A stretch of 62,845 nucleotides of DNA from Blastococcus sp. (GTDB taxonomy: Bacteria > Actinomycetota > Actinomycetes > Mycobacteriales > Geodermatophilaceae): NCBI GenBank assembly GCA_025465355.1, contig JAODNN010000105.1, positions 1 to 62,845 on the forward strand, read 5' to 3'. Position numbers and translations under genes: made by a program. The notes below the pieces were generated by a model. That model worked only from the letters and a program-made list of their open reading frames with translations. It searched no databases and had not been told where the DNA came from. Below are positions 1-62,845 of this stretch, piece after piece (within the stretch, counting starts at the first letter, position 1; every line of letters starts with the position of its first letter).

Positions 1-5
1 CCGCC

Positions 6-11
6 TACGGT
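6..11 (+). promoter_or_regulatory. Putative leaderless -10 element of the RNase AS gene
   Basis: TACGGT fits the TANNNT form of an actinobacterial -10. Its first base is 13 nt before the ATG at 19, so transcription would begin at or next to the start codon. The same spacing recurs at many genes here. No -35 can be judged because the window starts just upstream. Confidence 0.5.
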
Positions 12-18
12 GGTCGGA

Positions 19-507
19 ATGCGGCGGTTCTTCTACGACACCGAGTTCATCGAGGACGGCACCACCATCGATCTCGTCTCGATCGGCGTCGTCGACGAGA
101 CCGGCCGTGAGTTCTACGCCGTCAGCACTGAGTTCGACCCCGCCCGGGCGATCCCGTGGGTGCGTCGCAACGTGCTCGACCAGCTGCCGCCGCCGGCCGA
201 CAAGGCCTGGCGCAGTCGCGAGCGGATCCGCGAGGACCTGCTCGCCTTCCTCACCGGGCCGGGGGAGGAGATCGAGCTGTGGGCCTGGTTCGGTGCCTAC
301 GACCACGTCGCGCTGTGCCAGCTGTGGGGCGCGATGCCGGCGCTCCCGCGGCCCATCCCGCGGTTCACCCGGGAGCTGCGTCAGCGCTGGGACGACGCCG
401 GCCAACCGGAGCTGCCGCCGAAGCCGTCCGGCACCCACGACGCGCTGGTCGACGCCCGCTACAACCTCGCCCGCTGGCAGGCGATGGAGGGCCGCCGGCC
501 GCGGTGA
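19..507 (+). CDS. 3'-5' exoribonuclease RNase AS (polyadenylate-specific, Rv2179c-like)
   Basis: A 162-residue single-domain DEDD-superfamily 3'-5' exoribonuclease. The N-terminus RRFFYDTEFIEDG carries the first catalytic Asp and Glu, and HDALVDARYNLARW near the C-terminus supplies the last conserved acidic residues. Length and motifs match the M. tuberculosis Rv2179c family, which prefers adenylate-containing RNA. An upstream GTG at 10 is possible, but the ATG at 19 follows a leaderless -10 and starts directly at the conserved RRFFYDTEF. In mycobacteria, as recalled, this gene neighbours the DAHP synthase gene; here a P450, an NmrA-like gene and a phosphofructokinase lie between them. Confidence 0.9.
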   Translation: MRRFFYDTEFIEDGTTIDLVSIGVVDETGREFYAVSTEFDPARAIPWVRRNVLDQLPPPADKAWRSRERIREDLLAFLTGPGEEIELWAWFGAYDHVALCQLWGAMPALPRPIPRFTRELRQRWDDAGQPELPPKPSGTHDALVDARYNLARWQAMEGRRPR

Positions 508-532
508 CGCCCCGACGGCGGCACGAGTCCGA

Positions 533-1750
533 TCAGCCTGCCCGCGCGGGGGTGGGGGTGAAGGTGACCGGGAGCTCCCGCAGGCCGCGGAGCACGCCAC
601 CGCCGGTCCACCGCAGCTCGTCCTCCCGGGCGGCGAGGGACAGCTCCGGCAGCCGGGACAGCAGTGCGGCGAACGCGACCTGCCCCTCCAGCCGGGCGAG
701 CGGCGCGCCCAGGCAGTAGTGCACGCCGTGCCCGAAGGCCAGGTGGCCGGGATCTGTCGAGCCGACGTCGAGGCCGTCCGGGGCCGGGAAGCGGCCGGGG
801 TCGCGGTCGGCCGCCGCGATGGCGAGCAGCACCATGTCGCCGCGCGCGATCCGCACTCCGCCGATCTCCAGGTCCTCGAGGGCGTAGCGCATGATCCCCG
901 GGTTGACCGGGCCGTCGAAGCGGAGCAGCTCCTCGACCGCCTGCGGTACCAGCGCGGGGTCGGCGTGGAGCCGGTCGAGCTGGTCCGGGTGCCGCAGCAG
1001 CGCCAGCGTGCCGTTGCCGATGAGGCTGACTGTGGTCACGTAACCGGCGATCAGCAGCAGGAAGGTCATCGCGAGGAGCTCCTGCGGGTCGAGCCGTTCA
1101 CCCTCGTCGGTCGCCTGGATCAGGTCGGTGAGCAGGTCGTCCGCCGGCTTGGTCCGCTTGGCGGCCAGCAGATCGGCGAGGTAGCCGTGCATCCGCTCGC
1201 GGGCCGCCTCCACGCGGGTCATGTCGCTGTGCAGGTCGAAGGGCCGGTCCAGCATCTCGTCGGTCCAGGTACGGAAGACGTTCCGGTCGGTCTCCGGGAC
1301 GCCGAGCAGTTCCCCGATCACGGTGACGGGTAGGGGCAGCGCGAACTCGCCGACCAGCTCGGCCGTGCCCCGGGGAGTGATGCGGTCGAGCAGCGCGTCG
1401 GTGATCTCCTGGATCCGCGGACGCAGACCCTCCACCCGGCGGGCGGTGAACGCCCTGGACACCAGCCGGCGCAGCCGCGTGTGCTCCGGCGGGTCCGTGC
1501 CGATCATGCTGCGGCTGAGGAAGTCGCCCCGCATGGCCTCGGTCAGGGCGCCGGCGTGGTGCGGGTCGTTGCTCAGCCGCGGCTCCGACAGCGCCGCCAG
1601 GACGTCGTCGTACCGGGTGACCATCCACACGGGCATGTTCATGCGCATGTCGACCTGGAGCACCGGGCTGCTCTCCCGCAGCCTGGTGAGGAAGGGGTGC
1701 GGGTCGGCCAGGACTGCGGGGTCGACCAGTGGCGTGGCCGGGACGGTCAT
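533..1750 (-). CDS. Cytochrome P450
   Basis: A 405-residue soluble bacterial P450 (CYP105/CYP107-like class), a heme monooxygenase of unknown substrate. The heme loop FGHGVHYCLG has Cys346 as axial ligand, and EELLRF gives the ExxR motif. The oxygen-activation I-helix reads AGYVTT (residues 235-240), where Val238 replaces the usual Glu/Asp. The start at 1750 is preferred because GGAGAG lies about 9 nt upstream; an ATG at 1759 is also in frame but is too close to that site. No ferredoxin or ferredoxin reductase is adjacent. The gene runs toward RNase AS, with its upstream neighbour an NAD(P)-binding protein on the same strand. Confidence 0.9.
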   Translation of the reverse strand: MTVPATPLVDPAVLADPHPFLTRLRESSPVLQVDMRMNMPVWMVTRYDDVLAALSEPRLSNDPHHAGALTEAMRGDFLSRSMIGTDPPEHTRLRRLVSRAFTARRVEGLRPRIQEITDALLDRITPRGTAELVGEFALPLPVTVIGELLGVPETDRNVFRTWTDEMLDRPFDLHSDMTRVEAARERMHGYLADLLAAKRTKPADDLLTDLIQATDEGERLDPQELLAMTFLLLIAGYVTTVSLIGNGTLALLRHPDQLDRLHADPALVPQAVEELLRFDGPVNPGIMRYALEDLEIGGVRIARGDMVLLAIAAADRDPGRFPAPDGLDVGSTDPGHLAFGHGVHYCLGAPLARLEGQVAFAALLSRLPELSLAAREDELRWTGGGVLRGLRELPVTFTPTPARAG

Positions 1751-1862
1751 GATCGTCATCTCTCCGGGACGAAGCCCCCGTGGAACACGACGAGCCTCGC
1801 ACCGGAGGAGCCCCCGGTGCACCCTCCTGCGCGCCGAGCCGGCGTCCCCGCCGCGAACCCGC

Positions 1863-2780
1863 TCAGCTGCGCAGGTGCGCCCAGTCCTCGGGGTGCCGGC
1901 GCAGGTGCTCGGCGACGGTGAGTGCCGGGTGCCCGGTCAGCCGCGGGACGACGTCGGTCACGGTCGCCAGCTCGCCGGCGGCGATCGCCAGGTAGCTGGT
2001 CACCCAGCCCTCGATCTCCCAGTCCGGATGCCCGGAGGGACGACGCGTGGCCCATGCCTCCTCGACCGTCTGGTCGCGGTACTCGACCGGCCGGCCGGTG
2101 ACCTCGGTCAGCACCGCCGCGGCCTCGGCCATCGTCAGCGCCTCGGGGCCGGTCACGTCGAGCGCCTGCCCGTCCAGCTCGTCGTCGTCCCGCAGCAGGA
2201 CGGCGACGGCGACGTCGGCCAGGTCGTCGCGCGAGACGAACCCGGTGCGCCCCTTGCCGGCGGGGGCGGCGATGACCGCGCGGCCGTCCTCCGGCGTGGC
2301 GAAGAACGGCACGAAGTCGGCGTACATGTTGTGGCGCAGGAAGGTGTGCCGGATGCCGGTGCCCGCGATGCGCTGCTCGGTCGCCCAGTGCTGCCGGACG
2401 AGGGTGAAGACCGCATCGGGCCGGGCGCCCACGAACGAGGTGTAGACGATCCGCTGCACGCCCGCCGCCGCTGCGGCGTCGACGGCCGTGACGTGCTGCT
2501 GCAGCCGGTCCTCGGCCTCGGCGGCCGAGACCAGGTAGAGGGTGTGCACCCCCTGGAGAGCCGCGACGAGCCCGCGTCCGTCGGAGTAGCCGCCCGGGTG
2601 CTCGACGATCTCCGCGTCCGGCACCCGCGGCGCCCGGGATGCGTCGCGCACCAGCAGGCGAATCGGGGCATGTCCTGCTGCGGCGAGGCGGGCGGCGACC
2701 CGTCCGCCCAGGGCTCCGGTAACCCCGGTCACTGCAATCAGGCCTGTTCCGGCGCTCCGGCTTCCCACCTGCGGCATCAT
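1863..2780 (-). CDS. NmrA-like NAD(P)-binding protein (atypical SDR)
   Basis: About 305 residues with a Rossmann nucleotide site, GVTGALGGRVAARLAAAGH, near the N-terminus. Later segments such as YTSFVGARPDAVF, RHNMYADFVPFF and GRTGFVSRDDLADVA are typical of the NmrA/NAD(P)H-quinone oxidoreductase-like branch of atypical short-chain dehydrogenases. These bind NAD(P) and act as sensors or oxidoreductases; the substrate cannot be read here. Two adjacent ATGs (2780, 2777) and a GTG at 2768 are possible starts and none has a strong ribosome-binding site. The gene is divergent from the phosphofructokinase gene, with about 50 bp between them. Confidence 0.8.
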   Translation of the reverse strand: MMPQVGSRSAGTGLIAVTGVTGALGGRVAARLAAAGHAPIRLLVRDASRAPRVPDAEIVEHPGGYSDGRGLVAALQGVHTLYLVSAAEAEDRLQQHVTAVDAAAAAGVQRIVYTSFVGARPDAVFTLVRQHWATEQRIAGTGIRHTFLRHNMYADFVPFFATPEDGRAVIAAPAGKGRTGFVSRDDLADVAVAVLLRDDDELDGQALDVTGPEALTMAEAAAVLTEVTGRPVEYRDQTVEEAWATRRPSGHPDWEIEGWVTSYLAIAAGELATVTDVVPRLTGHPALTVAEHLRRHPEDWAHLRS

Positions 2781-2830
2781 GACGCGAAGCAACCGCTCGC
2801 CCCCCGAGCCCCTTCCCGGAGGAACGAACC

Positions 2831-3856
2831 ATGCGCATCGGCATCCTCACCGGCGGGGGCGACTGCCCGGGCCTCAACGCCGTCATCCGGGCAGTGGTTC
2901 GCAAGGGCATCGCCGAGCACGAGGACGAGATCGTCGGGTTCCGCGACGGCTGGCGGGGTGTCCTCGAGGCCGACACCGTGCCGCTGGACCTGTCCGCGGT
3001 CCGCGGCATCCTGCCGCGGGGCGGCACGATCCTGGGCACCTCCCGCACCAACCCCTACGGCATCGAGGGTGGCGCCGACCGGGTGCTCGCCAATCTCGAG
3101 CGCCTGGGCATCGACGCGCTCGTGCCGATCGGCGGCGAGGACACCCTCGGGGTCGCCACCCGGCTGGCGGACGACGGTGTGCGCGTGGTCGGCGTCCCCA
3201 AGACCATCGACAACGACCTGGACTCCACCGACTACACCTTCGGCTTCGACACCGCCGTCGGTGTCGCCATGGAGGCGATCGACCGGCTGCACACCACTGG
3301 CGACAGCCACCACCGCACCCTCGTCGTCGAGGTGATGGGGCGGCACGCCGGCTGGATCGCGCTGCACGCGGGCATGGCGGGGGGCGCGAACGTCATCCTC
3401 ATCCCGGAGAACCCGTTCGACGTCGACGCCGTCGTCGCGCACTGCCAGCACCGGTTCGACTCCGGGTTCTCACCGATCGTCGTCGTCTCCGAGGGCGCCA
3501 CGCCCAAGAACGGCGGCCTGGTGCTCAGCGGCGGGGAGAAGGACGCCTTCGGGCACGTCCGCCTGGGCGGGGTCGGGACGGCGCTCGCGTCGCTGATCGA
3601 GGAGCGCACCGGCCGGGAGGCGCGGGCCGTCGTCCTCGGGCACGTGCAGCGCGGCGGCACCCCGTCGCCGTTCGACCGGGTGCTCGCCACCCGGTTCGGC
3701 CTGGCCGCGGTGGACGCCGTGCACGACGGGCAGTCCGGGGTGATGGTGGCGCTGCGCGGAACCGACATCGTGCGGGTGCCGCTGGCGTCGGCCACCGCGT
3801 CCCTCAAGCTGGTCCCGCCGGAGCGGTACGCCGAGGCCGAGGTGTTCTTCGGCTGA
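2831..3856 (+). CDS. 6-phosphofructokinase, residues of the pyrophosphate-dependent type
   Basis: A 341-residue group III phosphofructokinase that phosphorylates fructose 6-phosphate in glycolysis. TGGGDCPGLNAVIRA forms the phosphate-binding start, GGEDTLG lies at residues 101-107 and PKTIDNDLD starts at 123. Asp104 and Lys124 are the pair found in PPi-dependent enzymes such as the Amycolatopsis methanolica one; ATP enzymes have Gly104 and usually Gly124. The protein is therefore more likely PPi-dependent and reversible than a classical ATP PfkA. GGAGGAA seven bases before the ATG is a strong ribosome-binding site. The gene is followed after 42 bp by DAHP synthase, which has its own promoter. 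Confidence 0.93.
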   Translation: MRIGILTGGGDCPGLNAVIRAVVRKGIAEHEDEIVGFRDGWRGVLEADTVPLDLSAVRGILPRGGTILGTSRTNPYGIEGGADRVLANLERLGIDALVPIGGEDTLGVATRLADDGVRVVGVPKTIDNDLDSTDYTFGFDTAVGVAMEAIDRLHTTGDSHHRTLVVEVMGRHAGWIALHAGMAGGANVILIPENPFDVDAVVAHCQHRFDSGFSPIVVVSEGATPKNGGLVLSGGEKDAFGHVRLGGVGTALASLIEERTGREARAVVLGHVQRGGTPSPFDRVLATRFGLAAVDAVHDGQSGVMVALRGTDIVRVPLASATASLKLVPPERYAEAEVFFG

Positions 3857-3871
3857 CAGCGTTCGGCGTGA

Positions 3872-5236
<1,365 letters not shown>

Positions 5237-5239
5237 GGA

Positions 5240-5288
5240 CCCCGTCCTCCTCATCCCTCGCAGGCTCGGGACGAGCCTCTGGACGGGG
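5240..5288 (+). promoter_or_regulatory. Nested inverted repeat masking the ltaE ribosome-binding site
   Basis: The 54-bp gap between the DAHP synthase and threonine aldolase genes can fold almost completely. CCCCGTCC (5240-5247) pairs exactly with GGACGGGG (5281-5288), and AGGCTCG (5262-5268) pairs with CGAGCCT (5272-5278) inside it. The 3' arm GGACGGGG is the only purine-rich sequence in front of the ltaE ATG, so the outer stem would cover the ribosome-binding site. Translational control is inference. Confidence 0.55.
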
Positions 5289-5290
5289 CC

Positions 5291-6301
5291 ATGATCGACC
5301 TGCGGTCCGACACCGTCACCCGGCCGACCGCGGCGATGCGCCGCGTCATGGCCGAGGCCGAGGTCGGGGACGACGTCTACGGCGAGGACCCGTCGATCAA
5401 CGCGCTCGAGGAGCGGGTCGCCGGGATGTTCGGCCACGAGGCGGCGCTCTTCGTCCCCTCCGGGACCATGGGCAACCAGATCGGCATGCGACTGGTCTGC
5501 GAGCCCGGCCAGGAGGTGCTCTGCGACGCCGACGCGCATGTGGTCACCTACGAGATGGGCGCCGCGGCGGCGATCTTCGGCATCTCGACCCGCACGGTGG
5601 TGTCCGGCACGCCGGGGCGGGGACAGGGCCGGCTCGACGCGCAGCAGCTGATCGACCAGGTGCGCCCGCGCGACGACTGGCACCTGACCGCTACGGCCGC
5701 CATCGCCGTGGAGAACACGCACAACCGCGGCGGCGGCATCGTGCAGCCGCTCGACGAGCTGCGGTCGCTGTGGAACTGGTCGCGCGAGGCCGGAGTCGCC
5801 GTGCACCTCGATGGCGCGCGGATCTGGAACGCCGCCGTCGCCTCGGGCACCGAGCTGGCGACCTACGGCCGGCTGGCCGACACGGCGTCCGTCTGCCTGT
5901 CCAAGGGGCTCGGGGCTCCGGTCGGCTCGGTGCTGGTCTCGTCGGCGGAGCGGATCGCCACCGCCCGGTTGTGGCGCAAACGGCTCGGCGGCGGGATGCG
6001 CCAGGCGGGTGTCCTCGCCGCGGCCGGGCTGTACGCGCTCGACCACCACCTCGACCGGCTCGCCGAGGACCACGAGCACGCCCAGCTGCTGGCGAAGCGG
6101 CTCGGCGTCGACCCGTCGTCCGTCGAGACCAACATGGTCGTCCTGGACGACGTCGCCGCGCCGGTGATCGCCGAGGCCGCGAAGGCGCAGGGCGTGCTGG
6201 TCAGCCAGGTCAGTGCGCGGAAGATCCGGCTGGTCACGCATCTCGACGTCGACCGGGCCGCGGTCGACCGCGCCGCCGACGTGCTGGCTGCACTGCTGTA
6301 G
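5291..6301 (+). CDS. ltaE: Low-specificity L-threonine aldolase
   Basis: A 336-residue fold-type I PLP enzyme that cleaves L-threonine or L-allo-threonine to glycine and acetaldehyde. [13 protein letters not shown] at the N-terminus, [21 protein letters not shown], and [16 protein letters not shown] with the PLP-binding lysine are diagnostic. It follows the DAHP synthase gene by 54 bp on the same strand and may be co-transcribed. Its ribosome-binding site lies in a predicted stem (see 5240-5288). It converges on the NUDIX gene across a long inverted repeat. Confidence 0.93.
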
Positions 6302-6310
6302 CGACGTCGG

Positions 6311-6372
6311 CGAGCGTTGTCCCTGGGCAGGCCATTCGAGCCGTCGAAATGTCCGGTGGAGGACAACGCTCG
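6311..6372. terminator. 12-bp inverted repeat with inner hairpin between convergent genes
   Basis: CGAGCGTTGTCC (6311-6322) is perfectly complementary to GGACAACGCTCG (6361-6372). The 38-nt loop holds a second, slightly bulged palindrome, CATTCGA against TCGAAATG. The element sits between the convergent ends of the threonine aldolase and NUDIX genes and so could be a bidirectional terminator, although no T-run follows either arm. Confidence 0.55.
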
Positions 6373-6388
6373 GCTGGGTCGGACGAGC

Positions 6389-6853
6389 TCAGGCGAAGCC
6401 GTTCGTGACGATCGCCCGGAGGCTGCCGTCCCGCAGCGTCGCCATCACCTGGTGCTCGTGCGGGACGACGGGGTCGGGTAGCGCGGTCAGGTCGAACCAC
6501 CGCAGATCCGCGGACTTGTCCGCCTCCTGAATTCGTGGCTCGCCGGCCCAGCGGCGGCACTCGAAGAAGAAATCGACCCGTTCGTCGATCGGGCCGTGCG
6601 GAGCCACGGTTCGGTGCATCGCACACAGCGGTACCAGGTCGGCGGGTTCGACCCGGATCCCGAGCTCCTCCGCAGCCTCCCGGACGGCGGCGTCCAGAAC
6701 GGACTCGCCCGCCTCGACGTGACCGGCGGCCGCGGCAGTCCAGTGCCCGTCCATGTAGCCGGTGCCCTCTCGCAGCTGGAGCAGCAGCTGGTCAGCGCCG
6801 TCCTCGCTGCGTCGCAGGAACACGTACGCCGCCGGCACCACCTGGAACCGCAC
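6389..6853 (-). CDS. NUDIX hydrolase
   Basis: A 154-residue NUDIX pyrophosphohydrolase. The Nudix box starts GHVEAGESVLDAAV and continues REAAEELGI, matching Gx5Ex7REUxEExGU completely, so the metal-binding glutamates are present. The substrate is unknown; the family cleaves nucleoside diphosphates linked to another moiety. The start is the GTG at 6853, preceded by AAGGGGGAAGG, an unusually strong ribosome-binding site; the frame stays open further upstream but that part looks non-coding. It lies downstream of endonuclease IV on the same strand, with a 92-bp gap. Confidence 0.88.
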   Translation of the reverse strand: MRFQVVPAAYVFLRRSEDGADQLLLQLREGTGYMDGHWTAAAAGHVEAGESVLDAAVREAAEELGIRVEPADLVPLCAMHRTVAPHGPIDERVDFFFECRRWAGEPRIQEADKSADLRWFDLTALPDPVVPHEHQVMATLRDGSLRAIVTNGFA

Positions 6854-6945
6854 GCCTTCCCCCTTCCAGTGATCGAGTGATACGAACTCGTGGTGATCAG
6901 CGGCTGATGGCCACGACTTCGTAGCACTCGGGCGACACGGAGCGC

Positions 6946-7872
6946 TCAGGCGGCGGGGCGGGCCTCGTCTGCGGGTGCGTCGCGCAAGGAGCAGAGCAGG
7001 GCGATGTCGCGGGCGTGGCCGGCGGAGGGAGAGCCGTCGAGCTCGCTGGGGGTCTCGACGACGACCGGGACGCCGGGCATCGAGGGATGGGACAGCAACT
7101 CGGCGAACGGCGCGACCCCGATCGAGCCCGCACCGATGGTGGTGTGCCGGTCGCGCTTGGAGCCGCACTCGTCGAGCGAGTCGTTGGCGTGCACCAACCC
7201 GAGCCGGCCGGGGCCGACCGTGGCCAGGAGCGCGTCCAGGGTCGCCGTCATCCCGCCCGGCACGGCCAGGTCATGGCCGGCCGCCCAGGCGTGGCAGGTG
7301 TCGAAGCAGACGCCCACCAGCGGGTGCCCGTCGAGGGCAGCCAGGTAGGGGCCGAGGTCCTCGACGGTGGCGGCCAGCGACTTGCCCCCGCCTGCGGTCG
7401 GCTCGATCAGCAGCCGCGGGGCGTCGTCCGGAAGCCCGTCGAGCACCGGCAGCAGCCGCTCGTGCAGTTGGCGCAGCGCTGCCTCGTACCGGTCCTCGCC
7501 GACGGCGGAGCCGGCGTGCACCACCACGCCCCGGCAGCCGAGCCGGGCGCCACGGGCCAGGTTGTGCGCGATGGAGGCGATCGACTGCTCGACGGTGGCC
7601 TCGGTGGGGGAGCCGACGTTGACCAGGAACGGCGTGTGGATGAACGAGGGCACCCCACGCTCGGCGCAACCGGAGGTGAACAGGGCATCCTGCGCAGGAT
7701 TGCCGTCGGTGAGCTTCCACCCGCGCGGGTTGCCGACGAACACCTGCACCGCCCCGGCACGGACGGCGTCGGTGTAGGCGAGGCCGCCCTTCGCCAGGCC
7801 GCCCTTGATCTGGATGTGTGCGCCGATGGGCGGCGCGCCCGCGGGGGAGAGCACGGTCAGAAACTCACTCAC
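6946..7872 (-). CDS. nfo: Endonuclease IV (deoxyribonuclease IV)
   Basis: About 308 residues of the AP-endonuclease 2 TIM-barrel family, which cuts DNA 5' of abasic sites in base-excision repair using zinc. Metal-ligand segments are visible in order: IGAHIQIKGGLA, IHTPFLVNVGSP, VVHAGSA, LLIEPTAGGG, CFDTCHAWAAGHD, LVHANDS and DRHTTIGAGSIG. It starts 8 nt after the stop of the PASTA kinase gene, so the two are co-transcribed. The first codons sit in a short duplication that encodes SEFVSEF, so the exact start (7872 or a slightly shorter form) is uncertain. Confidence 0.92.
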   Translation of the reverse strand: MSEFLTVLSPAGAPPIGAHIQIKGGLAKGGLAYTDAVRAGAVQVFVGNPRGWKLTDGNPAQDALFTSGCAERGVPSFIHTPFLVNVGSPTEATVEQSIASIAHNLARGARLGCRGVVVHAGSAVGEDRYEAALRQLHERLLPVLDGLPDDAPRLLIEPTAGGGKSLAATVEDLGPYLAALDGHPLVGVCFDTCHAWAAGHDLAVPGGMTATLDALLATVGPGRLGLVHANDSLDECGSKRDRHTTIGAGSIGVAPFAELLSHPSMPGVPVVVETPSELDGSPSAGHARDIALLCSLRDAPADEARPAA

Positions 7873-7880
7873 AAACTCAC

Positions 7881-9860
7881 TCAGAAACTTACAAGGATCC
7901 GGACGGTGGTGCCGGTGTCGACGACCTTCCCGGCCCGCGGCGTCTGCTGGCGCACGTTGTCACCGAAGAACCTGGTGGCCTCCACCTTCAGCCCCGCCTT
8001 GGTGAGGACCGCGGCAGCGTCCGCAGCCGACATGCCCGTCACGTCGGGCACCTTGACCTGAGGCACACCGGCCGAGAGCTGGACGCTCACCGTGCTGCCG
8101 AAGGGAACCGCACCGGCGGAGGCGGCCGGCGACGTGGCCATGACCAATCCCTTGCCGACGGCCGCGCTGCGACCGTCCGGTACCCGGTTGACCGCGAAGC
8201 CGAGCTTCTTGAGGTTGTCCGTGGCCTGCTCGAGCTTCTGGCCGGTGACATCCGGGATGGCGACCGGCTCGTGGCCCTTGCTCACCAGCATGGTGACGAC
8301 CTGGCCGCGCTTGAGGTCCGTTCCGGCCGGGGGGACGAACTGGATCACGAGGCCTGCTTTCACCTCGTTGGAGTACCGCTGCTCGCTGGTGAACTGGATC
8401 TCCGGCAGGGTCTCCTGGAGCTTCGCCGTGACCGCGTTCTCCGGCTGGTTCAGCAGCGCCGCATCCACGCGGAAGCGCTCAGGGCCTTTCGACACGATCA
8501 GCCGCACGTTGCTGCCCCGGATGGCTTCGCCGGCCCCGGGCTGGGTGGAGATCACCTGGCCGGCGGGCACCTTCTCGCTCCACTGCTGCGTGCAGCAGTC
8601 CGCGGAGAGCCCGGCACCCTCGATCAGGGTGATGGCGGAGTCCTGCGGCTTGCCGATCACCTCGGGGACGGTCGTCCAGCGGCCAGATCCCAGCCACCAC
8701 CCGATCGCGCCGATCGTGACGGCCAGCAGGAGTACCAGCGCGAAGGCGAGACGGGCACGACGGCGCCGGATGTGCTGCGGGACGCCGGGCCGCGGTCGCT
8801 CGGGGGCGGGGCGGCGGCCCCCGACGTGCGTCGTCGGGCCGGCGCCCATGCCGGGGAGCATGCTCGTGCGCCCGGCGCGGTCGGACTGGTTGTCGAGGAC
8901 CTCGGTCATCGGGTCGCTCGGGTGCCGCGGGCGGGTGGGCCGGTTGGTCGGCCGCAGAGTGCCGGGCCCGGCGGTGCTGCGGCCGGTCGGCACCGGCACC
9001 GGCTCGATGCCGAGGTCCTTGCGCAGGTCGGCGAGCTCGGCGAGGAAGGCGCCGGCGTCGACGGGGCGGCCGGCGGGGTCGCGGCGCGTCGTCCGGGCCA
9101 CCAGCTCGTCGACCTGCCAGGCGATGCCGGGCACCTCGGCCGACGGCAGGGGGACGTCGTGGTGGACGTGCTGGTAGGCCACCGCGAGCGGGGTGTCCCC
9201 GCCGTAGGGCGGATGGCCGGTGAGCATCTCGTACAGCACGATCCCGGCGGCGTAGATGTCGCTGCGGGCGTCCGCGCGGCCGCGCTCGAGCTGCTCGGGG
9301 GACAGGTAGGCGACCGTGCCGATGAGCACGCCGCCGGTCTGGCTGGTCTGCCCCGTGCCGACGACGGCGCGGGCCAGCCCGAAGTCGGCGACCTTCACGA
9401 CGCCGTCGACGCCGATGAGCACGTTCTCCGGCTTGATGTCGCGGTGCACGATGCCGGCGCGGTGGGCCGCGGTCAGCCCGGCCAGCACCGGCTCGAGGAC
9501 GGCGAACGCCTCACCGACGGTCAGCCGGCCGCGGGCATGCAGGAGGTCGCGCAGCGTGCGGCCGCGGACCAGCTCCATGACCAGGAACACCAGCCCCTGG
9601 TCGCTGCCCTGGTCGCTCACCGACACGACGTTGGGGTGGCTGAGCATCGCCGCGGCGCGGGCCTCGCGGGTGAACCGGTCGACGAAGGTGGGGTCGTGGA
9701 CCAGGTGGTCGGCCATGATCTTGACCGCCACCGTGCGGTGCAACCGCAGATCGGTGGCCGCGTACACCGTGGACATGCCACCACGGGCGAGCCGCTCCTC
9801 GAGGCGGTAACGCCCTTCGAGGACCCGGCCCACGACGGGGTCGGTCACGGCGGTGTCCAC
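7881..9860 (-). CDS. PASTA-domain serine/threonine protein kinase at the pknL locus
   Basis: A 659-residue membrane kinase. The kinase domain occupies about residues 1-270 with LARGGMSTVYAA (Gly loop), VAVKIM (Lys), HRDIKPENVL (catalytic Asp) and DFGLA. A Pro/Arg-rich linker follows, then one transmembrane helix around FALVLLLAVTIGAIGWWLG, and four extracellular PASTA repeats to the C-terminus. PASTA domains bind peptidoglycan fragments in PknB-type kinases. The GTG at 9860 is chosen because a leaderless -10 precedes it and the conserved fold begins just after. The Rv2175c-like gene nearby suggests orthology with PknL, whose M. tuberculosis form, as recalled, lacks PASTA repeats. Confidence 0.92.
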   Translation of the reverse strand: MDTAVTDPVVGRVLEGRYRLEERLARGGMSTVYAATDLRLHRTVAVKIMADHLVHDPTFVDRFTREARAAAMLSHPNVVSVSDQGSDQGLVFLVMELVRGRTLRDLLHARGRLTVGEAFAVLEPVLAGLTAAHRAGIVHRDIKPENVLIGVDGVVKVADFGLARAVVGTGQTSQTGGVLIGTVAYLSPEQLERGRADARSDIYAAGIVLYEMLTGHPPYGGDTPLAVAYQHVHHDVPLPSAEVPGIAWQVDELVARTTRRDPAGRPVDAGAFLAELADLRKDLGIEPVPVPTGRSTAGPGTLRPTNRPTRPRHPSDPMTEVLDNQSDRAGRTSMLPGMGAGPTTHVGGRRPAPERPRPGVPQHIRRRRARLAFALVLLLAVTIGAIGWWLGSGRWTTVPEVIGKPQDSAITLIEGAGLSADCCTQQWSEKVPAGQVISTQPGAGEAIRGSNVRLIVSKGPERFRVDAALLNQPENAVTAKLQETLPEIQFTSEQRYSNEVKAGLVIQFVPPAGTDLKRGQVVTMLVSKGHEPVAIPDVTGQKLEQATDNLKKLGFAVNRVPDGRSAAVGKGLVMATSPAASAGAVPFGSTVSVQLSAGVPQVKVPDVTGMSAADAAAVLTKAGLKVEATRFFGDNVRQQTPRAGKVVDTGTTVRILVSF

Positions 9861-9867
9861 TCGGACG

Positions 9868-9873
9868 AGTGTA
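9868..9873 (-). promoter_or_regulatory. Putative leaderless -10 of the kinase gene
   Basis: On the minus strand TACACT has its first base 13 nt before the GTG at 9860, with seven bases between the hexamer and the start codon. No good -35 is visible. Confidence 0.5.
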
Positions 9874-9942
9874 GAAGTGCCGACGGCGGGGATCGGCGAA
9901 CCACGCGGTGGAGGGGGCCGCCGGGGCGCCTGGTGCAAATGG

Positions 9943-11115
9943 TCAGGTGACAGGCCCCATCGGCGTCCACGCCCGCGTCACCGTGTCCCGGGGAACGCTT
10001 CGCACGTCGGGCAGGCCGCACAGTGCCATCGTGTGCGCCAATTCGGCGCCCAGGCCGGTCAGCACCCGCGACACGCCGGAGCTCCCTCCGGTCGCCAGCC
10101 CCCAGACGGCCGGCCGGCCCACGAAGACGGCGGTCGCGCCCAGTGCCAGGGCGGTCAGGACGTCGGAGCCCGAGCGGATGCCGCCGTCGGCGTACACCTC
10201 CACGTCGTCGGCCACCGCCGCCACGACCTCGGGGAGCGCGTGCGCACTGGCGATCACCGGATCGGCCTGCCGCCCGCCGTGCGCGGACACCCACACCGCG
10301 GCCGCTCCGGCCTCGACGCACCGTGCGGCGTCGTCCCCGCGGAGCACGCCCTTCACCACGACCGGCAGCCCGGAGAGCTCCGCGAACCGGCCGATGTCGT
10401 CGAAGGTCCAGACCGGGCTGTCCGCCGCGGTGCCGGAGCGGTCGGGCGGGTGGTTGGCCAGCGGAAGGTCGGCCGGCAGAGCGAAGTCGTGGGCGAGGTC
10501 GCGCAGCCGCCGGCCCATCACCGGCAGGTCGGCGGTGAGTACGAGCGCCTTGTACCCGGCCTGCCCCGCCCGGCGCGCGAGGTCGGCGGTGTGCGCGGGA
10601 GAGTGCAGCCGGTAGAGCTGGAACCACTTGGGTGCCTGCGGCCTGGTGGCCGCGACGTCGTCCAGACCGGTGCTCGCGGACGTCGAGACGGTCATCAGCG
10701 CAGCCGCTGCCGCCGCGCCGCGCGCCGTCCCGCGCTCTCCGTCCGGGTGTGCCATCGCCTGGTAGGCCCAGGGGGCGACCCCGATCGGCATGCCGACCTC
10801 GGTGCCCAGCAGGGACGTGCCGAGGTCCACGGCGGCCACCCCGCGCAGCACCCGCGGCCGCAGCCGCCACGCACGCCAGGCGCCAGGGGCTTCGCGGAGC
10901 GTGGTCTCGGACTCGGCGCCGCCTGCGTAGTAGTCGGCCACCGCGGGTGAGAGAACCGCGCGGGCCTGCGCCTCGAGCGCGACCAGGTCGAGCACGTCGG
11001 GCCGGTCCTCCGGGCCGGCGGCGGGCGCCTCGGGCCGGCGGCGGCGCTGCCCCGGCGCCCCCGCCCCGCCGAGCCACGGGCCGGGCGCCGGAGGTACGTC
11101 GTCACCGGGCGCCAT
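9943..11115 (-). CDS. FMN-dependent alpha-hydroxyacid oxidase (lactate 2-monooxygenase-like)
   Basis: A 390-residue TIM-barrel flavoenzyme that oxidises an L-2-hydroxyacid, probably lactate or a relative, to the ketoacid or its decarboxylated product. Visible features are DYYAGGAESETTLREA, GVAPWAYQAMAHPDGE, the FMN lysine in VVVKGV, the active-site His in SAHGGRQ and the phosphate site YADGGIRSGSDVLTALALGA. The family usually has Asn before the catalytic His; here it is Ala. The first ~40 residues are Pro/Gly/Arg-rich and probably disordered. The ATG at 11115 is only 13 bp from the divergent Rv2175c-like gene. Confidence 0.88.
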   Translation of the reverse strand: MAPGDDVPPAPGPWLGGAGAPGQRRRRPEAPAAGPEDRPDVLDLVALEAQARAVLSPAVADYYAGGAESETTLREAPGAWRAWRLRPRVLRGVAAVDLGTSLLGTEVGMPIGVAPWAYQAMAHPDGERGTARGAAAAAALMTVSTSASTGLDDVAATRPQAPKWFQLYRLHSPAHTADLARRAGQAGYKALVLTADLPVMGRRLRDLAHDFALPADLPLANHPPDRSGTAADSPVWTFDDIGRFAELSGLPVVVKGVLRGDDAARCVEAGAAAVWVSAHGGRQADPVIASAHALPEVVAAVADDVEVYADGGIRSGSDVLTALALGATAVFVGRPAVWGLATGGSSGVSRVLTGLGAELAHTMALCGLPDVRSVPRDTVTRAWTPMGPVT

Positions 11116-11120
11116 AGGCT
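11115..11120 (+). promoter_or_regulatory. Leaderless -10 of the Rv2175c-like gene, overlapping the opposite start codon
   Basis: TAGGCT begins 14 nt before the ATG at 11129. Its first T is also part of the complement of the divergent gene's ATG. Confidence 0.55.
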
Positions 11121-11123
11121 GGC

Positions 11124-11129
11124 ACTCTA
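11124..11129 (-). promoter_or_regulatory. Leaderless -10 of the hydroxyacid oxidase gene, overlapping the opposite start codon
   Basis: On the minus strand TAGAGT begins 14 nt before the ATG at 11115 and its first base pairs with the A of the divergent ATG at 11129. It mirrors the plus-strand element with identical spacing. Confidence 0.55.
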
Positions 11130-11452
11130 TGGACACGCTCACCCCCTCGGACGCGGCCCAGCTCCTCGGCGTCTCGCCCAACCGGGTCCGCCAGCTGCTG
11201 CGCGACGGCAAGCTCATGGCTGTGCCCGGTAGCGGCAACGGCAAGATCCCCGCCGACTTCGTGCAGGACGGCGCCGTCCTCAAGCACTTACCCGGCCTGC
11301 TGACCGTGCTGCGCGACGGCGGCTTCAGTGAGCAGGAGGCGTTCGACTGGCTGTTCCGGGAGGACGACTCGCTCCCCGGCACGCCGGTGCAGGCGCTGCG
11401 GGACGACCGGCACACCGAGGTCACCCGCCGCGCCCAGGCCATGGCGCTCTAG
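11129..11452 (+). CDS. Rv2175c-like DNA-binding protein, likely kinase substrate
   Basis: A 107-residue protein with an N-terminal winged helix-turn-helix, SDAAQLLGVSPNRVRQLLRDGKL, followed by the C-terminal dimer-like segment typical of Rv2175c homologues. In M. tuberculosis, Rv2175c binds DNA and is phosphorylated near its N-terminus by the neighbouring kinase PknL. Here the kinase gene is 1.3 kb away with a hydroxyacid oxidase gene between. Thr3 and Thr5 are candidate phosphoacceptors by position only. The gene is followed by crtYc after 12 bp, so it may be the first gene of the lycopene cyclase operon. Confidence 0.88.
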   Translation: MDTLTPSDAAQLLGVSPNRVRQLLRDGKLMAVPGSGNGKIPADFVQDGAVLKHLPGLLTVLRDGGFSEQEAFDWLFREDDSLPGTPVQALRDDRHTEVTRRAQAMAL

Positions 11453-11464
11453 ACCCATCGATCG

Positions 11465-11809
11465 ATGGGGCACCTGACCTACCTCGCGCTCCTGGCCGGG
11501 TGCCTGGTGCTCACCGCGCCTCTGGAACTGGTGCTGAGGGTGCGGGTCTACGCCCGCTGGCGGAGGTTCCTGCTGGCGGTCCTGCCCGAGTTCGTCGTCT
11601 TCGTCGGATGGGTGCTGTACGCGATCGCGCAGGGCCACTGGCGCTACGACGCCGGGCGGACTCTCGGGCTGCGGCTGCCCGGCGGGATCCCGGTCGAGGA
11701 GGTCCTCTTCTTCGTCGTCGTCCCGCTGTGTGCGGTACTGGCGCTGGAGGCGGTGCGGAAGGTGACCGGCTGGGACGCCGGCTATCCGGCGGACGAGGCG
11801 GATCGATGA
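11465..11809 (+). CDS. crtYc: Lycopene cyclase subunit, CrtYc type
   Basis: A 114-residue protein with about three membrane helices. PVEEVLFFVVVPLC is the conserved acidic membrane motif (P-x-E-E) of the heterodimeric CrtYc/CrtYd lycopene cyclases. The two subunits together cyclise the ends of lycopene. Its stop overlaps the next start (ATGA at 11806-11809), so translation of the two subunits is coupled, consistent with a 1:1 complex. Beta versus epsilon ring specificity cannot be read from sequence by eye. Confidence 0.88.
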   Translation: MGHLTYLALLAGCLVLTAPLELVLRVRVYARWRRFLLAVLPEFVVFVGWVLYAIAQGHWRYDAGRTLGLRLPGGIPVEEVLFFVVVPLCAVLALEAVRKVTGWDAGYPADEADR

Positions 11810-12153
11810 GCTACTCCGCGCTGGCGGTCACCGCGGTCGTCGCCGTGCTGGTGCTCGACCTCGCCGTCTACCGCACCCGCATGGTGACCCGGCCGGTGTT
11901 CTGGGTCGCGTACGCGATCGTCCTGGGCTTCCAGCTGCTGATGAACGGCGTGCTGACCGGCCTGGACGTCGTCACCTACGACCCGTCGGCGATCTGGGGC
12001 CCGCGCATCGCCTGCGCGCCGGTGGAGGACCTGCTCTTCGGCTTCGCCATGGTGACCCTCACCCTGGCCAGCTGGGCCGCGGTCAACCGGCGCGCGAACA
12101 CGGCGAGGCGCCGCGGCCTGGACACCCCGACCCGCCGGTCGAGCACCCGGTAG
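11806..12153 (+). CDS. crtYd: Lycopene cyclase subunit, CrtYd type
   Basis: A 115-residue membrane protein with about three helices and the family motif PVEDLLFGFAMVTLT. It pairs with CrtYc to form the heterodimeric lycopene cyclase. The conserved part ends near VNRR at about 12093; the final ~20 residues are Arg/Thr-rich and lie antisense to the C-terminal coding region of crtB. The two genes end tail-to-tail and overlap by 178 bp. Confidence 0.87.
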   Translation: MSYSALAVTAVVAVLVLDLAVYRTRMVTRPVFWVAYAIVLGFQLLMNGVLTGLDVVTYDPSAIWGPRIACAPVEDLLFGFAMVTLTLASWAAVNRRANTARRRGLDTPTRRSSTR

Positions 12154-12965
12154 TCCGCGCGCTCGATCGCGGTCAGGATGCCGCCGTAGAGCGCCGTGGC
12201 CGCCCGCACGCAGTCGCGCGACTCGGGGGCCAGCAGGGGCGTCCCGGGCGCGGCGTCGTCGTAGCGCCGGCGGACGACGGCCACCATCTCCCGCATCAGC
12301 GCGGCGAACCGGGCGTCGTGCCGCTTCTCGGCGAGCTGCTCGCGGGTCACGCCGTGGGCGGCCATGAGGTCGGCCGGCAGGTAGACGCGGCCGCGGTCGG
12401 CGTCCTCGGCGACGTCGCGCAGGAAGTTGGTCAGCTGGAACGCCTCGCCGAGGGCGATCGCGTACGGCTCGGCCTCCTCGCGCGGCACCCCGGCGGCTGT
12501 GCCGAGGACTGGGAGCACCTGCAGCCCGATCACCGCGGCCGAGCCCCACATGTAGCGGTCCAGTGCGGCCAGGTCGGCGTAGCCGGTGACGTCGAGGTCG
12601 CTGGACATGGCGGCGAGGAAGTCGACCAGGTGCTCGACGGGGATGCCGTAGCGGCGGACTGTGTGCACGAGGGCCAGCCGCACCGGGTCCTCGGACCAGC
12701 CCGACTCCAGCTCGGCCAGCAGGGCGCGGGACCAGCCGGTGAGGGCTGCGGCCGGGTCGGGGCCGGGCAGGTCGACCAGGTCGTCGGCGGTCCGGGCGGC
12801 GGCGTAGAGGGCGTGCACCGCCGGGCGGCGGTCGGGCGTGAGGAGGCGGGTCGCGAGGTGGTAGCTCTTCCCATGCCGGGCGGCGATCGCCGCGGCGCGC
12901 GAGTAGGCGTCGGCCAACCGCGCCTGGCGTTCGGCCTGAGCGGCCGGCGGCCGCAGGGCGGTCAT
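11976..12965 (-). CDS. crtB: Phytoene synthase
   Basis: A 329-residue squalene/phytoene synthase-family enzyme that joins two geranylgeranyl diphosphates to phytoene. Both aspartate-rich motifs are present: TADDLVDLP near residue 50 and LRDVAEDADRGRVYLP near 170. The recognisable fold ends at ARRL around 12084; the last 35 residues run antisense through crtYd, because no stop occurs earlier in this frame. Its ATG overlaps the stop of crtI by 4 bp (12962-12965), so the order on the minus strand is GGPP synthase, crtI, crtB. Confidence 0.93.
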   Translation of the reverse strand: MTALRPPAAQAERQARLADAYSRAAAIAARHGKSYHLATRLLTPDRRPAVHALYAAARTADDLVDLPGPDPAAALTGWSRALLAELESGWSEDPVRLALVHTVRRYGIPVEHLVDFLAAMSSDLDVTGYADLAALDRYMWGSAAVIGLQVLPVLGTAAGVPREEAEPYAIALGEAFQLTNFLRDVAEDADRGRVYLPADLMAAHGVTREQLAEKRHDARFAALMREMVAVVRRRYDDAAPGTPLLAPESRDCVRAATALYGGILTAIERADYRVLDRRVGVSRPRRLAVFARRLTAAQLARVRVTMAKPKSRSSTGAQAMRGPQIADGS

Positions 12966-14455
12966 ACCGCCACCGGCCCGGTGATCCGCTCGGCGGCCAG
13001 CCGCCCGCTGATCAGCACCATCGGCACGCCCACGCCCGGCTGCACCGACGATCCGGCGAGGACGACGTTCTCCGGTCCGCGGCGCGGCAGCGTCGACGGC
13101 CGGAACGGACCGGTCTGCCCGAACGTGTGGGCCAGCGCGAACGGGGTGCCGGCCGCCATGCCCCGGGCAGCCCAGTCCGCCGGGGTGACCAGCTCCTCGA
13201 CCTCGATCGCCCCGCCGAGGCCCGACCATCCACGCGCCTCGAGGACGCCGACGAGCTCGTCGCGGTAGTGCGGACCCAGCACGGCCCAGTCGAGGTCCGG
13301 GTTGCCCCCGCTGCGGGGGTCGAGGTTCGGGGTGGGGGCGACGACGCTGAGCACCTGCCCGCCGTCGGGGGCCAGTGACCGGTCGGTGCGCGACGGCATG
13401 CTGACCAGCAGGCTCGGGTCCGTCATGGGACGTCCATCCCGGGTCAGTTCCCCGAACACCTCCTCCCACGCCGCGCCGAAGCTGATGGTGTGGTGCGCCT
13501 GCCCGGGCAGCTCGCTCCGGACTCCCAGGTGCAGGGCCACGCAGCTCGGTGAGTAGACCGGTCGGCGCGGCCCCCGCAGCCCGGGGACCAGGCTGTGCGG
13601 TGCGTCGGAGGTGACGACGACGGCGTCCGCGGCCAGCCGGTCGCCGTCGTCCAGCAGGACCCCGCTGACCCGCCGTCCCGAGACCTCGAGCCGCCCCACG
13701 GCGGCCCCGTACCGGAAGGCGACCCCGGCGTGGGCCGCGGCGGCGGCCAGCGCGCGGGGGACGGCGGCGATACCACCCACCGGATGCCACACGCCGGCGC
13801 CGATGTCGAGCTGCGCGATGACGGCATAGGCGGCGATCGCGCGATAGGGCGAGACCCCCGCGTAGAGCGCCTGGAAGCTGAACAGCCGGCGCAGCCGCTC
13901 GTCGGCGAAGGCCCGCTCGACGTGACGGGACAACCGGCGGAAGCCGCCCCGGCGGGCCAGTGCGACCAGTTCGGGGCGCAGCAGGTCCATGGGCGAGTCG
14001 AGGTTGCGGTCGATGAACGTGGCCAGCTGCAGCCGGTACAGCTCTGCCAGGTCGGCCAGGTAGCGGCGCAGGGCAGCCGCCTCGGCCGGCCCGCACAGTT
14101 CGGCGACCTCGGCCGCGAAGGCGTCGGGGTCGGCGTGCACGTCGAGGTGGGACCCGTCGGCGAACTGCGCCCGGTAGGTGGTCGCGAGCGGCAGGAGCGT
14201 CAGGCGGTCCTCCAGCTTCTCACCGACCGCCCCGAGGGCGTCGGCCACGAGCTCCGGCGCGGTGAGGACCGACGGGCCCGTGTCGAGGGAGTACCCGCTG
14301 TGTTCCACCCGCCCGGCGCGGCCGCCCGGTCCGGTGCCGCGGTCGACCACGGTCACCTCGCGTCCGGCGCCGCGCAGCCGGAGGGCGGCGGACAGACCGG
14401 CGAGCCCGGCACCGACGACGACCACGCGCTCGGTCCGGCCCGGGACGGTGCGCAC
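12962..14455 (-). CDS. crtI: Phytoene desaturase
   Basis: A 497-residue FAD-dependent CrtI-type desaturase that converts phytoene to lycopene by successive dehydrogenations. The N-terminal dinucleotide site is VVVVGAGLAGLSAALRL with the continuing GGRAG; the C-terminal family signature is GSSVQPGVGVPMVLISG. The GTG start at 14455 is 2 nt downstream of the GGPP synthase stop (14458) and its stop overlaps the crtB start, making one transcript. Confidence 0.93.
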   Translation of the reverse strand: MRTVPGRTERVVVVGAGLAGLSAALRLRGAGREVTVVDRGTGPGGRAGRVEHSGYSLDTGPSVLTAPELVADALGAVGEKLEDRLTLLPLATTYRAQFADGSHLDVHADPDAFAAEVAELCGPAEAAALRRYLADLAELYRLQLATFIDRNLDSPMDLLRPELVALARRGGFRRLSRHVERAFADERLRRLFSFQALYAGVSPYRAIAAYAVIAQLDIGAGVWHPVGGIAAVPRALAAAAAHAGVAFRYGAAVGRLEVSGRRVSGVLLDDGDRLAADAVVVTSDAPHSLVPGLRGPRRPVYSPSCVALHLGVRSELPGQAHHTISFGAAWEEVFGELTRDGRPMTDPSLLVSMPSRTDRSLAPDGGQVLSVVAPTPNLDPRSGGNPDLDWAVLGPHYRDELVGVLEARGWSGLGGAIEVEELVTPADWAARGMAAGTPFALAHTFGQTGPFRPSTLPRRGPENVVLAGSSVQPGVGVPMVLISGRLAAERITGPVAV

Positions 14456-14457
14456 GG

Positions 14458-15582
14458 TCAGGCGGTGCGGGTGGTGGCCGCGACGGCGAGCGCGTCGAGC
14501 GCGGCGCGGGCCTCGTCGGCCAGCGGCGCCGCGGCGATCGCGGCGCGGGCCTCCTCGGTCCGCTCGGCGATGCGCTCCTCGACACGGGCCCGGGCACCGG
14601 TCGACTCGAGCAGCCGGCGGATCGCGTCGAACTCGTCGTGCCCGGCGTCCGGGTCGCCCAGGACGTCGGTGAGCAGCCGGCGGCCCTCGGCGTCCGCCGA
14701 CTGCTCGGCGAGGGCGATCAGCAGGGTCTGCTTCCCCTCGCGCAGGTCGTCGTCCGCGGACTTGCCGGTGACGGCGGGGTCGCCGAACACGCCCAGGACG
14801 TCGTCCCGGAGCTGGAATGCCTCGCCCAGGGGGAGCCCGATCGCGGTGCAGGCGTCGGCGACGTCCGGCCCGGCGCCGGCGATGGCGGCGCCCAGCTGGA
14901 GGGGGCGCTGCACGGTGTACCCGGCGCTCTTGTACCGGGCGACGGTGAGGGCGCCGTCGGGGCCGGGCAGCCCGCCCGCGGCGCGGAGCAGGTCGAGGTA
15001 CTGCCCCGCGGTCACCTCGGTGCGCATGGTGTCCCAGACGGGCCGGGCGCGACCGAGTGCCTCCGCGGAGAGCCCCGAGCAGCGCAGCAGCTCGTCGGAC
15101 CAGACCAGCGCCAGGTCGCCGACCAGGATGGCCGCGCCGGTGCCGAACGTGCCCTCGTCGCCGGTGAGCCCCTCGCTGCCGTGCCGGTCCGCGAAGCCGA
15201 TGTGGGTGGCCGGGCGGCCGCGGCGGGTGCGGGCGCCGTCCATGACGTCGTCGTGGACCAGGGCACTGGCGTGCACGAACTCGAGCGCGGCCACGGCCCG
15301 GAGCACGGACGCGTCGTCCTCACGGGGCTCGCCGGTGGCCGTGCCGCGCCATCCCCAGTAGGCGAAGGAGGGGCGCAGCCGCTTGCCGCCGTCCGCGAGC
15401 GCGCGCACCTCGTCGACGATCGGCACCAGGGTGGCGTCCATGGCGGCGAGGGTCTCGCGTTGCCCGTCGAGGAACTCGCCGAGCGCCGCGCCGACGGCCG
15501 AGCGGATCCGGTCCAGCTCGGCGCCGTCCGGCGAGGGGGCCGGGGAGGCGGCGGCGGAGTTCTGCTGCGTCCCGGCGGTCAC
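14458..15582 (-). CDS. Polyprenyl (geranylgeranyl) diphosphate synthase
   Basis: A 374-residue trans-prenyltransferase. The first Asp-rich motif is [19 protein letters not shown] and the second is [19 protein letters not shown] binds isopentenyl diphosphate. Length and context suggest geranylgeranyl diphosphate for CrtB. The gene sits where, as recalled, M. tuberculosis has idsA2 (Rv2173), beside an MTHFR-family gene, so it is both a conserved-locus gene and the first gene of the carotenoid operon. The GTG start at 15582 is set by a leaderless -10. The first ~25 residues are low-complexity. Confidence 0.92.
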
Positions 15583-15588
15583 CCGTTC

Positions 15589-15594
15589 AGTATC
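15589..15594 (-). promoter_or_regulatory. Putative leaderless -10 of the GGPP synthase-crtI-crtB operon
   Basis: Minus-strand GATACT has its first base 12 nt before the GTG at 15582. It matches TATAAT at four of six positions. Confidence 0.5.
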
Positions 15595-15662
15595 GCCCCA
15601 CCCGGAGGGGCGGCCCCGGGCCCGGTGGAGAGCGGCGCGGCGCCCCGGCCCGATGGGTTCCG

Positions 15663-15668
15663 TACCCT
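15663..15668 (+). promoter_or_regulatory. Putative leaderless -10 of the MTHFR gene
   Basis: TACCCT has its first base 14 nt before the GTG at 15677. The hexamer is identical to the one in front of the DAHP synthase gene. Confidence 0.5.
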
Positions 15669-15676
15669 CGGTGCTC

Positions 15677-16585
15677 GTGACGCGGACCGTTCGTGAGCTG
15701 ATCGCCTCCGGGCGCCCGACGTGGTCGTTCGAATTCTTCCCCCCGAAGACCCCCGAGGCCGAAGTCCAGCTCTGGACGGCGCTGCGGGAGCTGGAGCGGC
15801 TGAGGCCGTCCTTCGTCTCGGTCACCTACGGCGCCGGCGGCTCGACGCGGGAGGGCACCGTCTCGGTGACCGAGCGGATCGCCACCGAGACGACGATGAC
15901 ACCGCTCGCACACCTCACGGCCGTCGACCACAGCGTGGCCGAGCTGCGGCACGTCGTTTCCCGGCTGGCGGCGGCCGGGGTACGCAACCTGCTGGCGCTG
16001 CGGGGGGACCCGCCCGGCGCCGATCCGCAGGCCGAGTGGCGGGCCCACCCCGAGGGGCTGCAGTACGCCGCCGAACTGGTCGCGCTCATCCGGTCGATGG
16101 GGGACTTCTCGGTGGGGGTCGCGGCCTTTCCCGAGCGGCATCCGCGCTCACCGGACTTCGACTCGGACGTCGAGATGTTCGTCGCGAAGTGCCAGGCGGG
16201 CGCCGACTTCGCGATCACCCAGATGTTCTTCCGCGCCGAGGACTACCTGCGGCTGCGCGACCGGGTGACCGGCCGCGGCTGCGACGTGCCGATCATCGCG
16301 GGCGTCATGCCGGTGACCAACGTCCGGCAGATCACCCGGATCGTGCAGCTGTCCGGTCAGGCGTTCCCGGCTGACCTCGCCGAACGGTTCGCCGCCCTGG
16401 ACGGCGACCGGCCCGAGGACAAGGCGGCCGTGCGGGCGTTGGGTGTGCAGGTCGCGACCGAGCTGTGCGAGCGGCTGCTGGCCGAGGGCGTGCCGGGCAT
16501 CCACTTCATCACCATGAACCGGTCGACCGCGACCCGTGAGGTCTTCACCAACCTCTCGGCCGAGCGGCTGCCGACCGCCGGCTGA
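15677..16585 (+). CDS. Methylenetetrahydrofolate reductase family protein
   Basis: About 302 residues of the MTHFR TIM-barrel family, which reduces 5,10-methylene- to 5-methyl-tetrahydrofolate for methionine synthesis. [14 protein letters not shown] at the N-terminus, [23 protein letters not shown] and [16 protein letters not shown] are characteristic; the glutamate in the first motif is catalytic in MetF. The GTG at 15677 is preferred to an ATG at 15653 because the leaderless -10 and the first conserved residues fit it. The divergent neighbour is GGPP synthase, the same pairing recalled for Rv2172c/Rv2173, whose mycobacterial member is an unusual MTHFR. Confidence 0.9.
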
Positions 16586-16600
16586 CGCGGCCGGTCGGCT

Positions 16601-16623
16601 GACCCCCTCGCCGGACAGGGGTC
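16601..16623 (+). terminator. Short stem-loop after the MTHFR gene
   Basis: GACCCC (16601-16606) and GGGGTC (16618-16623) form a six-base-pair GC stem with an 11-nt loop, 16 bp after the stop. No T-run follows, so termination is tentative. Confidence 0.3.
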
Positions 16624-16684
16624 GACGGCGCGCGGCCCTGAAGGGGCGGTGACGAGAGCCGGCGTGCGGAGGAGGTAGCCGCAG

Positions 16685-16734
16685 GACATCTGGTGCTCGA
16701 TGTCAGGGACGGTGCAGGAGGCGACCCCGCCTCC
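16685..16734. promoter_or_regulatory. Two palindromes upstream of the LolA-like gene
   Basis: GACATC (16685-16690) mirrors GATGTC (16699-16704), and GGAGGCG (16717-16723) mirrors CGCCTCC (16728-16734) with a 4-nt centre. The second is centred about 35 bp before the predicted transcription start at 16761 and could be an operator for a dimeric repressor. No regulator is identified. Confidence 0.4.
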
Positions 16735-16747
16735 ACGGGACGCGTCG

Positions 16748-16753
16748 TACCGT
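16748..16753 (+). promoter_or_regulatory. Putative leaderless -10 of the LolA-like/ABC operon
   Basis: TACCGT has its first base 13 nt before the ATG at 16761. Confidence 0.5.
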
Positions 16754-16760
16754 GGCCGGC

Positions 16761-17870
16761 ATGGCGGCGGTACGACGTGGGACGGCCGTGCGCTGGTCCG
16801 TCGTCGGTGTGCTGGTCGTCCTCCTCGCCTCGCTGCCGGCCCTGATCGGCGCGCTGCCCGTCTCCGACGCCGCGGTCAGTGCCCACGATCTGCGCGCCGC
16901 CGTCCTGGCCAGCCGCACGGTCGCGTTCTCCGGCTATGCCGAGTCGGCCGGAGGTCTGGCTCTCCCGGTCACCGACCAGCTCACGTCGGTGGCGGATCTG
17001 TTCAGCGACCGGACGACGATGCGGGTGTGGTGGCGCGGGCCGACCGACAACCGGGTCGACGTCGTCACCGCGACCGGCGAGACCGGCACGCACACCGGCA
17101 CCGGCGGCAGCTGGACGTGGGAGTACGAGCGTGCGACGGCGACGCGGGTGGCCGCCACGCCGCTGGCGCTGCCCGCCCCGCCGGATCTGCTCCCGACCGC
17201 CCTGGGCCGCAGGCTGCTGTCGGAGGCCACCGACGCCGAGCTGACGCGGATCGGTGCGCGGCGGGTGGCCGGCCGCGACGCCCTCGGCCTGCGCCTGACG
17301 CCCGCGGAGAAGGCCTCCTCCGTGCGCCGGGTGGACGTGTGGGTGGACCGGGCGAGCGGCCTGCCGCTGCAGGTGCAGGTCCTCGGCACGGAGGGGAGCC
17401 GGACTGCGCTCGACACCCGGTTCCTCGACCTCGACCTCGCCACTCCGAGCGCACGGACGACCGCTTTCTCGCCGCCGCCGGGGGCAGCCGTCCGCGTCGG
17501 GAAGGAGGCGGAGGTCGTGCTCGAGGCGGGCCGGCGGATCGAGCCGGTGCCCTTGCCCGCGACGCTGGTCGGGCTGCCGCGCCGGCACCTGGACGGCGTG
17601 CCGGCCGCCATCGGGCTCTACGGCCGCGGGGTCACCCTGCTGACCGTCGCCCCCCTGCCCGAGCGCCTGTCGGACGGGCTCTATGACTCCCTCGTCCAGA
17701 GCCCCGCCGCCATCGTGGATGACACGAGCGTGCGGGTCGCTGCCGGGCCGGTGGGGCTGATGCTGGTGGAGCCTCCGGACGAGGACCCCTACATCCTGAC
17801 CGGGACGGTCACGCTCGACGCGCTGGCCGCGGCGGCGGCCCGGCTCCCCGGCCTGGGCAGCGCACGGTGA
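16761..17870 (+). CDS. LolA/RseB-like exported protein linked to an ABC exporter
   Basis: A 369-residue protein with an N-terminal signal anchor (VVGVLVVLLASLPALIGAL) and an extracytoplasmic part. The segment with SGYAESAGGLALP, DNRVDVVTATGETGTH and WVDRASGLPLQVQV resembles the half-barrel of LolA/LolB/RseB lipid- or lipoprotein-handling proteins. There is no lipobox cysteine. Its stop overlaps the start of the ABC ATPase (GTGA), and the permease follows likewise, so the three probably form an export module. The molecule moved is unknown. The position corresponds loosely to lppM in M. tuberculosis, but I do not claim homology. Confidence 0.7.
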   Translation: MAAVRRGTAVRWSVVGVLVVLLASLPALIGALPVSDAAVSAHDLRAAVLASRTVAFSGYAESAGGLALPVTDQLTSVADLFSDRTTMRVWWRGPTDNRVDVVTATGETGTHTGTGGSWTWEYERATATRVAATPLALPAPPDLLPTALGRRLLSEATDAELTRIGARRVAGRDALGLRLTPAEKASSVRRVDVWVDRASGLPLQVQVLGTEGSRTALDTRFLDLDLATPSARTTAFSPPPGAAVRVGKEAEVVLEAGRRIEPVPLPATLVGLPRRHLDGVPAAIGLYGRGVTLLTVAPLPERLSDGLYDSLVQSPAAIVDDTSVRVAAGPVGLMLVEPPDEDPYILTGTVTLDALAAAAARLPGLGSAR

Positions 17871-18787
17871 GCGGCGTGATCGTCACCCGCGGCCTCGTCA
17901 AGCGGTTCGGCCGGCTGCGGGCGGTCGACGGCATCGACCTCGACGTCCGGGCCGGCGACATCTACGGCTTCCTGGGTGCGAACGGCTCCGGCAAGACCAC
18001 GACCGTCCGCATGCTGCTCGGTCTGGTGCTGCCGACCAGCGGGGAGATCGAGCTGCTCGGCGGGCGGATGCCGCGGGCCGGCCGCCGCGTGCTGCCCCGG
18101 GTCGGCTCCCTGATCGAAGGGCCGGCCGCCTACGGACACCTGTCCGGCCGGGAGAACCTCGCCCTGCTCGACGCGTCCGGCCCCGGCGGGTCCTGGCGCA
18201 CCCGGCGGCAGCGGATCGCCGAAGTCCTCGACCAGGTCGGGCTCGCCGGAGTGGGCCGCCGTCCCGTCAAGGCGTACTCGCTCGGCATGCGGCAGCGGCT
18301 GGGGCTGGCGGCCGCGCTGCTCCGCCGTCCGGAGCTGCTGGTGCTCGACGAGCCCACCAACGGCCTCGACCCGCAGGGCATCGCCGAGGTCCGGGAGCTG
18401 CTGCTCGACCTGCACCGCGGCGGGACGACGGTCTTCCTGTCCAGTCACCTGCTCGCCGAGGTCGAGCAGCTCTGCTCCCGGGTCGGGGTCCTCGACCGAG
18501 GCCGGCTCGTGCTGCAGGACCAGATGGCCACCCTGACCGCGCCGACCGGTGCGACGGTGGTGCACACGCCCACACCCGACCGCGTGCGCGCCACCCTCGA
18601 CGGGCGGGTGACCGCCATCGACGGCGAGCGGGTGATCGTCCGCGGCGACGACCCGGCCGAGGTCAACGCGCTGCTGGTCGGTGCCGGAGTGCCCGTGACC
18701 GGTTTGGCGCTCCAACGGCCGACCCTCGAGCAGGTGGTGCTGACCGCGACCGGTGCCAGCAGCGACCGGGTGGAGGCGGACCGGTGA
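17867..18787 (+). CDS. ABC transporter ATP-binding protein
   Basis: A 306-residue DRA-type ATPase. Walker A is LGANGSGKTT (around residue 42), the signature is YSLGMRQRLGLA, Walker B is LLVLDEPTNGLDP, and the switch His lies in FLSSHLL. The C-terminal ~80 residues resemble the DUF4162-like tail of drug and antibiotic exporters. It overlaps both neighbours by 4 bp. Confidence 0.93.
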   Translation: MSGVIVTRGLVKRFGRLRAVDGIDLDVRAGDIYGFLGANGSGKTTTVRMLLGLVLPTSGEIELLGGRMPRAGRRVLPRVGSLIEGPAAYGHLSGRENLALLDASGPGGSWRTRRQRIAEVLDQVGLAGVGRRPVKAYSLGMRQRLGLAAALLRRPELLVLDEPTNGLDPQGIAEVRELLLDLHRGGTTVFLSSHLLAEVEQLCSRVGVLDRGRLVLQDQMATLTAPTGATVVHTPTPDRVRATLDGRVTAIDGERVIVRGDDPAEVNALLVGAGVPVTGLALQRPTLEQVVLTATGASSDRVEADR

Positions 18788-19617
18788 TCCTCGTCGAGCT
18801 GCGGAAGATGTTCCGTCGTCCGCGGACGTGGGCGACGATCGCCGTCCTCAACGCGCTGCCGATCCTGGTCGCGGTGCTGCTCGTGCTCACCGACCTCGCC
18901 CCGCGCCCGGGCGAGGGGCCACCCTTCCTCTCGGCCGTGCTCTCGAACGGCACGCTCTACCCGCTCGCGGCGCTGGCGATCGTGCTGCCGCTGTTCCTGC
19001 CGATCGCCGTCGCCGTCATCGCGGGGGACTCCATCGCGGGGGAGGCGCAGGCCGGCACGCTGCGGTACCTCCTGACCCGCCCGGCCGGCCGAACCCGGCT
19101 GCTGGTCGCGAAACTGGTCGCGGTCATGCTCTTCGTGGTGGTGGCCGTGCTCGTCGTGGCCGTTGTCGGCTACGTCGTCGGGACGACGATGTTCCATGCC
19201 CAGCCGATCGGCGGCACCGTGATCGGCGGCACGGGGGGCACCTCGTTCTCCGGCACCTCGCTCACGCCGCAGGACATCACCAACCGGACCCTGATGGGCA
19301 TCGGCTACGTCGCGGTCTCGATGCTCGGGGTGGCGGCGTTCGGGCTGTTCTTCTCCACCCTCACCGAGTCGCCGCTCGGCGCGACGATGGGCGTGCTGGC
19401 CGTGCTTGTCAGCTCCTCGCTGCTGTTCACCCTCGACGCCGCCTCGCCGATTGCGCCCTATCTCCCCACGCGGTACTGGCTGTCGTTCGTCGACTTCTTC
19501 CGCGACCCGATCCAGTGGCGGGACATCACCCGCGGTCTCTCCTTGCAGGCCGTCTACGTCGGGGTGCTGCTGACCGCCGCCTGGGCCAACTTCACGACCA
19601 AGGACGTCACCTCCTGA
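18784..19617 (+). CDS. ABC transporter permease (ABC-2 type)
   Basis: A 277-residue integral membrane protein with about six helices, including WATIAVLNALPILVAVLLVL near the N-terminus. The segment GDSIAGEAQAGTLRYLLTRPAGR is the usual cytoplasmic coupling motif of ABC-2 permeases. A Gly/Thr-rich loop follows helix 3. It would form the channel for the preceding ATPase. The gene ends 10 bp from the convergent crotonase gene. Confidence 0.88.
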   Translation: MILVELRKMFRRPRTWATIAVLNALPILVAVLLVLTDLAPRPGEGPPFLSAVLSNGTLYPLAALAIVLPLFLPIAVAVIAGDSIAGEAQAGTLRYLLTRPAGRTRLLVAKLVAVMLFVVVAVLVVAVVGYVVGTTMFHAQPIGGTVIGGTGGTSFSGTSLTPQDITNRTLMGIGYVAVSMLGVAAFGLFFSTLTESPLGATMGVLAVLVSSSLLFTLDAASPIAPYLPTRYWLSFVDFFRDPIQWRDITRGLSLQAVYVGVLLTAAWANFTTKDVTS

Positions 19618-19627
19618 CCGGGCGGCC

Positions 19628-20401
19628 TCAGACGCCCTGACCGTGCCGGCCCTCGCCGGCCGCGAACCGGGCGGCGCCGGGCAGCCCGTCGACGGCCAGC
19701 GAGGTCATGCCGTGGCGGAACTCGTTCGCCAGGGCCGCCGGCTCGTCCACGCCGTCCTGCTCGAGCAGCGAGGCGCGGTCCTCCCGCAGACAGGTCTGGG
19801 GGAAGGCCGCGATGCGGGCCGCCAGCGCCTGCGCCTCGGTCAGTGCCTGGCCGGCCGGGACCACCCGGTTCACCAGCCCGATGTGGAGGGCCTCGGCGGC
19901 TTCGACCGACCGCCCGGTGAGGATCAGGTCCATCGCGCGGCCGGTGCCGATCAGCCGGGGCAGCCGGACCGTCCCGCCGTCGATGAGCGGCACGCCCCAG
20001 CGCCGGCAGTAGACCCCGAGGACGGCGGTCTCGTCGGCGACCCGCAGGTCGCACCACAGGGCGAGCTCCAGGCCACCGGCCACCGCGTGGCCGGCGATCG
20101 CGGCGATCACCGGCTTGCGCAACCGCATCCGCGTGGGCCCCATCGGCCCGTCGCCGTCCGGTTCGGTCCGGTTCCCGGCCGGCGTTCCCACGGCCCGAAG
20201 GTCCGCTCCGGAGCAGAAGGTGCCGCCCTCGCCGTGCAGGACGGCCACCGAGGCGTCCGGATCGGCGTCGAAGTCCCGGAAGGCGGCCGCGAGCTCGGCC
20301 GCGGTGATGCCGTCGACCGCGTTGCGCGCGTGCGGGCGGGACAGCCGGATCGTGGTGACCGGCCCGTCCCGTTCCACCATGACCGCCTCGGTGTCCGACA
20401 T
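19628..20401 (-). CDS. Enoyl-CoA hydratase/isomerase family protein (crotonase)
   Basis: A 257-residue crotonase-fold protein. The oxyanion-hole segments are FCSGADLRAVG (around residue 70) and IAAIAGHAVAGGLELALWCDLRVA (around 105-125). In this family Glu in the region after AGGLELAL and another near WGVPLIDGGT set hydratase, isomerase or other activity; the exact reaction cannot be assigned. GAGGAGG lies in front of the ATG at 20401, and TAGCGT at 20429-20434 could be the -10. Confidence 0.88.
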   Translation of the reverse strand: MSDTEAVMVERDGPVTTIRLSRPHARNAVDGITAAELAAAFRDFDADPDASVAVLHGEGGTFCSGADLRAVGTPAGNRTEPDGDGPMGPTRMRLRKPVIAAIAGHAVAGGLELALWCDLRVADETAVLGVYCRRWGVPLIDGGTVRLPRLIGTGRAMDLILTGRSVEAAEALHIGLVNRVVPAGQALTEAQALAARIAAFPQTCLREDRASLLEQDGVDEPAALANEFRHGMTSLAVDGLPGAARFAAGEGRHGQGV

Positions 20402-20444
20402 CCGCGACCACCTCCTCGTCGGGCGCGGACGCTACCCGGCCCGG

Positions 20445-21251
20445 TCAGCCGCTCAGCCGGGCGCAGTCGGTCGGCCCGAGGTGTACCGGCGGCCCGGCCC
20501 GCAGCTCCCTGAGCACCATCTGCTGCACCAACGGCGAGGTCGGCAACTGGCCGTGGGCCACCTGTGCCTGCGCGCACACCGATTGCACGGTCAGGTTCAG
20601 CGCGCCCGCCAACTTTGCCGAGTCCGGCGGCGTGACGGTGGTGTCCTGCGTCGTCCAGATGGAGACCCAGGTCGGTCCGTCCGGCGTCTCGTCACCGGTG
20701 TTGAGCCGGTCCAGGAAGGCGCTGCCGGTGGCCAGTTGGGCGCAGCCGACCGGGCACTGGTCCGGTGCGACGTCGCCGGCCAGGTCGGCCAGGGTCGTCC
20801 CGTGGTGCGGCGAGCCGAGGGTGACCACGCGGCGGACGACGTCCGCGTGCCCGTCGGCCACCCACAGCCGCGCGACGACGCCGCCGGCGGAGTAACCGAC
20901 GACGTCGACGCTCTGCTCGCCGGTGCGGGCCAGCGCCGCGGTGACCGCGGCGTCCAGCGCTTTCGCCGAGGCGGTCAGGTCGCCGGTCCCGTCGCCGGGC
21001 AGGCGCACCACGGTCGCGTCCCTCCCTGCGGCCGTCAGCTGGTCGGCGAGGGACTGCAGCCCTGCGGTCGCGCCCCCGTAGCCGGGCACGAGAAGCACCG
21101 GGCCTGGCCGGAGCTGGGTAGCCGGCCTCGTGCGTCCCGGCTTCGCCGTCCCGTAGAGCGCGACGGTGACGAGGACGGCGAGACCAGCGGCCACCAGCGC
21201 CAGCACGGCCAGGGCCAGCCGTCGTCGGGCGGGGGCGAGTCCGGTCAGCAC
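20445..21251 (-). CDS. Secreted or membrane-anchored alpha/beta-hydrolase (lipase-like)
   Basis: A 268-residue protein with an N-terminal hydrophobic anchor (LALAVLALVAAGLAVLVTVAL) and an alpha/beta-hydrolase fold resembling class 2 lipases and triacylglycerol lipases. PVLLVPGYGG gives the oxyanion region, VDVVGYSAGG the nucleophile serine elbow (G-Y-S-A-G), and GSPHHGT a typical lipase segment. Cys pairs (CPVGC, CAQAQ, DC near the C-terminus) suggest disulfides and export. The GTG start at 21251 lies beside a 16-bp tandem repeat. Confidence 0.82.
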   Translation of the reverse strand: MLTGLAPARRRLALAVLALVAAGLAVLVTVALYGTAKPGRTRPATQLRPGPVLLVPGYGGATAGLQSLADQLTAAGRDATVVRLPGDGTGDLTASAKALDAAVTAALARTGEQSVDVVGYSAGGVVARLWVADGHADVVRRVVTLGSPHHGTTLADLAGDVAPDQCPVGCAQLATGSAFLDRLNTGDETPDGPTWVSIWTTQDTTVTPPDSAKLAGALNLTVQSVCAQAQVAHGQLPTSPLVQQMVLRELRAGPPVHLGPTDCARLSG

Positions 21252-21260
21252 CCCCCTACT

Positions 21261-21292
21261 GTCCCTGGTGCCGGGTGTCCCTGGTGCCGGGC
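21261..21292. repeat. 16-bp direct repeat in a divergent promoter region
   Basis: GTCCCTGGTGCCGGG occurs at 21261-21275 and again at 21277-21291, giving a period of 16 bp. It lies between the divergent lipase-like and CDP-alcohol phosphatidyltransferase genes, where it could be an operator pair or a slippage duplication. Confidence 0.6.
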
Positions 21293-21349
21293 CGGGCGCC
21301 ACCGTCCACTCGAGATGCCCGGGCAGGACGGCAGGGAGGTGGGGGTGCG

Positions 21350-22000
21350 GTGCTGAGCCGGCAGGAGTACCTGGCCGCCTGGTCGCGGTGGCACGGCAAC
21401 GCCGATACGGAGAGCGGGCTGGTGCGCCGATGGCTGTCCATGGCCTACGCGCTGGCCCGCCCCCTGGCGGGGCTGCCGCCCGTGGTGGTGACGGCGGCCG
21501 GGCTGGCGGCAGCCGGCGCGGCGGTGCTGCCGGCGGCGGCGGGTGGGGCATGGCTCGTCGCGGCGGGCCTGCTCGTCGGCGTGTCGGGGCTGCTCGACTC
21601 GCTCGACGGCGCCCTCGCCATCGGCACCGGCCGGGCCTCCCGGCGGGGTTTCGTGCTCGACTCCGCCGTCGATCGGCTGACCGAAGCGGGCTACGCCGCG
21701 GCGCTGTGGATGGCGGGCGCTCCGGGGGCCCTGGCAGTCGCCTTCGGGGCACTCTGCTGGCTGCCGGACTACCTCCGCGCCCGGGCCGGCCAGGCCGGAG
21801 TGTCCGAGACCGGCGCTCTCTCGGTGTGGGAGCGCCCCACGCGAGTGATCGTGACAGGTCTCACTCTGAGCGGCGCCGGCGTCCTGGCCGCGGTGGAGGT
21901 GCACGGCCCCGTGGTGCCGGTCGGGACCGCGGCCGGCGTGCTGCTCGGGGCCGTCGCCGTGGGCCAGCTCGGCGTCTGGCTGCGCCGGGCCCTGGGCTGA
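21350..22000 (+). CDS. CDP-alcohol phosphatidyltransferase family membrane protein
   Basis: A 216-residue membrane protein with about five helices. The CDP-alcohol transferase signature is present as DSLDGALAI, then 8 residues, then GFVLDSAVD, so all four Asp and both Gly of D-x2-D-G-x2-A-R-x8-G-x3-D-x3-D align. The Arg is replaced by Ile. Such enzymes link an alcohol to a CDP-activated lipid or inositol donor. The GTG start at 21350 follows GGGAGG by about 10 nt. The product cannot be assigned. Confidence 0.82.
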   Translation: MLSRQEYLAAWSRWHGNADTESGLVRRWLSMAYALARPLAGLPPVVVTAAGLAAAGAAVLPAAAGGAWLVAAGLLVGVSGLLDSLDGALAIGTGRASRRGFVLDSAVDRLTEAGYAAALWMAGAPGALAVAFGALCWLPDYLRARAGQAGVSETGALSVWERPTRVIVTGLTLSGAGVLAAVEVHGPVVPVGTAAGVLLGAVAVGQLGVWLRRALG

Positions 22001-22107
22001 CTCCGACGGGTTCCCGCCACTCCCGCCGCGCGGGTCTCTAGGGTGGGCGGTGTCCTGACCACGAAGCAGGCCCCACACCGAGCCGGCCGCCCCCGAGGAG
22101 CAACCCC

Positions 22108-23082
22108 GTGCCCGTCGCCGTCACCGGCTCGATCGCCACCGACCACCTGATGACCTTTCCGGGCCGGTTCACCGAACAGTTCGTCGAGGGTCAGCTGGAG
22201 AACGTCTCACTGTCCTTCCTCGTCGACGACCTCGTACAGCACCGCGGCGGGGCCGGGGCGAACATCGCCTACGGGCTCGGCCTGCTCGGGCTCGCACCCG
22301 TGCTCGTCGGCGCCGTCGGCAGCGACTTCGCCGAGTACGAGGCGTGGCTGCGCCGGCACGGCGTCGACACGAAGAGCGTGCACTGGTCGGAGATCAAGCA
22401 CACCGCCCGCTTCGTCTGCACGACCGACGCGGCCAACAACCAGATCGCGTCGTTCTACTCGGGCGCGATGTCCGAGGCCGGCCAGATCGAGCTCGGCCCG
22501 ATCGAGGCGCGGGTGGGTGGGCTCGACCTCGTCGTCATCGCCCCCAACGACCCCACCGCGATGGTCCGGCACACCCAGGAGTGCCGCGACCGTGGGTTCC
22601 CCTTCGCCGCCGACCCGAGCCAGCAGCTGGCCTGGGCCGACGGCGAGATGATCCGCGGCCTGGTCGCGGGCGCGGAACTGCTGTTCACCAACGAATACGA
22701 GTCGGCCCTGCTGATGCAGAAGACCGGTTGGACCGCCGACCAGGTCCTGGAGCGGGTCGGCACGTGGGTGACCACGCGGGCCGCGGAGGGCATCGTGGTG
22801 CGACGGGCCGGTGAGGAGCCGCTGTCGGTCATCGCCGTCCCCGAGACCAAGCCTGTCGAGCCCACCGGGGGCGGGGACGCGCTGCGGGCCGGGTTCATCG
22901 CCGGCCGGATGTGGGGTCTGGGCCTCGAGCGGGCCACCCAGCTCGGGTCGGCTGTGGCCACGGCCGCGGTCGAGGTGGTCGGGACGCAGGAGTACGACCT
23001 GCCCCGGGAGAGCTTCCTCGAGCGCTTCGCCGACGCGTTCGGCGCCGACGCCGCCGACGAGGTCGCCCCGCACCTGACGTAG
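22108..23082 (+). CDS. PfkB-family carbohydrate kinase (adenosine kinase, Rv2202c-like)
   Basis: A 324-residue ribokinase-fold protein. HRGGAGANIAYGLGLLGL near residue 50 is the substrate and glycine region, and PTGGGDALRAGF near residue 255 holds the catalytic Asp and anion hole. Overall sequence resembles mycobacterial AdoK (Rv2202c), which phosphorylates adenosine for purine salvage; other sugar kinase activity is possible. A GTG start with GAGGAGCAA upstream and a TAGGGT -10 at 22039-22044 give a leader of about 57 nt, unlike the leaderless genes nearby. Confidence 0.85.
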   Translation: MPVAVTGSIATDHLMTFPGRFTEQFVEGQLENVSLSFLVDDLVQHRGGAGANIAYGLGLLGLAPVLVGAVGSDFAEYEAWLRRHGVDTKSVHWSEIKHTARFVCTTDAANNQIASFYSGAMSEAGQIELGPIEARVGGLDLVVIAPNDPTAMVRHTQECRDRGFPFAADPSQQLAWADGEMIRGLVAGAELLFTNEYESALLMQKTGWTADQVLERVGTWVTTRAAEGIVVRRAGEEPLSVIAVPETKPVEPTGGGDALRAGFIAGRMWGLGLERATQLGSAVATAAVEVVGTQEYDLPRESFLERFADAFGADAADEVAPHLT

Positions 23083-23087
23083 GTGTC

Positions 23088-23744
23088 TCAGTCCCCGCGG
23101 AGCTTCTCGCCGATCGATGGGTCCTCGGCCCACTTCCGGTAGGGGATACGACGGATCTCGCGCACCTCACCGATCGTGGACCATTCGTTGCCGCCCAGCC
23201 GTGCCAGCGGCATGAGCTCCTCGATCCGCGGCCTTCCGTCGCGGACCACGCTCTCCCAGGCAGTGATCAGCACGACCCGCCCGAACACGACGGTGCTGTC
23301 GCCGAGCCCCAGGGTGGCGTGCAGGGTGCACTCGAGGGAGACCGGGGACTCCGCAACCCTGGGGACGCTGACCCGCTCGCTCGGCTCCAGCCGGACGCCG
23401 GTCAGCTCCGCCTCGCTCTCGTGCGGCGGGAAGTCCGTGCCGGTGGCGTTGATGTGCTCGAAGAGGGCCTCGGGGGTCAGGCTGATCGTGAACTCGCCGG
23501 TCGTCTCGACGTTGCGCAGCGAGTCCTTCCGTCCCACGGAGGTGAACTGCACGATCGGCGGGTCGACGCAGGCCACGGTGTAGAAGGAGTGCGGCGCCAG
23601 GTTCAGGACACCCTCGGTCGAGCGGCTGCACACCCAGGCGATGGGCCGCGGCACGACCACCGAGTTCAGCACGCGGTAGTAGGCGGACCGATCGAGTTCG
23701 GCAGGGTCGAAGCTGACGCGGGGCGGGGAGACGGGCGGGGTCAC
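23088..23744 (-). CDS. Flavin reductase-like (FMN-binding split-barrel) protein
   Basis: A 218-residue flavin reductase-like domain protein. VVPRPIAWVCSRSTEGVLNLAPHSFY with VQFTSVGRKDSLRN is the usual FMN-binding start of this family (DIM6/NTAB type). It may supply reduced flavin or act as an oxidoreductase; the partner is unknown. It is the last gene of the YbaK-carotenoid minus-strand operon, 14 bp after the glycosyltransferase stop. The GTG at 23744 is chosen as the first start before the conserved region. Confidence 0.85.
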   Translation of the reverse strand: MTPPVSPPRVSFDPAELDRSAYYRVLNSVVVPRPIAWVCSRSTEGVLNLAPHSFYTVACVDPPIVQFTSVGRKDSLRNVETTGEFTISLTPEALFEHINATGTDFPPHESEAELTGVRLEPSERVSVPRVAESPVSLECTLHATLGLGDSTVVFGRVVLITAWESVVRDGRPRIEELMPLARLGGNEWSTIGEVREIRRIPYRKWAEDPSIGEKLRGD

Positions 23745-23758
23745 CGGCTCATCGTCGC

Positions 23759-24901
23759 TCAACCGTCCGCCATGGCGAGCGGGCGCCCCCGCCAGGTCAG
23801 CGTGCCGCGGCGGTGGCCGGCCACCGACCGGGCCACCAGCGAATCGAGCACGAGGAGCGACACGGGGTGGGCCAGTGCATCCGGCCAGGCACGGCCGCCG
23901 GTCCGCGCTGCTACCACCGCGCGGCCGGCGACGCCGGCGAGGTAGCCGGCCAGCCCGGCGCGCGATCCCCGCAGCGCGGCGGCCGGGGGCACCACCCAGA
24001 CCGCCGTCAGCGCCGCCGCCGCGGCGACGCTCGCCACGGGTGATCCTCCTACTGATGCCCACAGCGACTTCGCGTAGCCGTCGCGCAGGGCGGGCCAGCC
24101 GTCATACATCCGGCAGGCCGCCAGCCGGGACCCGTCGATCGGGCCGCCCCGCCCACCGACCCTCTTCACGGCCCGCAGGAGAGCGATGTCCTCCATGACC
24201 TCCCCGCGGACGGCGGCATGCCCGCCGGCCGTCCGGTAGCCGCGGCCGGTGACCACCAGGAACTGACCGATGGCGGCCGCGAGCGACGGCCGGGGGGAGT
24301 GCTCGGCCAGGCGGAGGGGGAGCAGCGTGGCCCACAGCCACGGGACGAGCGGTTGAACGAGCCGCTCGGTGGCGCTCTCGGCGAGCGGGCGTGGCCACGG
24401 AGAGACCAGGTCCAGCCCGTGCGCGTCGAGGACGGCCACCGCCCCCGCCAGAGCATCCGGGAAGAGGCGGACGTCGGCGTCGACGAAGACCAGCACGGCA
24501 TCGTCGCCGGCTCGGCCGTCAGCCTGTGCCGCAGCAACGCCGGTGGCGCAGGCCCAGGGCTTGCCGAGCCAGCCGGGAGGCGGCGGCTCGGCCGTCACCA
24601 GCCGGACCCGGGGGTCGGGCTCGGCGCGCACGATGGCGGCGGTGCCGTCGGTCGATCCGTCGTCCACGACCACGATCCGCAGGTCGCCGACTCCCTGCTG
24701 GGCGAGGAGTGCGGCCAGGCAGCCCGCGACGTGATCCTCCTCGTCGCGCACGGGGAGCACCACGGTGACTGGTCCGCGGACCGGCGCGGGGGTGGCGGGC
24801 GGCCGGCGGAGCAGCCGTGCGTTGACCGCCGCATGCAGGGCACCGGCGACGGACAGGCCGGCCAGGACGCCGACGACGCGGTCGGCCACCCGGCGGGTCA
24901 C
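23759..24901 (-). CDS. Carotenoid-cluster family 2 glycosyltransferase
   Basis: A 380-residue GT2-family protein. The GT-A domain starts VTVVLPVRDEEDHVAGCLAA, with VVDDGSTDGT, and FVDADVRLFPDAL as the metal-binding DxD. Several C-terminal membrane helices (ASVAAAAALTAVWVVPPAAAL and further) follow. It overlaps the CruF-like gene by 4 bp, so it most likely glycosylates a hydroxylated carotenoid, in the role played by CruG-type enzymes. Donor sugar and acceptor cannot be inferred. Confidence 0.82.
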   Translation of the reverse strand: MTRRVADRVVGVLAGLSVAGALHAAVNARLLRRPPATPAPVRGPVTVVLPVRDEEDHVAGCLAALLAQQGVGDLRIVVVDDGSTDGTAAIVRAEPDPRVRLVTAEPPPPGWLGKPWACATGVAAAQADGRAGDDAVLVFVDADVRLFPDALAGAVAVLDAHGLDLVSPWPRPLAESATERLVQPLVPWLWATLLPLRLAEHSPRPSLAAAIGQFLVVTGRGYRTAGGHAAVRGEVMEDIALLRAVKRVGGRGGPIDGSRLAACRMYDGWPALRDGYAKSLWASVGGSPVASVAAAAALTAVWVVPPAAALRGSRAGLAGYLAGVAGRAVVAARTGGRAWPDALAHPVSLLVLDSLVARSVAGHRRGTLTWRGRPLAMADG

Positions 24902-25722
24902 TGGGCGGGCCGTGCGCGGCGCCGCTGGACGGCCAGGGTGACCAGCACCGGGACGGCCAGCGCGGCCCCCCAGGCGGCCGAGCCGGGCAGCCCCAGCCAG
25001 CCCACGTGTGCGAGCGCCCCGCCGAGCGTCATCCATCCCAGCGCGAGCAGCGGAGCCGTTCCGTCGACGCGGGGGGCGTCCCTGACGGAACGCCGGACCA
25101 CCACGAGGTCGAGCAGCGTCATCACCACGAGCCCGGCCAGCAGCCAGCCGCCGAGGTTGGTGAGCGGCACCGTGTCGATCCCGAGCAGCCCGGGCCGCGG
25201 CCGCGTCCAGGTCCAGTACCCGGCCTGCACCAGCTGCGGATCGAGGACGACGTCCCACCCGGCGAACACCGCAGCGGCCGCGCCGACCCGGACCAGGTGC
25301 CGCCGTGCCGCCCGGACCGGCCGGGTGAGCAACTCGGCCAGCACCCAGCTGGGCCAGGCCATCATCAGCCACGCGAGCGGCACGAGGAACGGGACGCCGA
25401 GCAGCGTGGGACCGAGCGCCGCGCTGTACCTGTACTCCCCGTAGGGGAACCCGGTGGCCAGCCCCACGGCCTCGAACCCCACCGCGGTGACCCCGACCAG
25501 CAGCAGGACACCGGCCGCGGTCCGGCCGCCCCGGCTGAGCCCGGCGTGCGCGACGGAGAGGACGGCACCGAGCAGCACGATCGCCCAGGTCACGGGGGTG
25601 CGCCCGGCGCCGGAGGTGAGCGGATAGGCGACCGTCGTGAGCACCAGCAGGCCGGCCAGGAGCAACGGCAGGCCGCGGCGCAGACTCGGCGCCGGGCCGC
25701 TGCGGACGACGGCGGTGGTCAT
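24898..25722 (-). CDS. CruF-like carotenoid hydratase (DUF422 membrane protein)
   Basis: A 274-residue protein with about seven membrane helices. The stretch VGFEAVGLATGFPYGEYRYSAALG and FAGWDVVLDPQLVQAGYWTW are hallmarks of the DUF422/CruF family, which hydrates carotenoid C1',2' double bonds (also bisanhydrobacterioruberin hydratase). Its ATG overlaps the upstream CrtO-like stop and its stop overlaps the glycosyltransferase start, giving a tight hydration-glycosylation pair. Confidence 0.83.
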   Translation of the reverse strand: MTTAVVRSGPAPSLRRGLPLLLAGLLVLTTVAYPLTSGAGRTPVTWAIVLLGAVLSVAHAGLSRGGRTAAGVLLLVGVTAVGFEAVGLATGFPYGEYRYSAALGPTLLGVPFLVPLAWLMMAWPSWVLAELLTRPVRAARRHLVRVGAAAAVFAGWDVVLDPQLVQAGYWTWTRPRPGLLGIDTVPLTNLGGWLLAGLVVMTLLDLVVVRRSVRDAPRVDGTAPLLALGWMTLGGALAHVGWLGLPGSAAWGAALAVPVLVTLAVQRRRARPAQ

Positions 25723-27374
25723 GACCGTGCCGGCCGCACCCGCCGCCGGGCCCGGCGGAGCGCCCGCCCGGCCGCCATGCGGGCGCGGGGAAGCGGCCGG
25801 CGGTCGGCGAGCAGGACCCGTGCCGCCGTCCGCCCGGAGTTGCCGGACACGCCGCCGCCGGGGTGGGTGGAGGCGCCGGCCAGGTAGAGGCCGGCCAGGC
25901 CGGGCACCCGGTAACCCGAGAGTGCGGGCGTGGGCCGGAAGCCGAACATGCTGGCCAGCCCCATCTCCACGTGCATGACGTTGCCACGGGGCAGCGACAG
26001 TTCGCGTTCCAGGGAGAGCGGAGTCTGGACGTACAGCCGCTGTACCGAATCGGCGAAGCCCGGGGCGTAGCGATCGACGGCCGCCACCAGGCGGGCGGCC
26101 TCGGTGTCGGCGAGCGCATCCCAGTCCGCGCCGTCCGCCAGCGCGTACGGGTACCACTGCCCCCAGATCGTGACGACGTGCTGTCCGGGTGGGGCCAGGG
26201 TGTCGTCGCTGCTGGAGAAGCACATGGCCAGCGGCACCGGCGCCCGGGGAAGGCGTCCCGCACCCCAGTCTCCGTGGGCGGCGGCCAGCTCGGCGCGGTC
26301 GGTGCACAGAAGTTGCAGTCCCTGTAACGACTGCTCGGGGGGCACGCCGGGATAGGTGGGCGGGCGGTCGGTGAGCGCCCGGACGACGAGGCCGAAGCCG
26401 TTGCCGAGGGGAGGGGTGGCGTCGGCCAGCGCCGGCGGTGCGTCGCCCCCGGCCAGCCGGCGGGTGGCCTGTACGTGGCAGGCGGCGACGACGGCCGGTG
26501 CACGGACCCGGCGTCCCGAGACGGTCTGCACTCCGGTGACCCGGCCGTCCTCGGTCAGCAGTCGCGCGGCTCCGTCGCCGAGCACCACCCGGCCGCCCTC
26601 GGACTCGAGCCGTCGGCGGAGTGCCTCGGTCAGCCCCCCGGAGCCGCCGACGGGGTGGCCCGGAGGGACGTCGTGCATGAGCGCCGCCCAGCCGACCATC
26701 GCCGCGGTCCCGGGCTCCGACATCGGTGGCCCGGATTGGGCGCCGAACCAGGCCAGTGCCGCCTTGAGCCGCTCGCTGGCGAACCAGCGGTCGAGCAGTG
26801 CGTCACCGGAGCCGAGGAAGTCGACGGCGAGATCGGCACCGGAGGTCCGCGGCCGATCGCCGGACGGCGCCCCGAGCGGCCAGAACGAGCGGAGCAGCGA
26901 TCCAGGGCTGGGCCGGGCGGCGAACGCGGCCGCGACCGCGCGACTGCGGGGCGCCCACACGGCGACGAAGCGGCGGTAGGCGGCGGCATCCTGCGGCCCG
27001 CAGGCGGCGGCGATCGACGCACACGTCGCGTCCAGGTCGACGGAGAAGACCAGCGGCCGGCCGCCGGGCCCGGGGTCGCCGGGGTGCGGCGCGGGTGCGA
27101 AGCCCCACGGGTCGCAGTCGAGGTAGCGGAGGCCGTGGGCGGCCAGGTCGAGCTCCTCGACGATCCCGCTGTGCCGGATGATCAGGTGCGCACTCGAGCC
27201 GCGGTCGACACGGACGCCGGGCCAGCGCTCCACCGTCGAGACCGCCCCGCCCAGCACCTCGTCGGACTCGACGACCTCCACCGAGAGTCCGGCGCGGGCC
27301 AGGTAGCAGGCGGTGACCAGGCCGTTGTGGCCGGATCCGACCACCACGACGTCGACGGTCGAGGTGATGCTCAC
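25719..27374 (-). CDS. CrtO/CrtI-like carotenoid oxidoreductase (ketolase or desaturase)
   Basis: A 551-residue FAD protein of the phytoene desaturase superfamily. VVVVGSGHNGLVTACYLARAG is the dinucleotide site and GASTHPGGGVSGNSG the C-terminal FAD motif. The GSGHNGL start and H-P-G-G-G-V motif place it nearer CrtO-type beta/gamma-carotene ketolases and PYROXD2 than the CrtI encoded at 12962-14455. It likely oxidises carotenoids made by cluster 1. The GTG at 27374 overlaps the GNAT stop by 4 bp. Confidence 0.85.
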   Translation of the reverse strand: MSITSTVDVVVVGSGHNGLVTACYLARAGLSVEVVESDEVLGGAVSTVERWPGVRVDRGSSAHLIIRHSGIVEELDLAAHGLRYLDCDPWGFAPAPHPGDPGPGGRPLVFSVDLDATCASIAAACGPQDAAAYRRFVAVWAPRSRAVAAAFAARPSPGSLLRSFWPLGAPSGDRPRTSGADLAVDFLGSGDALLDRWFASERLKAALAWFGAQSGPPMSEPGTAAMVGWAALMHDVPPGHPVGGSGGLTEALRRRLESEGGRVVLGDGAARLLTEDGRVTGVQTVSGRRVRAPAVVAACHVQATRRLAGGDAPPALADATPPLGNGFGLVVRALTDRPPTYPGVPPEQSLQGLQLLCTDRAELAAAHGDWGAGRLPRAPVPLAMCFSSSDDTLAPPGQHVVTIWGQWYPYALADGADWDALADTEAARLVAAVDRYAPGFADSVQRLYVQTPLSLERELSLPRGNVMHVEMGLASMFGFRPTPALSGYRVPGLAGLYLAGASTHPGGGVSGNSGRTAARVLLADRRPLPRARMAAGRALRRARRRVRPARS

Positions 27375-27943
27375 CGGCTCCGGGGCGCCAGGGGCAGCGT
27401 CGCGCCGAGGATGGCGAAGGGGCGCGCGTCGCCGGGGAAGTGGTATCCCCGCGCCAGGTCGACGAAGCCGTCGGCGTGGTAGAGCCGGAACGCCTTCGTG
27501 TCGGCGTCGGGGGTGGACAGCAGGGCGACCGGGTTCGGCAGGTCGGCGACCAGGGCGTGCAGGAGCCGTCGACCGAGCCCGCGGCTCTGCTGGTCGGGAT
27601 GCACGTGCAGCTCGCAGACCTCGAAGGCGTCGGGCAGCCACTGCTTCGCCGTCCGGCGGTCCAGGGCCGCGCGGACCTGGTCGTGCCACCACTGACCGGG
27701 GGCGACGACGTAGCCGTAGCCGAAGCCGACGAGCTGCTCGCCGTCGGACGACTCGGCGAACGCGCCCACGGCGCGGAAGCCGGGGCGGTCGATGTGCTGG
27801 ATCGCATAGCCGTAGCGGCCCGCGACGACGGCGGCGTCGTAGCCCATGGCCAGGCCGTAGATGGCCAGCGCCTCGTGCATGTGGTCGCGCAGCCAGGGGG
27901 TGGGCAGCCCGGTCACCCGGCTGGTCGGCGTGGTTCCGGTCAT
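27371..27943 (-). CDS. GNAT-family N-acetyltransferase (Rv2170-like)
   Basis: A 190-residue GNAT protein. ELHVHPDQQSRGLGRRLLHAL is the acetyl-CoA pyrophosphate-binding motif (Q/RxxGxG/A). It begins with ATGA overlapping the YbaK stop and ends overlapping the CrtO-like start. As recalled, M. tuberculosis has a GNAT gene (Rv2170) in the equivalent region, but here it is embedded in the carotenoid operon. Substrate unknown. Confidence 0.85.
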   Translation of the reverse strand: MTGTTPTSRVTGLPTPWLRDHMHEALAIYGLAMGYDAAVVAGRYGYAIQHIDRPGFRAVGAFAESSDGEQLVGFGYGYVVAPGQWWHDQVRAALDRRTAKQWLPDAFEVCELHVHPDQQSRGLGRRLLHALVADLPNPVALLSTPDADTKAFRLYHADGFVDLARGYHFPGDARPFAILGATLPLAPRSR

Positions 27944-28476
27944 CAGCCGGCCACCTGCCCCATGGGGCTACCGCAGGGTGCGGCCGGGTCGAGCGGACCG
28001 CCGCCGACCTCCGCGGCGGTGCCGCCGGTCACCCGGAGCAGTTCCTCGTAGGTCGTGGGGAACACCGCGGCGGGATGTCCCGCGGCGGCCCAGATCTGGT
28101 CGTAGCGGGCGAGCTCGATGTCGACGAGGGTCCCGATCGGGGCCGGGTGGCCGACCGGGGCCACGCCGCCGATCACCTGACCGGTGTGCGTGCGGACGAA
28201 GTCGGCCGAGGCGGTGCTCAGCCGCTCGACACCGAGCAGGGCGGCGACCGTGGTCTCGTCGACGCGATGGGCGCCGCTGGTGAGGATCAGCAGGGGGGAG
28301 TCGCCGACGGCGAAGACCAGGCTGTTCACGATCGCGCCGACCGGGACGCCGAGCGCGCCGGCGGCCGCGGCCGCGGTGCGGACCTCGTCCGGCAGCACCC
28401 GCACCTCGCCGGATGAGCCGGCCTCCCTGAGGAGCCGAGCGACCGCGGCCACTCGGGGGGGCGGGGGTGCGCTCAT
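27943..28476 (-). CDS. YbaK/EbsC-family aminoacyl-tRNA deacylase-like protein
   Basis: A 177-residue YbaK-fold protein. AIVNSLVFAV contains the region of the catalytic lysine in YbaK, although no Lys is present there; SADFVRTHTGQVIGGVAPVGHP is the conserved glycine motif. Family members remove mischarged amino acids from tRNA in trans. It is the first gene of the minus-strand operon that continues through the carotenoid genes. The ATG at 28476 is preceded by a leaderless-like CAGGAT at 13 nt. Confidence 0.85.
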   Translation of the reverse strand: MSAPPPPRVAAVARLLREAGSSGEVRVLPDEVRTAAAAAGALGVPVGAIVNSLVFAVGDSPLLILTSGAHRVDETTVAALLGVERLSTASADFVRTHTGQVIGGVAPVGHPAPIGTLVDIELARYDQIWAAAGHPAAVFPTTYEELLRVTGGTAAEVGGGPLDPAAPCGSPMGQVAG

Positions 28477-28483
28477 GCCGGTG

Positions 28484-28489
28484 ATCCTG
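28484..28489 (-). promoter_or_regulatory. Weak leaderless -10 of the YbaK-carotenoid operon
   Basis: Minus-strand CAGGAT begins 13 nt before the ATG at 28476. The first base is C rather than T, so this is weaker than the other examples. Confidence 0.35.
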
Positions 28490-28550
28490 CCATCGGCCCC
28501 GGCGTGCCGCCCCATCCGGATCCGCACCGGGGCGACACGCGCCTCTGGTC

Positions 28551-28579
28551 TTGACGGCGTCCGCGGAGTCCGGTCTACT
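28551..28579 (+). promoter_or_regulatory. SigA-type promoter of the dnaE2 operon
   Basis: TTGACG (28551-28556) and TCTACT (28574-28579) are separated by exactly 17 bp. The expected start near 28586 falls inside the LexA palindrome, so LexA binding would block initiation. This is the best -35/-10 pair in the window. Confidence 0.7.
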
Positions 28580-28581
28580 GA

Positions 28582-28611
28582 GCACTGTTCGAACGCATGT
28601 TCGAACAGTGC
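28582..28611. promoter_or_regulatory. LexA (SOS) box in a 30-bp palindrome upstream of the dnaE2 operon
   Basis: The core TCGAACGCATGTTCGA (28589-28604) matches the mycobacterial-type LexA consensus TCGAAC-N4-GTTCGA perfectly. It is extended to a perfect inverted repeat: GCACTGTTCGAAC (28582-28594), GCAT centre, GTTCGAACAGTGC (28599-28611). It overlaps the predicted transcription start of the downstream operon. Confidence 0.92.
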
Positions 28612-28695
28612 CGAGCCCTCCGCTCCGGGCCCTTCCCCGTCCCGCGGTGGGTGGGCCGGCGTGCGGGGGGCGGTGTGCGACGTGGGGAGTCTGTC

Positions 28696-29022
28696 ATGAG
28701 CCGGGTGCTCGGTGAGGCCGCTGAACAGGTCGGCGAAGAGGTGCAGGTCGAGCGCGGTCCGCTGGGTCCGGTGCAGTTCTGGCGGGGGCAGTCCCGGTAC
28801 GTGGTGGGGGAGCTCCTCGACTCGTGGATGGAGACCGCTCCCTGGTGGCAGCGCGACGCCGCCGTCCCCGGGGGCGCGTCGGTCGAGCTGGTCGCCACCC
28901 GGGAGGTGTGGCGGGTCGAGGCGGTCCGGGCCGGGCGGTCGCGGATGAGCTTCGCCGGCGTGTACGACCTGTCCTGGGATGCCGCCGGCAACCGCTGGTG
29001 GCTCGTCCGGGTGCACGACTGA
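28696..29022 (+). CDS. DUF6504-like small protein in the dnaE2 operon
   Basis: A 108-residue, tryptophan-rich protein with the pattern PVQFWRGQSRYVV, DSWMETAPWW, EVWRVEA and WDAAGNRWWLVRVHD. I recognise this as the DUF6504-type protein found beside translesion-polymerase genes in actinobacteria. Its fold looks like a small beta-barrel, which is inference. It is the first gene after the SOS box and overlaps the next gene by TGATG. The start at 28696 is chosen because GGGGAG lies upstream; no biochemical function is known to me. Confidence 0.75.
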   Translation: MSRVLGEAAEQVGEEVQVERGPLGPVQFWRGQSRYVVGELLDSWMETAPWWQRDAAVPGGASVELVATREVWRVEAVRAGRSRMSFAGVYDLSWDAAGNRWWLVRVHD

Positions 29023-29534
29023 TGGGCGCCGCCCGTGCCGTGCCGGCCGTCGGACAGTTGCCCCTGTCCCCGGCGCTGCCCGCCGCTGCCGCCCAGCTCC
29101 TCGACCAGGCGCACCGCGGTCTCGATGCAGCCACCGGCTGTGCCGATGCCCGGGAGCGCTACGCCACGGCCCACCTGGGTGCGCTGCGCGCGGCTGCCGC
29201 CGTGCTGGCTGCGCGTACCCGGCCGGAGAATGGCAGCCGGCGGCCGCGCAGTGCCTGGGTGCTGCTCGGTCAGGTCGCTCCGGAGCTGGGGGAGTGGGCC
29301 ACCTTCTTCGCGGCCGGTGCCGCCAAGCGGGCCGCCGCCGAGGCCGGGCTCTCCCGGGCGGTCACCGAGCGAGAGGCCGACGACCTGGTCCGGGACGTCG
29401 GCGCCTTCCTCGCCGTGGTGGAGGGCTGCCTCGGTGCGCACATTCCTGAGCCGCCGGAGCCCGCCTTCCCCCGCCCGCGGGTGGTCGGCGGGACGGGGTC
29501 GCGCTCCGGGGCGCCTGCCGGATCACGGCGGTGA
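29022..29534 (+). CDS. SAV_6107-like HEPN-domain protein in the dnaE2 operon
   Basis: A 170-residue mostly helical protein. The segment ARERYATAHLGALRAAAAVLA carries an R-x4-H motif (RYATAH), the signature of HEPN ribonuclease or RNA-binding domains, and the pattern matches the SAV_6107 HEPN family. The last ~35 residues are Pro/Gly/Arg-rich. It is translationally coupled to both neighbours (TGATG with DUF6504, GTGA with dnaE2) and is under the same LexA box. Whether it cuts RNA, or only helps the polymerase, cannot be told. Confidence 0.75.
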   Translation: MGAARAVPAVGQLPLSPALPAAAAQLLDQAHRGLDAATGCADARERYATAHLGALRAAAAVLAARTRPENGSRRPRSAWVLLGQVAPELGEWATFFAAGAAKRAAAEAGLSRAVTEREADDLVRDVGAFLAVVEGCLGAHIPEPPEPAFPRPRVVGGTGSRSGAPAGSRR

Positions 29535-32500
29535 CCGACTCCTTCGTCCACCTGCACGTCGCCTCCGGTTACTCCATGCGGTTCGGGGCCAACCATCCCG
29601 CCGATCTCGTCACCCGGGCCGCCGAGCACGGCATGACGGCGCTGGCACTGACCGACCGTGACGGTCTGTACGGGGCGGTGAAGTTCGCCCTCGCCTGTCG
29701 CTCGGCCGGCGTGCGGCCGATCTTCGGCGTCGACCTCGCCGTGGCTCCCGCCCTCGACATGGCGGTGCCGCCTCCGCTCGCCCCGGCGATCGGGGACGCG
29801 TCCGCCGTGCACCGTCCGCCCCAGCTGCGGACGGCACGCCCGGGCGGCCGCCGGGTCCCGGCCCGCGGTGGGGCCAGCGTCGACCCGCGGCTGCCGCGGG
29901 TCACCTTCCTCGCCCGGGACGGCGCCGGCTGGCGATCGCTGTGCCGGCTGACCAGCGCCACTCACCTGCACGGAACCCGGGGGGAGCCGGTGAGCTCGCT
30001 GGCACTAGCGGCCGAGCACGCCTCCGGGCTGGTCGCGCTGCTGGGTCCGGACTCGCCGGTGGGGCGGGCCCTGCTCGCGGGGCGGACCGACCTCGCCGCC
30101 GCCCACCTGGCCTTCTGGCGCGCGGCGTTCGGCCCCGGGCGGCTGGTGCTCGAGGTCGTGCACCACCGCGGCCGGGGTGACCGGTCCCGGGCGCAGGCGA
30201 TGCTCCGGTTCGCCGCCGAGATGCAGCTACCGGTGGCACTGAGCAACGCCGTCCGGTACGTCGACGCCCTCGACGCCCCCACCGCCGACGTGCTCGATGC
30301 CGCTCGCCGGCTGGTGCCGCTCGACGCGCGGCACGTCGACCGGCGCACCGCCGAGGGATATCTGAAGTCGGGCAAGGAGATGGCCGAGGTAGCCGAGGAC
30401 CTCGTCGGTCCCGACCGCGATGCCGCCCTGCGGCTGCTGACGGCCACTGCCCGGCTCGCTGAGCAGTGCGCGGTCGATATCCGGGAGGATCTCGGCATCG
30501 GCAGCGTCCGCTATCCCGAGCTCGACATCGTCACCACCCCCGCCGAGCGTGGGATGAGCCCGGCCGGTGTGCTGCGGGCCCGGTGCGAAGCAGGGTTGGG
30601 CCGACGCGGCATGGCCCCCTCCGAGCGGGTGCGGCAGCGGCTGGACGAGGAGCTGGCCGTGATCGACCAGCTGGGCTACCCGTCCTACTTCCTCACCGTC
30701 GCCGACGTCGTCGACCTCATCAAGAGCCTGAGGGTCAGGGCTGCGGCGCGGGGCTCGGGCGCCGGCAGCCTGGTCACTTACCTGCTGGGCATCTCCGACG
30801 TCGATCCGCTCCGCTACGGCCTGCTGATGCAGCGCTTCCTCTCCCCGCTGCGCAACCAGCTGCCCGACATCGACATCGACGTCGAGTCGGCCCGGCGGAT
30901 GGAGGTCTACGACGCGGTGATCGACCGGTTCGGTGCCGACCGGGTCAGCTGCATCTCGATGATGGACACCTACCGGGTGCGGCACGCGATCCGGGACGTC
31001 GGCGCCGCTCTCGGGCTACCGCCGGCCGAGGTCGACGCCGTCGCCAAGGCCTTTCCGCACATCCGTGCCAACCAGGTGCACGCCGCACTCAAGGACCTTC
31101 CGGAGCTGCGGGCCAGCCGGCTGGGCTCGCGCCGAGGCGGCGGCACCGGCGATCTCGACCTGCTCTTCGATCTCGTCGCCCGGCTCGACGGCCTGCCGCG
31201 GCACATCGCGCTGCACCCGTGCGGGGTGCTGCTCTCCGACGCCACACTGCTGGACCGCACGCCGGTGGAGAACAGCTACCTCGGCTATCCCATGAGCCAG
31301 TTCGACAAGGACGACGTCGAGGAGTTGGGGCTGCTCAAGCTCGACCTGCTGGGCATCCGGATGCAGTCGGCGATCGCCCACGCGCTCGACGAGGTGGCCC
31401 GGGTCGACGGGGAGACCGTCGACATCGACGCCGTGCCGCGGGACGACCCGACGACGTTCGAGCTGATCCGCAGTACCCGGACCCTCGGCATGTTCCAGAT
31501 CGAGTCGCCGGGGCAGCGGGAGCTGGTCGGCAAGTTCGGTCCGCAGACGTTCGAAGACCTCATCATCGACATCTCGCTGTTCCGGCCCGGGCCGGTAAAG
31601 AGTGACATGGTCACCCCGTTCCTCCTGGCCCGGAACGGCTGGCGGGACGCGGTCTATCCGCACCCCGACCTCGCCTTCGCGCTGGAGCAGACCGCCGGCG
31701 TGGTGGTCTTCCACGAGCAGGTGCTGCAGATCGTGGCGCGGATGGCCGACTGCACCCTGGCCGAGGCCGACGAGGTGCGCCGGGCGCTGGGGGAGAAGGA
31801 CGCCCATCCCGAGGTGCGGGCCTGGTTCGTGCCCCGCGCGCTGGCGGCCGGCTATCCGGTGGAGGTGGCCGAGCAGGTCTGGCAGGTGCTCGCCGGCTTT
31901 GGCTCGTTCGGCTTCTGCAAGGCCCATGCGGCGGCCTTCGCGCTGCCCACCTACCAGTCGGCCTGGCTGAAGGCGCACCATCCCGCGGCATTCCTCGCCG
32001 GCGTCCTCACCCACGACCCTGGGATGTATCCCAAGCGGCTGATCCTCGACGACGCCCGCAACTTCGGGATCCGGGTGCTGGGGCTGGACGTCAACGCCTC
32101 CGCCGACACCTACCGGGTGGAACGGCTCGACCAGAACCTCCCGGAGGAGATCCCGGACGACGCCGACAGGAACGACGCCGACAGGGAGTGGCTGCGGCCG
32201 GAGTGGATGCCGGCGACGATGCCCGACCCGTCCCGGTACGGCATCCGGGTGTCCCTGGCCGATGTGAAGGGCATCTCCGACGACGAGGTCGACCGCATCG
32301 TGGCGGGCCGGCCCTACCGTTCGCTCAGCGATTTCTGGCACCGCGCGTCCGTGTCCCGGCCGGTGGTCGAGCGGCTGGTGCTCGCCGGAGGCTTCGATTC
32401 GCTCTACGGCTTCGCGGTGCGTGACCGCGAGGCCCACCGCCCGTCCCGCCGCCGGCGGCAGGTCACCCGCCGCGACCTGCTGCTGCAGATCGGCGAGCTC

Positions 32501-33337
32501 GACCGGTGGAGCCGCAGCGGGGCCCGGGCCACCTCCAACGGGCAGCTCAGTCTGGATCTGATGGGCCTGGGGCTGGCCGACGACGAGGAATCCGGCAGTC
32601 CGTCCGGAGGGGCTGACGGTGAGCCTGAGGAAACGGGTCCGGACTGGGCGGCGGGAAGCGGCCTGCCCGAATTCACTGACGCCGAGCTGGTGCGTGCCGA
32701 GCTGGAGGTGCTCGGCCTGGACGCCAGCCGGCACGTGATCGACTTCTACCGGCGGTTCCTCGCCGCGCTGGGGGCGGTCCCCGCGGGGGAGCTGCTGGGA
32801 TGCCGCAGCGGGGCCGAGGTGCTCGTCGCCGGCGTCAAGGTGGCGACCCAGACCCCGCCGATCCGGTCGGGCCGCCGGGTGGTCTTCGTGACCCTCGACG
32901 ACGGCAGCGGCTGCACCGACTCGACCTTCTTCGAGGACGTGCAGGGGCCGTATGCGGCGACGGTGTTCCACGGGTGGCTGCTGGTCGTCCGGGGCGTGCT
33001 GCGACGTACCGGCCCGCGGGGGGTGTCGTTGCGGGCCACCGGGGCGTGGGAGATGCCGGCCCTGCACGAGGCGTGGGAGGCAGGCGGGCTGGCCGCGGTC
33101 GGCGAGCTGATGGCCGCGCCGGGGGAGTACACCGATCAGGCCGTCGCCGGGGCGGCGGCATCGCGCAGCACCCGGCCGGTCATGGTGCGGCCGGTGCTGG
33201 TCCACCCGACCGGATTCCGGATGTCGCCGTATGCCGACATCAAGCCCGCCGGCGAGGACTCCAAGGTGGCGGCCCGGCGCGCGGGTGCGGCGCCGCGGAA
33301 ACTCTGGCATTCCAGTCCCGGCAGCTCGGGCCATTGA
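29531..33337 (+). CDS. dnaE2: Error-prone DNA polymerase DnaE2
   Basis: A 1268-residue C-family polymerase alpha subunit used for damage-induced mutagenesis. The N-terminal PHP domain starts HLHVASGYSMRFGANHPADL. The catalytic aspartates are in LPDIDIDVE (around residue 447) and LLKLDLLG (around 602), both intact. FHEQVLQIVARM and FGFCKAHAAAFALPTYQSAW are conserved fingers segments, and an OB-fold region follows towards the C-terminus. It is longer than typical DnaE2 (about 1,080-1,100). No imuA' or imuB lies next to it. The GTG overlaps the HEPN gene stop. Confidence 0.94.
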   Translation: MTDSFVHLHVASGYSMRFGANHPADLVTRAAEHGMTALALTDRDGLYGAVKFALACRSAGVRPIFGVDLAVAPALDMAVPPPLAPAIGDASAVHRPPQLRTARPGGRRVPARGGASVDPRLPRVTFLARDGAGWRSLCRLTSATHLHGTRGEPVSSLALAAEHASGLVALLGPDSPVGRALLAGRTDLAAAHLAFWRAAFGPGRLVLEVVHHRGRGDRSRAQAMLRFAAEMQLPVALSNAVRYVDALDAPTADVLDAARRLVPLDARHVDRRTAEGYLKSGKEMAEVAEDLVGPDRDAALRLLTATARLAEQCAVDIREDLGIGSVRYPELDIVTTPAERGMSPAGVLRARCEAGLGRRGMAPSERVRQRLDEELAVIDQLGYPSYFLTVADVVDLIKSLRVRAAARGSGAGSLVTYLLGISDVDPLRYGLLMQRFLSPLRNQLPDIDIDVESARRMEVYDAVIDRFGADRVSCISMMDTYRVRHAIRDVGAALGLPPAEVDAVAKAFPHIRANQVHAALKDLPELRASRLGSRRGGGTGDLDLLFDLVARLDGLPRHIALHPCGVLLSDATLLDRTPVENSYLGYPMSQFDKDDVEELGLLKLDLLGIRMQSAIAHALDEVARVDGETVDIDAVPRDDPTTFELIRSTRTLGMFQIESPGQRELVGKFGPQTFEDLIIDISLFRPGPVKSDMVTPFLLARNGWRDAVYPHPDLAFALEQTAGVVVFHEQVLQIVARMADCTLAEADEVRRALGEKDAHPEVRAWFVPRALAAGYPVEVAEQVWQVLAGFGSFGFCKAHAAAFALPTYQSAWLKAHHPAAFLAGVLTHDPGMYPKRLILDDARNFGIRVLGLDVNASADTYRVERLDQNLPEEIPDDADRNDADREWLRPEWMPATMPDPSRYGIRVSLADVKGISDDEVDRIVAGRPYRSLSDFWHRASVSRPVVERLVLAGGFDSLYGFAVRDREAHRPSRRRRQVTRRDLLLQIGELDRWSRSGARATSNGQLSLDLMGLGLADDEESGSPSGGADGEPEETGPDWAAGSGLPEFTDAELVRAELEVLGLDASRHVIDFYRRFLAALGAVPAGELLGCRSGAEVLVAGVKVATQTPPIRSGRRVVFVTLDDGSGCTDSTFFEDVQGPYAATVFHGWLLVVRGVLRRTGPRGVSLRATGAWEMPALHEAWEAGGLAAVGELMAAPGEYTDQAVAGAAASRSTRPVMVRPVLVHPTGFRMSPYADIKPAGEDSKVAARRAGAAPRKLWHSSPGSSGH

Positions 33338-33467
33338 GCGGCCGCCCCGCAACACCGCCGCACCGGGCTTACCGGGCCCTGCCGGGGGTAGACGGGGGTG
33401 TCCACACCGTGCCCCGGACGGGGTGAGCAGGAGTGATGTCGGGACGGAGGCAGCAGAGGAGCCTTCG

Positions 33468-34349
33468 GTGGAATATGACGAATTCATCGATCGCGTCGCC
33501 GAACGCGCGAGCGTGAGCCGAGAGCAGGCAGCGACGCTGACTCAGGCCACTCTGCGGATCCTGGCGGACCGGATCAGTGGTGGCCAGGACGTCGACCTCG
33601 CCGACCAGTTGCCGGAGAAACTCGCCCGGATGCTCCGGAAGGCACCGCAGAAGCTCCCCGAGAAGTACGGCTTCGACGAGTTCGTGCAGAAGGTGCGCGA
33701 CCTCGCCGAGGACGTCCCCGCCGAGGCCGTCCTGCCCGGCATCCGCGCGGTGATGCTGACCCTGCGCGACGCCGTCGCGGAGAAGGAGTTCCGGGACACG
33801 ATGGCCCAACTGCCCCACGAGTTCCGGGAGCTGCTGCAGGAGGACGGCGCAACCGGGGCCGCCGAACCACAGGCCGCCGAACCACAGACCGCCGCGTCGG
33901 GCGGCGATCGAACCGCCGGCGCGGCCACGCCGCGCGGACAGCGGGCCGGGGGCTCGGGGCTCGCAGCCGCACAGGACGACGCCCTCGTGCAACGGACCGC
34001 CGAACGGACCGGCGTCTCTCCGGAGGACGCCGTCCAGCTCACCCAGGCCACGCTCGAGGTCCTCGGCGACCTGCTCGGCGGGGTCCAGGCGCACGATCTC
34101 GCCCGGCGACTGCCGGACGCCAGCGCCGAGTGGCTGGACGAGGAACCGGAGACACCTGCCGAGGACTTCGGCGTCGAGAGCTTCGTGAGCCGGGTCCGCG
34201 ACATCGCCACCGACGTGGCCGACGACGACATCACCCCCGGCATCCAGGCGGTCATGATCGCGCTCCGCGATGCGGTCGGTGAGGCCGAGCTCACGATCGC
34301 CCTGGGGCCGCTCCCGGACGAGTACGAGGTGCTGGTGCAGATCGGCTGA
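33468..34349 (+). CDS. Tandem DUF2267 protein
   Basis: A 293-residue protein made of two DUF2267 domains (about residues 1-125 and 165-293) joined by a Gln/Ala/Gly-rich linker with an AAEPQ repeat. The halves align: EYDEFIDRVAERASVSREQAATLTQATLRIL against ALVQRTAERTGVSPEDAVQLTQATLEVL, and FDEFVQKVRDLAEDVP against VESFVSRVRDIATDVA. DUF2267 proteins are acidic, helical and often linked with stress; the molecular function is unknown. GAGGAG precedes the GTG start. Confidence 0.85.
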   Translation: MEYDEFIDRVAERASVSREQAATLTQATLRILADRISGGQDVDLADQLPEKLARMLRKAPQKLPEKYGFDEFVQKVRDLAEDVPAEAVLPGIRAVMLTLRDAVAEKEFRDTMAQLPHEFRELLQEDGATGAAEPQAAEPQTAASGGDRTAGAATPRGQRAGGSGLAAAQDDALVQRTAERTGVSPEDAVQLTQATLEVLGDLLGGVQAHDLARRLPDASAEWLDEEPETPAEDFGVESFVSRVRDIATDVADDDITPGIQAVMIALRDAVGEAELTIALGPLPDEYEVLVQIG

Positions 34350-34465
34350 GCGGGACCGTCGGTGGGCCGACCTCGCGCGGCACCCTCTACCGATGAGTTC
34401 CGGCCGGGGGCACGGTCACTCCCTCGACCCCGGTACCCCGCCGGGACGCAGAGAGGACGCCAGCG

Positions 34466-34945
34466 ATGCCGAAGCAGATCCCCTGCCTGTGGTTCGACGG
34501 CCAGGCCGAGGAGGCCGCCCAGCACTACACCTCGATCTTCCCGAACTCCTCGATCGGCGACACCACCCGTTACGGGCCGGACATGCCCATGCCCGAGGGC
34601 ACCGCGATGGCCGTCAGCTTCACCCTCGACGGGCAGGAGTACGTCGGGCTCAACGGTGGTCCGCAGTTCCCGTTCAGCGAGGCGATCTCCTTCCAGATCA
34701 TGTGCGCCGACCAGGAGGAGGCCGACCACTACTGGAACCGGCTGACCGAGGGCGGCGAGGAGAGTCAATGCGGCTGGCTGAAGGACAGGTTCGGCGTCTC
34801 CTGGCAGGTCGTACCCACGGAGCTCATGAGCCTGCTGGGTGATCCCGACCCCGGCCGGGCGCAGCGGGCCACCGAAGCGATGATGCAGATGCGTCGCATC
34901 GACCTCGACGGGATCCGCCGGGCCGTCGACAGCGTCCCGGCCTGA
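34466..34945 (+). CDS. VOC-superfamily PhnB-like protein
   Basis: A 159-residue glyoxalase-fold protein. PCLWFDGQAEEAAQHYTSIFPNS at the N-terminus, FTLDGQEYVGLNGGP, and CGWLKDRFGVSWQVVP are characteristic of the PhnB / 3-demethylubiquinone-9 methyltransferase-like group. These proteins are small metal-binding domains of mostly unknown role. GAGAGGA upstream is a fair ribosome-binding site. It stands alone between the DUF2267 and methyltransferase genes. Confidence 0.88.
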   Translation: MPKQIPCLWFDGQAEEAAQHYTSIFPNSSIGDTTRYGPDMPMPEGTAMAVSFTLDGQEYVGLNGGPQFPFSEAISFQIMCADQEEADHYWNRLTEGGEESQCGWLKDRFGVSWQVVPTELMSLLGDPDPGRAQRATEAMMQMRRIDLDGIRRAVDSVPA

Positions 34946-35017
34946 CTCCCGCCGGCACACCGCCGAGGTTGTGGCGGCCGGTCCGCGCGTAGCCCGGTGA
35001 CCTGGACCGGCCGCAGC

Positions 35018-35023
35018 TAGGCT
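35018..35023 (+). promoter_or_regulatory. Putative leaderless -10 of the methyltransferase gene
   Basis: TAGGCT has its first base 12 nt before the GTG at 35030. Confidence 0.5.
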
Positions 35024-35029
35024 CGCCGG

Positions 35030-35779
35030 GTGCCGACCGTCCCGACCCCACCCGCCACGGAGCAGCTCCCCGTCCGGACCGCTGTCGTCTGGGCGGCGCT
35101 CGACCCGCTGGTCGGCGCGGGCGCGCCGCTGCGAGTCCTCGACGTCGGGGGCGGCAGCGGCATGTTCGCCGTCCCGCTCGCCCGGCTCGGCCACGACGTC
35201 ACGGTCGTCGACCCCAGCGCCGATGCCCTGGCCACGCTGCGCCGCCGGGCCGAGAACGCCGGCGTCGGCACCCGGGTGCACGGCATGCAGGGGGACGGCG
35301 ACCTTCTCCACGAGGTGCTGCCCGCGGCCGGCGCCACCCTCGACAGCGGCTTCGACCTCGCGCTCTGCCACTCGGTGCTCGAGGTCGTCGACGACCCGGC
35401 CGTCACCCTTCGCGAGATCGCGCGGGCCCTCCGCTCCGGCGGACAGGTGAGCGTGGCGGCCGCCAACCGGGCCGGCGCCGTGCTCGCCCGCGCTCTCGGC
35501 GGCCATCCGGTCGACGCGCTCGGTCTCTTCCGTGACTTCGCCCCCGGCCGGCCCCGCGCCGAGCGCCGCCGCTTCACCCCGGAGGACCTGCTCACCCTCG
35601 TCGAGGGTGCGGGCCTGCGGCCGGGGCCGTGGCGGGGCCTCTCCGTCGTCGCCGACCTGCTCGACGCCGCCTCGGGCGCCGACCCGGTGGCGGTCCGTGC
35701 GCTGGAACTCGCCCTGGCGGAGACCTCCCCCTACCGCGACGTCGCGACCGGGCTGCACCTGCTGGCCGTCCGTCCGTGA
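35030..35779 (+). CDS. Class I SAM-dependent methyltransferase
   Basis: A 249-residue Rossmann methyltransferase. LRVLDVGGGSGMFAVPLARLGHDV is SAM motif I (around residue 35), VVDPSADAL motif II, and DLALCHSVLEVVDDP motif IV. The substrate cannot be read; the length and C-terminal extension resemble UbiE/SmtA-like enzymes. Its stop overlaps the start of the phosphatase gene (GTGA), so the two are coupled. Confidence 0.9.
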   Translation: MPTVPTPPATEQLPVRTAVVWAALDPLVGAGAPLRVLDVGGGSGMFAVPLARLGHDVTVVDPSADALATLRRRAENAGVGTRVHGMQGDGDLLHEVLPAAGATLDSGFDLALCHSVLEVVDDPAVTLREIARALRSGGQVSVAAANRAGAVLARALGGHPVDALGLFRDFAPGRPRAERRRFTPEDLLTLVEGAGLRPGPWRGLSVVADLLDAASGADPVAVRALELALAETSPYRDVATGLHLLAVRP

Positions 35780-36975
35780 CCGGGCCGGTCGCACCCGGCA
35801 CGCCGCCTCCGCTTCCCTCGGATCTGCACCGCCCCGGCTACGGCGAGGCCACCCTCGCCGACGTCCTGCCCGGTGCGGCCACAGCTCTCGGGGTGAAGGT
35901 GGAGCGCGGCGATCTGCCGCCCGACCCGCTGCGCCTGACCGATGCACTCGCGGGCGCCCGCCGGGTGGCCGTCCTGCTCGTCGACGGCCTCGGCGCGGAC
36001 CTGCTTCGCGCGCATGCCGAGGTCGCGCCCACCTTCGCCGCCCTCGACAGCCCGGCCGGCGACCTGTCGGCACCGTGTCCCAGCACCACACCGGTCAGCC
36101 TGGTCACGCTCGGCACCGGCCTGCCGCCGGGCAGCCATGGCGTCCTCGGCTTCGTCACCGACGTTCCGGGGGAGAACCGCACCCTCAACCACATCCAGTG
36201 GGCCGACGATCCTGATCCCGACGTCTGGCAGCGGCGGCGCACCGTGTTCGAGCAGGCCCAGGACGCCGGAATCGCGGCCACCGCGGTCGGTCCCCACAGC
36301 TACGCCGGCTCCGGGCTCACCCGCGCGGCCTACCGCGGCGCCACCTATACCGGCGCCGTCAGCCACGGTGACCTGACGACGTTGGTCCTCGGCGCGCTGA
36401 CGGCCACGCCACGGGCGCTCGTCTACGGCTACATCCCGGAGCTCGACCTCACCGGGCACGTCCGTGGTGTCGACTCGGCCAGCTGGCGGGCCCAGCTCCA
36501 GCTGATCGACCGGGTTGTCGCGCAGGTGATGGACGGCCTGCCGGAGGACGCGGCGCTCCTGGTGACCTCCGACCACGGCATGCTCGACGTCCCGGCCGAG
36601 ACCCGGCTCGACCTCGACGGCGAGCCCGACCTCGCCGACGGCGTCCGGGTGGTGGCCGGCGAGCCGCGCGCCCGCTACGTGCACGCCGTCCCGGGTGCCG
36701 AGGACGACGTGCTCGACCGGTGGCGCACCGTCCTGGGGGACCGGGCCTGGGTGGCCGGCCGGGACGAAGCCGTCGCGAGCGGCATCTTCGGCCCGGTGGA
36801 CCGCGCTGTGGCGGCGCGGATCGGTGACGTCGTCGCACTTGCCCGCGGCACCTGGGCGTTCACGGCCGGCCGGCGCGAGTCCGGTCCCGGCCGGCTGGCC
36901 GCCTACCACGGGTCGCTGACCCCGGCCGAGCTCACGATCCCGCTGCTGCTCGGCCGCGGGCGCGCCCTCGGCTGA
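35776..36975 (+). CDS. Alkaline phosphatase/nucleotide pyrophosphatase-family protein
   Basis: A 399-residue metal-dependent phosphoesterase of the PhoN/NPP fold. VAVLLVDGLGADLL supplies the first metal-binding Asp, PSTTPVSLVTLGTGLPPGSHGVLG the nucleophilic Thr, YIPELDLTGHVRG and VTSDHGMLDV further metal ligands. There is no signal peptide, so it acts in the cytoplasm. The substrate (nucleotide, phosphodiester or phospholipid head group) is unknown. It converges with the sucrase/ferredoxin-like gene with 16 bp between. Confidence 0.87.
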   Translation: MTGPVAPGTPPPLPSDLHRPGYGEATLADVLPGAATALGVKVERGDLPPDPLRLTDALAGARRVAVLLVDGLGADLLRAHAEVAPTFAALDSPAGDLSAPCPSTTPVSLVTLGTGLPPGSHGVLGFVTDVPGENRTLNHIQWADDPDPDVWQRRRTVFEQAQDAGIAATAVGPHSYAGSGLTRAAYRGATYTGAVSHGDLTTLVLGALTATPRALVYGYIPELDLTGHVRGVDSASWRAQLQLIDRVVAQVMDGLPEDAALLVTSDHGMLDVPAETRLDLDGEPDLADGVRVVAGEPRARYVHAVPGAEDDVLDRWRTVLGDRAWVAGRDEAVASGIFGPVDRAVAARIGDVVALARGTWAFTAGRRESGPGRLAAYHGSLTPAELTIPLLLGRGRALG

Positions 36976-36991
36976 TCGGCCGGCCCGAGCG

Positions 36992-37918
36992 TCAGCCGGT
37001 CGGCTCCAGCGTGACGTGCCAGGTCCTCGGGTGAGCCGGGTGCGTCGCCTGGCAGGTGAGGTACCCGGCCACGGGGGACGGGCGGCTCTCGACGGCGGCG
37101 ACCACGGCACCGTCGGGGCCCGCCAGGGTCACCTCCCACCGCTCCACGGTCACCCCCGGAGCGGTCAGCGCCCGGATCTCTCGCACCGGCAGGTCGTCGA
37201 GTCCGAGCAGTCCGAGCGCGCGCCGGGCCTCGTGCTGGGCGGCCTGCCCGGGCGGCGGCACGCCGGCGCGCCCGCGCAGCCATGGGAGCGCGACCTGTCC
37301 CTGGGCGTGCGCCGCGACAACCTCCGCGCCGTCCCCGGGAACCTCCCCGTAGTAGAAGCCGTGCGGCAGCACCAGCATGTTCGCCGCGAACCGGTCACCG
37401 CCGAGATGGCTGCACTCCCATACGTCGACCGGTCCCGGTGCCGGCAGGGCCCTCGCCAGGGGGCGGCCCCGCAGCGCACAGCACGCGTCGTGCCCCCCGT
37501 GCGTGCAGACCAGGTAGGTGGGGCCGGGCGCCGGCTCACCGACCGACCCGTCCCACGGCGCATCGAGCAGGTCGGCGTCCGAGGTCCGGACCGACCACCA
37601 GAGCCCTTCCCGACCGGGCCGGGCGTCGGCGTAGGCCCATCGGCGGCCCGAGTCGGCCAGCCGGTCGCCCGGACGGCGGACCAGCAGCAGCCGGACGTTC
37701 TCCGCCCTCGACCGGCGCGCCAGCTGGGGCGCCACGGCCGCGTCGAACCGGGACTCGGCGAGCGCGTCGCGGCCCCACGGGCCGGGTTGCTCGATCAGCA
37801 GCCACCGCTGGGCCGGCGCCGCGCTGGCGACGGGGGAGTCGCCACGGAGCCGTGCCTGCACCGAGCAGCGGCTCGGGTCGAGTCGGCCGACGGGCTGCTC
37901 TCGGGATCGCGGAGTCAC
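36992..37918 (-). CDS. Sucrase/ferredoxin-like family protein
   Basis: A 308-residue protein with a C-terminal-half thioredoxin-like ferredoxin domain. CTHGGHDACCALRGRPLA and VWECSHLGGDRFAANMLVLPHGFYYG are the conserved cysteine segments of the Suc/Fer-like family (Apd1-like), which can bind a [2Fe-2S] cluster. The physiological role is unclear. The start at 37918 makes a GTGA overlap with the cupin gene; a second GTG at 37921 is in frame. Confidence 0.85.
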   Translation of the reverse strand: MTPRSREQPVGRLDPSRCSVQARLRGDSPVASAAPAQRWLLIEQPGPWGRDALAESRFDAAVAPQLARRSRAENVRLLLVRRPGDRLADSGRRWAYADARPGREGLWWSVRTSDADLLDAPWDGSVGEPAPGPTYLVCTHGGHDACCALRGRPLARALPAPGPVDVWECSHLGGDRFAANMLVLPHGFYYGEVPGDGAEVVAAHAQGQVALPWLRGRAGVPPPGQAAQHEARRALGLLGLDDLPVREIRALTAPGVTVERWEVTLAGPDGAVVAAVESRPSPVAGYLTCQATHPAHPRTWHVTLEPTG

Positions 37919-39198
37919 CACCCCGGAGTGGCCGGATCCGGGACAGTGGCGATCGACTCCGTGACCAACCGCCGCGCCAGGGCGAGGCGGTCGGCCGGCT
38001 CCAGGCCGGACAGGTCCGCGACCTTCACCTCTCCGGCGGCCAGCAGGCCGGCCAGCGCCGGCCGGACCTCCGCGGGGAAGGAGTGCGTCCGCCGGCCCGC
38101 GACCAGGGCCACCCGGCCGTCGGTGTCCTCCCGCAGGGTGCAGCGCAGCCGACGGCGGAGACGGAGCACCGTCTCGGGGGTCAGGGCCGCCGCGGCTGCC
38201 GACTGGGCGAGGGGCGCCACCGGCTCGGGCCGGACCTGCGCCCAGGTCGTCGCGCGCAGCCGCTCGGCCACCTCCGCCGGGTCGAGCCGGCCGAGCCATC
38301 CCTGCAGGCCGGCGATCACAGCGGCGACGTCGTCCCGGACGGCGGCGGGGTCGGCGAGATCGACCCCGAGAGGCAGTGAGCCCCGGAGCTCGGGATCGGC
38401 GACGGCCATGGTGCGGACCAGGTCCAGGGCGGATTCCGCGGCCGCCCAGCGGGTGACCGGGTGGATGCCGATGGTCAGGTGGGCGCTGATCTCGCCGAGC
38501 GCCGTGGCGGAGTGCAGGAATCCGCGCGGCAGGTACAGCGCATCACCCGGATGCAGCACCGCGTCGATGACCGGCTCGCCCTCGGCGGCGGCGGTGACCT
38601 CTGCGGCACGGTCGTTCCAGGGCTGGCTGCGCAACGGATCGGCCAGCACCGGCTCGTGGATGCGCCAGTGCTTGTCGCCGGCCACCTGGAGCACGAACAC
38701 GTCGTGCACGTCGTAGTGCGGGCTGAACCCCCGCGAGGACGGCGGTGTGATGTAGGCGTTGACCTGCGTGGGATGCCCCAGGTCGGCAGCCAGCTGGTCG
38801 GCGAACTCGATCAGCGGCGGCCACAACCGGTGCAGCCCCTGCAGGACGACGGTGCTGCCGTCGGCGAACAGCCGCAGCACCGCATCGGAGGACACCTGGT
38901 CGCCGATCTCCGCGCCGGCGCCTCCGGAACCGGTGAACCGCTTGGGGTCGACGACGGCGCCGTCCTTGGCGATCCGCAGAAACGGCGTGCGCAGCCCCCG
39001 CTGGGAGAGCAGTTCGTCGACGGCGGCGAGATCGAGCAGGTCGGTGAAGCCGGCGCCGGTGTCGGCGGCGCGGGTCAGGTGCGGCCGCCGGGACCAGTAC
39101 TCATCGGCGAAGACCCGGGGGTCGAGGTTCGTGCACCGCCGAAGGGCCGGGCGGAGCTGCTGCTCCGCCCGGCCCGGGGTGGTCGGGTTCCCGGTCAG
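37915..39198 (-). CDS. JmjC/cupin-domain protein, probable ribosomal oxygenase-like, apparent CTG start
   Basis: About 427 residues. The iron-binding triad is visible as HYD in PHYDVHDVFVLQV and the His in LPRGFLHSA, typical of JmjC 2-oxoglutarate oxygenases such as YcfD/MINA53. The coding frame clearly extends upstream of the GTG at 38895: residues RVFADEYWSRRP, TDLLDLAAVDELLS and RTPFLRIAKDG are conserved family N-terminus. No ATG, GTG or TTG occurs in this frame between 38898 and the upstream stop at 39232-39234. The CTG at 39198 overlaps the upstream gene's TGA as CTGA, copying the ATGA/GTGA pattern seen elsewhere. Confidence 0.8.
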   Translation of the reverse strand: MTGNPTTPGRAEQQLRPALRRCTNLDPRVFADEYWSRRPHLTRAADTGAGFTDLLDLAAVDELLSQRGLRTPFLRIAKDGAVVDPKRFTGSGGAGAEIGDQVSSDAVLRLFADGSTVVLQGLHRLWPPLIEFADQLAADLGHPTQVNAYITPPSSRGFSPHYDVHDVFVLQVAGDKHWRIHEPVLADPLRSQPWNDRAAEVTAAAEGEPVIDAVLHPGDALYLPRGFLHSATALGEISAHLTIGIHPVTRWAAAESALDLVRTMAVADPELRGSLPLGVDLADPAAVRDDVAAVIAGLQGWLGRLDPAEVAERLRATTWAQVRPEPVAPLAQSAAAAALTPETVLRLRRRLRCTLREDTDGRVALVAGRRTHSFPAEVRPALAGLLAAGEVKVADLSGLEPADRLALARRLVTESIATVPDPATPGW

Positions 39199-39389
39199 GC
39201 CGAACCGTCCGCGCCGCCGTCGGCACCCGCGTCACCGGCGCCGCCGTCGGCACCCGCGTCACCGGCGCCGCCGTCAGCACCCCTGTCCGCGCCGCCGCCG
39301 GCGCCGCCGTCGCTCGTGCCGGGCGTGCCGGAGGCCCCGCCGTCGGCTGGGCCCTCCGTGCTGGTCATGTCGTCGTCGTCGAGCGCCAT
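39195..39389 (-). CDS. Small Gly/Ala/Asp-rich repeat protein
   Basis: A 64-residue acidic, low-complexity protein starting MALDDDDMTSTEG and consisting largely of repeated GGAGDAGAD units. GGAGGAGCC directly before the ATG is a near-perfect ribosome-binding site, which is the main reason to believe the gene. It is encoded partly by a 27-bp tandem repeat and its stop overlaps the presumed CTG start of the cupin gene. No family recognised; probably disordered. Confidence 0.6.
   Translation of the reverse strand: MALDDDDMTSTEGPADGGASGTPGTSDGGAGGGADRGADGGAGDAGADGGAGDAGADGGADGSA
39213..39282. repeat. 27-bp tandem repeat, about 2.6 copies
   Basis: Two identical 27-bp units occupy 39213-39239 and 39240-39266, followed by a partial, slightly diverged copy to about 39282. 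The period keeps frame and encodes a nine-residue Gly/Ala/Asp unit in the small protein. It also overlaps the upstream end of the open cupin frame. Confidence 0.9.
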
Positions 39390-39553
39390 GGCTCCTCCGT
39401 CATGTCGATGGGGGCCCGCCGAACGGCGGTCCCGGCAGATGCATACCTCCCGCATCCTCGTCCGACACGTCCGGGTGCCACCAGGGGGTTTCCGGAGCAT
39501 CCGGCCGGCGACACGACGGGGACGGCGGGATGCGCGCGGCACGCCGCCGGCCC

Positions 39554-39559
39554 GATACT
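39554..39559 (+). promoter_or_regulatory. Putative -10 of dinB
   Basis: GATACT lies 16 bp upstream of the LexA box and about 49 bp before the dinB start. No good -35 is seen at the normal distance. Confidence 0.4.
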
Positions 39560-39574
39560 CTCCCCGCAAGCAGG

Positions 39575-39590
39575 TCGAACAGGTGTTCGA
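39575..39590. promoter_or_regulatory. LexA (SOS) box upstream of dinB
   Basis: TCGAACAGGTGTTCGA is a perfect match to the mycobacterial-type LexA consensus and is 17 bp before the dinB GTG. It lies downstream of the likely -10, a position where LexA can block transcription. Confidence 0.9.
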
Positions 39591-39607
39591 CACGGAGAGG
39601 GGGATTC

Positions 39608-40840
39608 GTGAGATCGTCGGCCGGCCGGGCGGACGGGTGCACCCTCCTGCACGTCGACATGGACGCCTTCTTCGCCAGTGTCGAAGTGCGCCGGCACCCG
39701 GAGTTGGCAGGTACGCCGGTGATCGTCGGCGGCGCCGGCAACCGGGGGGTGGTCACCTCGGCCACCTACGAGGCCCGGCGCTACGGGGTGCACTCGGCGA
39801 TGCCGACGGCGCGGGCGCTGCGGCTGTGCCCCACGGCAACGGTCCTGCCGGGGGACATGGCCCTCTACGCCGAGGTCTCCCGGTCGGTCATGGCGCTGTT
39901 CCGCTCGATCACCCCGCTGGTGGAGCCGCTGTCGCTGGACGAGGCGTTCCTGGACGTCTCGGGCGCCCGCCGCCGGCTGGGGGACGCGGTGGAGATCGGC
40001 GAGTACATCCGCGCCCGGGTCTACGACGAGCAGGGCATCACCTGTTCGGTCGGTGTCGCAGGGACCAAGTTCGTCGCCAAGCTGGCCTCGACCCGTGCCA
40101 AGCCGGACGGGCTGCTCGTCGTCCGTCCGCCCGAGGTCATGGACTTCCTGCACCCGCTCCCGGTCGGTGCCCTGTGGGGGGTGGGGCCCAAGACCGAGGA
40201 GACCCTGCTGCGTCTCGGGCTGCGGACGGTCGGCGACCTGGCCCACGTGCCGGTGCGCACCCTGGAGCGGGCCCTGGGCCCGGCCGCGGGCGCGCATCTG
40301 CACGCGCTGTCGTGGGGCCGTGATCCGCGCCGGGTGGTGCCCGACGAACCGGAGCGGTCGACCGGCGCCGAGGAGACGTTCCCGACCGACATCGACGATC
40401 CCGCCGTCATCCACCGCGAGTTGCTGCACCTCGCCGAGCGGACGGCGGGCCGGCTGCGCTCCACCGGCACCCTGGCCCGCACCGTGACCATCAAGGTCCG
40501 CTTCGCCGACTTCGCCACCCTCACCCGCAGCCGGACCCTGGACGTGCCCACCGACGTGGGGCAGGAGCTCTACGACACCGCCCGCACCCTCTACGACGCG
40601 CTCGGGCTGGACCGGGCGCGGATCCGGCTGGTCGGGGTGCGGGCCGAGCGCCTGATCGATGCCGGCACCGCGGCGCAGCAACTCGAGCTGGGGGCACGCG
40701 AGCACGGCCGCCGGGACGCCGAGCTGGCCGCCGACCGGGCCGCCCGCCGTTTCGGTGCCGGTGCGGTGCGGCCGGCGACGCTGCTCAGGAGGCGCGGCCG
40801 ACCTGGCGGGGGAGGAGTTTCCCGCCACTCGGAGGGGTGA
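39608..40840 (+). CDS. dinB: DNA polymerase IV (Y-family, DinB)
   Basis: A 410-residue translesion polymerase. LLHVDMDAFFASVE and SLDEAFLDVSG carry the catalytic acids; TCSVGVAGTKFVAKLAS and GVGPKTEETLLRLGL (helix-hairpin-helix) follow; the little-finger domain runs to about residue 350. A canonical C-terminal beta-clamp motif is not obvious; QLELG near residue 360 is a degenerate candidate. GGAGAGGGGG precedes the GTG. The perfect SOS box directly upstream indicates damage induction, which is not universal for actinobacterial dinB. Confidence 0.93.
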   Translation: MRSSAGRADGCTLLHVDMDAFFASVEVRRHPELAGTPVIVGGAGNRGVVTSATYEARRYGVHSAMPTARALRLCPTATVLPGDMALYAEVSRSVMALFRSITPLVEPLSLDEAFLDVSGARRRLGDAVEIGEYIRARVYDEQGITCSVGVAGTKFVAKLASTRAKPDGLLVVRPPEVMDFLHPLPVGALWGVGPKTEETLLRLGLRTVGDLAHVPVRTLERALGPAAGAHLHALSWGRDPRRVVPDEPERSTGAEETFPTDIDDPAVIHRELLHLAERTAGRLRSTGTLARTVTIKVRFADFATLTRSRTLDVPTDVGQELYDTARTLYDALGLDRARIRLVGVRAERLIDAGTAAQQLELGAREHGRRDAELAADRAARRFGAGAVRPATLLRRRGRPGGGGVSRHSEG

Positions 40841-40900
40841 TCACGTAGGGAACCTGACCGGTCGCGGCACCGCCGCCTTTCGCAGCCTGCAATGGGCTCG

Positions 40901-40938
40901 TATCCTCGGTGACACCGTCGGGGGGAAGCCACCGACGG
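40901..40938 (+). promoter_or_regulatory. Promoter and 5'-UTR hairpin of the DUF3040 gene
   Basis: TATCCT (40901-40906) is a good -10, giving a start near 40913. The transcript would then open with a perfect 7-bp stem, CCGTCGG (40915-40921) and CCGACGG (40932-40938), before the ribosome-binding site GGAGG. It may stabilise the mRNA or act in regulation. Confidence 0.5.
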
Positions 40939-40966
40939 CAATGGCTCCGCCCACCTGGAGGTCGAC

Positions 40967-41371
40967 GTGCCGCTCTCAGAGCACGAGCAACGTCTGCTTG
41001 AGCAGATCGAGCGCGCCCTCGTCGATGACGATCCCAAGTTCGCCTCGTCCGTCCGCACGGGTGACCGCCGGCTGAGAGCCCGTCGCATGCTGCAGCTGGG
41101 TGCCCTCCTGGTCGTCGTCGGGCTGGCCGTCCTGGTCGGCGGGGCGGTGGCCCGTTCGGTGCCGCTCGGTGTCGTCGGCTTCATGGTCATGTTCGGTGGC
41201 GCGGCCCTCGGTGTCCTCAACTACAAGGCCGCGACCGGCGCGGTCGAGACCGGTAGCGGTGCGCCCGGTGTGCGCGGATCCTCGGTCCCCGGTCGGGGTG
41301 GCCGCCGCGGCCGTCGGCGCCAGCCGCTGAAGACCCGGCTCGAAGAGCGCTTCCGCCGCCGCTACGAGTAG
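40967..41371 (+). CDS. DUF3040 membrane protein (Rv2169c-like)
   Basis: A 134-residue protein with the DUF3040 N-terminus PLSEHEQRLLEQIERALVDDDPKFASSVR, two membrane helices (LLVVVGLAVLVGGAVA and LGVVGFMVMFGGAALGVLNY), and a basic, Arg-rich C-terminus. Function unknown; as recalled, M. tuberculosis has the related Rv2169c just upstream of mraZ, as here once the MoxR operon is ignored. CTGGAGG precedes the GTG. Confidence 0.9.
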   Translation: MPLSEHEQRLLEQIERALVDDDPKFASSVRTGDRRLRARRMLQLGALLVVVGLAVLVGGAVARSVPLGVVGFMVMFGGAALGVLNYKAATGAVETGSGAPGVRGSSVPGRGGRRGRRRQPLKTRLEERFRRRYE

Positions 41372-41394
41372 CAGCCACCTTCTCCCGTCTCGCG

Positions 41395-41421
41395 CAGCCG
41401 CCGTCCGTCCGACGGCGGCTG
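41395..41421. terminator. Bidirectional terminator-like hairpin
   Basis: CAGCCGCCGTC (41395-41405) and GACGGCGGCTG (41411-41421) form a perfect 11-bp stem with a 5-nt loop. It lies between the convergent DUF3040 and transglutaminase genes. A short T-containing stretch (TCGTCGTTCC) follows on the plus strand. Confidence 0.7.
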
Positions 41422-41470
41422 TCGTCGTTCCGGCTCCCGCACGCCGAACCCGCTCGCGCACGGCGACCGG

Positions 41471-43861
41471 TCAGGCGGTCCGCTGGGACGATCCGGGTGC
41501 CGCACGATCGAGACCGGGTAGCCGCACCCGCCGACGGATTCCCGCCGGCAACCGGCCGCCCGCCCCCGCGACGAGCGACGCCGGCCACAGCATCGCCCGG
41601 AGCCGGCGCCGGCGCCGAGTCGCCCGCAGCAGTCCCCGGCGCGCGGTTCGCAGCGCGTCGGCGAGGTGGGCGTCCACGGCCGCGGCGCCGGCCCCGTAGC
41701 TGGCCGCCTCCTCACCCAGCGCCAGGCGCAGGGTGGCGTCCGGCGCGGCCCGGCCGGACGGCCCGGCCGGGCGGCTCATCACGGCGGCCAGCTCGCCCGC
41801 CGTCCGCCGAGGGGTCCATGACGGGTGAACCCGCAGCCCCATGTCCGCCGCGGTGGCCGTCAGCTCGTCCCAGAGCGCGCCGGCGCTCCCGTCAGCGAGA
41901 CGGCGACGGCGTTGCAGTCCCCGCAGGCCGGCCGGGAGGGTCAGTACGACCAGCACCGCCGCGAGCACGCCGGCCGCCGTCAGCCAGGGGCGCAGCGACG
42001 GTGTCGGGGGGGCCGGCCCGCTCGATGTCGGGACCGTCGCACCGCCGGGGTCCTGCCGGACGGAGGGCCCGGCCGGGGCGGGGCCCTTGGGGACGGCCAC
42101 GTCGGGACCGCCGGTCACGGGGGGAACGGCGCCGGCGCGCGGGGCCCACGGGAGCCCGACCTGCCGGTCGAGCGAGATCGGCGTCGGATCGAAGGGCACC
42201 CAGCCCAGGTCCGCGAAGTACACCTCGACCCAGGCATGGGCGTCCGAGCTGGTGATCATGCGGCCGTTGTGCGGCAGCGGAGTCCCCGGGGTGTAGCCCA
42301 GGGCCACTCGAGCCGGGACGCCGGCGGCGCGGACCATGACGGCCATCGCGCCGGCGTACTGCTCGCAGAAGCCCCGGCGCAGCCGCAGGAAGTCCAGGAG
42401 GTCGTCCCCGCTGGTCCCCGGCGCGGTGGAGAGGCTGTAGATGAACCCGTTCGCCGGATCGGTCAGGTAGTCCTCGATCCGGCGAACCTGCTCGTACGGG
42501 CCCGCCGCGCCGTTGATCAGGTGCCCGACGAGATCGGTCACGCGTGGGTCCAGCTTCGGGAGCGCCGTGAAGCGTTGCTGCACCGGGTCGTCCGGGGACA
42601 GTGGCGTGGCCGCGGCGAGGCGAGGGACCGTCGGGCGCGGCTCGCTCGCGAACACCTGATAGCTACGCCCCGTGGTGGTGACCCCCCGGCCGAAGACCGT
42701 GCCGGTGGCGGCGTCGAAGCGCCATGCGCCCGCAGGGCCGTCGTTCATCTGGATCGCCAGCGGTGAGGAGAACACCGGCAGGAAGCGGTCGTCGTGGCCG
42801 AGGACGGTGATCTTCGCGGAGACCTGGCGGCTGGCCTCCCGGGGCGGCAGCGGGGCGAGCCGGGCGTCGGCGGCGATGGAGATCTCGTCGTCCAGGTTGC
42901 TCAACGACCACCCGTGGGCCACGTCGTACCGATCCAGGCTCACCGCGCGCAGGTAGCCGGGATCGTTCACGGAGGGTTCGACGTGGAGCAGGTTGAGTGG
43001 CTGGGCCAGCGTGAGCTGCCCCCGCAGCGCGGCGGCCGGGTCGAGCGAGTTCCCCGTCGTGCTGCCCTTTCCGCCGCCCAGCCCGGTGGTGAATGCCCCC
43101 TCGGCCAGGGTCGGGACGAGCGCGCCCACCAGCACGCCGGCGACGAGCGCCGAGACGGCGATCCGTGCCGCAACCCCGGCGCCCGCTGCCACCGGGCCGG
43201 ACCCGCGGGAGCTGCGGGCGGCGAGCCGGCGGCGCTGGTCGGCCCACAAGAGGACCGCCAGGCCGGCCGCGGGGGCGGCGATCGCGATCAGCCCGATGTT
43301 GCCGGTCATGGTGGTGACCGGGATGCAGTAGAGGGCCAGCAGGCCGAGCCCGGCCAGGGCAGCCTGCCGGCCGGCGACGGCGATCAGGTCGGCGATCAGG
43401 GCGATCAGCCCGACGAACAGGGTGGTCAGCGCCAGCAGCCCGGCGAGCGGCAGCGCAGGGGTGGCCTGCTCGCGCAGCTCCGCCGAGCCGTCGGCCAGCA
43501 CGGTGCCGAGCCGCGCCAGGCTCGTGGTGGTGGGCAGGACGCCCGCGAACGCCCGCCCGCGGGCGTAGAGGGCGGTCAGCAGACAGCCGAGCAGGAACAG
43601 CTGGACCAGAGGCACGACGGCGACCCCGGCCGCGGCCAGCCGCCTGGACACCGGCCGCCCCGGCGCCAGCCACGCCCACGCGGCGGGGCCACCGACGCGC
43701 GCCAGCAGCCCGCCGGCGAGGACGACGATCACGGCCGCGGACACCGGGGGCAGCCATGCGGTGGTGATGTAGACGGGGCTCAGCGCACACGCGCCCAGCA
43801 GGGTCGCCAGCGCCGCCGCGCCGGCCGTCCGGGTGTCGGAGGTGCTGACCGAGGCCCTCAT
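41471..43861 (-). CDS. Transglutaminase-like membrane protein (TgpA type)
   Basis: A 796-residue protein. The N-terminal half has about six to seven membrane helices and the periplasm-facing transglutaminase core follows. Catalytic Cys is in [12 protein letters not shown] (around residue 497), His in [12 protein letters not shown] (around 540) and Asp in PFDPTP (around 558). A Pro-rich region, one more helix and a cytoplasmic DUF4129-like tail end the protein. It is the last gene of the MoxR-DUF58-TgpA operon, with ATGA overlap to DUF58. Substrates of this family are unknown. Confidence 0.9.
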
Positions 43862-45237
43862 GCCGGCGTCCCCAGCGTCTCCCGGCCGGCGGAGGCGCGC
43901 CCGGCCGGGCCGCCCAGCGCGGCCCAGACGGCGGGCACCGACTGGTCGGCCCGCGCGACGACGACACGCCAGCCCGCTGCACGCAGCAGGGCCGCCGCGG
44001 CGTCGCGCTCGGCCGCCAACGTGTCGCGGGCATCGGCCGACACCGACCGGCGGCCGCGCGCGAGCCCGGCGTCGGCCCAGCTGCCGAGGTCGAGCAGGAT
44101 CGCCGAGTCGGTGGTGGGGCCGGAGCGGCCGCGGATCAGGTCGACGACGTCGTCCGGGCCCACCGCGCCGAGCAGACAGACCACCGGCCCGTCACCGGCC
44201 GCCCGGCAGAGCAGGTCGACGCCGGCCCGCAGGCCCGCCACCCGGGAGGGGCGGACCGCCGCCAGCCGGTCCAGCAGGTCCTCGGGCCCGAGTCGTCCGC
44301 GCCCGAGGGTGGGCGCCAGCTCACCCTCGTCGGTCACGGTCCGCAGCACCGCGCCCCCGCGGGCCAGGGACGTGCCGATGCTGGCCGCCGCCTCGATCAG
44401 CCACTCCAGGCTGTCGGGGGGCGGGCAGTCGTCCCCGGGTGGCCCGGACCGCGGGACGCCGGGGGCCCGCCCGGCGATCAGGTGGGCGCGGGCCCGGGTG
44501 TCGAGGAGCAGCGTCGCCTGTGCCCGCCACGGCTTCTCCTCGATCCGCACCATGAGCTCGCCGGTCCGGGCGGTCGCGCGCCAGTGCACCTTGCGCAGGT
44601 CGTCGCCGTGCCGGTACTCGCGGGCGCTGACGTCGTCCTCCCCGTGCACCGCGACCGAGCGCTGCGAGGCTGCGCCCCCGCCGCCGTGCCCGGCCGTCAG
44701 CCCACCGGCCCCCAGGGGCTGCACGCGGGGGACGACGACGAGGGGGGCGGTGTCGATGCCGACCGCGGTTCGTTCGACGAGCCCGAAGGGGTCCAGGAGG
44801 CGCAAGCGGAGCGGGCCGAGTACGTGGCGCCCTCTGCGGGTGCCGCGCAGCCGGTAGCGGAAGGTCGCGATCGCGGCGCCCTGGAGCCGGTCGACGACGA
44901 AGCGGGGGGAGTGGCCGAGCTCGGTGGGCAGCTGCTCGGTGAGCATCCACAGCCCGCCGGTGCGATTGTCCACGTTGGTGATCTCGAGCAGCACCTCGGC
45001 GGTCCCGCCCCGGGGCACGCGGGCGGGGGTCACCGTGCGGCGGGCGGTCAGCCGGAAGCGCTGGCGGGTGACGGTGCCCGCCGACAGCAGTGGCAGGGCC
45101 AGCACGAAGACCGCCAGTTGGACGAGCGCCCGCTCACCGAGCACGGCCCCGACCAGGAGGAGCGCGGTGCCTGCGCCGATCAGGCAGCGTCCCCGCATCG
45201 TCAGATACGAGAGGGCCCGCCGCACCGTCGCCCGCAC
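43858..45237 (-). CDS. DUF58 domain protein
   Basis: A 459-residue protein with two N-terminal membrane helices and a C-terminal DUF58/vWA-like domain. [33 protein letters not shown] is the family signature. It is the standard partner of a MoxR ATPase and a TgpA transglutaminase, and the three are adjacent here in that order. The GTG at 45237 is 6 nt past the MoxR stop. Confidence 0.9.
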
Positions 45238-45243
45238 CCCGGC

Positions 45244-46227
45244 TCAGCGCCCGCGGGGAACCGGAACGGTGGAGAGCAACTCCGCCACTATCTGCTCGGG
45301 GCTCCGACGGCCCAGCGCGGCGTCCGTGGAGAGCAGCAGCCGATGGGACAGGACGGGGCCGGCCAGCGCCTGGACGTCGTCGGGCAGGACATGGTCGCGC
45401 CCGGTCAGAGCCGCCGCCGCCCGGGCGGCGCGCAGCAGCTGCAGGCCGGCGCGGGGGGAAGCTCCGAGGCGGAGGTCGGGGGACCGGCGGGAGGCCTCGA
45501 CCAGGGCGACCACGTACCGGCGGACGGCCTCGGACACGTGCAGCCCGCCGACGGCCCCCACCAGTTCGCGCACGGTTGCGGCGTCGGCCACCGGTGAGAG
45601 CGTGGTCAGCGGATCGACGGTGCCGCGGTCCCCGAGCATCGCCAGCTCCGATTCGCGGTCGGGGTACCCCATCGAGAGCCGTGCGGTGAAGCGGTCACGC
45701 TGCGCCTCCGGGAGGGGATAGGTGCCCTCCATCTCCAACGGGTTCTGGGTGGCCATGACGAGGAACGGACGTGCCAGCTCGTAACTGATGCCGTCGACGG
45801 TGACCTGGCGCTCCTCCATGCACTCCAGCAGCGCGGACTGCGTCTTCGGCGAGGCCCGGTTGATCTCGTCGGCCACGACGACGTTGGCGAAGATCGCCCC
45901 GGGCTTGAACTCGAAGCCCCGGGTCTCCTGGTCGTAGATCGCCACGCCTGTGACGTCGCTCGGGAGGAGGTCAGGGGTGAACTGGATCCGGCGGACGGTG
46001 GCGTCGATCGATGCGGCCAGCGCCTTGGCCAACGTGGTCTTCCCCACGCCCGGCACGTCCTCGATGAGCAGGTGGCCCTCGGCGAGCAGCACCACGAGGG
46101 AAAGCCGGACGACGTCGTCCTTGCCCTGAACGACGCGGCCGATGTTGGCCGCGATCCGTGCACCCTCAGCGGCGACGTCGACCGACGGGCCGGACGTTCC
46201 GTCGGCGGTGCGTGTCGCCTCCGTCAC
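45244..46227 (-). CDS. MoxR-family AAA+ ATPase
   Basis: A 327-residue AAA+ ATPase. Walker A is EDVPGVGKTTLAKALA (around residue 59), Walker B VVADEINRASPKTQSALLECMEE, sensor I MATQNP and sensor II region ASPRAG. MoxR proteins act as chaperones for neighbouring vWA-type proteins, here DUF58. The GTG at 46227 has a leaderless -10 and is divergent from mraZ. Confidence 0.93.
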   Translation of the reverse strand: MTEATRTADGTSGPSVDVAAEGARIAANIGRVVQGKDDVVRLSLVVLLAEGHLLIEDVPGVGKTTLAKALAASIDATVRRIQFTPDLLPSDVTGVAIYDQETRGFEFKPGAIFANVVVADEINRASPKTQSALLECMEERQVTVDGISYELARPFLVMATQNPLEMEGTYPLPEAQRDRFTARLSMGYPDRESELAMLGDRGTVDPLTTLSPVADAATVRELVGAVGGLHVSEAVRRYVVALVEASRRSPDLRLGASPRAGLQLLRAARAAAALTGRDHVLPDDVQALAGPVLSHRLLLSTDAALGRRSPEQIVAELLSTVPVPRGR

Positions 46228-46233
46228 GGCCCC

Positions 46234-46239
46234 ACCGTA
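46234..46239 (-). promoter_or_regulatory. Putative leaderless -10 of the MoxR operon
   Basis: Minus-strand TACGGT begins 12 nt before the GTG at 46227; the same hexamer precedes the RNase AS gene. Confidence 0.5.
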
Positions 46240-46352
46240 CGTCGCACGGCACCTTCTTGGACGCGTCCGGACGCGAGGCCGCGCTGTTCGGTGTGTCTGG
46301 GCGCTGACCTGCGCGGGATCGGGTGGAGAGGGCAGGTCACGACACGGCATCG

Positions 46353-46379
46353 AGTGGTGTCCAGTGGGGGCCAGTGGGT
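46353..46379 (+). promoter_or_regulatory. MraZ operator: three direct repeats at 10-bp spacing
   Basis: AGTGG occurs at 46353, 46363 and 46373, as AGTGGTG, AGTGGGG and AGTGGGT, a strict 10-bp (one helical turn) period. This fits the TGGTG/TGGGG-type repeat array bound by MraZ in other bacteria. It covers the -35 region of the promoter with -10 TACTGT at 46380-46385, so MraZ would repress its own cluster. The gap 46228-46460 otherwise holds only the two divergent promoters. Confidence 0.8.
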
Positions 46380-46385
46380 TACTGT
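46380..46385 (+). promoter_or_regulatory. Putative -10 of mraZ
   Basis: TACTGT directly follows the operator repeats. The start would be near 46392, giving a leader of about 70 nt with GCAGGGGG before the GTG at 46461. Confidence 0.45.
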
Positions 46386-46460
46386 GTCGCCCGGTGGGGA
46401 GGCAGGGACCGTCCGGGGTTGCTGTGAGCCATTGGGAGGACCGATGCAGGGGGTGATCCG

Positions 46461-46895
46461 GTGTTCGTCGGCAGCTTTCCCCTGCGTCTCGACGAGAAGG
46501 GCCGGCTCGCCCTCCCGGTGCGCTTCCGGGACCAGGTGGCCGGCGGCATGGTGATCAAGAAGGGCCAGGAGCGCTGCATCTACGGCCTGACGATGGCCCG
46601 CGTCGCCGAGCAGAGCGCCGCGATGGCCGCCATGGCCCCCTCCGACACCGCCGGTGCACGCATGGCCGCCCGCATGAGCTTCGGTTCCATGGTCGAGATC
46701 GAGCCCGACAAGACCGGCCGAATCACCCTCCCGGCCAACCTGCGCGAGTACGCGGGGCTGGACCGGGACGTCGTCGTCGTGGGTGTGGACACCCGCTTCG
46801 AGATCTGGGACTCCGCCACCTGGGACGCCTACGTGGCAGAGCAGGAGGCCATCTACGCCGAGATGGAGAGCGAGGGGATGCCGACGCTGTCGTGA
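46461..46895 (+). CDS. mraZ: Transcriptional regulator MraZ
   Basis: A 144-residue protein with two AbrB-like SpoVT/MraZ half-domains: MFVGSFPLRLDEKGRLALPVRFRDQV at the N-terminus and VEIEPDKTGRITLPANLREYAGLDRDVVVVG in the second half. The DxKGR/DKTGR repeats are diagnostic. MraZ binds the repeat array upstream of its own gene and controls the dcw cluster. It is separated from rsmH by an unusually long 420-bp gap. Confidence 0.95.
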   Translation: MFVGSFPLRLDEKGRLALPVRFRDQVAGGMVIKKGQERCIYGLTMARVAEQSAAMAAMAPSDTAGARMAARMSFGSMVEIEPDKTGRITLPANLREYAGLDRDVVVVGVDTRFEIWDSATWDAYVAEQEAIYAEMESEGMPTLS

Positions 46896-46948
46896 TCCCG
46901 GGCACGCCCCCACCCGCCCCCACCGGTTCCCGCGAACCAGCCCCGAAC

Positions 46949-47070
46949 GAGCCGCCTTCCCCGCGGCTCGACCGGACCGGGCCCCAGCCGCCTTCCCCGC
47001 GGCTCGGTCCCGACATCGCGAGAACCGCACACGGCAGCGGGTGAACGGCCGGCCGGCTGCGCCGCAGCCG
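46949..47070. repeat. Three hairpins in the 420-bp mraZ-rsmH gap
   Basis: The gap 46896-47315 has no convincing gene. It contains GAGCCGC-cttcccc-GCGGCTC (46949-46969), a second copy AGCCGC-cttcccc-GCGGCT (46986-47004) with the same loop, and CGGCTGC-gcc-GCAGCCG (47054-47070). The first two belong to a 21-bp direct repeat. The rest is C-rich and low-complexity. They may attenuate or process the transcript between mraZ and rsmH. Confidence 0.6.
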
Positions 47071-47315
47071 ACGGGTCGGGGCACCCCCCGCCCCCCGCGG
47101 GGCTCCACCTGACGCTCTTCCCCGACGCCAGGCGGACCCCGCGGGTGGCGGGCCCAGCATTCACACCGGGCCCACGCCCCACCGCCCTCCATCCGCCCCA
47201 CTCCACCCCACCGTCCCCATCCCGCCCCACCGGAACGCCTGCGTCCCACCGTCGCCGCCGCGCGCGCGGCACCATCGGAGGCGTTCCCCCGGACCGTTTC
47301 GGAAGGCAGTCGACG

Positions 47316-48293
47316 ATGAGCAGCACCGAGCCGATCCGGCACCCGGTGCACGTGCCCGTCCTGCTCGAGCGCGTCACCGACATCATCGGGCCCGCCTGCG
47401 CCGCCGAGGGGGCCGTCCTCGTGGACGCCACTCTGGGGCTGGCCGGCCACGCACTCGCCATGCTCGACGCCCACCCCGGGCTCCGCCTCGTGGGCCTGGA
47501 CCGTGACCCCGAGGCACGGGCCGAGGCCGCCCGGCGGATCGCCGTCGCCGGTCACAGCGACCGGGCCACCCTGGTCCCCGCCGTCTTCGACGAGCTTCCC
47601 GACGTACTCGAGCGCCTCGGCATCGACCAGGTCCAGGCCGTGCTGTTCGACCTCGGCGTCTCCTCGCTCCAGCTCGACCGCCCCGATCGCGGCTTCAGCT
47701 ACTCCGCCGACGCCCCCCTTGACATGCGGATGGACCCCACCGCCCCGCGCACCGCCGCCGACGTCGTCAACACCTACTCGCCGGGCGAACTGGCCCGGGT
47801 ACTGCGGGTCTACGGCGAGGAGCGCTTCGCCTCGCGCATCGCCAAGGCGATCGACCGCGAGCGGGCCCGGGCGCCGTTCACCCGGACCGGTCGCCTGGCC
47901 GAGCTGGTCCGCGACTCGATCCCGGCTGCCACCCGGCGCACCGGGGGACACCCCGCGAAGCGGACCTTCCAGGCCCTGCGGATCGAGGTCAACGACGAAC
48001 TCGGCGCCCTCACCCGCGCGCTGCCGGCCGCGATCGACGCCCTCGCCGTGGGCGGCCGGATCGCCGTCATCACCTTCCACTCCCTGGAGGACCGGATCGT
48101 CAAGCAGACGCTCGCGGCCGGCGCACTGGACCGGACGCCACCCGAGCTGCCGGTGCCGCTGCCCGAGCACGGGCCGGTTCTGCGTCTGCTGACCCGTGGC
48201 GGCGAGGCCGCATCCGAGTCCGAGACCGCGGCGAACCCGCGGGCCGCTTCCGCCCGTGTCCGGGCGGCGGAGCGCATCCGGCGGGCAGCATGA
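47316..48293 (+). CDS. rsmH: 16S rRNA (cytosine1402-N4)-methyltransferase RsmH (MraW)
   Basis: A 325-residue methyltransferase that modifies C1402 in the ribosomal P site. HVPVLLERV at the start, [15 protein letters not shown] (SAM motif I), [29 protein letters not shown] and [15 protein letters not shown] are family hallmarks. GGAAGG about 10 nt before the ATG at 47316 supports this start, although the frame is open upstream. Its stop overlaps ftsL by 4 bp. Confidence 0.95.
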
Positions 48294-48883
48294 CCGCCCG
48301 CGCCACCGGCGCCCGGACGGCGACGGCCGGGACGGCCTCGCCCCGGACGACGTCGCCGCGGCCCACCACCGCACGGACGACGACCGCACGGACGACGACC
48401 GCCCGGACGACGACCGCCCGGACGACGACCGCCCGGACGACGACCGCCCGGACGACCACCGCCCGGAGCACCCCCACGCGACCGGAGCTGCGCCTGGTCC
48501 CCGGGGCCGTTCCCGCGCGCCCCCGCCGGCAGCTGCCCGTCGTCGTGGCCAACCGCCGCGCCCCCTTCGTGGTGCTCGTGGTCGCCCTGCTGGTCGGCAC
48601 CACGCTCGGGCTGCTGGTGCTCAACACCGCGATCGCGGTCGACTCGCTGAAGGCCACCTCGCTGAAGGCGGCGAACGCGCAGCGGGCCCAGGAGGTGCAG
48701 CGGCTCCAGCAGGAGGTGACCACCGCCGGCACGCCCCAGCAGATCGCCGACGCAGCGAAGAAGGCCGGGCTGATCCCCGCGGGGAACGCCGGGTACCTGG
48801 TCATCGGCCCGGACGGTCACTCGACGCTGCGAGGTACCCCCGAGCCGGCCGCGCCGTCGACGGCCATCCCGGGCGTGGGCTGA
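48290..48883 (+). CDS. ftsL: FtsL-like cell division protein with N-terminal repeat tail
   Basis: A 197-residue bitopic membrane protein between rsmH and ftsI, the standard ftsL position. A cytoplasmic N-terminus of about 80 residues is followed by one helix ([19 protein letters not shown]) and a coiled-coil ([24 protein letters not shown]). FtsL pairs with FtsB and FtsQ to activate FtsW-FtsI. The N-terminal tail contains about seven TTART pentapeptides encoded by a 15-bp tandem repeat, which is unusual. Identification is by position and topology. Confidence 0.8.
48371..48460. repeat. 15-bp minisatellite in ftsL, six full copies
   Basis: Units of the form GCCCGGACGACGACC start at 48371, 48386, 48401, 48416, 48431 and 48446; the first two have GCACGG and the last ends ACC-ACC. 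Degenerate units flank both sides. The period preserves frame and gives the Thr/Ala/Arg pentapeptide tail. Confidence 0.95.
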
Positions 48884-48886
48884 GCC

Positions 48887-50749
48887 TTGCCGACCACCGT
48901 CCGTGGCCCCGGCTCCGGCGTGCGCACGGCCGGGCGCACCACCGGCCGCACCTCGACCGAGCGAGGCGGGCAGGGGCCGTTCGCGTCGCGCCGTCCGCCG
49001 GGCACCCGCCGCAGCGGCGGCGCGGGGTTGTCGGTGGACCAGCGCCGCCGGCGCAACCGGTGGGGACTGATCATCATGGTCACCCTGCTGGTCCTCGTCG
49101 TCGGCCGGCTCGCGATCGTCCAGGGCGTCGACGGCTCGGCCTACGCTGACGCCGCCCAGCAGGACCGGCTGCACACCTATCCGATCGCCGCGCTCCGGGG
49201 CCAAGTGCTCGACAGGTACGGCCACCCGTTCGCCTACAGCGTCGACGCCTCCCGCGTGGTGGCCGACCCCACAGTGGTCAAGGACCCGGCCCGCACCGCC
49301 CTCGCGCTCACCACCGTCCTCGGCGTCCCGGTGCCGGAGCTGACCGCCAAGCTCTCGCAGCGCGGCAAGTACGTCGTCCTCGCCTCGAAGGTGCCACCGG
49401 AGAAGGTCGACGAGATCCAGAAGCTGCAGCTGTCCGGGGTCTCCTTCGAGGACGATCCCGTACGGCTCTACCCGGCCGGAACGACCGGCGGCCAGGTGGT
49501 GGGCTTCGTCGGGAAGGACGGCAGCGGCCTCGCCGGCATCGAGGGGCGGTACGACAGCGTCCTCGCTGGAAAGGCCGGGAAGCGCCGCGTGGAGGTCGGC
49601 AGCGGGGGCAATCCGATCCCGTCGGGCATCGACGAGACCACGGCGGCCGTCGACGGCAGCACCGTCACGACCACCCTGGACCAGGACATGCAGTACGTGC
49701 TCGACCAGCGGCTGGCGCGGGCGTGCGCGGACGGCGCCACCACCACCGGCTCGGCGGTCGTGCTGGACGTGCACACCGGCCAGGTGGCCGCGATGGGGTC
49801 GTGCCCGGGCTACGACCCCGGCAACTACTCGAAGACCGACCCGAACCTGCTGGGCAACCGGGCGGTCTCGGACGTCTTCGAGCCGGGCTCGGTGATGAAG
49901 GCGGTGACGCTGTCAGCGGTCATGCAGGAGGGCGCAGCGGAACCGGACACCGTCCTCAGCGTCGACGGGCACATCCAGGCCGGCGACCATGTGGTCACGG
50001 ACGCGCACGACCACGCGCCGATCTCCTGGACGGTCACCGGGATCCTCGCCCATTCGAGCAACGTCGGCACGATCATGCTCGCCCGCAAGATCGGCAACGA
50101 CAAGCTCGACCACTACATGCGGGCCTTCGGCCTCGGCAGCACGACGGGCGTCGGCCTGCCCGGGGAGAGCGCCGGCATCCTGCAGAAGTCCGCCGAATGG
50201 ACCGCCAGCCGGGCCGCCAACGTGCCCATCGGGCAGGGCGTCTCGGTCACCACGTTGCAGATGGCCTCCATCTACCAGACGATCGCCAACGGCGGGGTCC
50301 GCATCCCGCCGCGCATCGTCGCTTCGGTCACCGGCCCCGACGGCCAGGTGCACCCGGAGCAGGCCCCGCCGAGCACGCAGGTGATCAGCAAGGCGACCGC
50401 CGACAAGATGGCCTACATGCTGGAGGCCGTCGTAGGGGAGCACGGCACCGCACCGCTCGCTGAGATCCCGGGCTTCCGCGTCGCCGGGAAGACCGGCACC
50501 GCGCAGCGCGCCAACCCCACGTGCGGTTGTTACGCGGGGGGCGGCTACATGACCACGTTCGTCGGCTTCGCCCCCGCCGACGATCCGCAGTACGTCGTCG
50601 CGGTGAACCTGGAGCGGCCCACCAGCTCGGCCGAGGGCGGTCAGGTCGCCGCTCCCGTGTTCGCCGACATCATGCGGTACGCGCTCACCGACCACGGCGT
50701 CGTCCCGTCCGGGAAGCCGCGGCCCGACTTCGTCCTCACCGGACCCTGA
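48887..50749 (+). CDS. ftsI: Septal peptidoglycan transpeptidase FtsI (PBP3/PbpB)
   Basis: A 620-residue class B penicillin-binding protein. After a basic, disordered N-terminus comes one helix (WGLIIMVTLLVLVVGRLAI), the pedestal domain, and the transpeptidase: SVMK (nucleophile Ser around residue 335), SSN (around 390) and KTGT (around 534). It cross-links septal peptidoglycan with FtsW. The start is either TTG at 48887, 3 nt after the ftsL stop, or GTG at 48920; both are before the helix. A GC hairpin follows the stop. Confidence 0.95.
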   Translation: MPTTVRGPGSGVRTAGRTTGRTSTERGGQGPFASRRPPGTRRSGGAGLSVDQRRRRNRWGLIIMVTLLVLVVGRLAIVQGVDGSAYADAAQQDRLHTYPIAALRGQVLDRYGHPFAYSVDASRVVADPTVVKDPARTALALTTVLGVPVPELTAKLSQRGKYVVLASKVPPEKVDEIQKLQLSGVSFEDDPVRLYPAGTTGGQVVGFVGKDGSGLAGIEGRYDSVLAGKAGKRRVEVGSGGNPIPSGIDETTAAVDGSTVTTTLDQDMQYVLDQRLARACADGATTTGSAVVLDVHTGQVAAMGSCPGYDPGNYSKTDPNLLGNRAVSDVFEPGSVMKAVTLSAVMQEGAAEPDTVLSVDGHIQAGDHVVTDAHDHAPISWTVTGILAHSSNVGTIMLARKIGNDKLDHYMRAFGLGSTTGVGLPGESAGILQKSAEWTASRAANVPIGQGVSVTTLQMASIYQTIANGGVRIPPRIVASVTGPDGQVHPEQAPPSTQVISKATADKMAYMLEAVVGEHGTAPLAEIPGFRVAGKTGTAQRANPTCGCYAGGGYMTTFVGFAPADDPQYVVAVNLERPTSSAEGGQVAAPVFADIMRYALTDHGVVPSGKPRPDFVLTGP

Positions 50750-50775
50750 CCAGCCGCGAGCCCCGTGGCGCACCC

Positions 50776-50796
50776 GGCCGGGGGACCGCCCCGGCC
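50776..50796 (+). terminator. GC stem-loop between ftsI and murE
   Basis: GGCCGGGG (50776-50783) and CCCCGGCC (50789-50796) form a perfect 8-bp stem with a 5-nt loop, 27 bp after the ftsI stop. No T-run follows. Together with the murE promoter it suggests a transcript boundary inside the dcw cluster. Confidence 0.5.
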
Positions 50797-50851
50797 CGCT
50801 GTCCGACGGGCGGGTGGACCGAGGTGCGGGGGTCCGACGAGCTCCCGCCGG

Positions 50852-50857
50852 TAGATT
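50852..50857 (+). promoter_or_regulatory. Putative leaderless -10 of murE
   Basis: TAGATT begins 14 nt before the GTG at 50866. GGAG lies between them and could alternatively serve as a weak ribosome-binding site. Confidence 0.5.
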
Positions 50858-50865
50858 GGAGCCCC

Positions 50866-52440
50866 GTGACCCCGACCGACTCCGGGTCGGTACCCCGGAA
50901 GACGGGGCACCGACCGCTGCCCCTCACCGAACTGACCGACCTCATCGGTGCGCCCGTCGGGGGGGCCGCCGGTTCCCCGGAGATATCCGGCGTCACGCTG
51001 GCCTCCGGTGAGGTCGCCCCGGGTTTCCTGTACGCCGCGCTGCCCGGTACCCGGACGCACGGTGCCGCCTATCTCGACGACGCGGTGTCCCGCGGGGCGG
51101 CGGCGGTGCTCACCGATCCGGCCGGTCTCGCGACGGTGCCCGGCGACTGCGGGGTGCCGGTCTGCGTGGTCCCTGACCCGCGCGCCGTCCTCGGCGCCGT
51201 CGCCGACCGGGTCTACGGGGAGCCCAGCCGACGGCTCCGGGTCATCGGGATCACCGGCACGAACGGCAAGACGACGACGAGCTATCTGGTCGAGTCGGGT
51301 CTGGTCGCCGCCGGGCTCGGGACCGGGCTCATCGGCACCGTCGCGACGCGCATCCGGGGGAGGGACCGGGACGGCGCGCCGACCGTGACCGCCATCCCCA
51401 GCGTCCGCACCACCCCCGAGGCGCCCGCCGTGCACGCGCTGCTGGCCGAGATGGCCGACAAGGGCGTCGAGGCCGTGGTCATGGAGGTCTCCAGCCATGC
51501 GCTCGTGCAGGGCCGGGTCGGGGGCATCCGGTTCGCCGCCGCGGGCTTCACCAACCTCGGGCGGGACCATCTGGACTTCCACGGCGACCTGGAGTCCTAC
51601 TTCCAGGCCAAGGCCCTGCTCTTCGACGGGCGGGCCGCTGTCGAGGTGGTCGACATCGATGACGCGGCCGGCCGCCGCCTGGCCGACCGCTCCGACCGGG
51701 CACGTCCCGTCACTGTCTCCAGCAGCCGGGCGAGCGCCGCCGACTGGTGGGCCGACGACGTCGCCGCCGCCGCCCCCGACGGCGGATCCACGTTCACGCT
51801 GCACGGTCCGGGCGGCGGCAGCTGGCCGGCCCGGCTGCGGCTGCCAGGACGCTTCAACGTGGCCAATGCCGTGCTGGCCGTGGCCCTGCTCGACGCGGTC
51901 GGTGTGGACGTGGCGACGGCGGTCTCCGGGCTCGCGGACACGGTCGTCCCCGGCCGGATGGAGCCGGTGGACGCCGGCCAACCCTTCGTCGCGGTCATCG
52001 ACTACGCCCACACCCCGGACGCCGTCAGCACCGCGCTGGCAGCCCTCCGAGGTGCCACGAGCGGCAGGCTCATCACCGTGCTGGGCTGCGGCGGCGACCG
52101 CGATCCCGGAAAACGTCCGGCGATGGGGACCGCTGCGGCCCTTCTCAGCGATGTACTGATCGTGACGGATGACAATCCACGCTCCGAGGACCCTGCGGTC
52201 ATCCGTGCCGCGATGCTCGCCGGCATCCAGGACGTCCCGGAGAACGACCGGGCCGACGTGCTCGAGATCGGCGACCGGCGCGCGGCGATCGCCGCGGCCG
52301 TGAAGGCGGCCGGCCCGGGCGACACACTCCTCGTCGCCGGCAAGGGGCACGAGACGGGGCAGGAGATCGCCGGCCGGGTGCTGCCCTTCGATGACCGCGC
52401 CGTTCTGCGCGAGGTCCTGACGACGCTGGGAACTACGTGA
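50866..52440 (+). CDS. murE: UDP-MurNAc-tripeptide synthetase MurE (mDAP-adding)
   Basis: A 524-residue Mur ligase that adds the third stem residue to UDP-MurNAc-L-Ala-D-Glu. The ATP site is ITGTNGKTTTSYL (around residue 130), followed by VMEVSSHAL and GCGGDRDPGKRP. DNPRSEDP (around residue 435) is the meso-diaminopimelate selectivity motif, so the wall is mDAP type. The GTG at 50866 is set by the promoter and by the first conserved residues; the upstream open frame is non-coding. It overlaps murF by 4 bp. Confidence 0.95.
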   Translation: MTPTDSGSVPRKTGHRPLPLTELTDLIGAPVGGAAGSPEISGVTLASGEVAPGFLYAALPGTRTHGAAYLDDAVSRGAAAVLTDPAGLATVPGDCGVPVCVVPDPRAVLGAVADRVYGEPSRRLRVIGITGTNGKTTTSYLVESGLVAAGLGTGLIGTVATRIRGRDRDGAPTVTAIPSVRTTPEAPAVHALLAEMADKGVEAVVMEVSSHALVQGRVGGIRFAAAGFTNLGRDHLDFHGDLESYFQAKALLFDGRAAVEVVDIDDAAGRRLADRSDRARPVTVSSSRASAADWWADDVAAAAPDGGSTFTLHGPGGGSWPARLRLPGRFNVANAVLAVALLDAVGVDVATAVSGLADTVVPGRMEPVDAGQPFVAVIDYAHTPDAVSTALAALRGATSGRLITVLGCGGDRDPGKRPAMGTAAALLSDVLIVTDDNPRSEDPAVIRAAMLAGIQDVPENDRADVLEIGDRRAAIAAAVKAAGPGDTLLVAGKGHETGQEIAGRVLPFDDRAVLREVLTTLGTT

Positions 52441-53864
52441 TTGAGCTGACCTTGAGCGAGGTGGCCGGCCTCGTCGGCGGAACGCTGACCGGAGGCGACG
52501 GGGACGCCGTCGTGAGCGGGAAGGTCACCCTCGACTCGCGCACCGTCGCGGCGGGCGACCTGTTCGTCGCGGTCGCCGGCGAGCGGGTCGACGGCCACGA
52601 CTTCCTCGCTGCCGCCGGCGCTCAGGGCGCCGTCGGGGCCCTGAGCGCACGGCCCGACGAGGCGCTGCCGTGCATCGTCGTTCCCGACCCCGTGGGCGCC
52701 CTCGGGAGGCTGGCCGCCGGGGTGCACGCGCGGCTGGTGGACGGCGGACTGCGCACGCTGGCCATCACCGGCTCCTCGGGCAAGACCTCGACCAAGGACC
52801 TTCTCGGCCAGGTGCTCGCCGCCGCCGGTTCCACCGTGAGCCCGCCGGGGTCCTACAACAACGACATCGGTCTGCCACTCACGGTGCTCAGCGCCGACGA
52901 GCAGACCCGTTTCCTCGTCCTGGAGATGGGTGCGCGCGGGCCGGGACACATCGCCCGGCTGTGCGGAGTCGCCCCCCCGCAGGTGGGTGTCGTCCTGAAT
53001 GTCGGCTCGGCTCACCTCGGCGAGTTCGGCAGCCCGGAGGGGATCGCGCAGGCGAAGGGGGAACTCGTCGAGGCGCTGCCCGAGGACGGCACCGCGGTCC
53101 TCAACGCTGACGACCCGCGTGTGCTCGGCATGGCGTCGCGCACCCGTGCGCGGGTGCTCACCACCGGCTGGAGCGCAGACGCGGCGGTGCGCGCCACCGA
53201 GGTGAGCCTGGACGACGCCGCCCGAGCCCACTTCACCCTCGCCGCGGACGGCGAGGAGCATCCGGTGGCCCTGCGGGTGGTGGGGGAGCACCAGGTGGCC
53301 AACGCCTTGTCCGCGGCCGGAGCCGCCCTGGCGGTCGGCGTGGCACCGGCCGCCGTCGCCGCGGCACTCTCGTCGGCCGAGCCGCGCAGCCGCTGGCGCA
53401 TGGAGGTCGGCCGGCGGCCGGACGGCGTGACCGTGGTCAACGATGCCTACAACGCCAACCCCGAGTCGATGCGCGCCGCGCTCGGCGCGCTCGCCGGACT
53501 CCCCGGCACCCGCCGGATCGCGGTGCTCGGCGCCATGGCCGAACTCGGGCCCGGTGCCGCCGCGGAGCACGAGCGGCTGGGTCGGGCCGCCGCGGCCGCC
53601 GGGGTCGACCTCGTCGTGGCCGTAGGCGCCGATGCGGTAGGCATAGCCGACGGCGCGATCGCTGCCGGACGACACCCAGGAAAGGAGTCGGTGCACGTGC
53701 CGGACCGGGCCGCAGCCCGCGAGCTGCTTGCGCCCCAGCTGCGCCCCGGCGACGTCGTGCTGGTCAAGGCCAGCCGCTCCTACGGACTGGAGCAGCTCGC
53801 GGAGGACCTGCTCGCGGCGGCACCGGCCGCATCAGGGGGCAGCATCGTGGGGGGCGCTGCGTGA
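52437..53864 (+). CDS. murF: UDP-MurNAc-tripeptide-D-alanyl-D-alanine ligase MurF
   Basis: A 475-residue Mur ligase that adds D-Ala-D-Ala. ITGSSGKTSTKDLL is the ATP P-loop (SSGKTSTK is typical of MurF), with LEMGARGPGHI, VLNVGSAHLGEFGS, NDAYNANPESMRAAL and LGAMAELG following in the usual order. GTGA overlap with murE and GTG overlap with mraY show one operon. Confidence 0.95.
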   Translation: MIELTLSEVAGLVGGTLTGGDGDAVVSGKVTLDSRTVAAGDLFVAVAGERVDGHDFLAAAGAQGAVGALSARPDEALPCIVVPDPVGALGRLAAGVHARLVDGGLRTLAITGSSGKTSTKDLLGQVLAAAGSTVSPPGSYNNDIGLPLTVLSADEQTRFLVLEMGARGPGHIARLCGVAPPQVGVVLNVGSAHLGEFGSPEGIAQAKGELVEALPEDGTAVLNADDPRVLGMASRTRARVLTTGWSADAAVRATEVSLDDAARAHFTLAADGEEHPVALRVVGEHQVANALSAAGAALAVGVAPAAVAAALSSAEPRSRWRMEVGRRPDGVTVVNDAYNANPESMRAALGALAGLPGTRRIAVLGAMAELGPGAAAEHERLGRAAAAAGVDLVVAVGADAVGIADGAIAAGRHPGKESVHVPDRAAARELLAPQLRPGDVVLVKASRSYGLEQLAEDLLAAAPAASGGSIVGGAA

Positions 53865-54925
53865 AGTCGGTCCTGATCGCCGCGGGCGTCGGCCTGATCA
53901 TCTCCATCCTGCTGACCCCGGTGGCCATCCGGCTGTTCCGGCGGAACGGGCTCGGCCAGGAGATCCGGGACGACGGTCCCGAGAGCCATCTGTCGAAGCA
54001 GGGCACGCCCACCATGGGCGGCACGGTCATCGTCGGGGCGACGCTCGGCGGCTACCTGATCGCGCACCTGTTCCTGCGCGAGGGGTTCACCGCGAGCGGG
54101 CTCCTGCTGATGTTCCTGATGGTCGGCATGGGCACCGTCGGTTTCCTCGACGACTACCTCAAGATCCGGCACCGCCGCAGCCTGGGCCTGAACAAGACCG
54201 CCAAGCTGGTCGGCCAGCTGATCGTCGGGCTGACGTTCGCGATCCTGGCCATCCAGTTCCCCAGCAACGGAGTGACGCCGGCCTCGACCACGATCTCCTA
54301 CGTCCGCGACATCGCGCCGCTGGCCCTGGGTTCGGTGGCGTTCGTGATCCTGGCCTATCTGTTCATCGCCGGGTTCTCGAACGCGGTGAACCTCACCGAC
54401 GGGCTCGACGGGCTGGCGGCGGGTTCCGCGGCGATGGTCTTCGCGTCCTATGTGGTCATCTCGTTCTGGCTGTTCTCCCACGACTGCACCCGCAAGCTCA
54501 TCGACGGGTGCTACGAGGTGCGCGACCCGCTCGACGTCACGTTGGTCGCGGCCGCGGCGATGGGCGCGTGCCTGGGATTCCTGTGGTGGAACACCAGCCC
54601 CGCTCGGATCTTCATGGGTGACACCGGCTCGCTGGCTCTCGGCGGCCTGCTGCCCGGGATCGCCATCCTCACCCGCACCGAGCTCCTGCTCGTCGTCCTC
54701 GGCGGGCTGTTCGTCGCCGTCACGCTGTCCGTGGTCATCCAGGTCGCCTTCTTCCGGGCCACCCGGCGGCGGGTCTTCCGGATGGCACCCCTGCACCACC
54801 ACTTCGAGCTGGCCGGCTGGACGGAGAACACCGTCATCGTGCGGTTCTGGCTGGTCACGGGCATGGCGGTGGCGTTCGGCCTCGGGTTGTTCTACGCCGA
54901 CTGGCTCAAGTTCGCCGGGCTGTGA
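53861..54925 (+). CDS. mraY: Phospho-MurNAc-pentapeptide transferase MraY
   Basis: A 354-residue enzyme with about ten membrane helices that makes lipid I from UDP-MurNAc-pentapeptide and undecaprenyl phosphate. Conserved catalytic and substrate segments are GTPTMGG, FLDDYLKIRHRRSLGL, NAVNLTDGLDGLA, FMGDTGSLALGG and PLHHHFELAGW. It overlaps both neighbours by 4 bp. Confidence 0.96.
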   Translation: MKSVLIAAGVGLIISILLTPVAIRLFRRNGLGQEIRDDGPESHLSKQGTPTMGGTVIVGATLGGYLIAHLFLREGFTASGLLLMFLMVGMGTVGFLDDYLKIRHRRSLGLNKTAKLVGQLIVGLTFAILAIQFPSNGVTPASTTISYVRDIAPLALGSVAFVILAYLFIAGFSNAVNLTDGLDGLAAGSAAMVFASYVVISFWLFSHDCTRKLIDGCYEVRDPLDVTLVAAAAMGACLGFLWWNTSPARIFMGDTGSLALGGLLPGIAILTRTELLLVVLGGLFVAVTLSVVIQVAFFRATRRRVFRMAPLHHHFELAGWTENTVIVRFWLVTGMAVAFGLGLFYADWLKFAGL

Positions 54926-56358
54926 GCGGCAGCGTGCAGGACGTTCCCGAGGAGATCGGGGGGCGCACGGTCGTCGTCGCCGGGCTCGGGGTCTCCGGCG
55001 CGGCCGCGGCGCGGGTGCTCCTGGCCCGCGGCGCGCGGGTCCTGCTCGCCGATGCGGCCGAACCGCCCGTCGTGGCGGAGCTGATCGCCGCGGGCGGTAC
55101 GTGGCTGGGTGCGGTGTCGGCGGTGCCCGACGGCACCGACCTGGTGGTCACGTCGCCGGGCTGGCGTCCCGACTCCCCCCTGCTCGTCGACGCCGCCCGG
55201 CGGGGCGTGCCGGTGGTGGGGGAGCCGGAGCTGGCCTGGCGGCTGCGGATCCGGGATGCCGACAGCCGCGCCGCTCCCTGGCTGGCCGTCACCGGCACGA
55301 ACGGCAAGACGACGACGGTCACGATGCTCGAGGCCATCCTGCTGGCGGCCGGGCGGCGGGCCGTCGCGGCGGGCAACGTCGGCCGGCCACTGATCGAGGT
55401 CGTCACGGCCAGGAGGGACGACGGGACGCCGGAGTTCGACACGATCGCCTGCGAGCTGTCGAGCTTCCAGCTGCACTGGTCGTCGACCATCGCCCCGGCC
55501 GCGGCGGCTGTGCTCAACGTGGCCGACGACCACACCGACTGGCACGGCTCCTTCGCCGCCTACCGGGAGGCCAAGGCTCGCATCCTGCGGTTCGCGCCGG
55601 TCGCCGTCGCCGATGCCGGCGACCCGGTGGCTGCGGGGCTGGTCGCGGCGCACCACCACCCCGTCACCGTCACCCTGGGGGAGCCCGGTCGCGGTCAGCT
55701 CGGCGTCCGGTCCGGCGCGCTGGTGGACCGGGCGTTCAACGACGAGCCGGCCGGTGAGCTGCTCGTCGAGCAGTCGCAGCTGCAGGTCCGGGGCCCGCAC
55801 AACACCGTCAACGCGCTCGCCGCGGCCGCCCTGGCGCGTGCGGCCGGCGTGCCCGCGGAGGCGGTCGGCCGCGGCCTGGCCGGGTTCGAGGGCGGTGCGC
55901 ACCGCAACGTCCTGGTGCGCACGGTCGCCGGGGTGGACTACGTCGACGACAGCAAGGCCACCAACCCGCACGCGGCGGGGGCCTCGCTGGCGGCCTATCC
56001 GCGGGTCGTGTGGATCGCGGGTGGCCTGCTCAAGGGCGCCGACGTCGATCCGTTGGTCGCGGCGGTCGCCGGACGACTCGGGGGAGTGGTGCTGCTCGGC
56101 CGCGACCGCGCCGTGATCGCCGCTTCCCTGGCGCGACACGCCCCAATGGTCCCAGTGGTCACGGTGGTCAGCGGCGACGATGAGCGGATGGAGGGGACTG
56201 CCGAGGCGACGATGCGGGACGCCGTCGTCGCGGCAGCCCGGATGGCCCGTCCCGGCGACACGGTGCTGCTGGCGCCGGCCGCGGCCTCCATGGACGTCTT
56301 CCGTGACTACGCGCACCGCGGCCGGGCGTTCGCCGAGGCCGTGGCGGCGCTCCGGTGA
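54922..56358 (+). CDS. murD: UDP-MurNAc-L-alanine-D-glutamate ligase MurD
   Basis: A 478-residue Mur ligase that adds D-glutamate. The N-terminal Rossmann region is VVVAGLGVSGAAAARVL, the P-loop VTGTNGKTTTVTML (around residue 124), then CELSSFQLHW, LNVADDHTDWH and DDSKATNPHA, all in family order. It starts with a GTGA overlap and ends 7 bp before ftsW. Confidence 0.95.
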   Translation: MSGSVQDVPEEIGGRTVVVAGLGVSGAAAARVLLARGARVLLADAAEPPVVAELIAAGGTWLGAVSAVPDGTDLVVTSPGWRPDSPLLVDAARRGVPVVGEPELAWRLRIRDADSRAAPWLAVTGTNGKTTTVTMLEAILLAAGRRAVAAGNVGRPLIEVVTARRDDGTPEFDTIACELSSFQLHWSSTIAPAAAAVLNVADDHTDWHGSFAAYREAKARILRFAPVAVADAGDPVAAGLVAAHHHPVTVTLGEPGRGQLGVRSGALVDRAFNDEPAGELLVEQSQLQVRGPHNTVNALAAAALARAAGVPAEAVGRGLAGFEGGAHRNVLVRTVAGVDYVDDSKATNPHAAGASLAAYPRVVWIAGGLLKGADVDPLVAAVAGRLGGVVLLGRDRAVIAASLARHAPMVPVVTVVSGDDERMEGTAEATMRDAVVAAARMARPGDTVLLAPAAASMDVFRDYAHRGRAFAEAVAALR

Positions 56359-56365
56359 GCCGTCG

Positions 56366-57835
56366 ATGACCACGAGCACCCGCCCGCGCTCGACCGGCGC
56401 GGACCGCCGCCCCCCGGTGTCACCGAACCGCGGCCGGCCCGCACCGCGCCGACTGCGCGGCCCCGCCTGGCTCGACGGGCCCATGACGAGCTGTCACCTG
56501 GTCCTCGGCGCTGCCGGACTGCTGCTCACCATCGGCCTGGTCATGGTGTTCTCGGCGTCCTCCATCAAGGCGGCGCTCGCCCACGAGCCGGTGTGGGCGC
56601 CCGGTGTCCAGCAGGTGGTGTGGGCCGCTCTCGGGATCGGCGCGATGCTGGTGGCTCTCCGGCTGCCCGCGGGCTTCCTGCGCCGGTGGTCACCGATCGC
56701 GCTCCTCGTCGTCGTCTTCCTGCTGCTCCTCGTGCTGGTTCCGGGCGTCGGCCTGAAGCTCAACGGCGCACGGCAGTGGTTCAACCTGGGCTTCGCCAAC
56801 TTCCAGCCTTCCGAGGTCGCCAAGCTGGTGTTCGCGCTCTGGGGCGCGCACGTGCTGGCGTTGCGTGAGAGGTACATGACCACCTCCTCGCTGCTGGTGC
56901 CGGTCCTGCCGGTGTTCGGCGTCCTGTCGCTGCTGATGATCGTCGAGCCGGACTTCGGTTCCGTCGTCAGCCTCGGGCTCGTCCTCGCCGGGCTGCTCTG
57001 GGCGGGTGGGATGCCGATGAAGTACTTCGGCGGGTTCGTCGTGGTGGCTGCGGTGCTGATCGTGATCCTGGTCAAGGCAGCGCCCTACCGGATGGCCCGG
57101 ATCACCTCGTTCCTCGACCCGTTCGCCGACAAGAGTGGCGCCGGCTTCCAGGCGGTCCGCGGCATGTACGCGCTGGCCACCGGTGGGCTGTGGGGAGTGG
57201 GGCTCGGCAACAGCGCGATGAAGTGGGACCTGCTGCCGCACGCGGAGTCCGACTACATCTTCGCCATCATCGGTGAGGAGCTCGGTTTCCTCGGCTGCCT
57301 CGTGGTGGTAACCCTCTACGGCGTGCTCGCCTACGCCGGTTTCCGCATCGCCCACCGCTCGGCCGACCGGTTCATCCAGCTGGCGAGCGTCGCGATCACG
57401 GTCTGGCTGATCGGCCAGGCCGCGATGAACATGGGCTACGTCGTCGGGCTGCTGCCGGTCACCGGTGTGCAGCTACCGCTCATCTCCGCGGGCGGCACCT
57501 CGCTGGTGCTCACCCTCTTCATCGTCGGGCTGCTCACGCGTTTCGCCCGTTCGGAGCCGGCCGCGATCGAGAGCCAGCGGAGCCGCACCCGCGGCCGCCT
57601 GGCCCGCCTGCTGCTGCCGGTCCCCGCCACCGCGGTCGACCCCGTCCGTCCCCGCCACCGTCCCCACGGAGCCCCGGACGAACGGGTGTCGTCGGTAGGC
57701 GGGGGACGCACCCTGGTGCACGCGGGCCGCCCGCGCGAGCGAGTGCCCGGCCCCGAGCGCAGGCCGGTGGCCGAGCGGGCTGAGCGCAGGCCGGTGGCCG
57801 AGCGGGCTGAGCGGCGGCCGGTGGGCCCGCGGTGA
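56366..57835 (+). CDS. ftsW: Septal peptidoglycan glycosyltransferase FtsW
   Basis: A 489-residue SEDS-family polymerase with about ten membrane helices. [52 protein letters not shown] and [11 protein letters not shown] are SEDS hallmarks. It polymerises septal glycan with FtsI. The N-terminal ~45 residues are basic and disordered. The C-terminal ~90 residues are an Arg/Pro-rich tail that ends in a tandem repeat of the unit ERRPVAERA. Confidence 0.95.
57755..57824. repeat. 27-bp tandem repeat at the ftsW 3' end
   Basis: Identical 27-bp units lie at 57755-57781 and 57782-57808, with a partial, diverged third unit after them. They encode the nine-residue unit ERRPVAERA in the cytoplasmic tail of FtsW. 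Confidence 0.9.
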
Positions 57836-58959
57836 GCGCGGCCGACCTGCGGCCGCTGAGCATCGTCCTGGCCGGCGGGGGGACCGGGGGGCACATCGAG
57901 CCGATGCTCGCCCTTGCCGACGCCCTGCGCCGGCGCGCCGAGGGCGGGCGGGAGCTGCGGATCACCTGCCTCGGGACCGCCCGCGGGATGGAGACCCGGC
58001 TGGTCCCGGCCCGGGGCTACGACCTGCGGCTGATCCCGCCGGTTCCACTGCCCCGCAAGCCCACCGTCGACCTGCTGCGCGTGCCCGGCCGGGTGCGTCG
58101 GGCCGTGGCCGAGACCCGCACCCTGCTCGACGAACTGGCCGCCGACGTCGTCGTCGGCTTCGGGGGGTACGTGGCGCTTCCGGCGTACCTGGCTGCGCGG
58201 CGGGGCCGGGGACGGGCGGGGATACCGATCGTGGTGCATGAGCAGAACGCCCTGCCGGGCCTGGCCAACCGGGTGGGTGCGCGGCTGGCCGCACGGGTCG
58301 GGGTCACCATGCCCGGCACGAAGCTGCACCGGGCTGAGCACGTCGGCATGCCGCTGCGCCGTGCGATCAGCTCCCTGGACCGCCCGGCTCGTCGCGCGGA
58401 GGCGCGGGCGGCCTTCGGTCTGGACGCCGACCGGCCCACCCTGCTGGTCTTCGGCGGCTCCCAGGGGGCCGCCTCGCTGAACCGCGCCGCTGTCGCCGCG
58501 GCCGACGCGCTCACCGCCGCCGGGGTGCAGGTGTTGCACGCCCGAGGGCCCAAGAACACCGACGTGACGGTTCCACCGAGATCCGCCGGGCAAGCTCCGT
58601 ACGTCGTCGTGGACTATCTGGAGCGTATGGATCTCGCCTACGCCGCCGCCGACCTGGCGCTGTGCCGCTCGGGGGCGGTGACCGTGGCAGAGCTGTCCGC
58701 GGTGGGGCTGCCGGCCGCCTTCGTGCCGCTGCCCATCGGTAACGGCGAACAGCGGCGCAACGCCCTACCGGTCGTCGAGGCCGGCGGTGGGCTCCTGGTC
58801 GAGGACGCGGACCTCAGCCCGACCTGGATCGAGCAGCGGTTGCTCCCTCTGCTCACCGACCCCACCGCGCTGGCGGGGTACGGCCGGAACGCCGCGGCCG
58901 CGGGCGTGCCGGACGCCGACGAGCGGCTCGCGGAGATGGTGCTGGAGGTGGCCCGGTGA
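57832..58959 (+). CDS. murG: UDP-GlcNAc:lipid I GlcNAc transferase MurG
   Basis: A 375-residue GT28 enzyme that makes lipid [22 protein letters not shown] is the first glycine loop, [19 protein letters not shown] and [17 protein letters not shown] follow, and [13 protein letters not shown] and the C-terminal donor region SGAVTVAEL complete it. It begins with a GTGA overlap to ftsW and ends with one to murC. Confidence 0.96.
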
Positions 58960-60386
58960 GCGCCGCGGACGTGGCGGCCTGGACGGACCCCGTCCCGGCG
59001 TTGTCCGAGCTGGGCCAGGTGCACTTCATCGGCATCGGCGGCGCCGGGATGAGCGGGATCGCGCGCATCCTGCTCGCCCGAGGCGTCAAGGTGTCCGGCA
59101 GTGACCGCCGGGACACTCCGACCCTGCTGGCACTGCGCGCGCTGGGTGCCCGGGTCGAGGTCGGGCACGACCCGGCTTATCTGGGCACGGCCGACACGGT
59201 CGTCGTCTCCACCGCGATCCGCACCGAGAACCCGGAGCTCTCGGCCGCCCGCGAGCGTGGGCTGCGGGTGCTGCCCCGCGCCGTTGCCCTGGCCTCGGTC
59301 ATGGCCGGCCGGCGGAGCGTCGCGGTGGCCGGGACGCACGGGAAGACCTCGACGACGTCGATGCTGACCGTCGCCGTCCAGGCCTGCGGCGCCGACCCGT
59401 CGTTCGCGATCGGCGGCGACCTCAACGAGTCCGGCAGCAACGCGCACGCGGGGGAGGGCGACATCTTCGTCGCCGAGGCCGACGAGAGCGACCGCTCGTT
59501 CCTGCTGCTGTCCCCGTTCGGCGCCATCGTCACCAACGTCGAGGCCGACCACCTGGACAACTACGGCGACCTGGCGGCGGTCGAGGCCGCCTTCGACCGA
59601 TTCATGGAGACCGTCGACCCCGACGGCTTCGTCGTCGTCTGTGCCGACGACCCGGGGGCCGCCCGGTTGCGCACGGTCCCGACGAAGGCGCGGCTGTGGA
59701 CCTACGGCCGCGCCGCGGACGCCGACCTCGTCCTGGCCGACCTGGACGTCGCCCAGGACGGAACCAGCTACACCGCGATCTTCCGGGGGTGCGATCTCGG
59801 CCGGGTCCGGATCCAGGTGCCGGGTGAGCACATGGCGCTCAACAGTGCCGCGGCGCTGCTCGCCGGACTGGAGCTGGGGCTGCCGGCCGACGGCCTGATC
59901 GACGGGCTCGCCCGTTTCGGCGGGGTGCACCGGCGATTCGAGCTCAAGGGCTCGGTCGGCGGGGTGCGGGTCTACGACGATTACGCCCACCACCCGACCG
60001 AGGTCAGCGCCCAGCTGCGGGCGGCCCGGGCCGTCGCAGGCAGCGGGCGGCTGGTCGTCGCCTTCCAGCCACACCTCTACAGCCGGACCCGCGAGTTCGC
60101 CGAGGGCTTCGGCCAGGCGCTCGGGCTGGCCGACGAGGTCGTGGTCATGGAGATCTACGGTGCCCGTGAGGACCCGGTGCCCGGTATCACCGGGGCGATG
60201 GTCGCCGACGCCGTCCCGCTGCCGGCCGAGCGGGTGCTGTTCGAGCCGTCGTGGTCAGCAGCGGCGCCTGCGCTGGCCGCCCGCGCGCGGCCGGGCGACC
60301 TGGTGCTCACCATGGGCGCCGGGGACGTCTCGATGGTCGGCCCGGAGGTGCTCGAGGCGCTGCGCTCCCGGACGAACGGGCGATGA
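58956..60386 (+). CDS. murC: UDP-MurNAc-L-alanine ligase MurC
   Basis: A 476-residue Mur ligase that adds L-alanine to UDP-MurNAc. [17 protein letters not shown], then [14 protein letters not shown] (P-loop around residue 126), [14 protein letters not shown], and [19 protein letters not shown] with [11 protein letters not shown] are diagnostic. Its stop overlaps the ftsQ ATG. Confidence 0.96.
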
Positions 60387-61186
60387 GCCGGACCGGCACC
60401 ACCACGCGGGACCGGCGTCAGGGTTCGCGGCGGACGGCCGAGCGCCGGGCGTCAGGGGCCGTGACGCCGTTGCCGAGCCGGCGGCGGGAGCGGGCCGACC
60501 GACGGAAGCGCCCGCTGCTGCGCGTGGCGATCGCGGTTCTCCTGGTGGCCTCCGTGGCGTGGGTTCTGTGGGCCGGCCCGCTGCTCGCCGTGCGCAGCAT
60601 CCAGGTCGACGGCGTCGCCGGGCTGCCTGCCGCCCTGGTCCGGCAGAGTGCCGGGATCGAGAGCGGCACGCCGCTGCTGCGGGTCGACGTGGCCGCCGCC
60701 CGGGCCCGCGTCGAGCGGCTGCCCCAGGTCGCCTCGGCGACGGTCAACCTCGGCTGGCCGGACCGCGTCGTGATCACGGTGACCGAGCGGGTCGCGGTGG
60801 CCGTGGTCGGACCACCCGGGCAGCGGTCCCTGGTCGATGCCACGGGGGTGCTGTTCGACACCATCAGCGGCAGCCCGCCGAGGGGAGTGGTGCCGATCGA
60901 GGTGGACCACGCCGGGCCGCGCGACCCTGCCACGGCTGCGGTGCTCAGTGCGGTGACGGCGCTCCCGCACGCGCTGCGGACGAGGGTCGCCCGTGCCGCC
61001 GCCACGGGCGCCGGCGAGGTGACGCTCACCCTGGCCGACGGCACGACCGTGCGCTGGGGAACCTCCGAGCGCTCGGCCGCCAAGGGCGTTGCGCTGGCCG
61101 GGCTCCTGCAGCAGATCGACGCGGGGCAGCTCGACCGGGCCACGACGATCGACGTCAGCACGCCCACCGCGGTCGTCCTCCGCTAA
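60383..61186 (+). CDS. ftsQ: Cell division protein FtsQ
   Basis: A 267-residue bitopic protein. The cytoplasmic N-terminus is very basic; one helix (LLRVAIAVLLVASVAWVLWA) is followed by the POTRA domain (VRSIQVDGVAGLPAALVRQSAGIESGTPLLRVD) and the FtsQ domain. FtsQ bridges FtsL/FtsB to the divisome. The ATG at 60383 makes an ATGA overlap with murC; the upstream open frame is non-coding. Confidence 0.93.
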   Translation: MSRTGTTTRDRRQGSRRTAERRASGAVTPLPSRRRERADRRKRPLLRVAIAVLLVASVAWVLWAGPLLAVRSIQVDGVAGLPAALVRQSAGIESGTPLLRVDVAAARARVERLPQVASATVNLGWPDRVVITVTERVAVAVVGPPGQRSLVDATGVLFDTISGSPPRGVVPIEVDHAGPRDPATAAVLSAVTALPHALRTRVARAAATGAGEVTLTLADGTTVRWGTSERSAAKGVALAGLLQQIDAGQLDRATTIDVSTPTAVVLR

Positions 61187-61465
61187 CGCCGGCGGCCGGG
61201 TCGGCACGGCAGGTCGCGGACGGTGGCCCCGCGGCTCCGGAGGGCTCCGCGGGAGGGCCGCAGCCGACACGCGCGGGACCGCGACACGCCCGACACGCAA
61301 AGTCTCTTTCGCAGGTTCCCGCTCTCCGGATGTCCGCGGGTCTGGACCCTGACATGAGACGTTCACCTGGCGGGTCGTCACACTTAGTGGTGTTCATGTG
61401 TCCAATGGGTCGCGAGTGTTTCGTGCGATCCGCGTCCACCGACACGCCGACCCCACGAGGGTGCT

Positions 61466-61495
61466 TGTAGCGGCTATCGGGACCCACCTAACTTC
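61466..61495 (+). promoter_or_regulatory. ftsZ: Candidate distal ftsZ promoter
   Basis: TTGTAG (61466-61471) and TAACTT (61490-61495) are separated by 18 bp, a reasonable SigA-type pair, about 65 bp before the ftsZ start. Confidence 0.4.
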
Positions 61496-61511
61496 GTCCC
61501 GGTCGAGCAAG

Positions 61512-61542
61512 TTGACATAACTGTAACGCTGAACTTGAGGAT
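61512..61542 (+). promoter_or_regulatory. ftsZ: Candidate proximal ftsZ promoter with perfect -35
   Basis: TTGACA at 61512-61517 is a perfect -35 inside the AT-rich segment just before ftsZ. The best -10 is GAGGAT at 61537-61542, at a long 19-bp spacing, so the -10 is uncertain. Similar TTGACATAAC-type sequences precede ftsZ in other actinobacteria, from memory. Confidence 0.45.
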
Positions 61543-61566
61543 GAGGGTCCAGTTGGGGAGCGCCGC

Positions 61567-62845
61567 ATGACACCTCCGCACAACTATCTAGCGGTCATCA
61601 AGGTCGTCGGCATCGGCGGCGGCGGGGTGAACGCGGTCAATCGCATGATCGAGGTCGGCCTCAAGGGGGTCGAGTTCATCGCGATCAACACCGACGCGCA
61701 GGCGTTGCTGATGAGCGATGCCGACGTGAAGCTCGACGTCGGTCGTGAGCTCACGCGCGGGCTGGGCGCGGGCGCGCAGCCCGACGTCGGCCGGCAGGCC
61801 GCCGAGGACCACCGCGAGGAGATCGAGGAGGTCCTCAAGGGGGCCGACATGGTCTTCGTGACGGCCGGCGAGGGTGGTGGCACCGGCACCGGTGGCGCGC
61901 CCGTCGTGGCGTCGATCTCGCGCAAGCTCGGCGCGCTGACCATCGGGGTGGTCACCCGCCCGTTCGCCTTCGAGGGCAAACGGCGCGCGGTGCAGGCCGA
62001 GACGGGCATCGAGGAACTGCGCAACGAGTGCGACACGCTGATCGTGATCCCGAACGACCGGCTGCTGCAGCTGGGCGATCGCAACGTCAGCGTCATGGAC
62101 GCCTTCCGCACCGCCGACCAGGTGCTGCTGTCCGGCGTCCAGGGCATCACCGACCTGATCACCACGCCCGGTCTGATCAACCTGGACTTCGCCGACGTCA
62201 AGTCGGTGATGTCCGGGGCGGGGTCGGCGCTGATGGGCATCGGCAGTGCCCGCGGTGACAACCGGGCGCTGCTGGCCGCCGAGCAGGCGATCGCGAGCCC
62301 GCTGCTGGAGGCCTCGATGGAGGGCGCCCACGGCGTGCTCCTGTCGATCTCCGGTGGTTCGGACCTCGGACTGTTCGAGATCAACGAGGCCGCCTCGTTG
62401 GTCTCCGACGCGGCGCACGCCGACGCGAACATCATCTTCGGTGCCGTCATCGACGACGCCCTGGGTGACGAGGTGCGGGTGACGGTCATCGCCGCGGGCT
62501 TCGACAGTGGCCGGCCCAGTAGCCGCAAGGATGCCGGCGCTGCCGTCGTCCCGGGTGCCACGTCGACGCCCGGGCTTCCCGCAGGCCTGTCTCCGCACCG
62601 CAGGCCGGTTCCCGCGGCCGCGGGTACCCCGGGCGCGGGTGAGCGGCTGGTCACGCCTCAGTCGGCCGCTCAGGCGGCGCAGGCAGCACCGCAGGCTCCG
62701 CCGGCCGGTGTCCCGGCCCGTCCCGCCGCGGGGGCGAACGGCGGTGGGATCACCGTTCCGCCGCTGCCGCCGATCCCGGGCTCGGCCGCCGGGCGACGGC
62801 CGTTGTCCAACGAGGACTTCGAGGAAGAGCTGGACATCCCCGAGT
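61567..62845 (+). CDS. ftsZ: Cell division protein FtsZ (3' end cut by window)
   Basis: At least 426 residues of the tubulin-like GTPase that forms the Z ring. The sequence starts [39 protein letters not shown] (around residue 100) is the tubulin signature, [18 protein letters not shown] and [24 protein letters not shown] follow. After about residue 320 comes an Ala/Pro-rich linker, and EELDIPE at the edge is the start of the conserved C-terminal peptide that binds partner proteins. GGGGAG lies about 7 nt before the ATG. Only the last few codons are missing. Confidence 0.97.

Follow-up and report, generated by a model that had tools for sequence, protein, structure and literature searches.

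Why does an SOS-controlled operon of Blastococcus carry a HEPN protein between a small DUF6504 protein and a mutagenic polymerase, and what might that protein contribute to the response to DNA damage? In the window (the whole stretch of 62,845 nucleotides analysed here), three genes follow one another on the forward strand: a DUF6504 gene (28696..29022; 108 aa, a stand-alone ImuB-C-like domain; PF20114, 9e-10), an HEPN_SAV_6107 gene (29022..29534; 170 aa; PF18726, 2.1e-37) and dnaE2 (29531..33337; 1268 aa, with the aspartates of PDIDID and KLD intact). As the preliminary description had it, start and stop codons overlap at both junctions, by 1 nt in TGATG (DUF6504/HEPN) and by 4 nt in GTGA (HEPN/dnaE2). 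The SigA-type promoter that it proposed is likewise in place (28551..28579, forward strand), with TTGACG at 28551-28556, a 17-nt spacer and TCTACT at 28574-28579, and directly 3' of the -10 hexamer, at the predicted transcription start, lies the LexA operator (28582..28611) with an exact SOS box, TCGAAC-N4-GTTCGA, at 28589-28604. What had been called a perfect 30-bp palindrome is perfect in its two 13-nt arms, but the 4-nt GCAT centre is non-palindromic and the symmetry is therefore imperfect over the full length.

This promoter is conserved in the window's own family (f1, whose loci were picked as close relatives): the same hexamers and 17-nt spacing recur in 13 of the 17 other f1 loci, and the -35 hexamer sits 37-41 nt ahead of the SOS box in all 17. 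The arms outside the 16-bp box, 7 nt long in the window, vary from 0 to 11 nt across the listed loci and are not conserved. Genome-wide, there are seven exact SOS boxes and 47 sites at no more than one mismatch, as against 10 for a backwards control pattern; recA is preceded by a one-mismatch box and lexA by three boxes, two of them exact, and within the window an exact box (39575-39590) precedes dinB (39608-40840, forward strand) as a second SOS unit. With a box at the promoter that is kept in relatives, as in a LexA regulon, the three genes are, as read from the DNA, one LexA-controlled operon. Upon DNA damage, LexA would leave the operator and a single transcript would give rise to all three proteins. 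No Rfam match above the gathering score pointed to a structured RNA in the window or in locus L211.

The preliminary description had also stated that imuA' and imuB are not adjacent to dnaE2, which proved correct and can be extended, as no match to an ImuB query was found at 1e-20 anywhere in the genome (95% complete) and no imuA' adjoins dnaE2; the two Y-family matches are the window DinB and a protein read by eye from its translation as a second DinB. Who, then, does the work of ImuB? The DUF6504 protein is, from profile comparisons, very probably a free-standing form of the ImuB C-terminal domain (ImuB-C). The PF20114 model aligns with a Rhizobium ImuB over residues 428-500 (4.5e-5; 24.1 bits, just below the cut-off of 24.2), and hhalign of the DUF6504 profile against actinobacterial ImuB C-termini gave a score of 23.7, where 30 column shuffles peaked at 19.9, at a probability of only 9-18%. 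Three of the four scanned ImuB proteins (L109, L162, L325) lacked a DUF6504 Pfam match, and the best PDB relative of DUF6504 by sequence stood at E 0.58. DUF6504 and ImuB occur together in none of 246 phylum genomes, with one alone in 84 and 45, respectively, and in six of 216 class genomes against 40 expected, these genome counts ignoring kinship.

In a FastTree of DnaE, all 11 ImuB-linked DnaE2 fall in one clade and 30 of the 33 DnaE2 of DUF6504 or HEPN loci without ImuB group in a separate one (L133, L145 and L165 lie outside it); these 33 rows are labelled DUF6504-linked, DUF6504 being undetected in one, L298. The window DnaE2 falls outside the ImuB-linked clade, with the Streptomyces iPolY-linked type; of the two Streptomyces rows, one has an iPolY-like neighbour and the other does not. 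The tree omitted nine f1 rows plus shorter or weaker DnaE rows, and long branches were flagged for the genome's own DnaE1 fragment, Collinsella, Euzebya, Rhizobium and L165, which L145 joins. We infer that the window clade corresponds to the DnaE2B described, as far as the text of that paper goes, in PMC12926913. A putative clamp-binding motif of the window DnaE2, QLSLDL (32543..32560, forward strand), has counterparts of the form Q[LM]x[LF] in 27 of the 33 DUF6504-linked DnaE2 and in none of the 11 ImuB-linked ones, with motifs picked by eye; counting QAAF, QTAM and QASL as well brings the former to 30 of 33.

By gene content and clade, then, the window set is an ImuB-free mutasome of the type published in 2026. 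Its DnaE2, of the DnaE2B type, would be the polymerase, its catalytic residues being intact; DUF6504 would dock on it as a free ImuB-C, by analogy with ImuB-C in published mycobacterial mutasome models, and the polymerase may reach the sliding clamp through its own QLSLDL motif, so that the docking and tethering jobs of ImuB would both be covered without it. This suggests a route to a mutasome free of ImuB, namely a free ImuB-C combined with a polymerase bearing a clamp motif of its own.

Where does this leave the HEPN protein? The conserved linkage that the preliminary description had proposed to look for does exist: HEPN and DUF6504 are adjacent on the same strand in 48 of the 57 class genomes that have both with listed coordinates, and Kineosporia is one example of the full DUF6504-HEPN-dnaE2 order. 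One might thus regard HEPN as a dedicated third subunit of the mutasome, one that binds DnaE2 of either clade and is required for mutagenesis. It stands directly ahead of DnaE2B or of ImuA'-ImuB-DnaE2A in many loci and beside DUF6504 or ImuB in 58 of the 151 class genomes with listed coordinates, it is co-transcribed here to judge by the gene overlaps, and its N-terminus carries a possible clamp-binding peptide, QLPLSP (29055..29072, forward strand), whose QLPL recurs in 16 of 154 HEPN loci, every one of them f1 (the window counted). The wider distribution makes such a subunit unlikely. HEPN is present in 153 of 216 class genomes and absent from 63; 32 of the 153 have neither DUF6504 nor ImuB, and across the 216 none of the odds ratios indicates a positive association (DUF6504 0.59, ImuB 1.10, either 0.26), so that joint inheritance of HEPN with the mutasome is unsupported at the genome level. 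Furthermore, 20 DUF6504 loci outside the class gave no HEPN match; a hidden HEPN between DUF6504 and DnaE2 was considered there, and the gap holds, by eye, a metallo-hydrolase-like ORF in L128 and a divergent uracil-DNA glycosylase-like ORF in L142. The earlier link of HEPN to the mutagenic polymerase therefore stands as adjacency and is weakened as a dedicated partnership.

What changes at the locus is in fact the mutasome. One syntenic site carries HEPN alone, HEPN-DnaE2B or HEPN-ImuA'-ImuB-DnaE2A: HEPN lies immediately ahead of ImuA'-ImuB-DnaE2A in nine loci and ahead of ImuA' with the rest incomplete in L217 and L220, and in L162 a DUF6504 (E 5.8e-4, below the cut-off) is still found in front of HEPN-ImuA'-ImuB-DnaE2A. 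What stays is the regulation. A LexA box and/or a PafBC-type promoter lies upstream of HEPN in 144 of 154 sampled loci, which are related to one another rather than independent samples (40 of the 153 class-sample HEPN loci were fetched, 38 of them because HEPN is not beside DUF6504 or ImuB, and a scan of genome contigs contributed its top 80 out of 417 matches, most of them from Streptomyces). Among the 86 non-Streptomyces loci, 75 have an SOS box within 900 bp at no more than one mismatch, where 0.008 per locus would be expected. A PafBC-type promoter (TGTCRG-N10-TA-N3-T at no more than two mismatches; about 0.04 chance sites per 900 nt) was detected at 66 of 68 sampled Streptomyces loci and 34 of the 86 others; in the Streptomyces sites, TA-N3-T begins with C instead of T. 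TTGTCAGTG is the candidate site at the S. coelicolor HEPN.

Could HEPN nevertheless be an ordinary gene ahead of the dcw cluster, one whose SOS promoter is merely the one that its neighbours use? GNAT, tRNA_edit, methyltransferase, DinB, DUF3040 and mraZ do recur around it, as such plain synteny would have it. Yet an SOS box precedes HEPN in 36 of the 44 loci in which it stands alone, and only 3 of 327 other genes in those Streptomyces loci have a PafBC-type promoter, so that we consider this account very unlikely. Damage control of HEPN is, by its promoters, more general than the preliminary description supposed, and such promoters at 144 of 154 loci, together with one site at which the neighbours change, give HEPN_SAV_6107 the look of a DNA-damage gene belonging to the actinobacterial core, one that is kept while the adjoining mutasome is swapped or lost. 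It would be ancestral at the locus, with a function of its own, and retained when the mutasome becomes ImuA'-ImuB-DnaE2A or vanishes. The proposal as a whole, an ImuB-free mutasome with DUF6504 docking, a DnaE2B with its own clamp motif and HEPN as an independent core damage gene, seems to us probable.

As for its activity, the preliminary description had taken the RYATAH string as a retained R-x4-H motif, and hence HEPN as a possible RNA-acting or polymerase-assisting factor; on the RNA-acting side, HEPN would be an SOS-induced RNase or RNA-acting toxin. The string is indeed present, in a protein of the HEPN family, and among the 86 non-Streptomyces loci its arginine is kept in 85 and its histidine in 73. 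In 12 of the 86, however, the histidine is replaced by Y, Q or S, including members with exact SOS boxes (L111, L117). In a sequence search of the PDB, the HEPN profile matched the solved HEPN protein 2hsb weakly (E 0.011), and this alignment pairs RYATAH with RCCSTAY, away from the REESDY stretch that we take to be the usual HEPN site and that pairs with another arginine. A published HEPN census likewise lists its SAV_6107 row without a conserved Rx4-6H motif (PMC3710099). All three disfavour RYATAH as the mark of an RNase, and an RNase or RNA-acting toxin is very unlikely indeed. No HEPN match was found on plasmids, and as a candidate defence gene it drew only a weak PADLOC match (PDC-M05B, E 0.0026).

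HEPN_SAV_6107 is thus probably not an RNase, and probably not a subunit dedicated to DnaE2 either. Our best guess is a non-catalytic adaptor in translesion synthesis, a small helical protein whose site of action would be the damaged fork and whose targets may be translesion polymerases or the clamp; it may also bind RNA non-catalytically. A bolder reading starts from the Pol-beta-like palm of C-family polymerases. Small Pol-beta-like nucleotidyltransferases have HEPN proteins as partners, and by analogy HEPN_SAV_6107 would pair with the palm of C-family translesion polymerases, tuning access or fidelity, as a non-catalytic partner and a general damage effector that follows the regulator of its lineage, be it LexA, PafBC or both. 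We regard this as quite doubtful; if true, Streptomyces would have an overlooked PafBC-type response. No MNT nucleotidyltransferase gene lies beside the window HEPN, whose neighbours are DUF6504 and DnaE2.

Among known systems, the closest is the DnaE2B-[ImuB-C] module, which the text of PMC12926913 (NAR 2026) reports only in Actinobacteria and which likewise combines a DnaE2 outside the ImuB-linked clade with a stand-alone ImuB-C-like protein and no ImuB. The window too has a stand-alone ImuB-C gene with dnaE2, at a homology near threshold and with one gene between; that gene is HEPN, of which the main text of the paper makes no mention. A free ImuB-C beside DnaE2 without DinB had been described in PMC3765255, in an account that does not mention HEPN. 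With the ImuA'-ImuB-DnaE2 mutasome, as presented in PMC12926913 and PMC6511836, the window shares LexA control, DnaE2 and the ImuB-C domain, and in other species that mutasome is found at this very locus, with the same HEPN gene ahead of it; the window differs in that no ImuB was found and in a polymerase of another clade with its own clamp-like motif. The PafBC-type promoters, a RecA-independent damage type according to PMC8151990, precede HEPN in Streptomyces, whereas the window lacks TTGTCRGTG-N8-TANNNT (best site, five mismatches). For S. venezuelae, a LexA study noted that an initial search suggested the mycobacterial PafBC motif not to be conserved and, in the portion bearing on it, left the existence of a RecA/LexA-independent response in Streptomyces undecided (PMC9380542); the sites at 66 of 68 Streptomyces HEPN loci are direct candidates for one. 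In C. glutamicum, the corresponding gene is probably cg2381, three locus numbers from mraZ (cg2378) and identified from that gene order, which is listed as a LexA-regulon gene and rises with ciprofloxacin (M = 3.86; PMC5055667). Finally, the HEPN-M (SAV_6107) family, to which the window protein belongs through PF18726, has a table row without operon or function in PMC3710099, and the present locus now gives this uncharacterised family of Actinomycetes a biological setting by tying it to the DNA-damage response.

As the preliminary description had it, a LexA-box promoter heads the DUF6504-HEPN-dnaE2 row of the window (74% GC by computation; source draft genome 4.9 Mb, 95% complete). The genes for DUF6504 (28696-29022), the HEPN_SAV_6107 protein (HEPN; 29022-29534) and DnaE2 (29531-33337), all on the plus strand, follow a promoter read from the sequence as TTGACG-17-TCTACT (28551-28579, plus strand), separated by 2 nt from a downstream palindrome (28582-28611) with an exact LexA (SOS) box, 28589-28604, as its core. 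Among the 17 other loci of the window's family, f1, both hexamers and their spacing are identical in 13, and the distance from the -35 hexamer to the SOS box stays at 37-41 nt in all 17; the outer palindrome arms show no conservation across the f1 loci compared. A second exact box (39575-39590) precedes dinB (39608-40840) in the same locus. The whole genome holds 7 exact boxes, one of which (L021, 4229-4244) lies 22 nt upstream of a DUF222-HNH gene; its recA has one box with 1 mismatch and its lexA has three boxes. Another DnaE gene, presumably that of the replicative polymerase DnaE1, is split in two pieces over contigs C66 and C173.

We scanned 154 HEPN loci for SOS boxes (at most 1 mismatch, in the 900 bp before the HEPN domain; chance 0.008 per locus) and found them in 75 of 86 non-Streptomyces versus 2 of 68 Streptomyces loci. 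Neither these counts nor those for PafBC-type sites below are independent events, because the Streptomyces loci are closely related and some loci may be in both collections. By locus type, the 75 comprise DUF6504 with DnaE2B, i.e., DnaE2 outside the ImuB-linked clade (24/25), DUF6504 without DnaE2 in the stretch (3/4), ImuA/ImuB (10/11), DnaE2B only (1/1), DnaE2A, the ImuB-linked form, only (1/1) and HEPN alone (36/44). The last type includes three divergent homologues outside the class (L119, L121, L122), with no SOS box (0/3) or mutasome neighbours in the stretch examined. In three f89 genomes (L295, L296, L320) HEPN carries a pair of near-SOS boxes spaced by 40 nt, and three Micromonosporaceae-type loci (L109, L211, L266) share a similar 0.3-0.4 kb leader between SOS promoter and HEPN, conserved-looking by eye; that of L211 has no Rfam match.

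The longer consensus of the PafBC-type, RecA-independent damage promoter is TTGTCRGTG-N8-TANNNT. Allowing at most 2 mismatches within 900 nt upstream (chance about 0.04 per locus), such a site precedes HEPN in 66 of 68 Streptomyces and 34 of 86 other loci, as against 3/327 before other genes of the Streptomyces loci and 1/68 and 0/68 for reversed and complemented control motifs at Streptomyces HEPN. In the 66 aligned Streptomyces sites, chosen by the motif itself before alignment, no variation is seen in the last eight bases of TTGTCAGTG, and the spacer is mostly variable. In the 85 nt at the SOS box itself, 27 of 77 loci have a PafBC-type site versus 0.003 expected, and one or both elements lie upstream of HEPN in 144 of 154 loci. 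From these promoter sites HEPN looks like a DNA-damage gene, with a mutasome or alone, under putative damage regulation. The core form of the PafBC-type promoter appears in a passage of PMC8151990. In C. glutamicum, cg2381, near mraZ and by its gene order putatively HEPN, is a LexA-regulon gene that is up with ciprofloxacin (PMC5055667, in part); as far as the excerpts of the S. venezuelae LexA study (PMC9380542) go, dnaE2 and dinP are listed, a few hypothetical proteins appear and no gene is named HEPN. Within the open-licence literature, no paper was found on DUF6504 by name, nor any report on HEPN together with DnaE2 or linking the HEPN domain to DNA damage and mitomycin in actinobacteria. 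SAV_6107 gave a single paper, as did HEPN combined with the SOS response, LexA and Streptomyces; the one paper on PafBC together with HEPN was unrelated in its excerpts.

Across named loci one site occurs in three states: DUF6504-HEPN-DnaE2B (L201, L206 (Kineosporia) and L256), HEPN-ImuA'-ImuB-DnaE2A (Pilimelia, Actinoplanes, Paractinoplanes, Plantactinospora and Micromonospora) and HEPN alone (Streptomyces and L232). ImuA', ImuB and DnaE2A all lie downstream of HEPN in 9 of 11 loci of the second kind, L217 and L220 having only part of the set within the stretch examined, and a family model confirmed ImuA' in both loci scanned. Locus L162 (genome G280) carries consecutively an SOS box, DUF6504 (E 5.8e-4, below its cut-off), HEPN, ImuA', ImuB and DnaE2A, the gene order that an in-place exchange of the mutasome would be expected to leave.

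How firmly is HEPN tied to these partners? Our class sample of 216 genomes holds HEPN in 153, DUF6504 in 90 and ImuB in 96. The linkage sought in actinobacteria is conserved, DUF6504 adjoining HEPN in 48 of 57 class genomes with both and listed coordinates, and the 9 in which they stand apart all belong to family f89, of which eleven genomes each have two DUF6504 copies. HEPN adjoins ImuB in 10/67. A dedicated HEPN-DnaE2 partnership is weakened by the genome-level counts, in which HEPN shows no positive association, its odds ratios being 0.59 with DUF6504, 1.10 with ImuB and 0.26 (p 0.009) with either. Among 20 DUF6504 loci outside the class, DnaE2 lies within the stretch in 15 and an SOS box (at most 1 mismatch) near DUF6504 in 16, and HEPN was found in 0/20. 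Separately, L276, a contig titled as a Spirochaetaceae MAG, combines an exact actinobacterial SOS box with the gene row tRNA_edit-DUF6504-HEPN and is probably misbinned.

As to what HEPN does, the R-x4-H motif RYATAH, from which an RNA-acting or polymerase-assisting factor was earlier suggested, is unlikely to be its active site. The nearest solved structure by sequence is 2hsb (E 0.011), and an N-terminal QLPL peptide that resembles clamp-binding motifs occurs in 16 of 154 loci, all f1 and including the window. The reading we favour, HEPN as a non-catalytic adaptor in translesion synthesis, is tentative and, for that step alone, somewhat less likely than not.

In our tree the 11 ImuB-linked DnaE2 rows form one clade, and of 33 rows taken from ImuB-free DUF6504 or HEPN loci (a set including L298, in which no DUF6504 was detected) 30 fall in another, which also contains two Streptomyces plasmid DnaE2; behind one of these two lies a gene with Y-family (IMS) domains. 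Inspected by eye, 27 of the 33 rows read Q[LM]x[LF] at the position of the clamp motif (30 if QAAF, QTAM and QASL are admitted), against 0/11 ImuB-linked rows, L325 reading QPYL; neither group shows any change in the PDIDID and KLD aspartates. Because the motif is kept in most DnaE2B rows and missing from ImuB-linked ones, DnaE2B probably tethers itself to the clamp.

The preliminary description noted that imuB is not adjacent; beyond that, an ImuB query gave no match at 1e-20 anywhere in the window's genome, whose two Y-family genes are DinB, one by family models and the other by eye. In both samples DUF6504 and ImuB tend to exclude one another, occurring together in 0/246 genomes of the phylum and 6/216 of the class (40 expected), both uncorrected for phylogeny. 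DUF6504 is itself very probably the C-terminal domain of ImuB (ImuB-C): its Pfam model hits the C-terminal end of a Rhizobium ImuB, falling 0.1 bit short of the cut-off, and the last 66 columns of actinobacterial DUF6504 and ImuB C-terminus profiles align with a score of 23.7, 30 shuffles reaching at most 19.9. Against this identity speaks the hhalign probability of only 9-18% for DUF6504 versus ImuB C-termini; the Pfam model had no match in three actinobacterial ImuB proteins scanned. A stand-alone ImuB-C paired with DnaE2, as DUF6504 would be, is already known from passages of published work (PMC3765255; PMC12926913).
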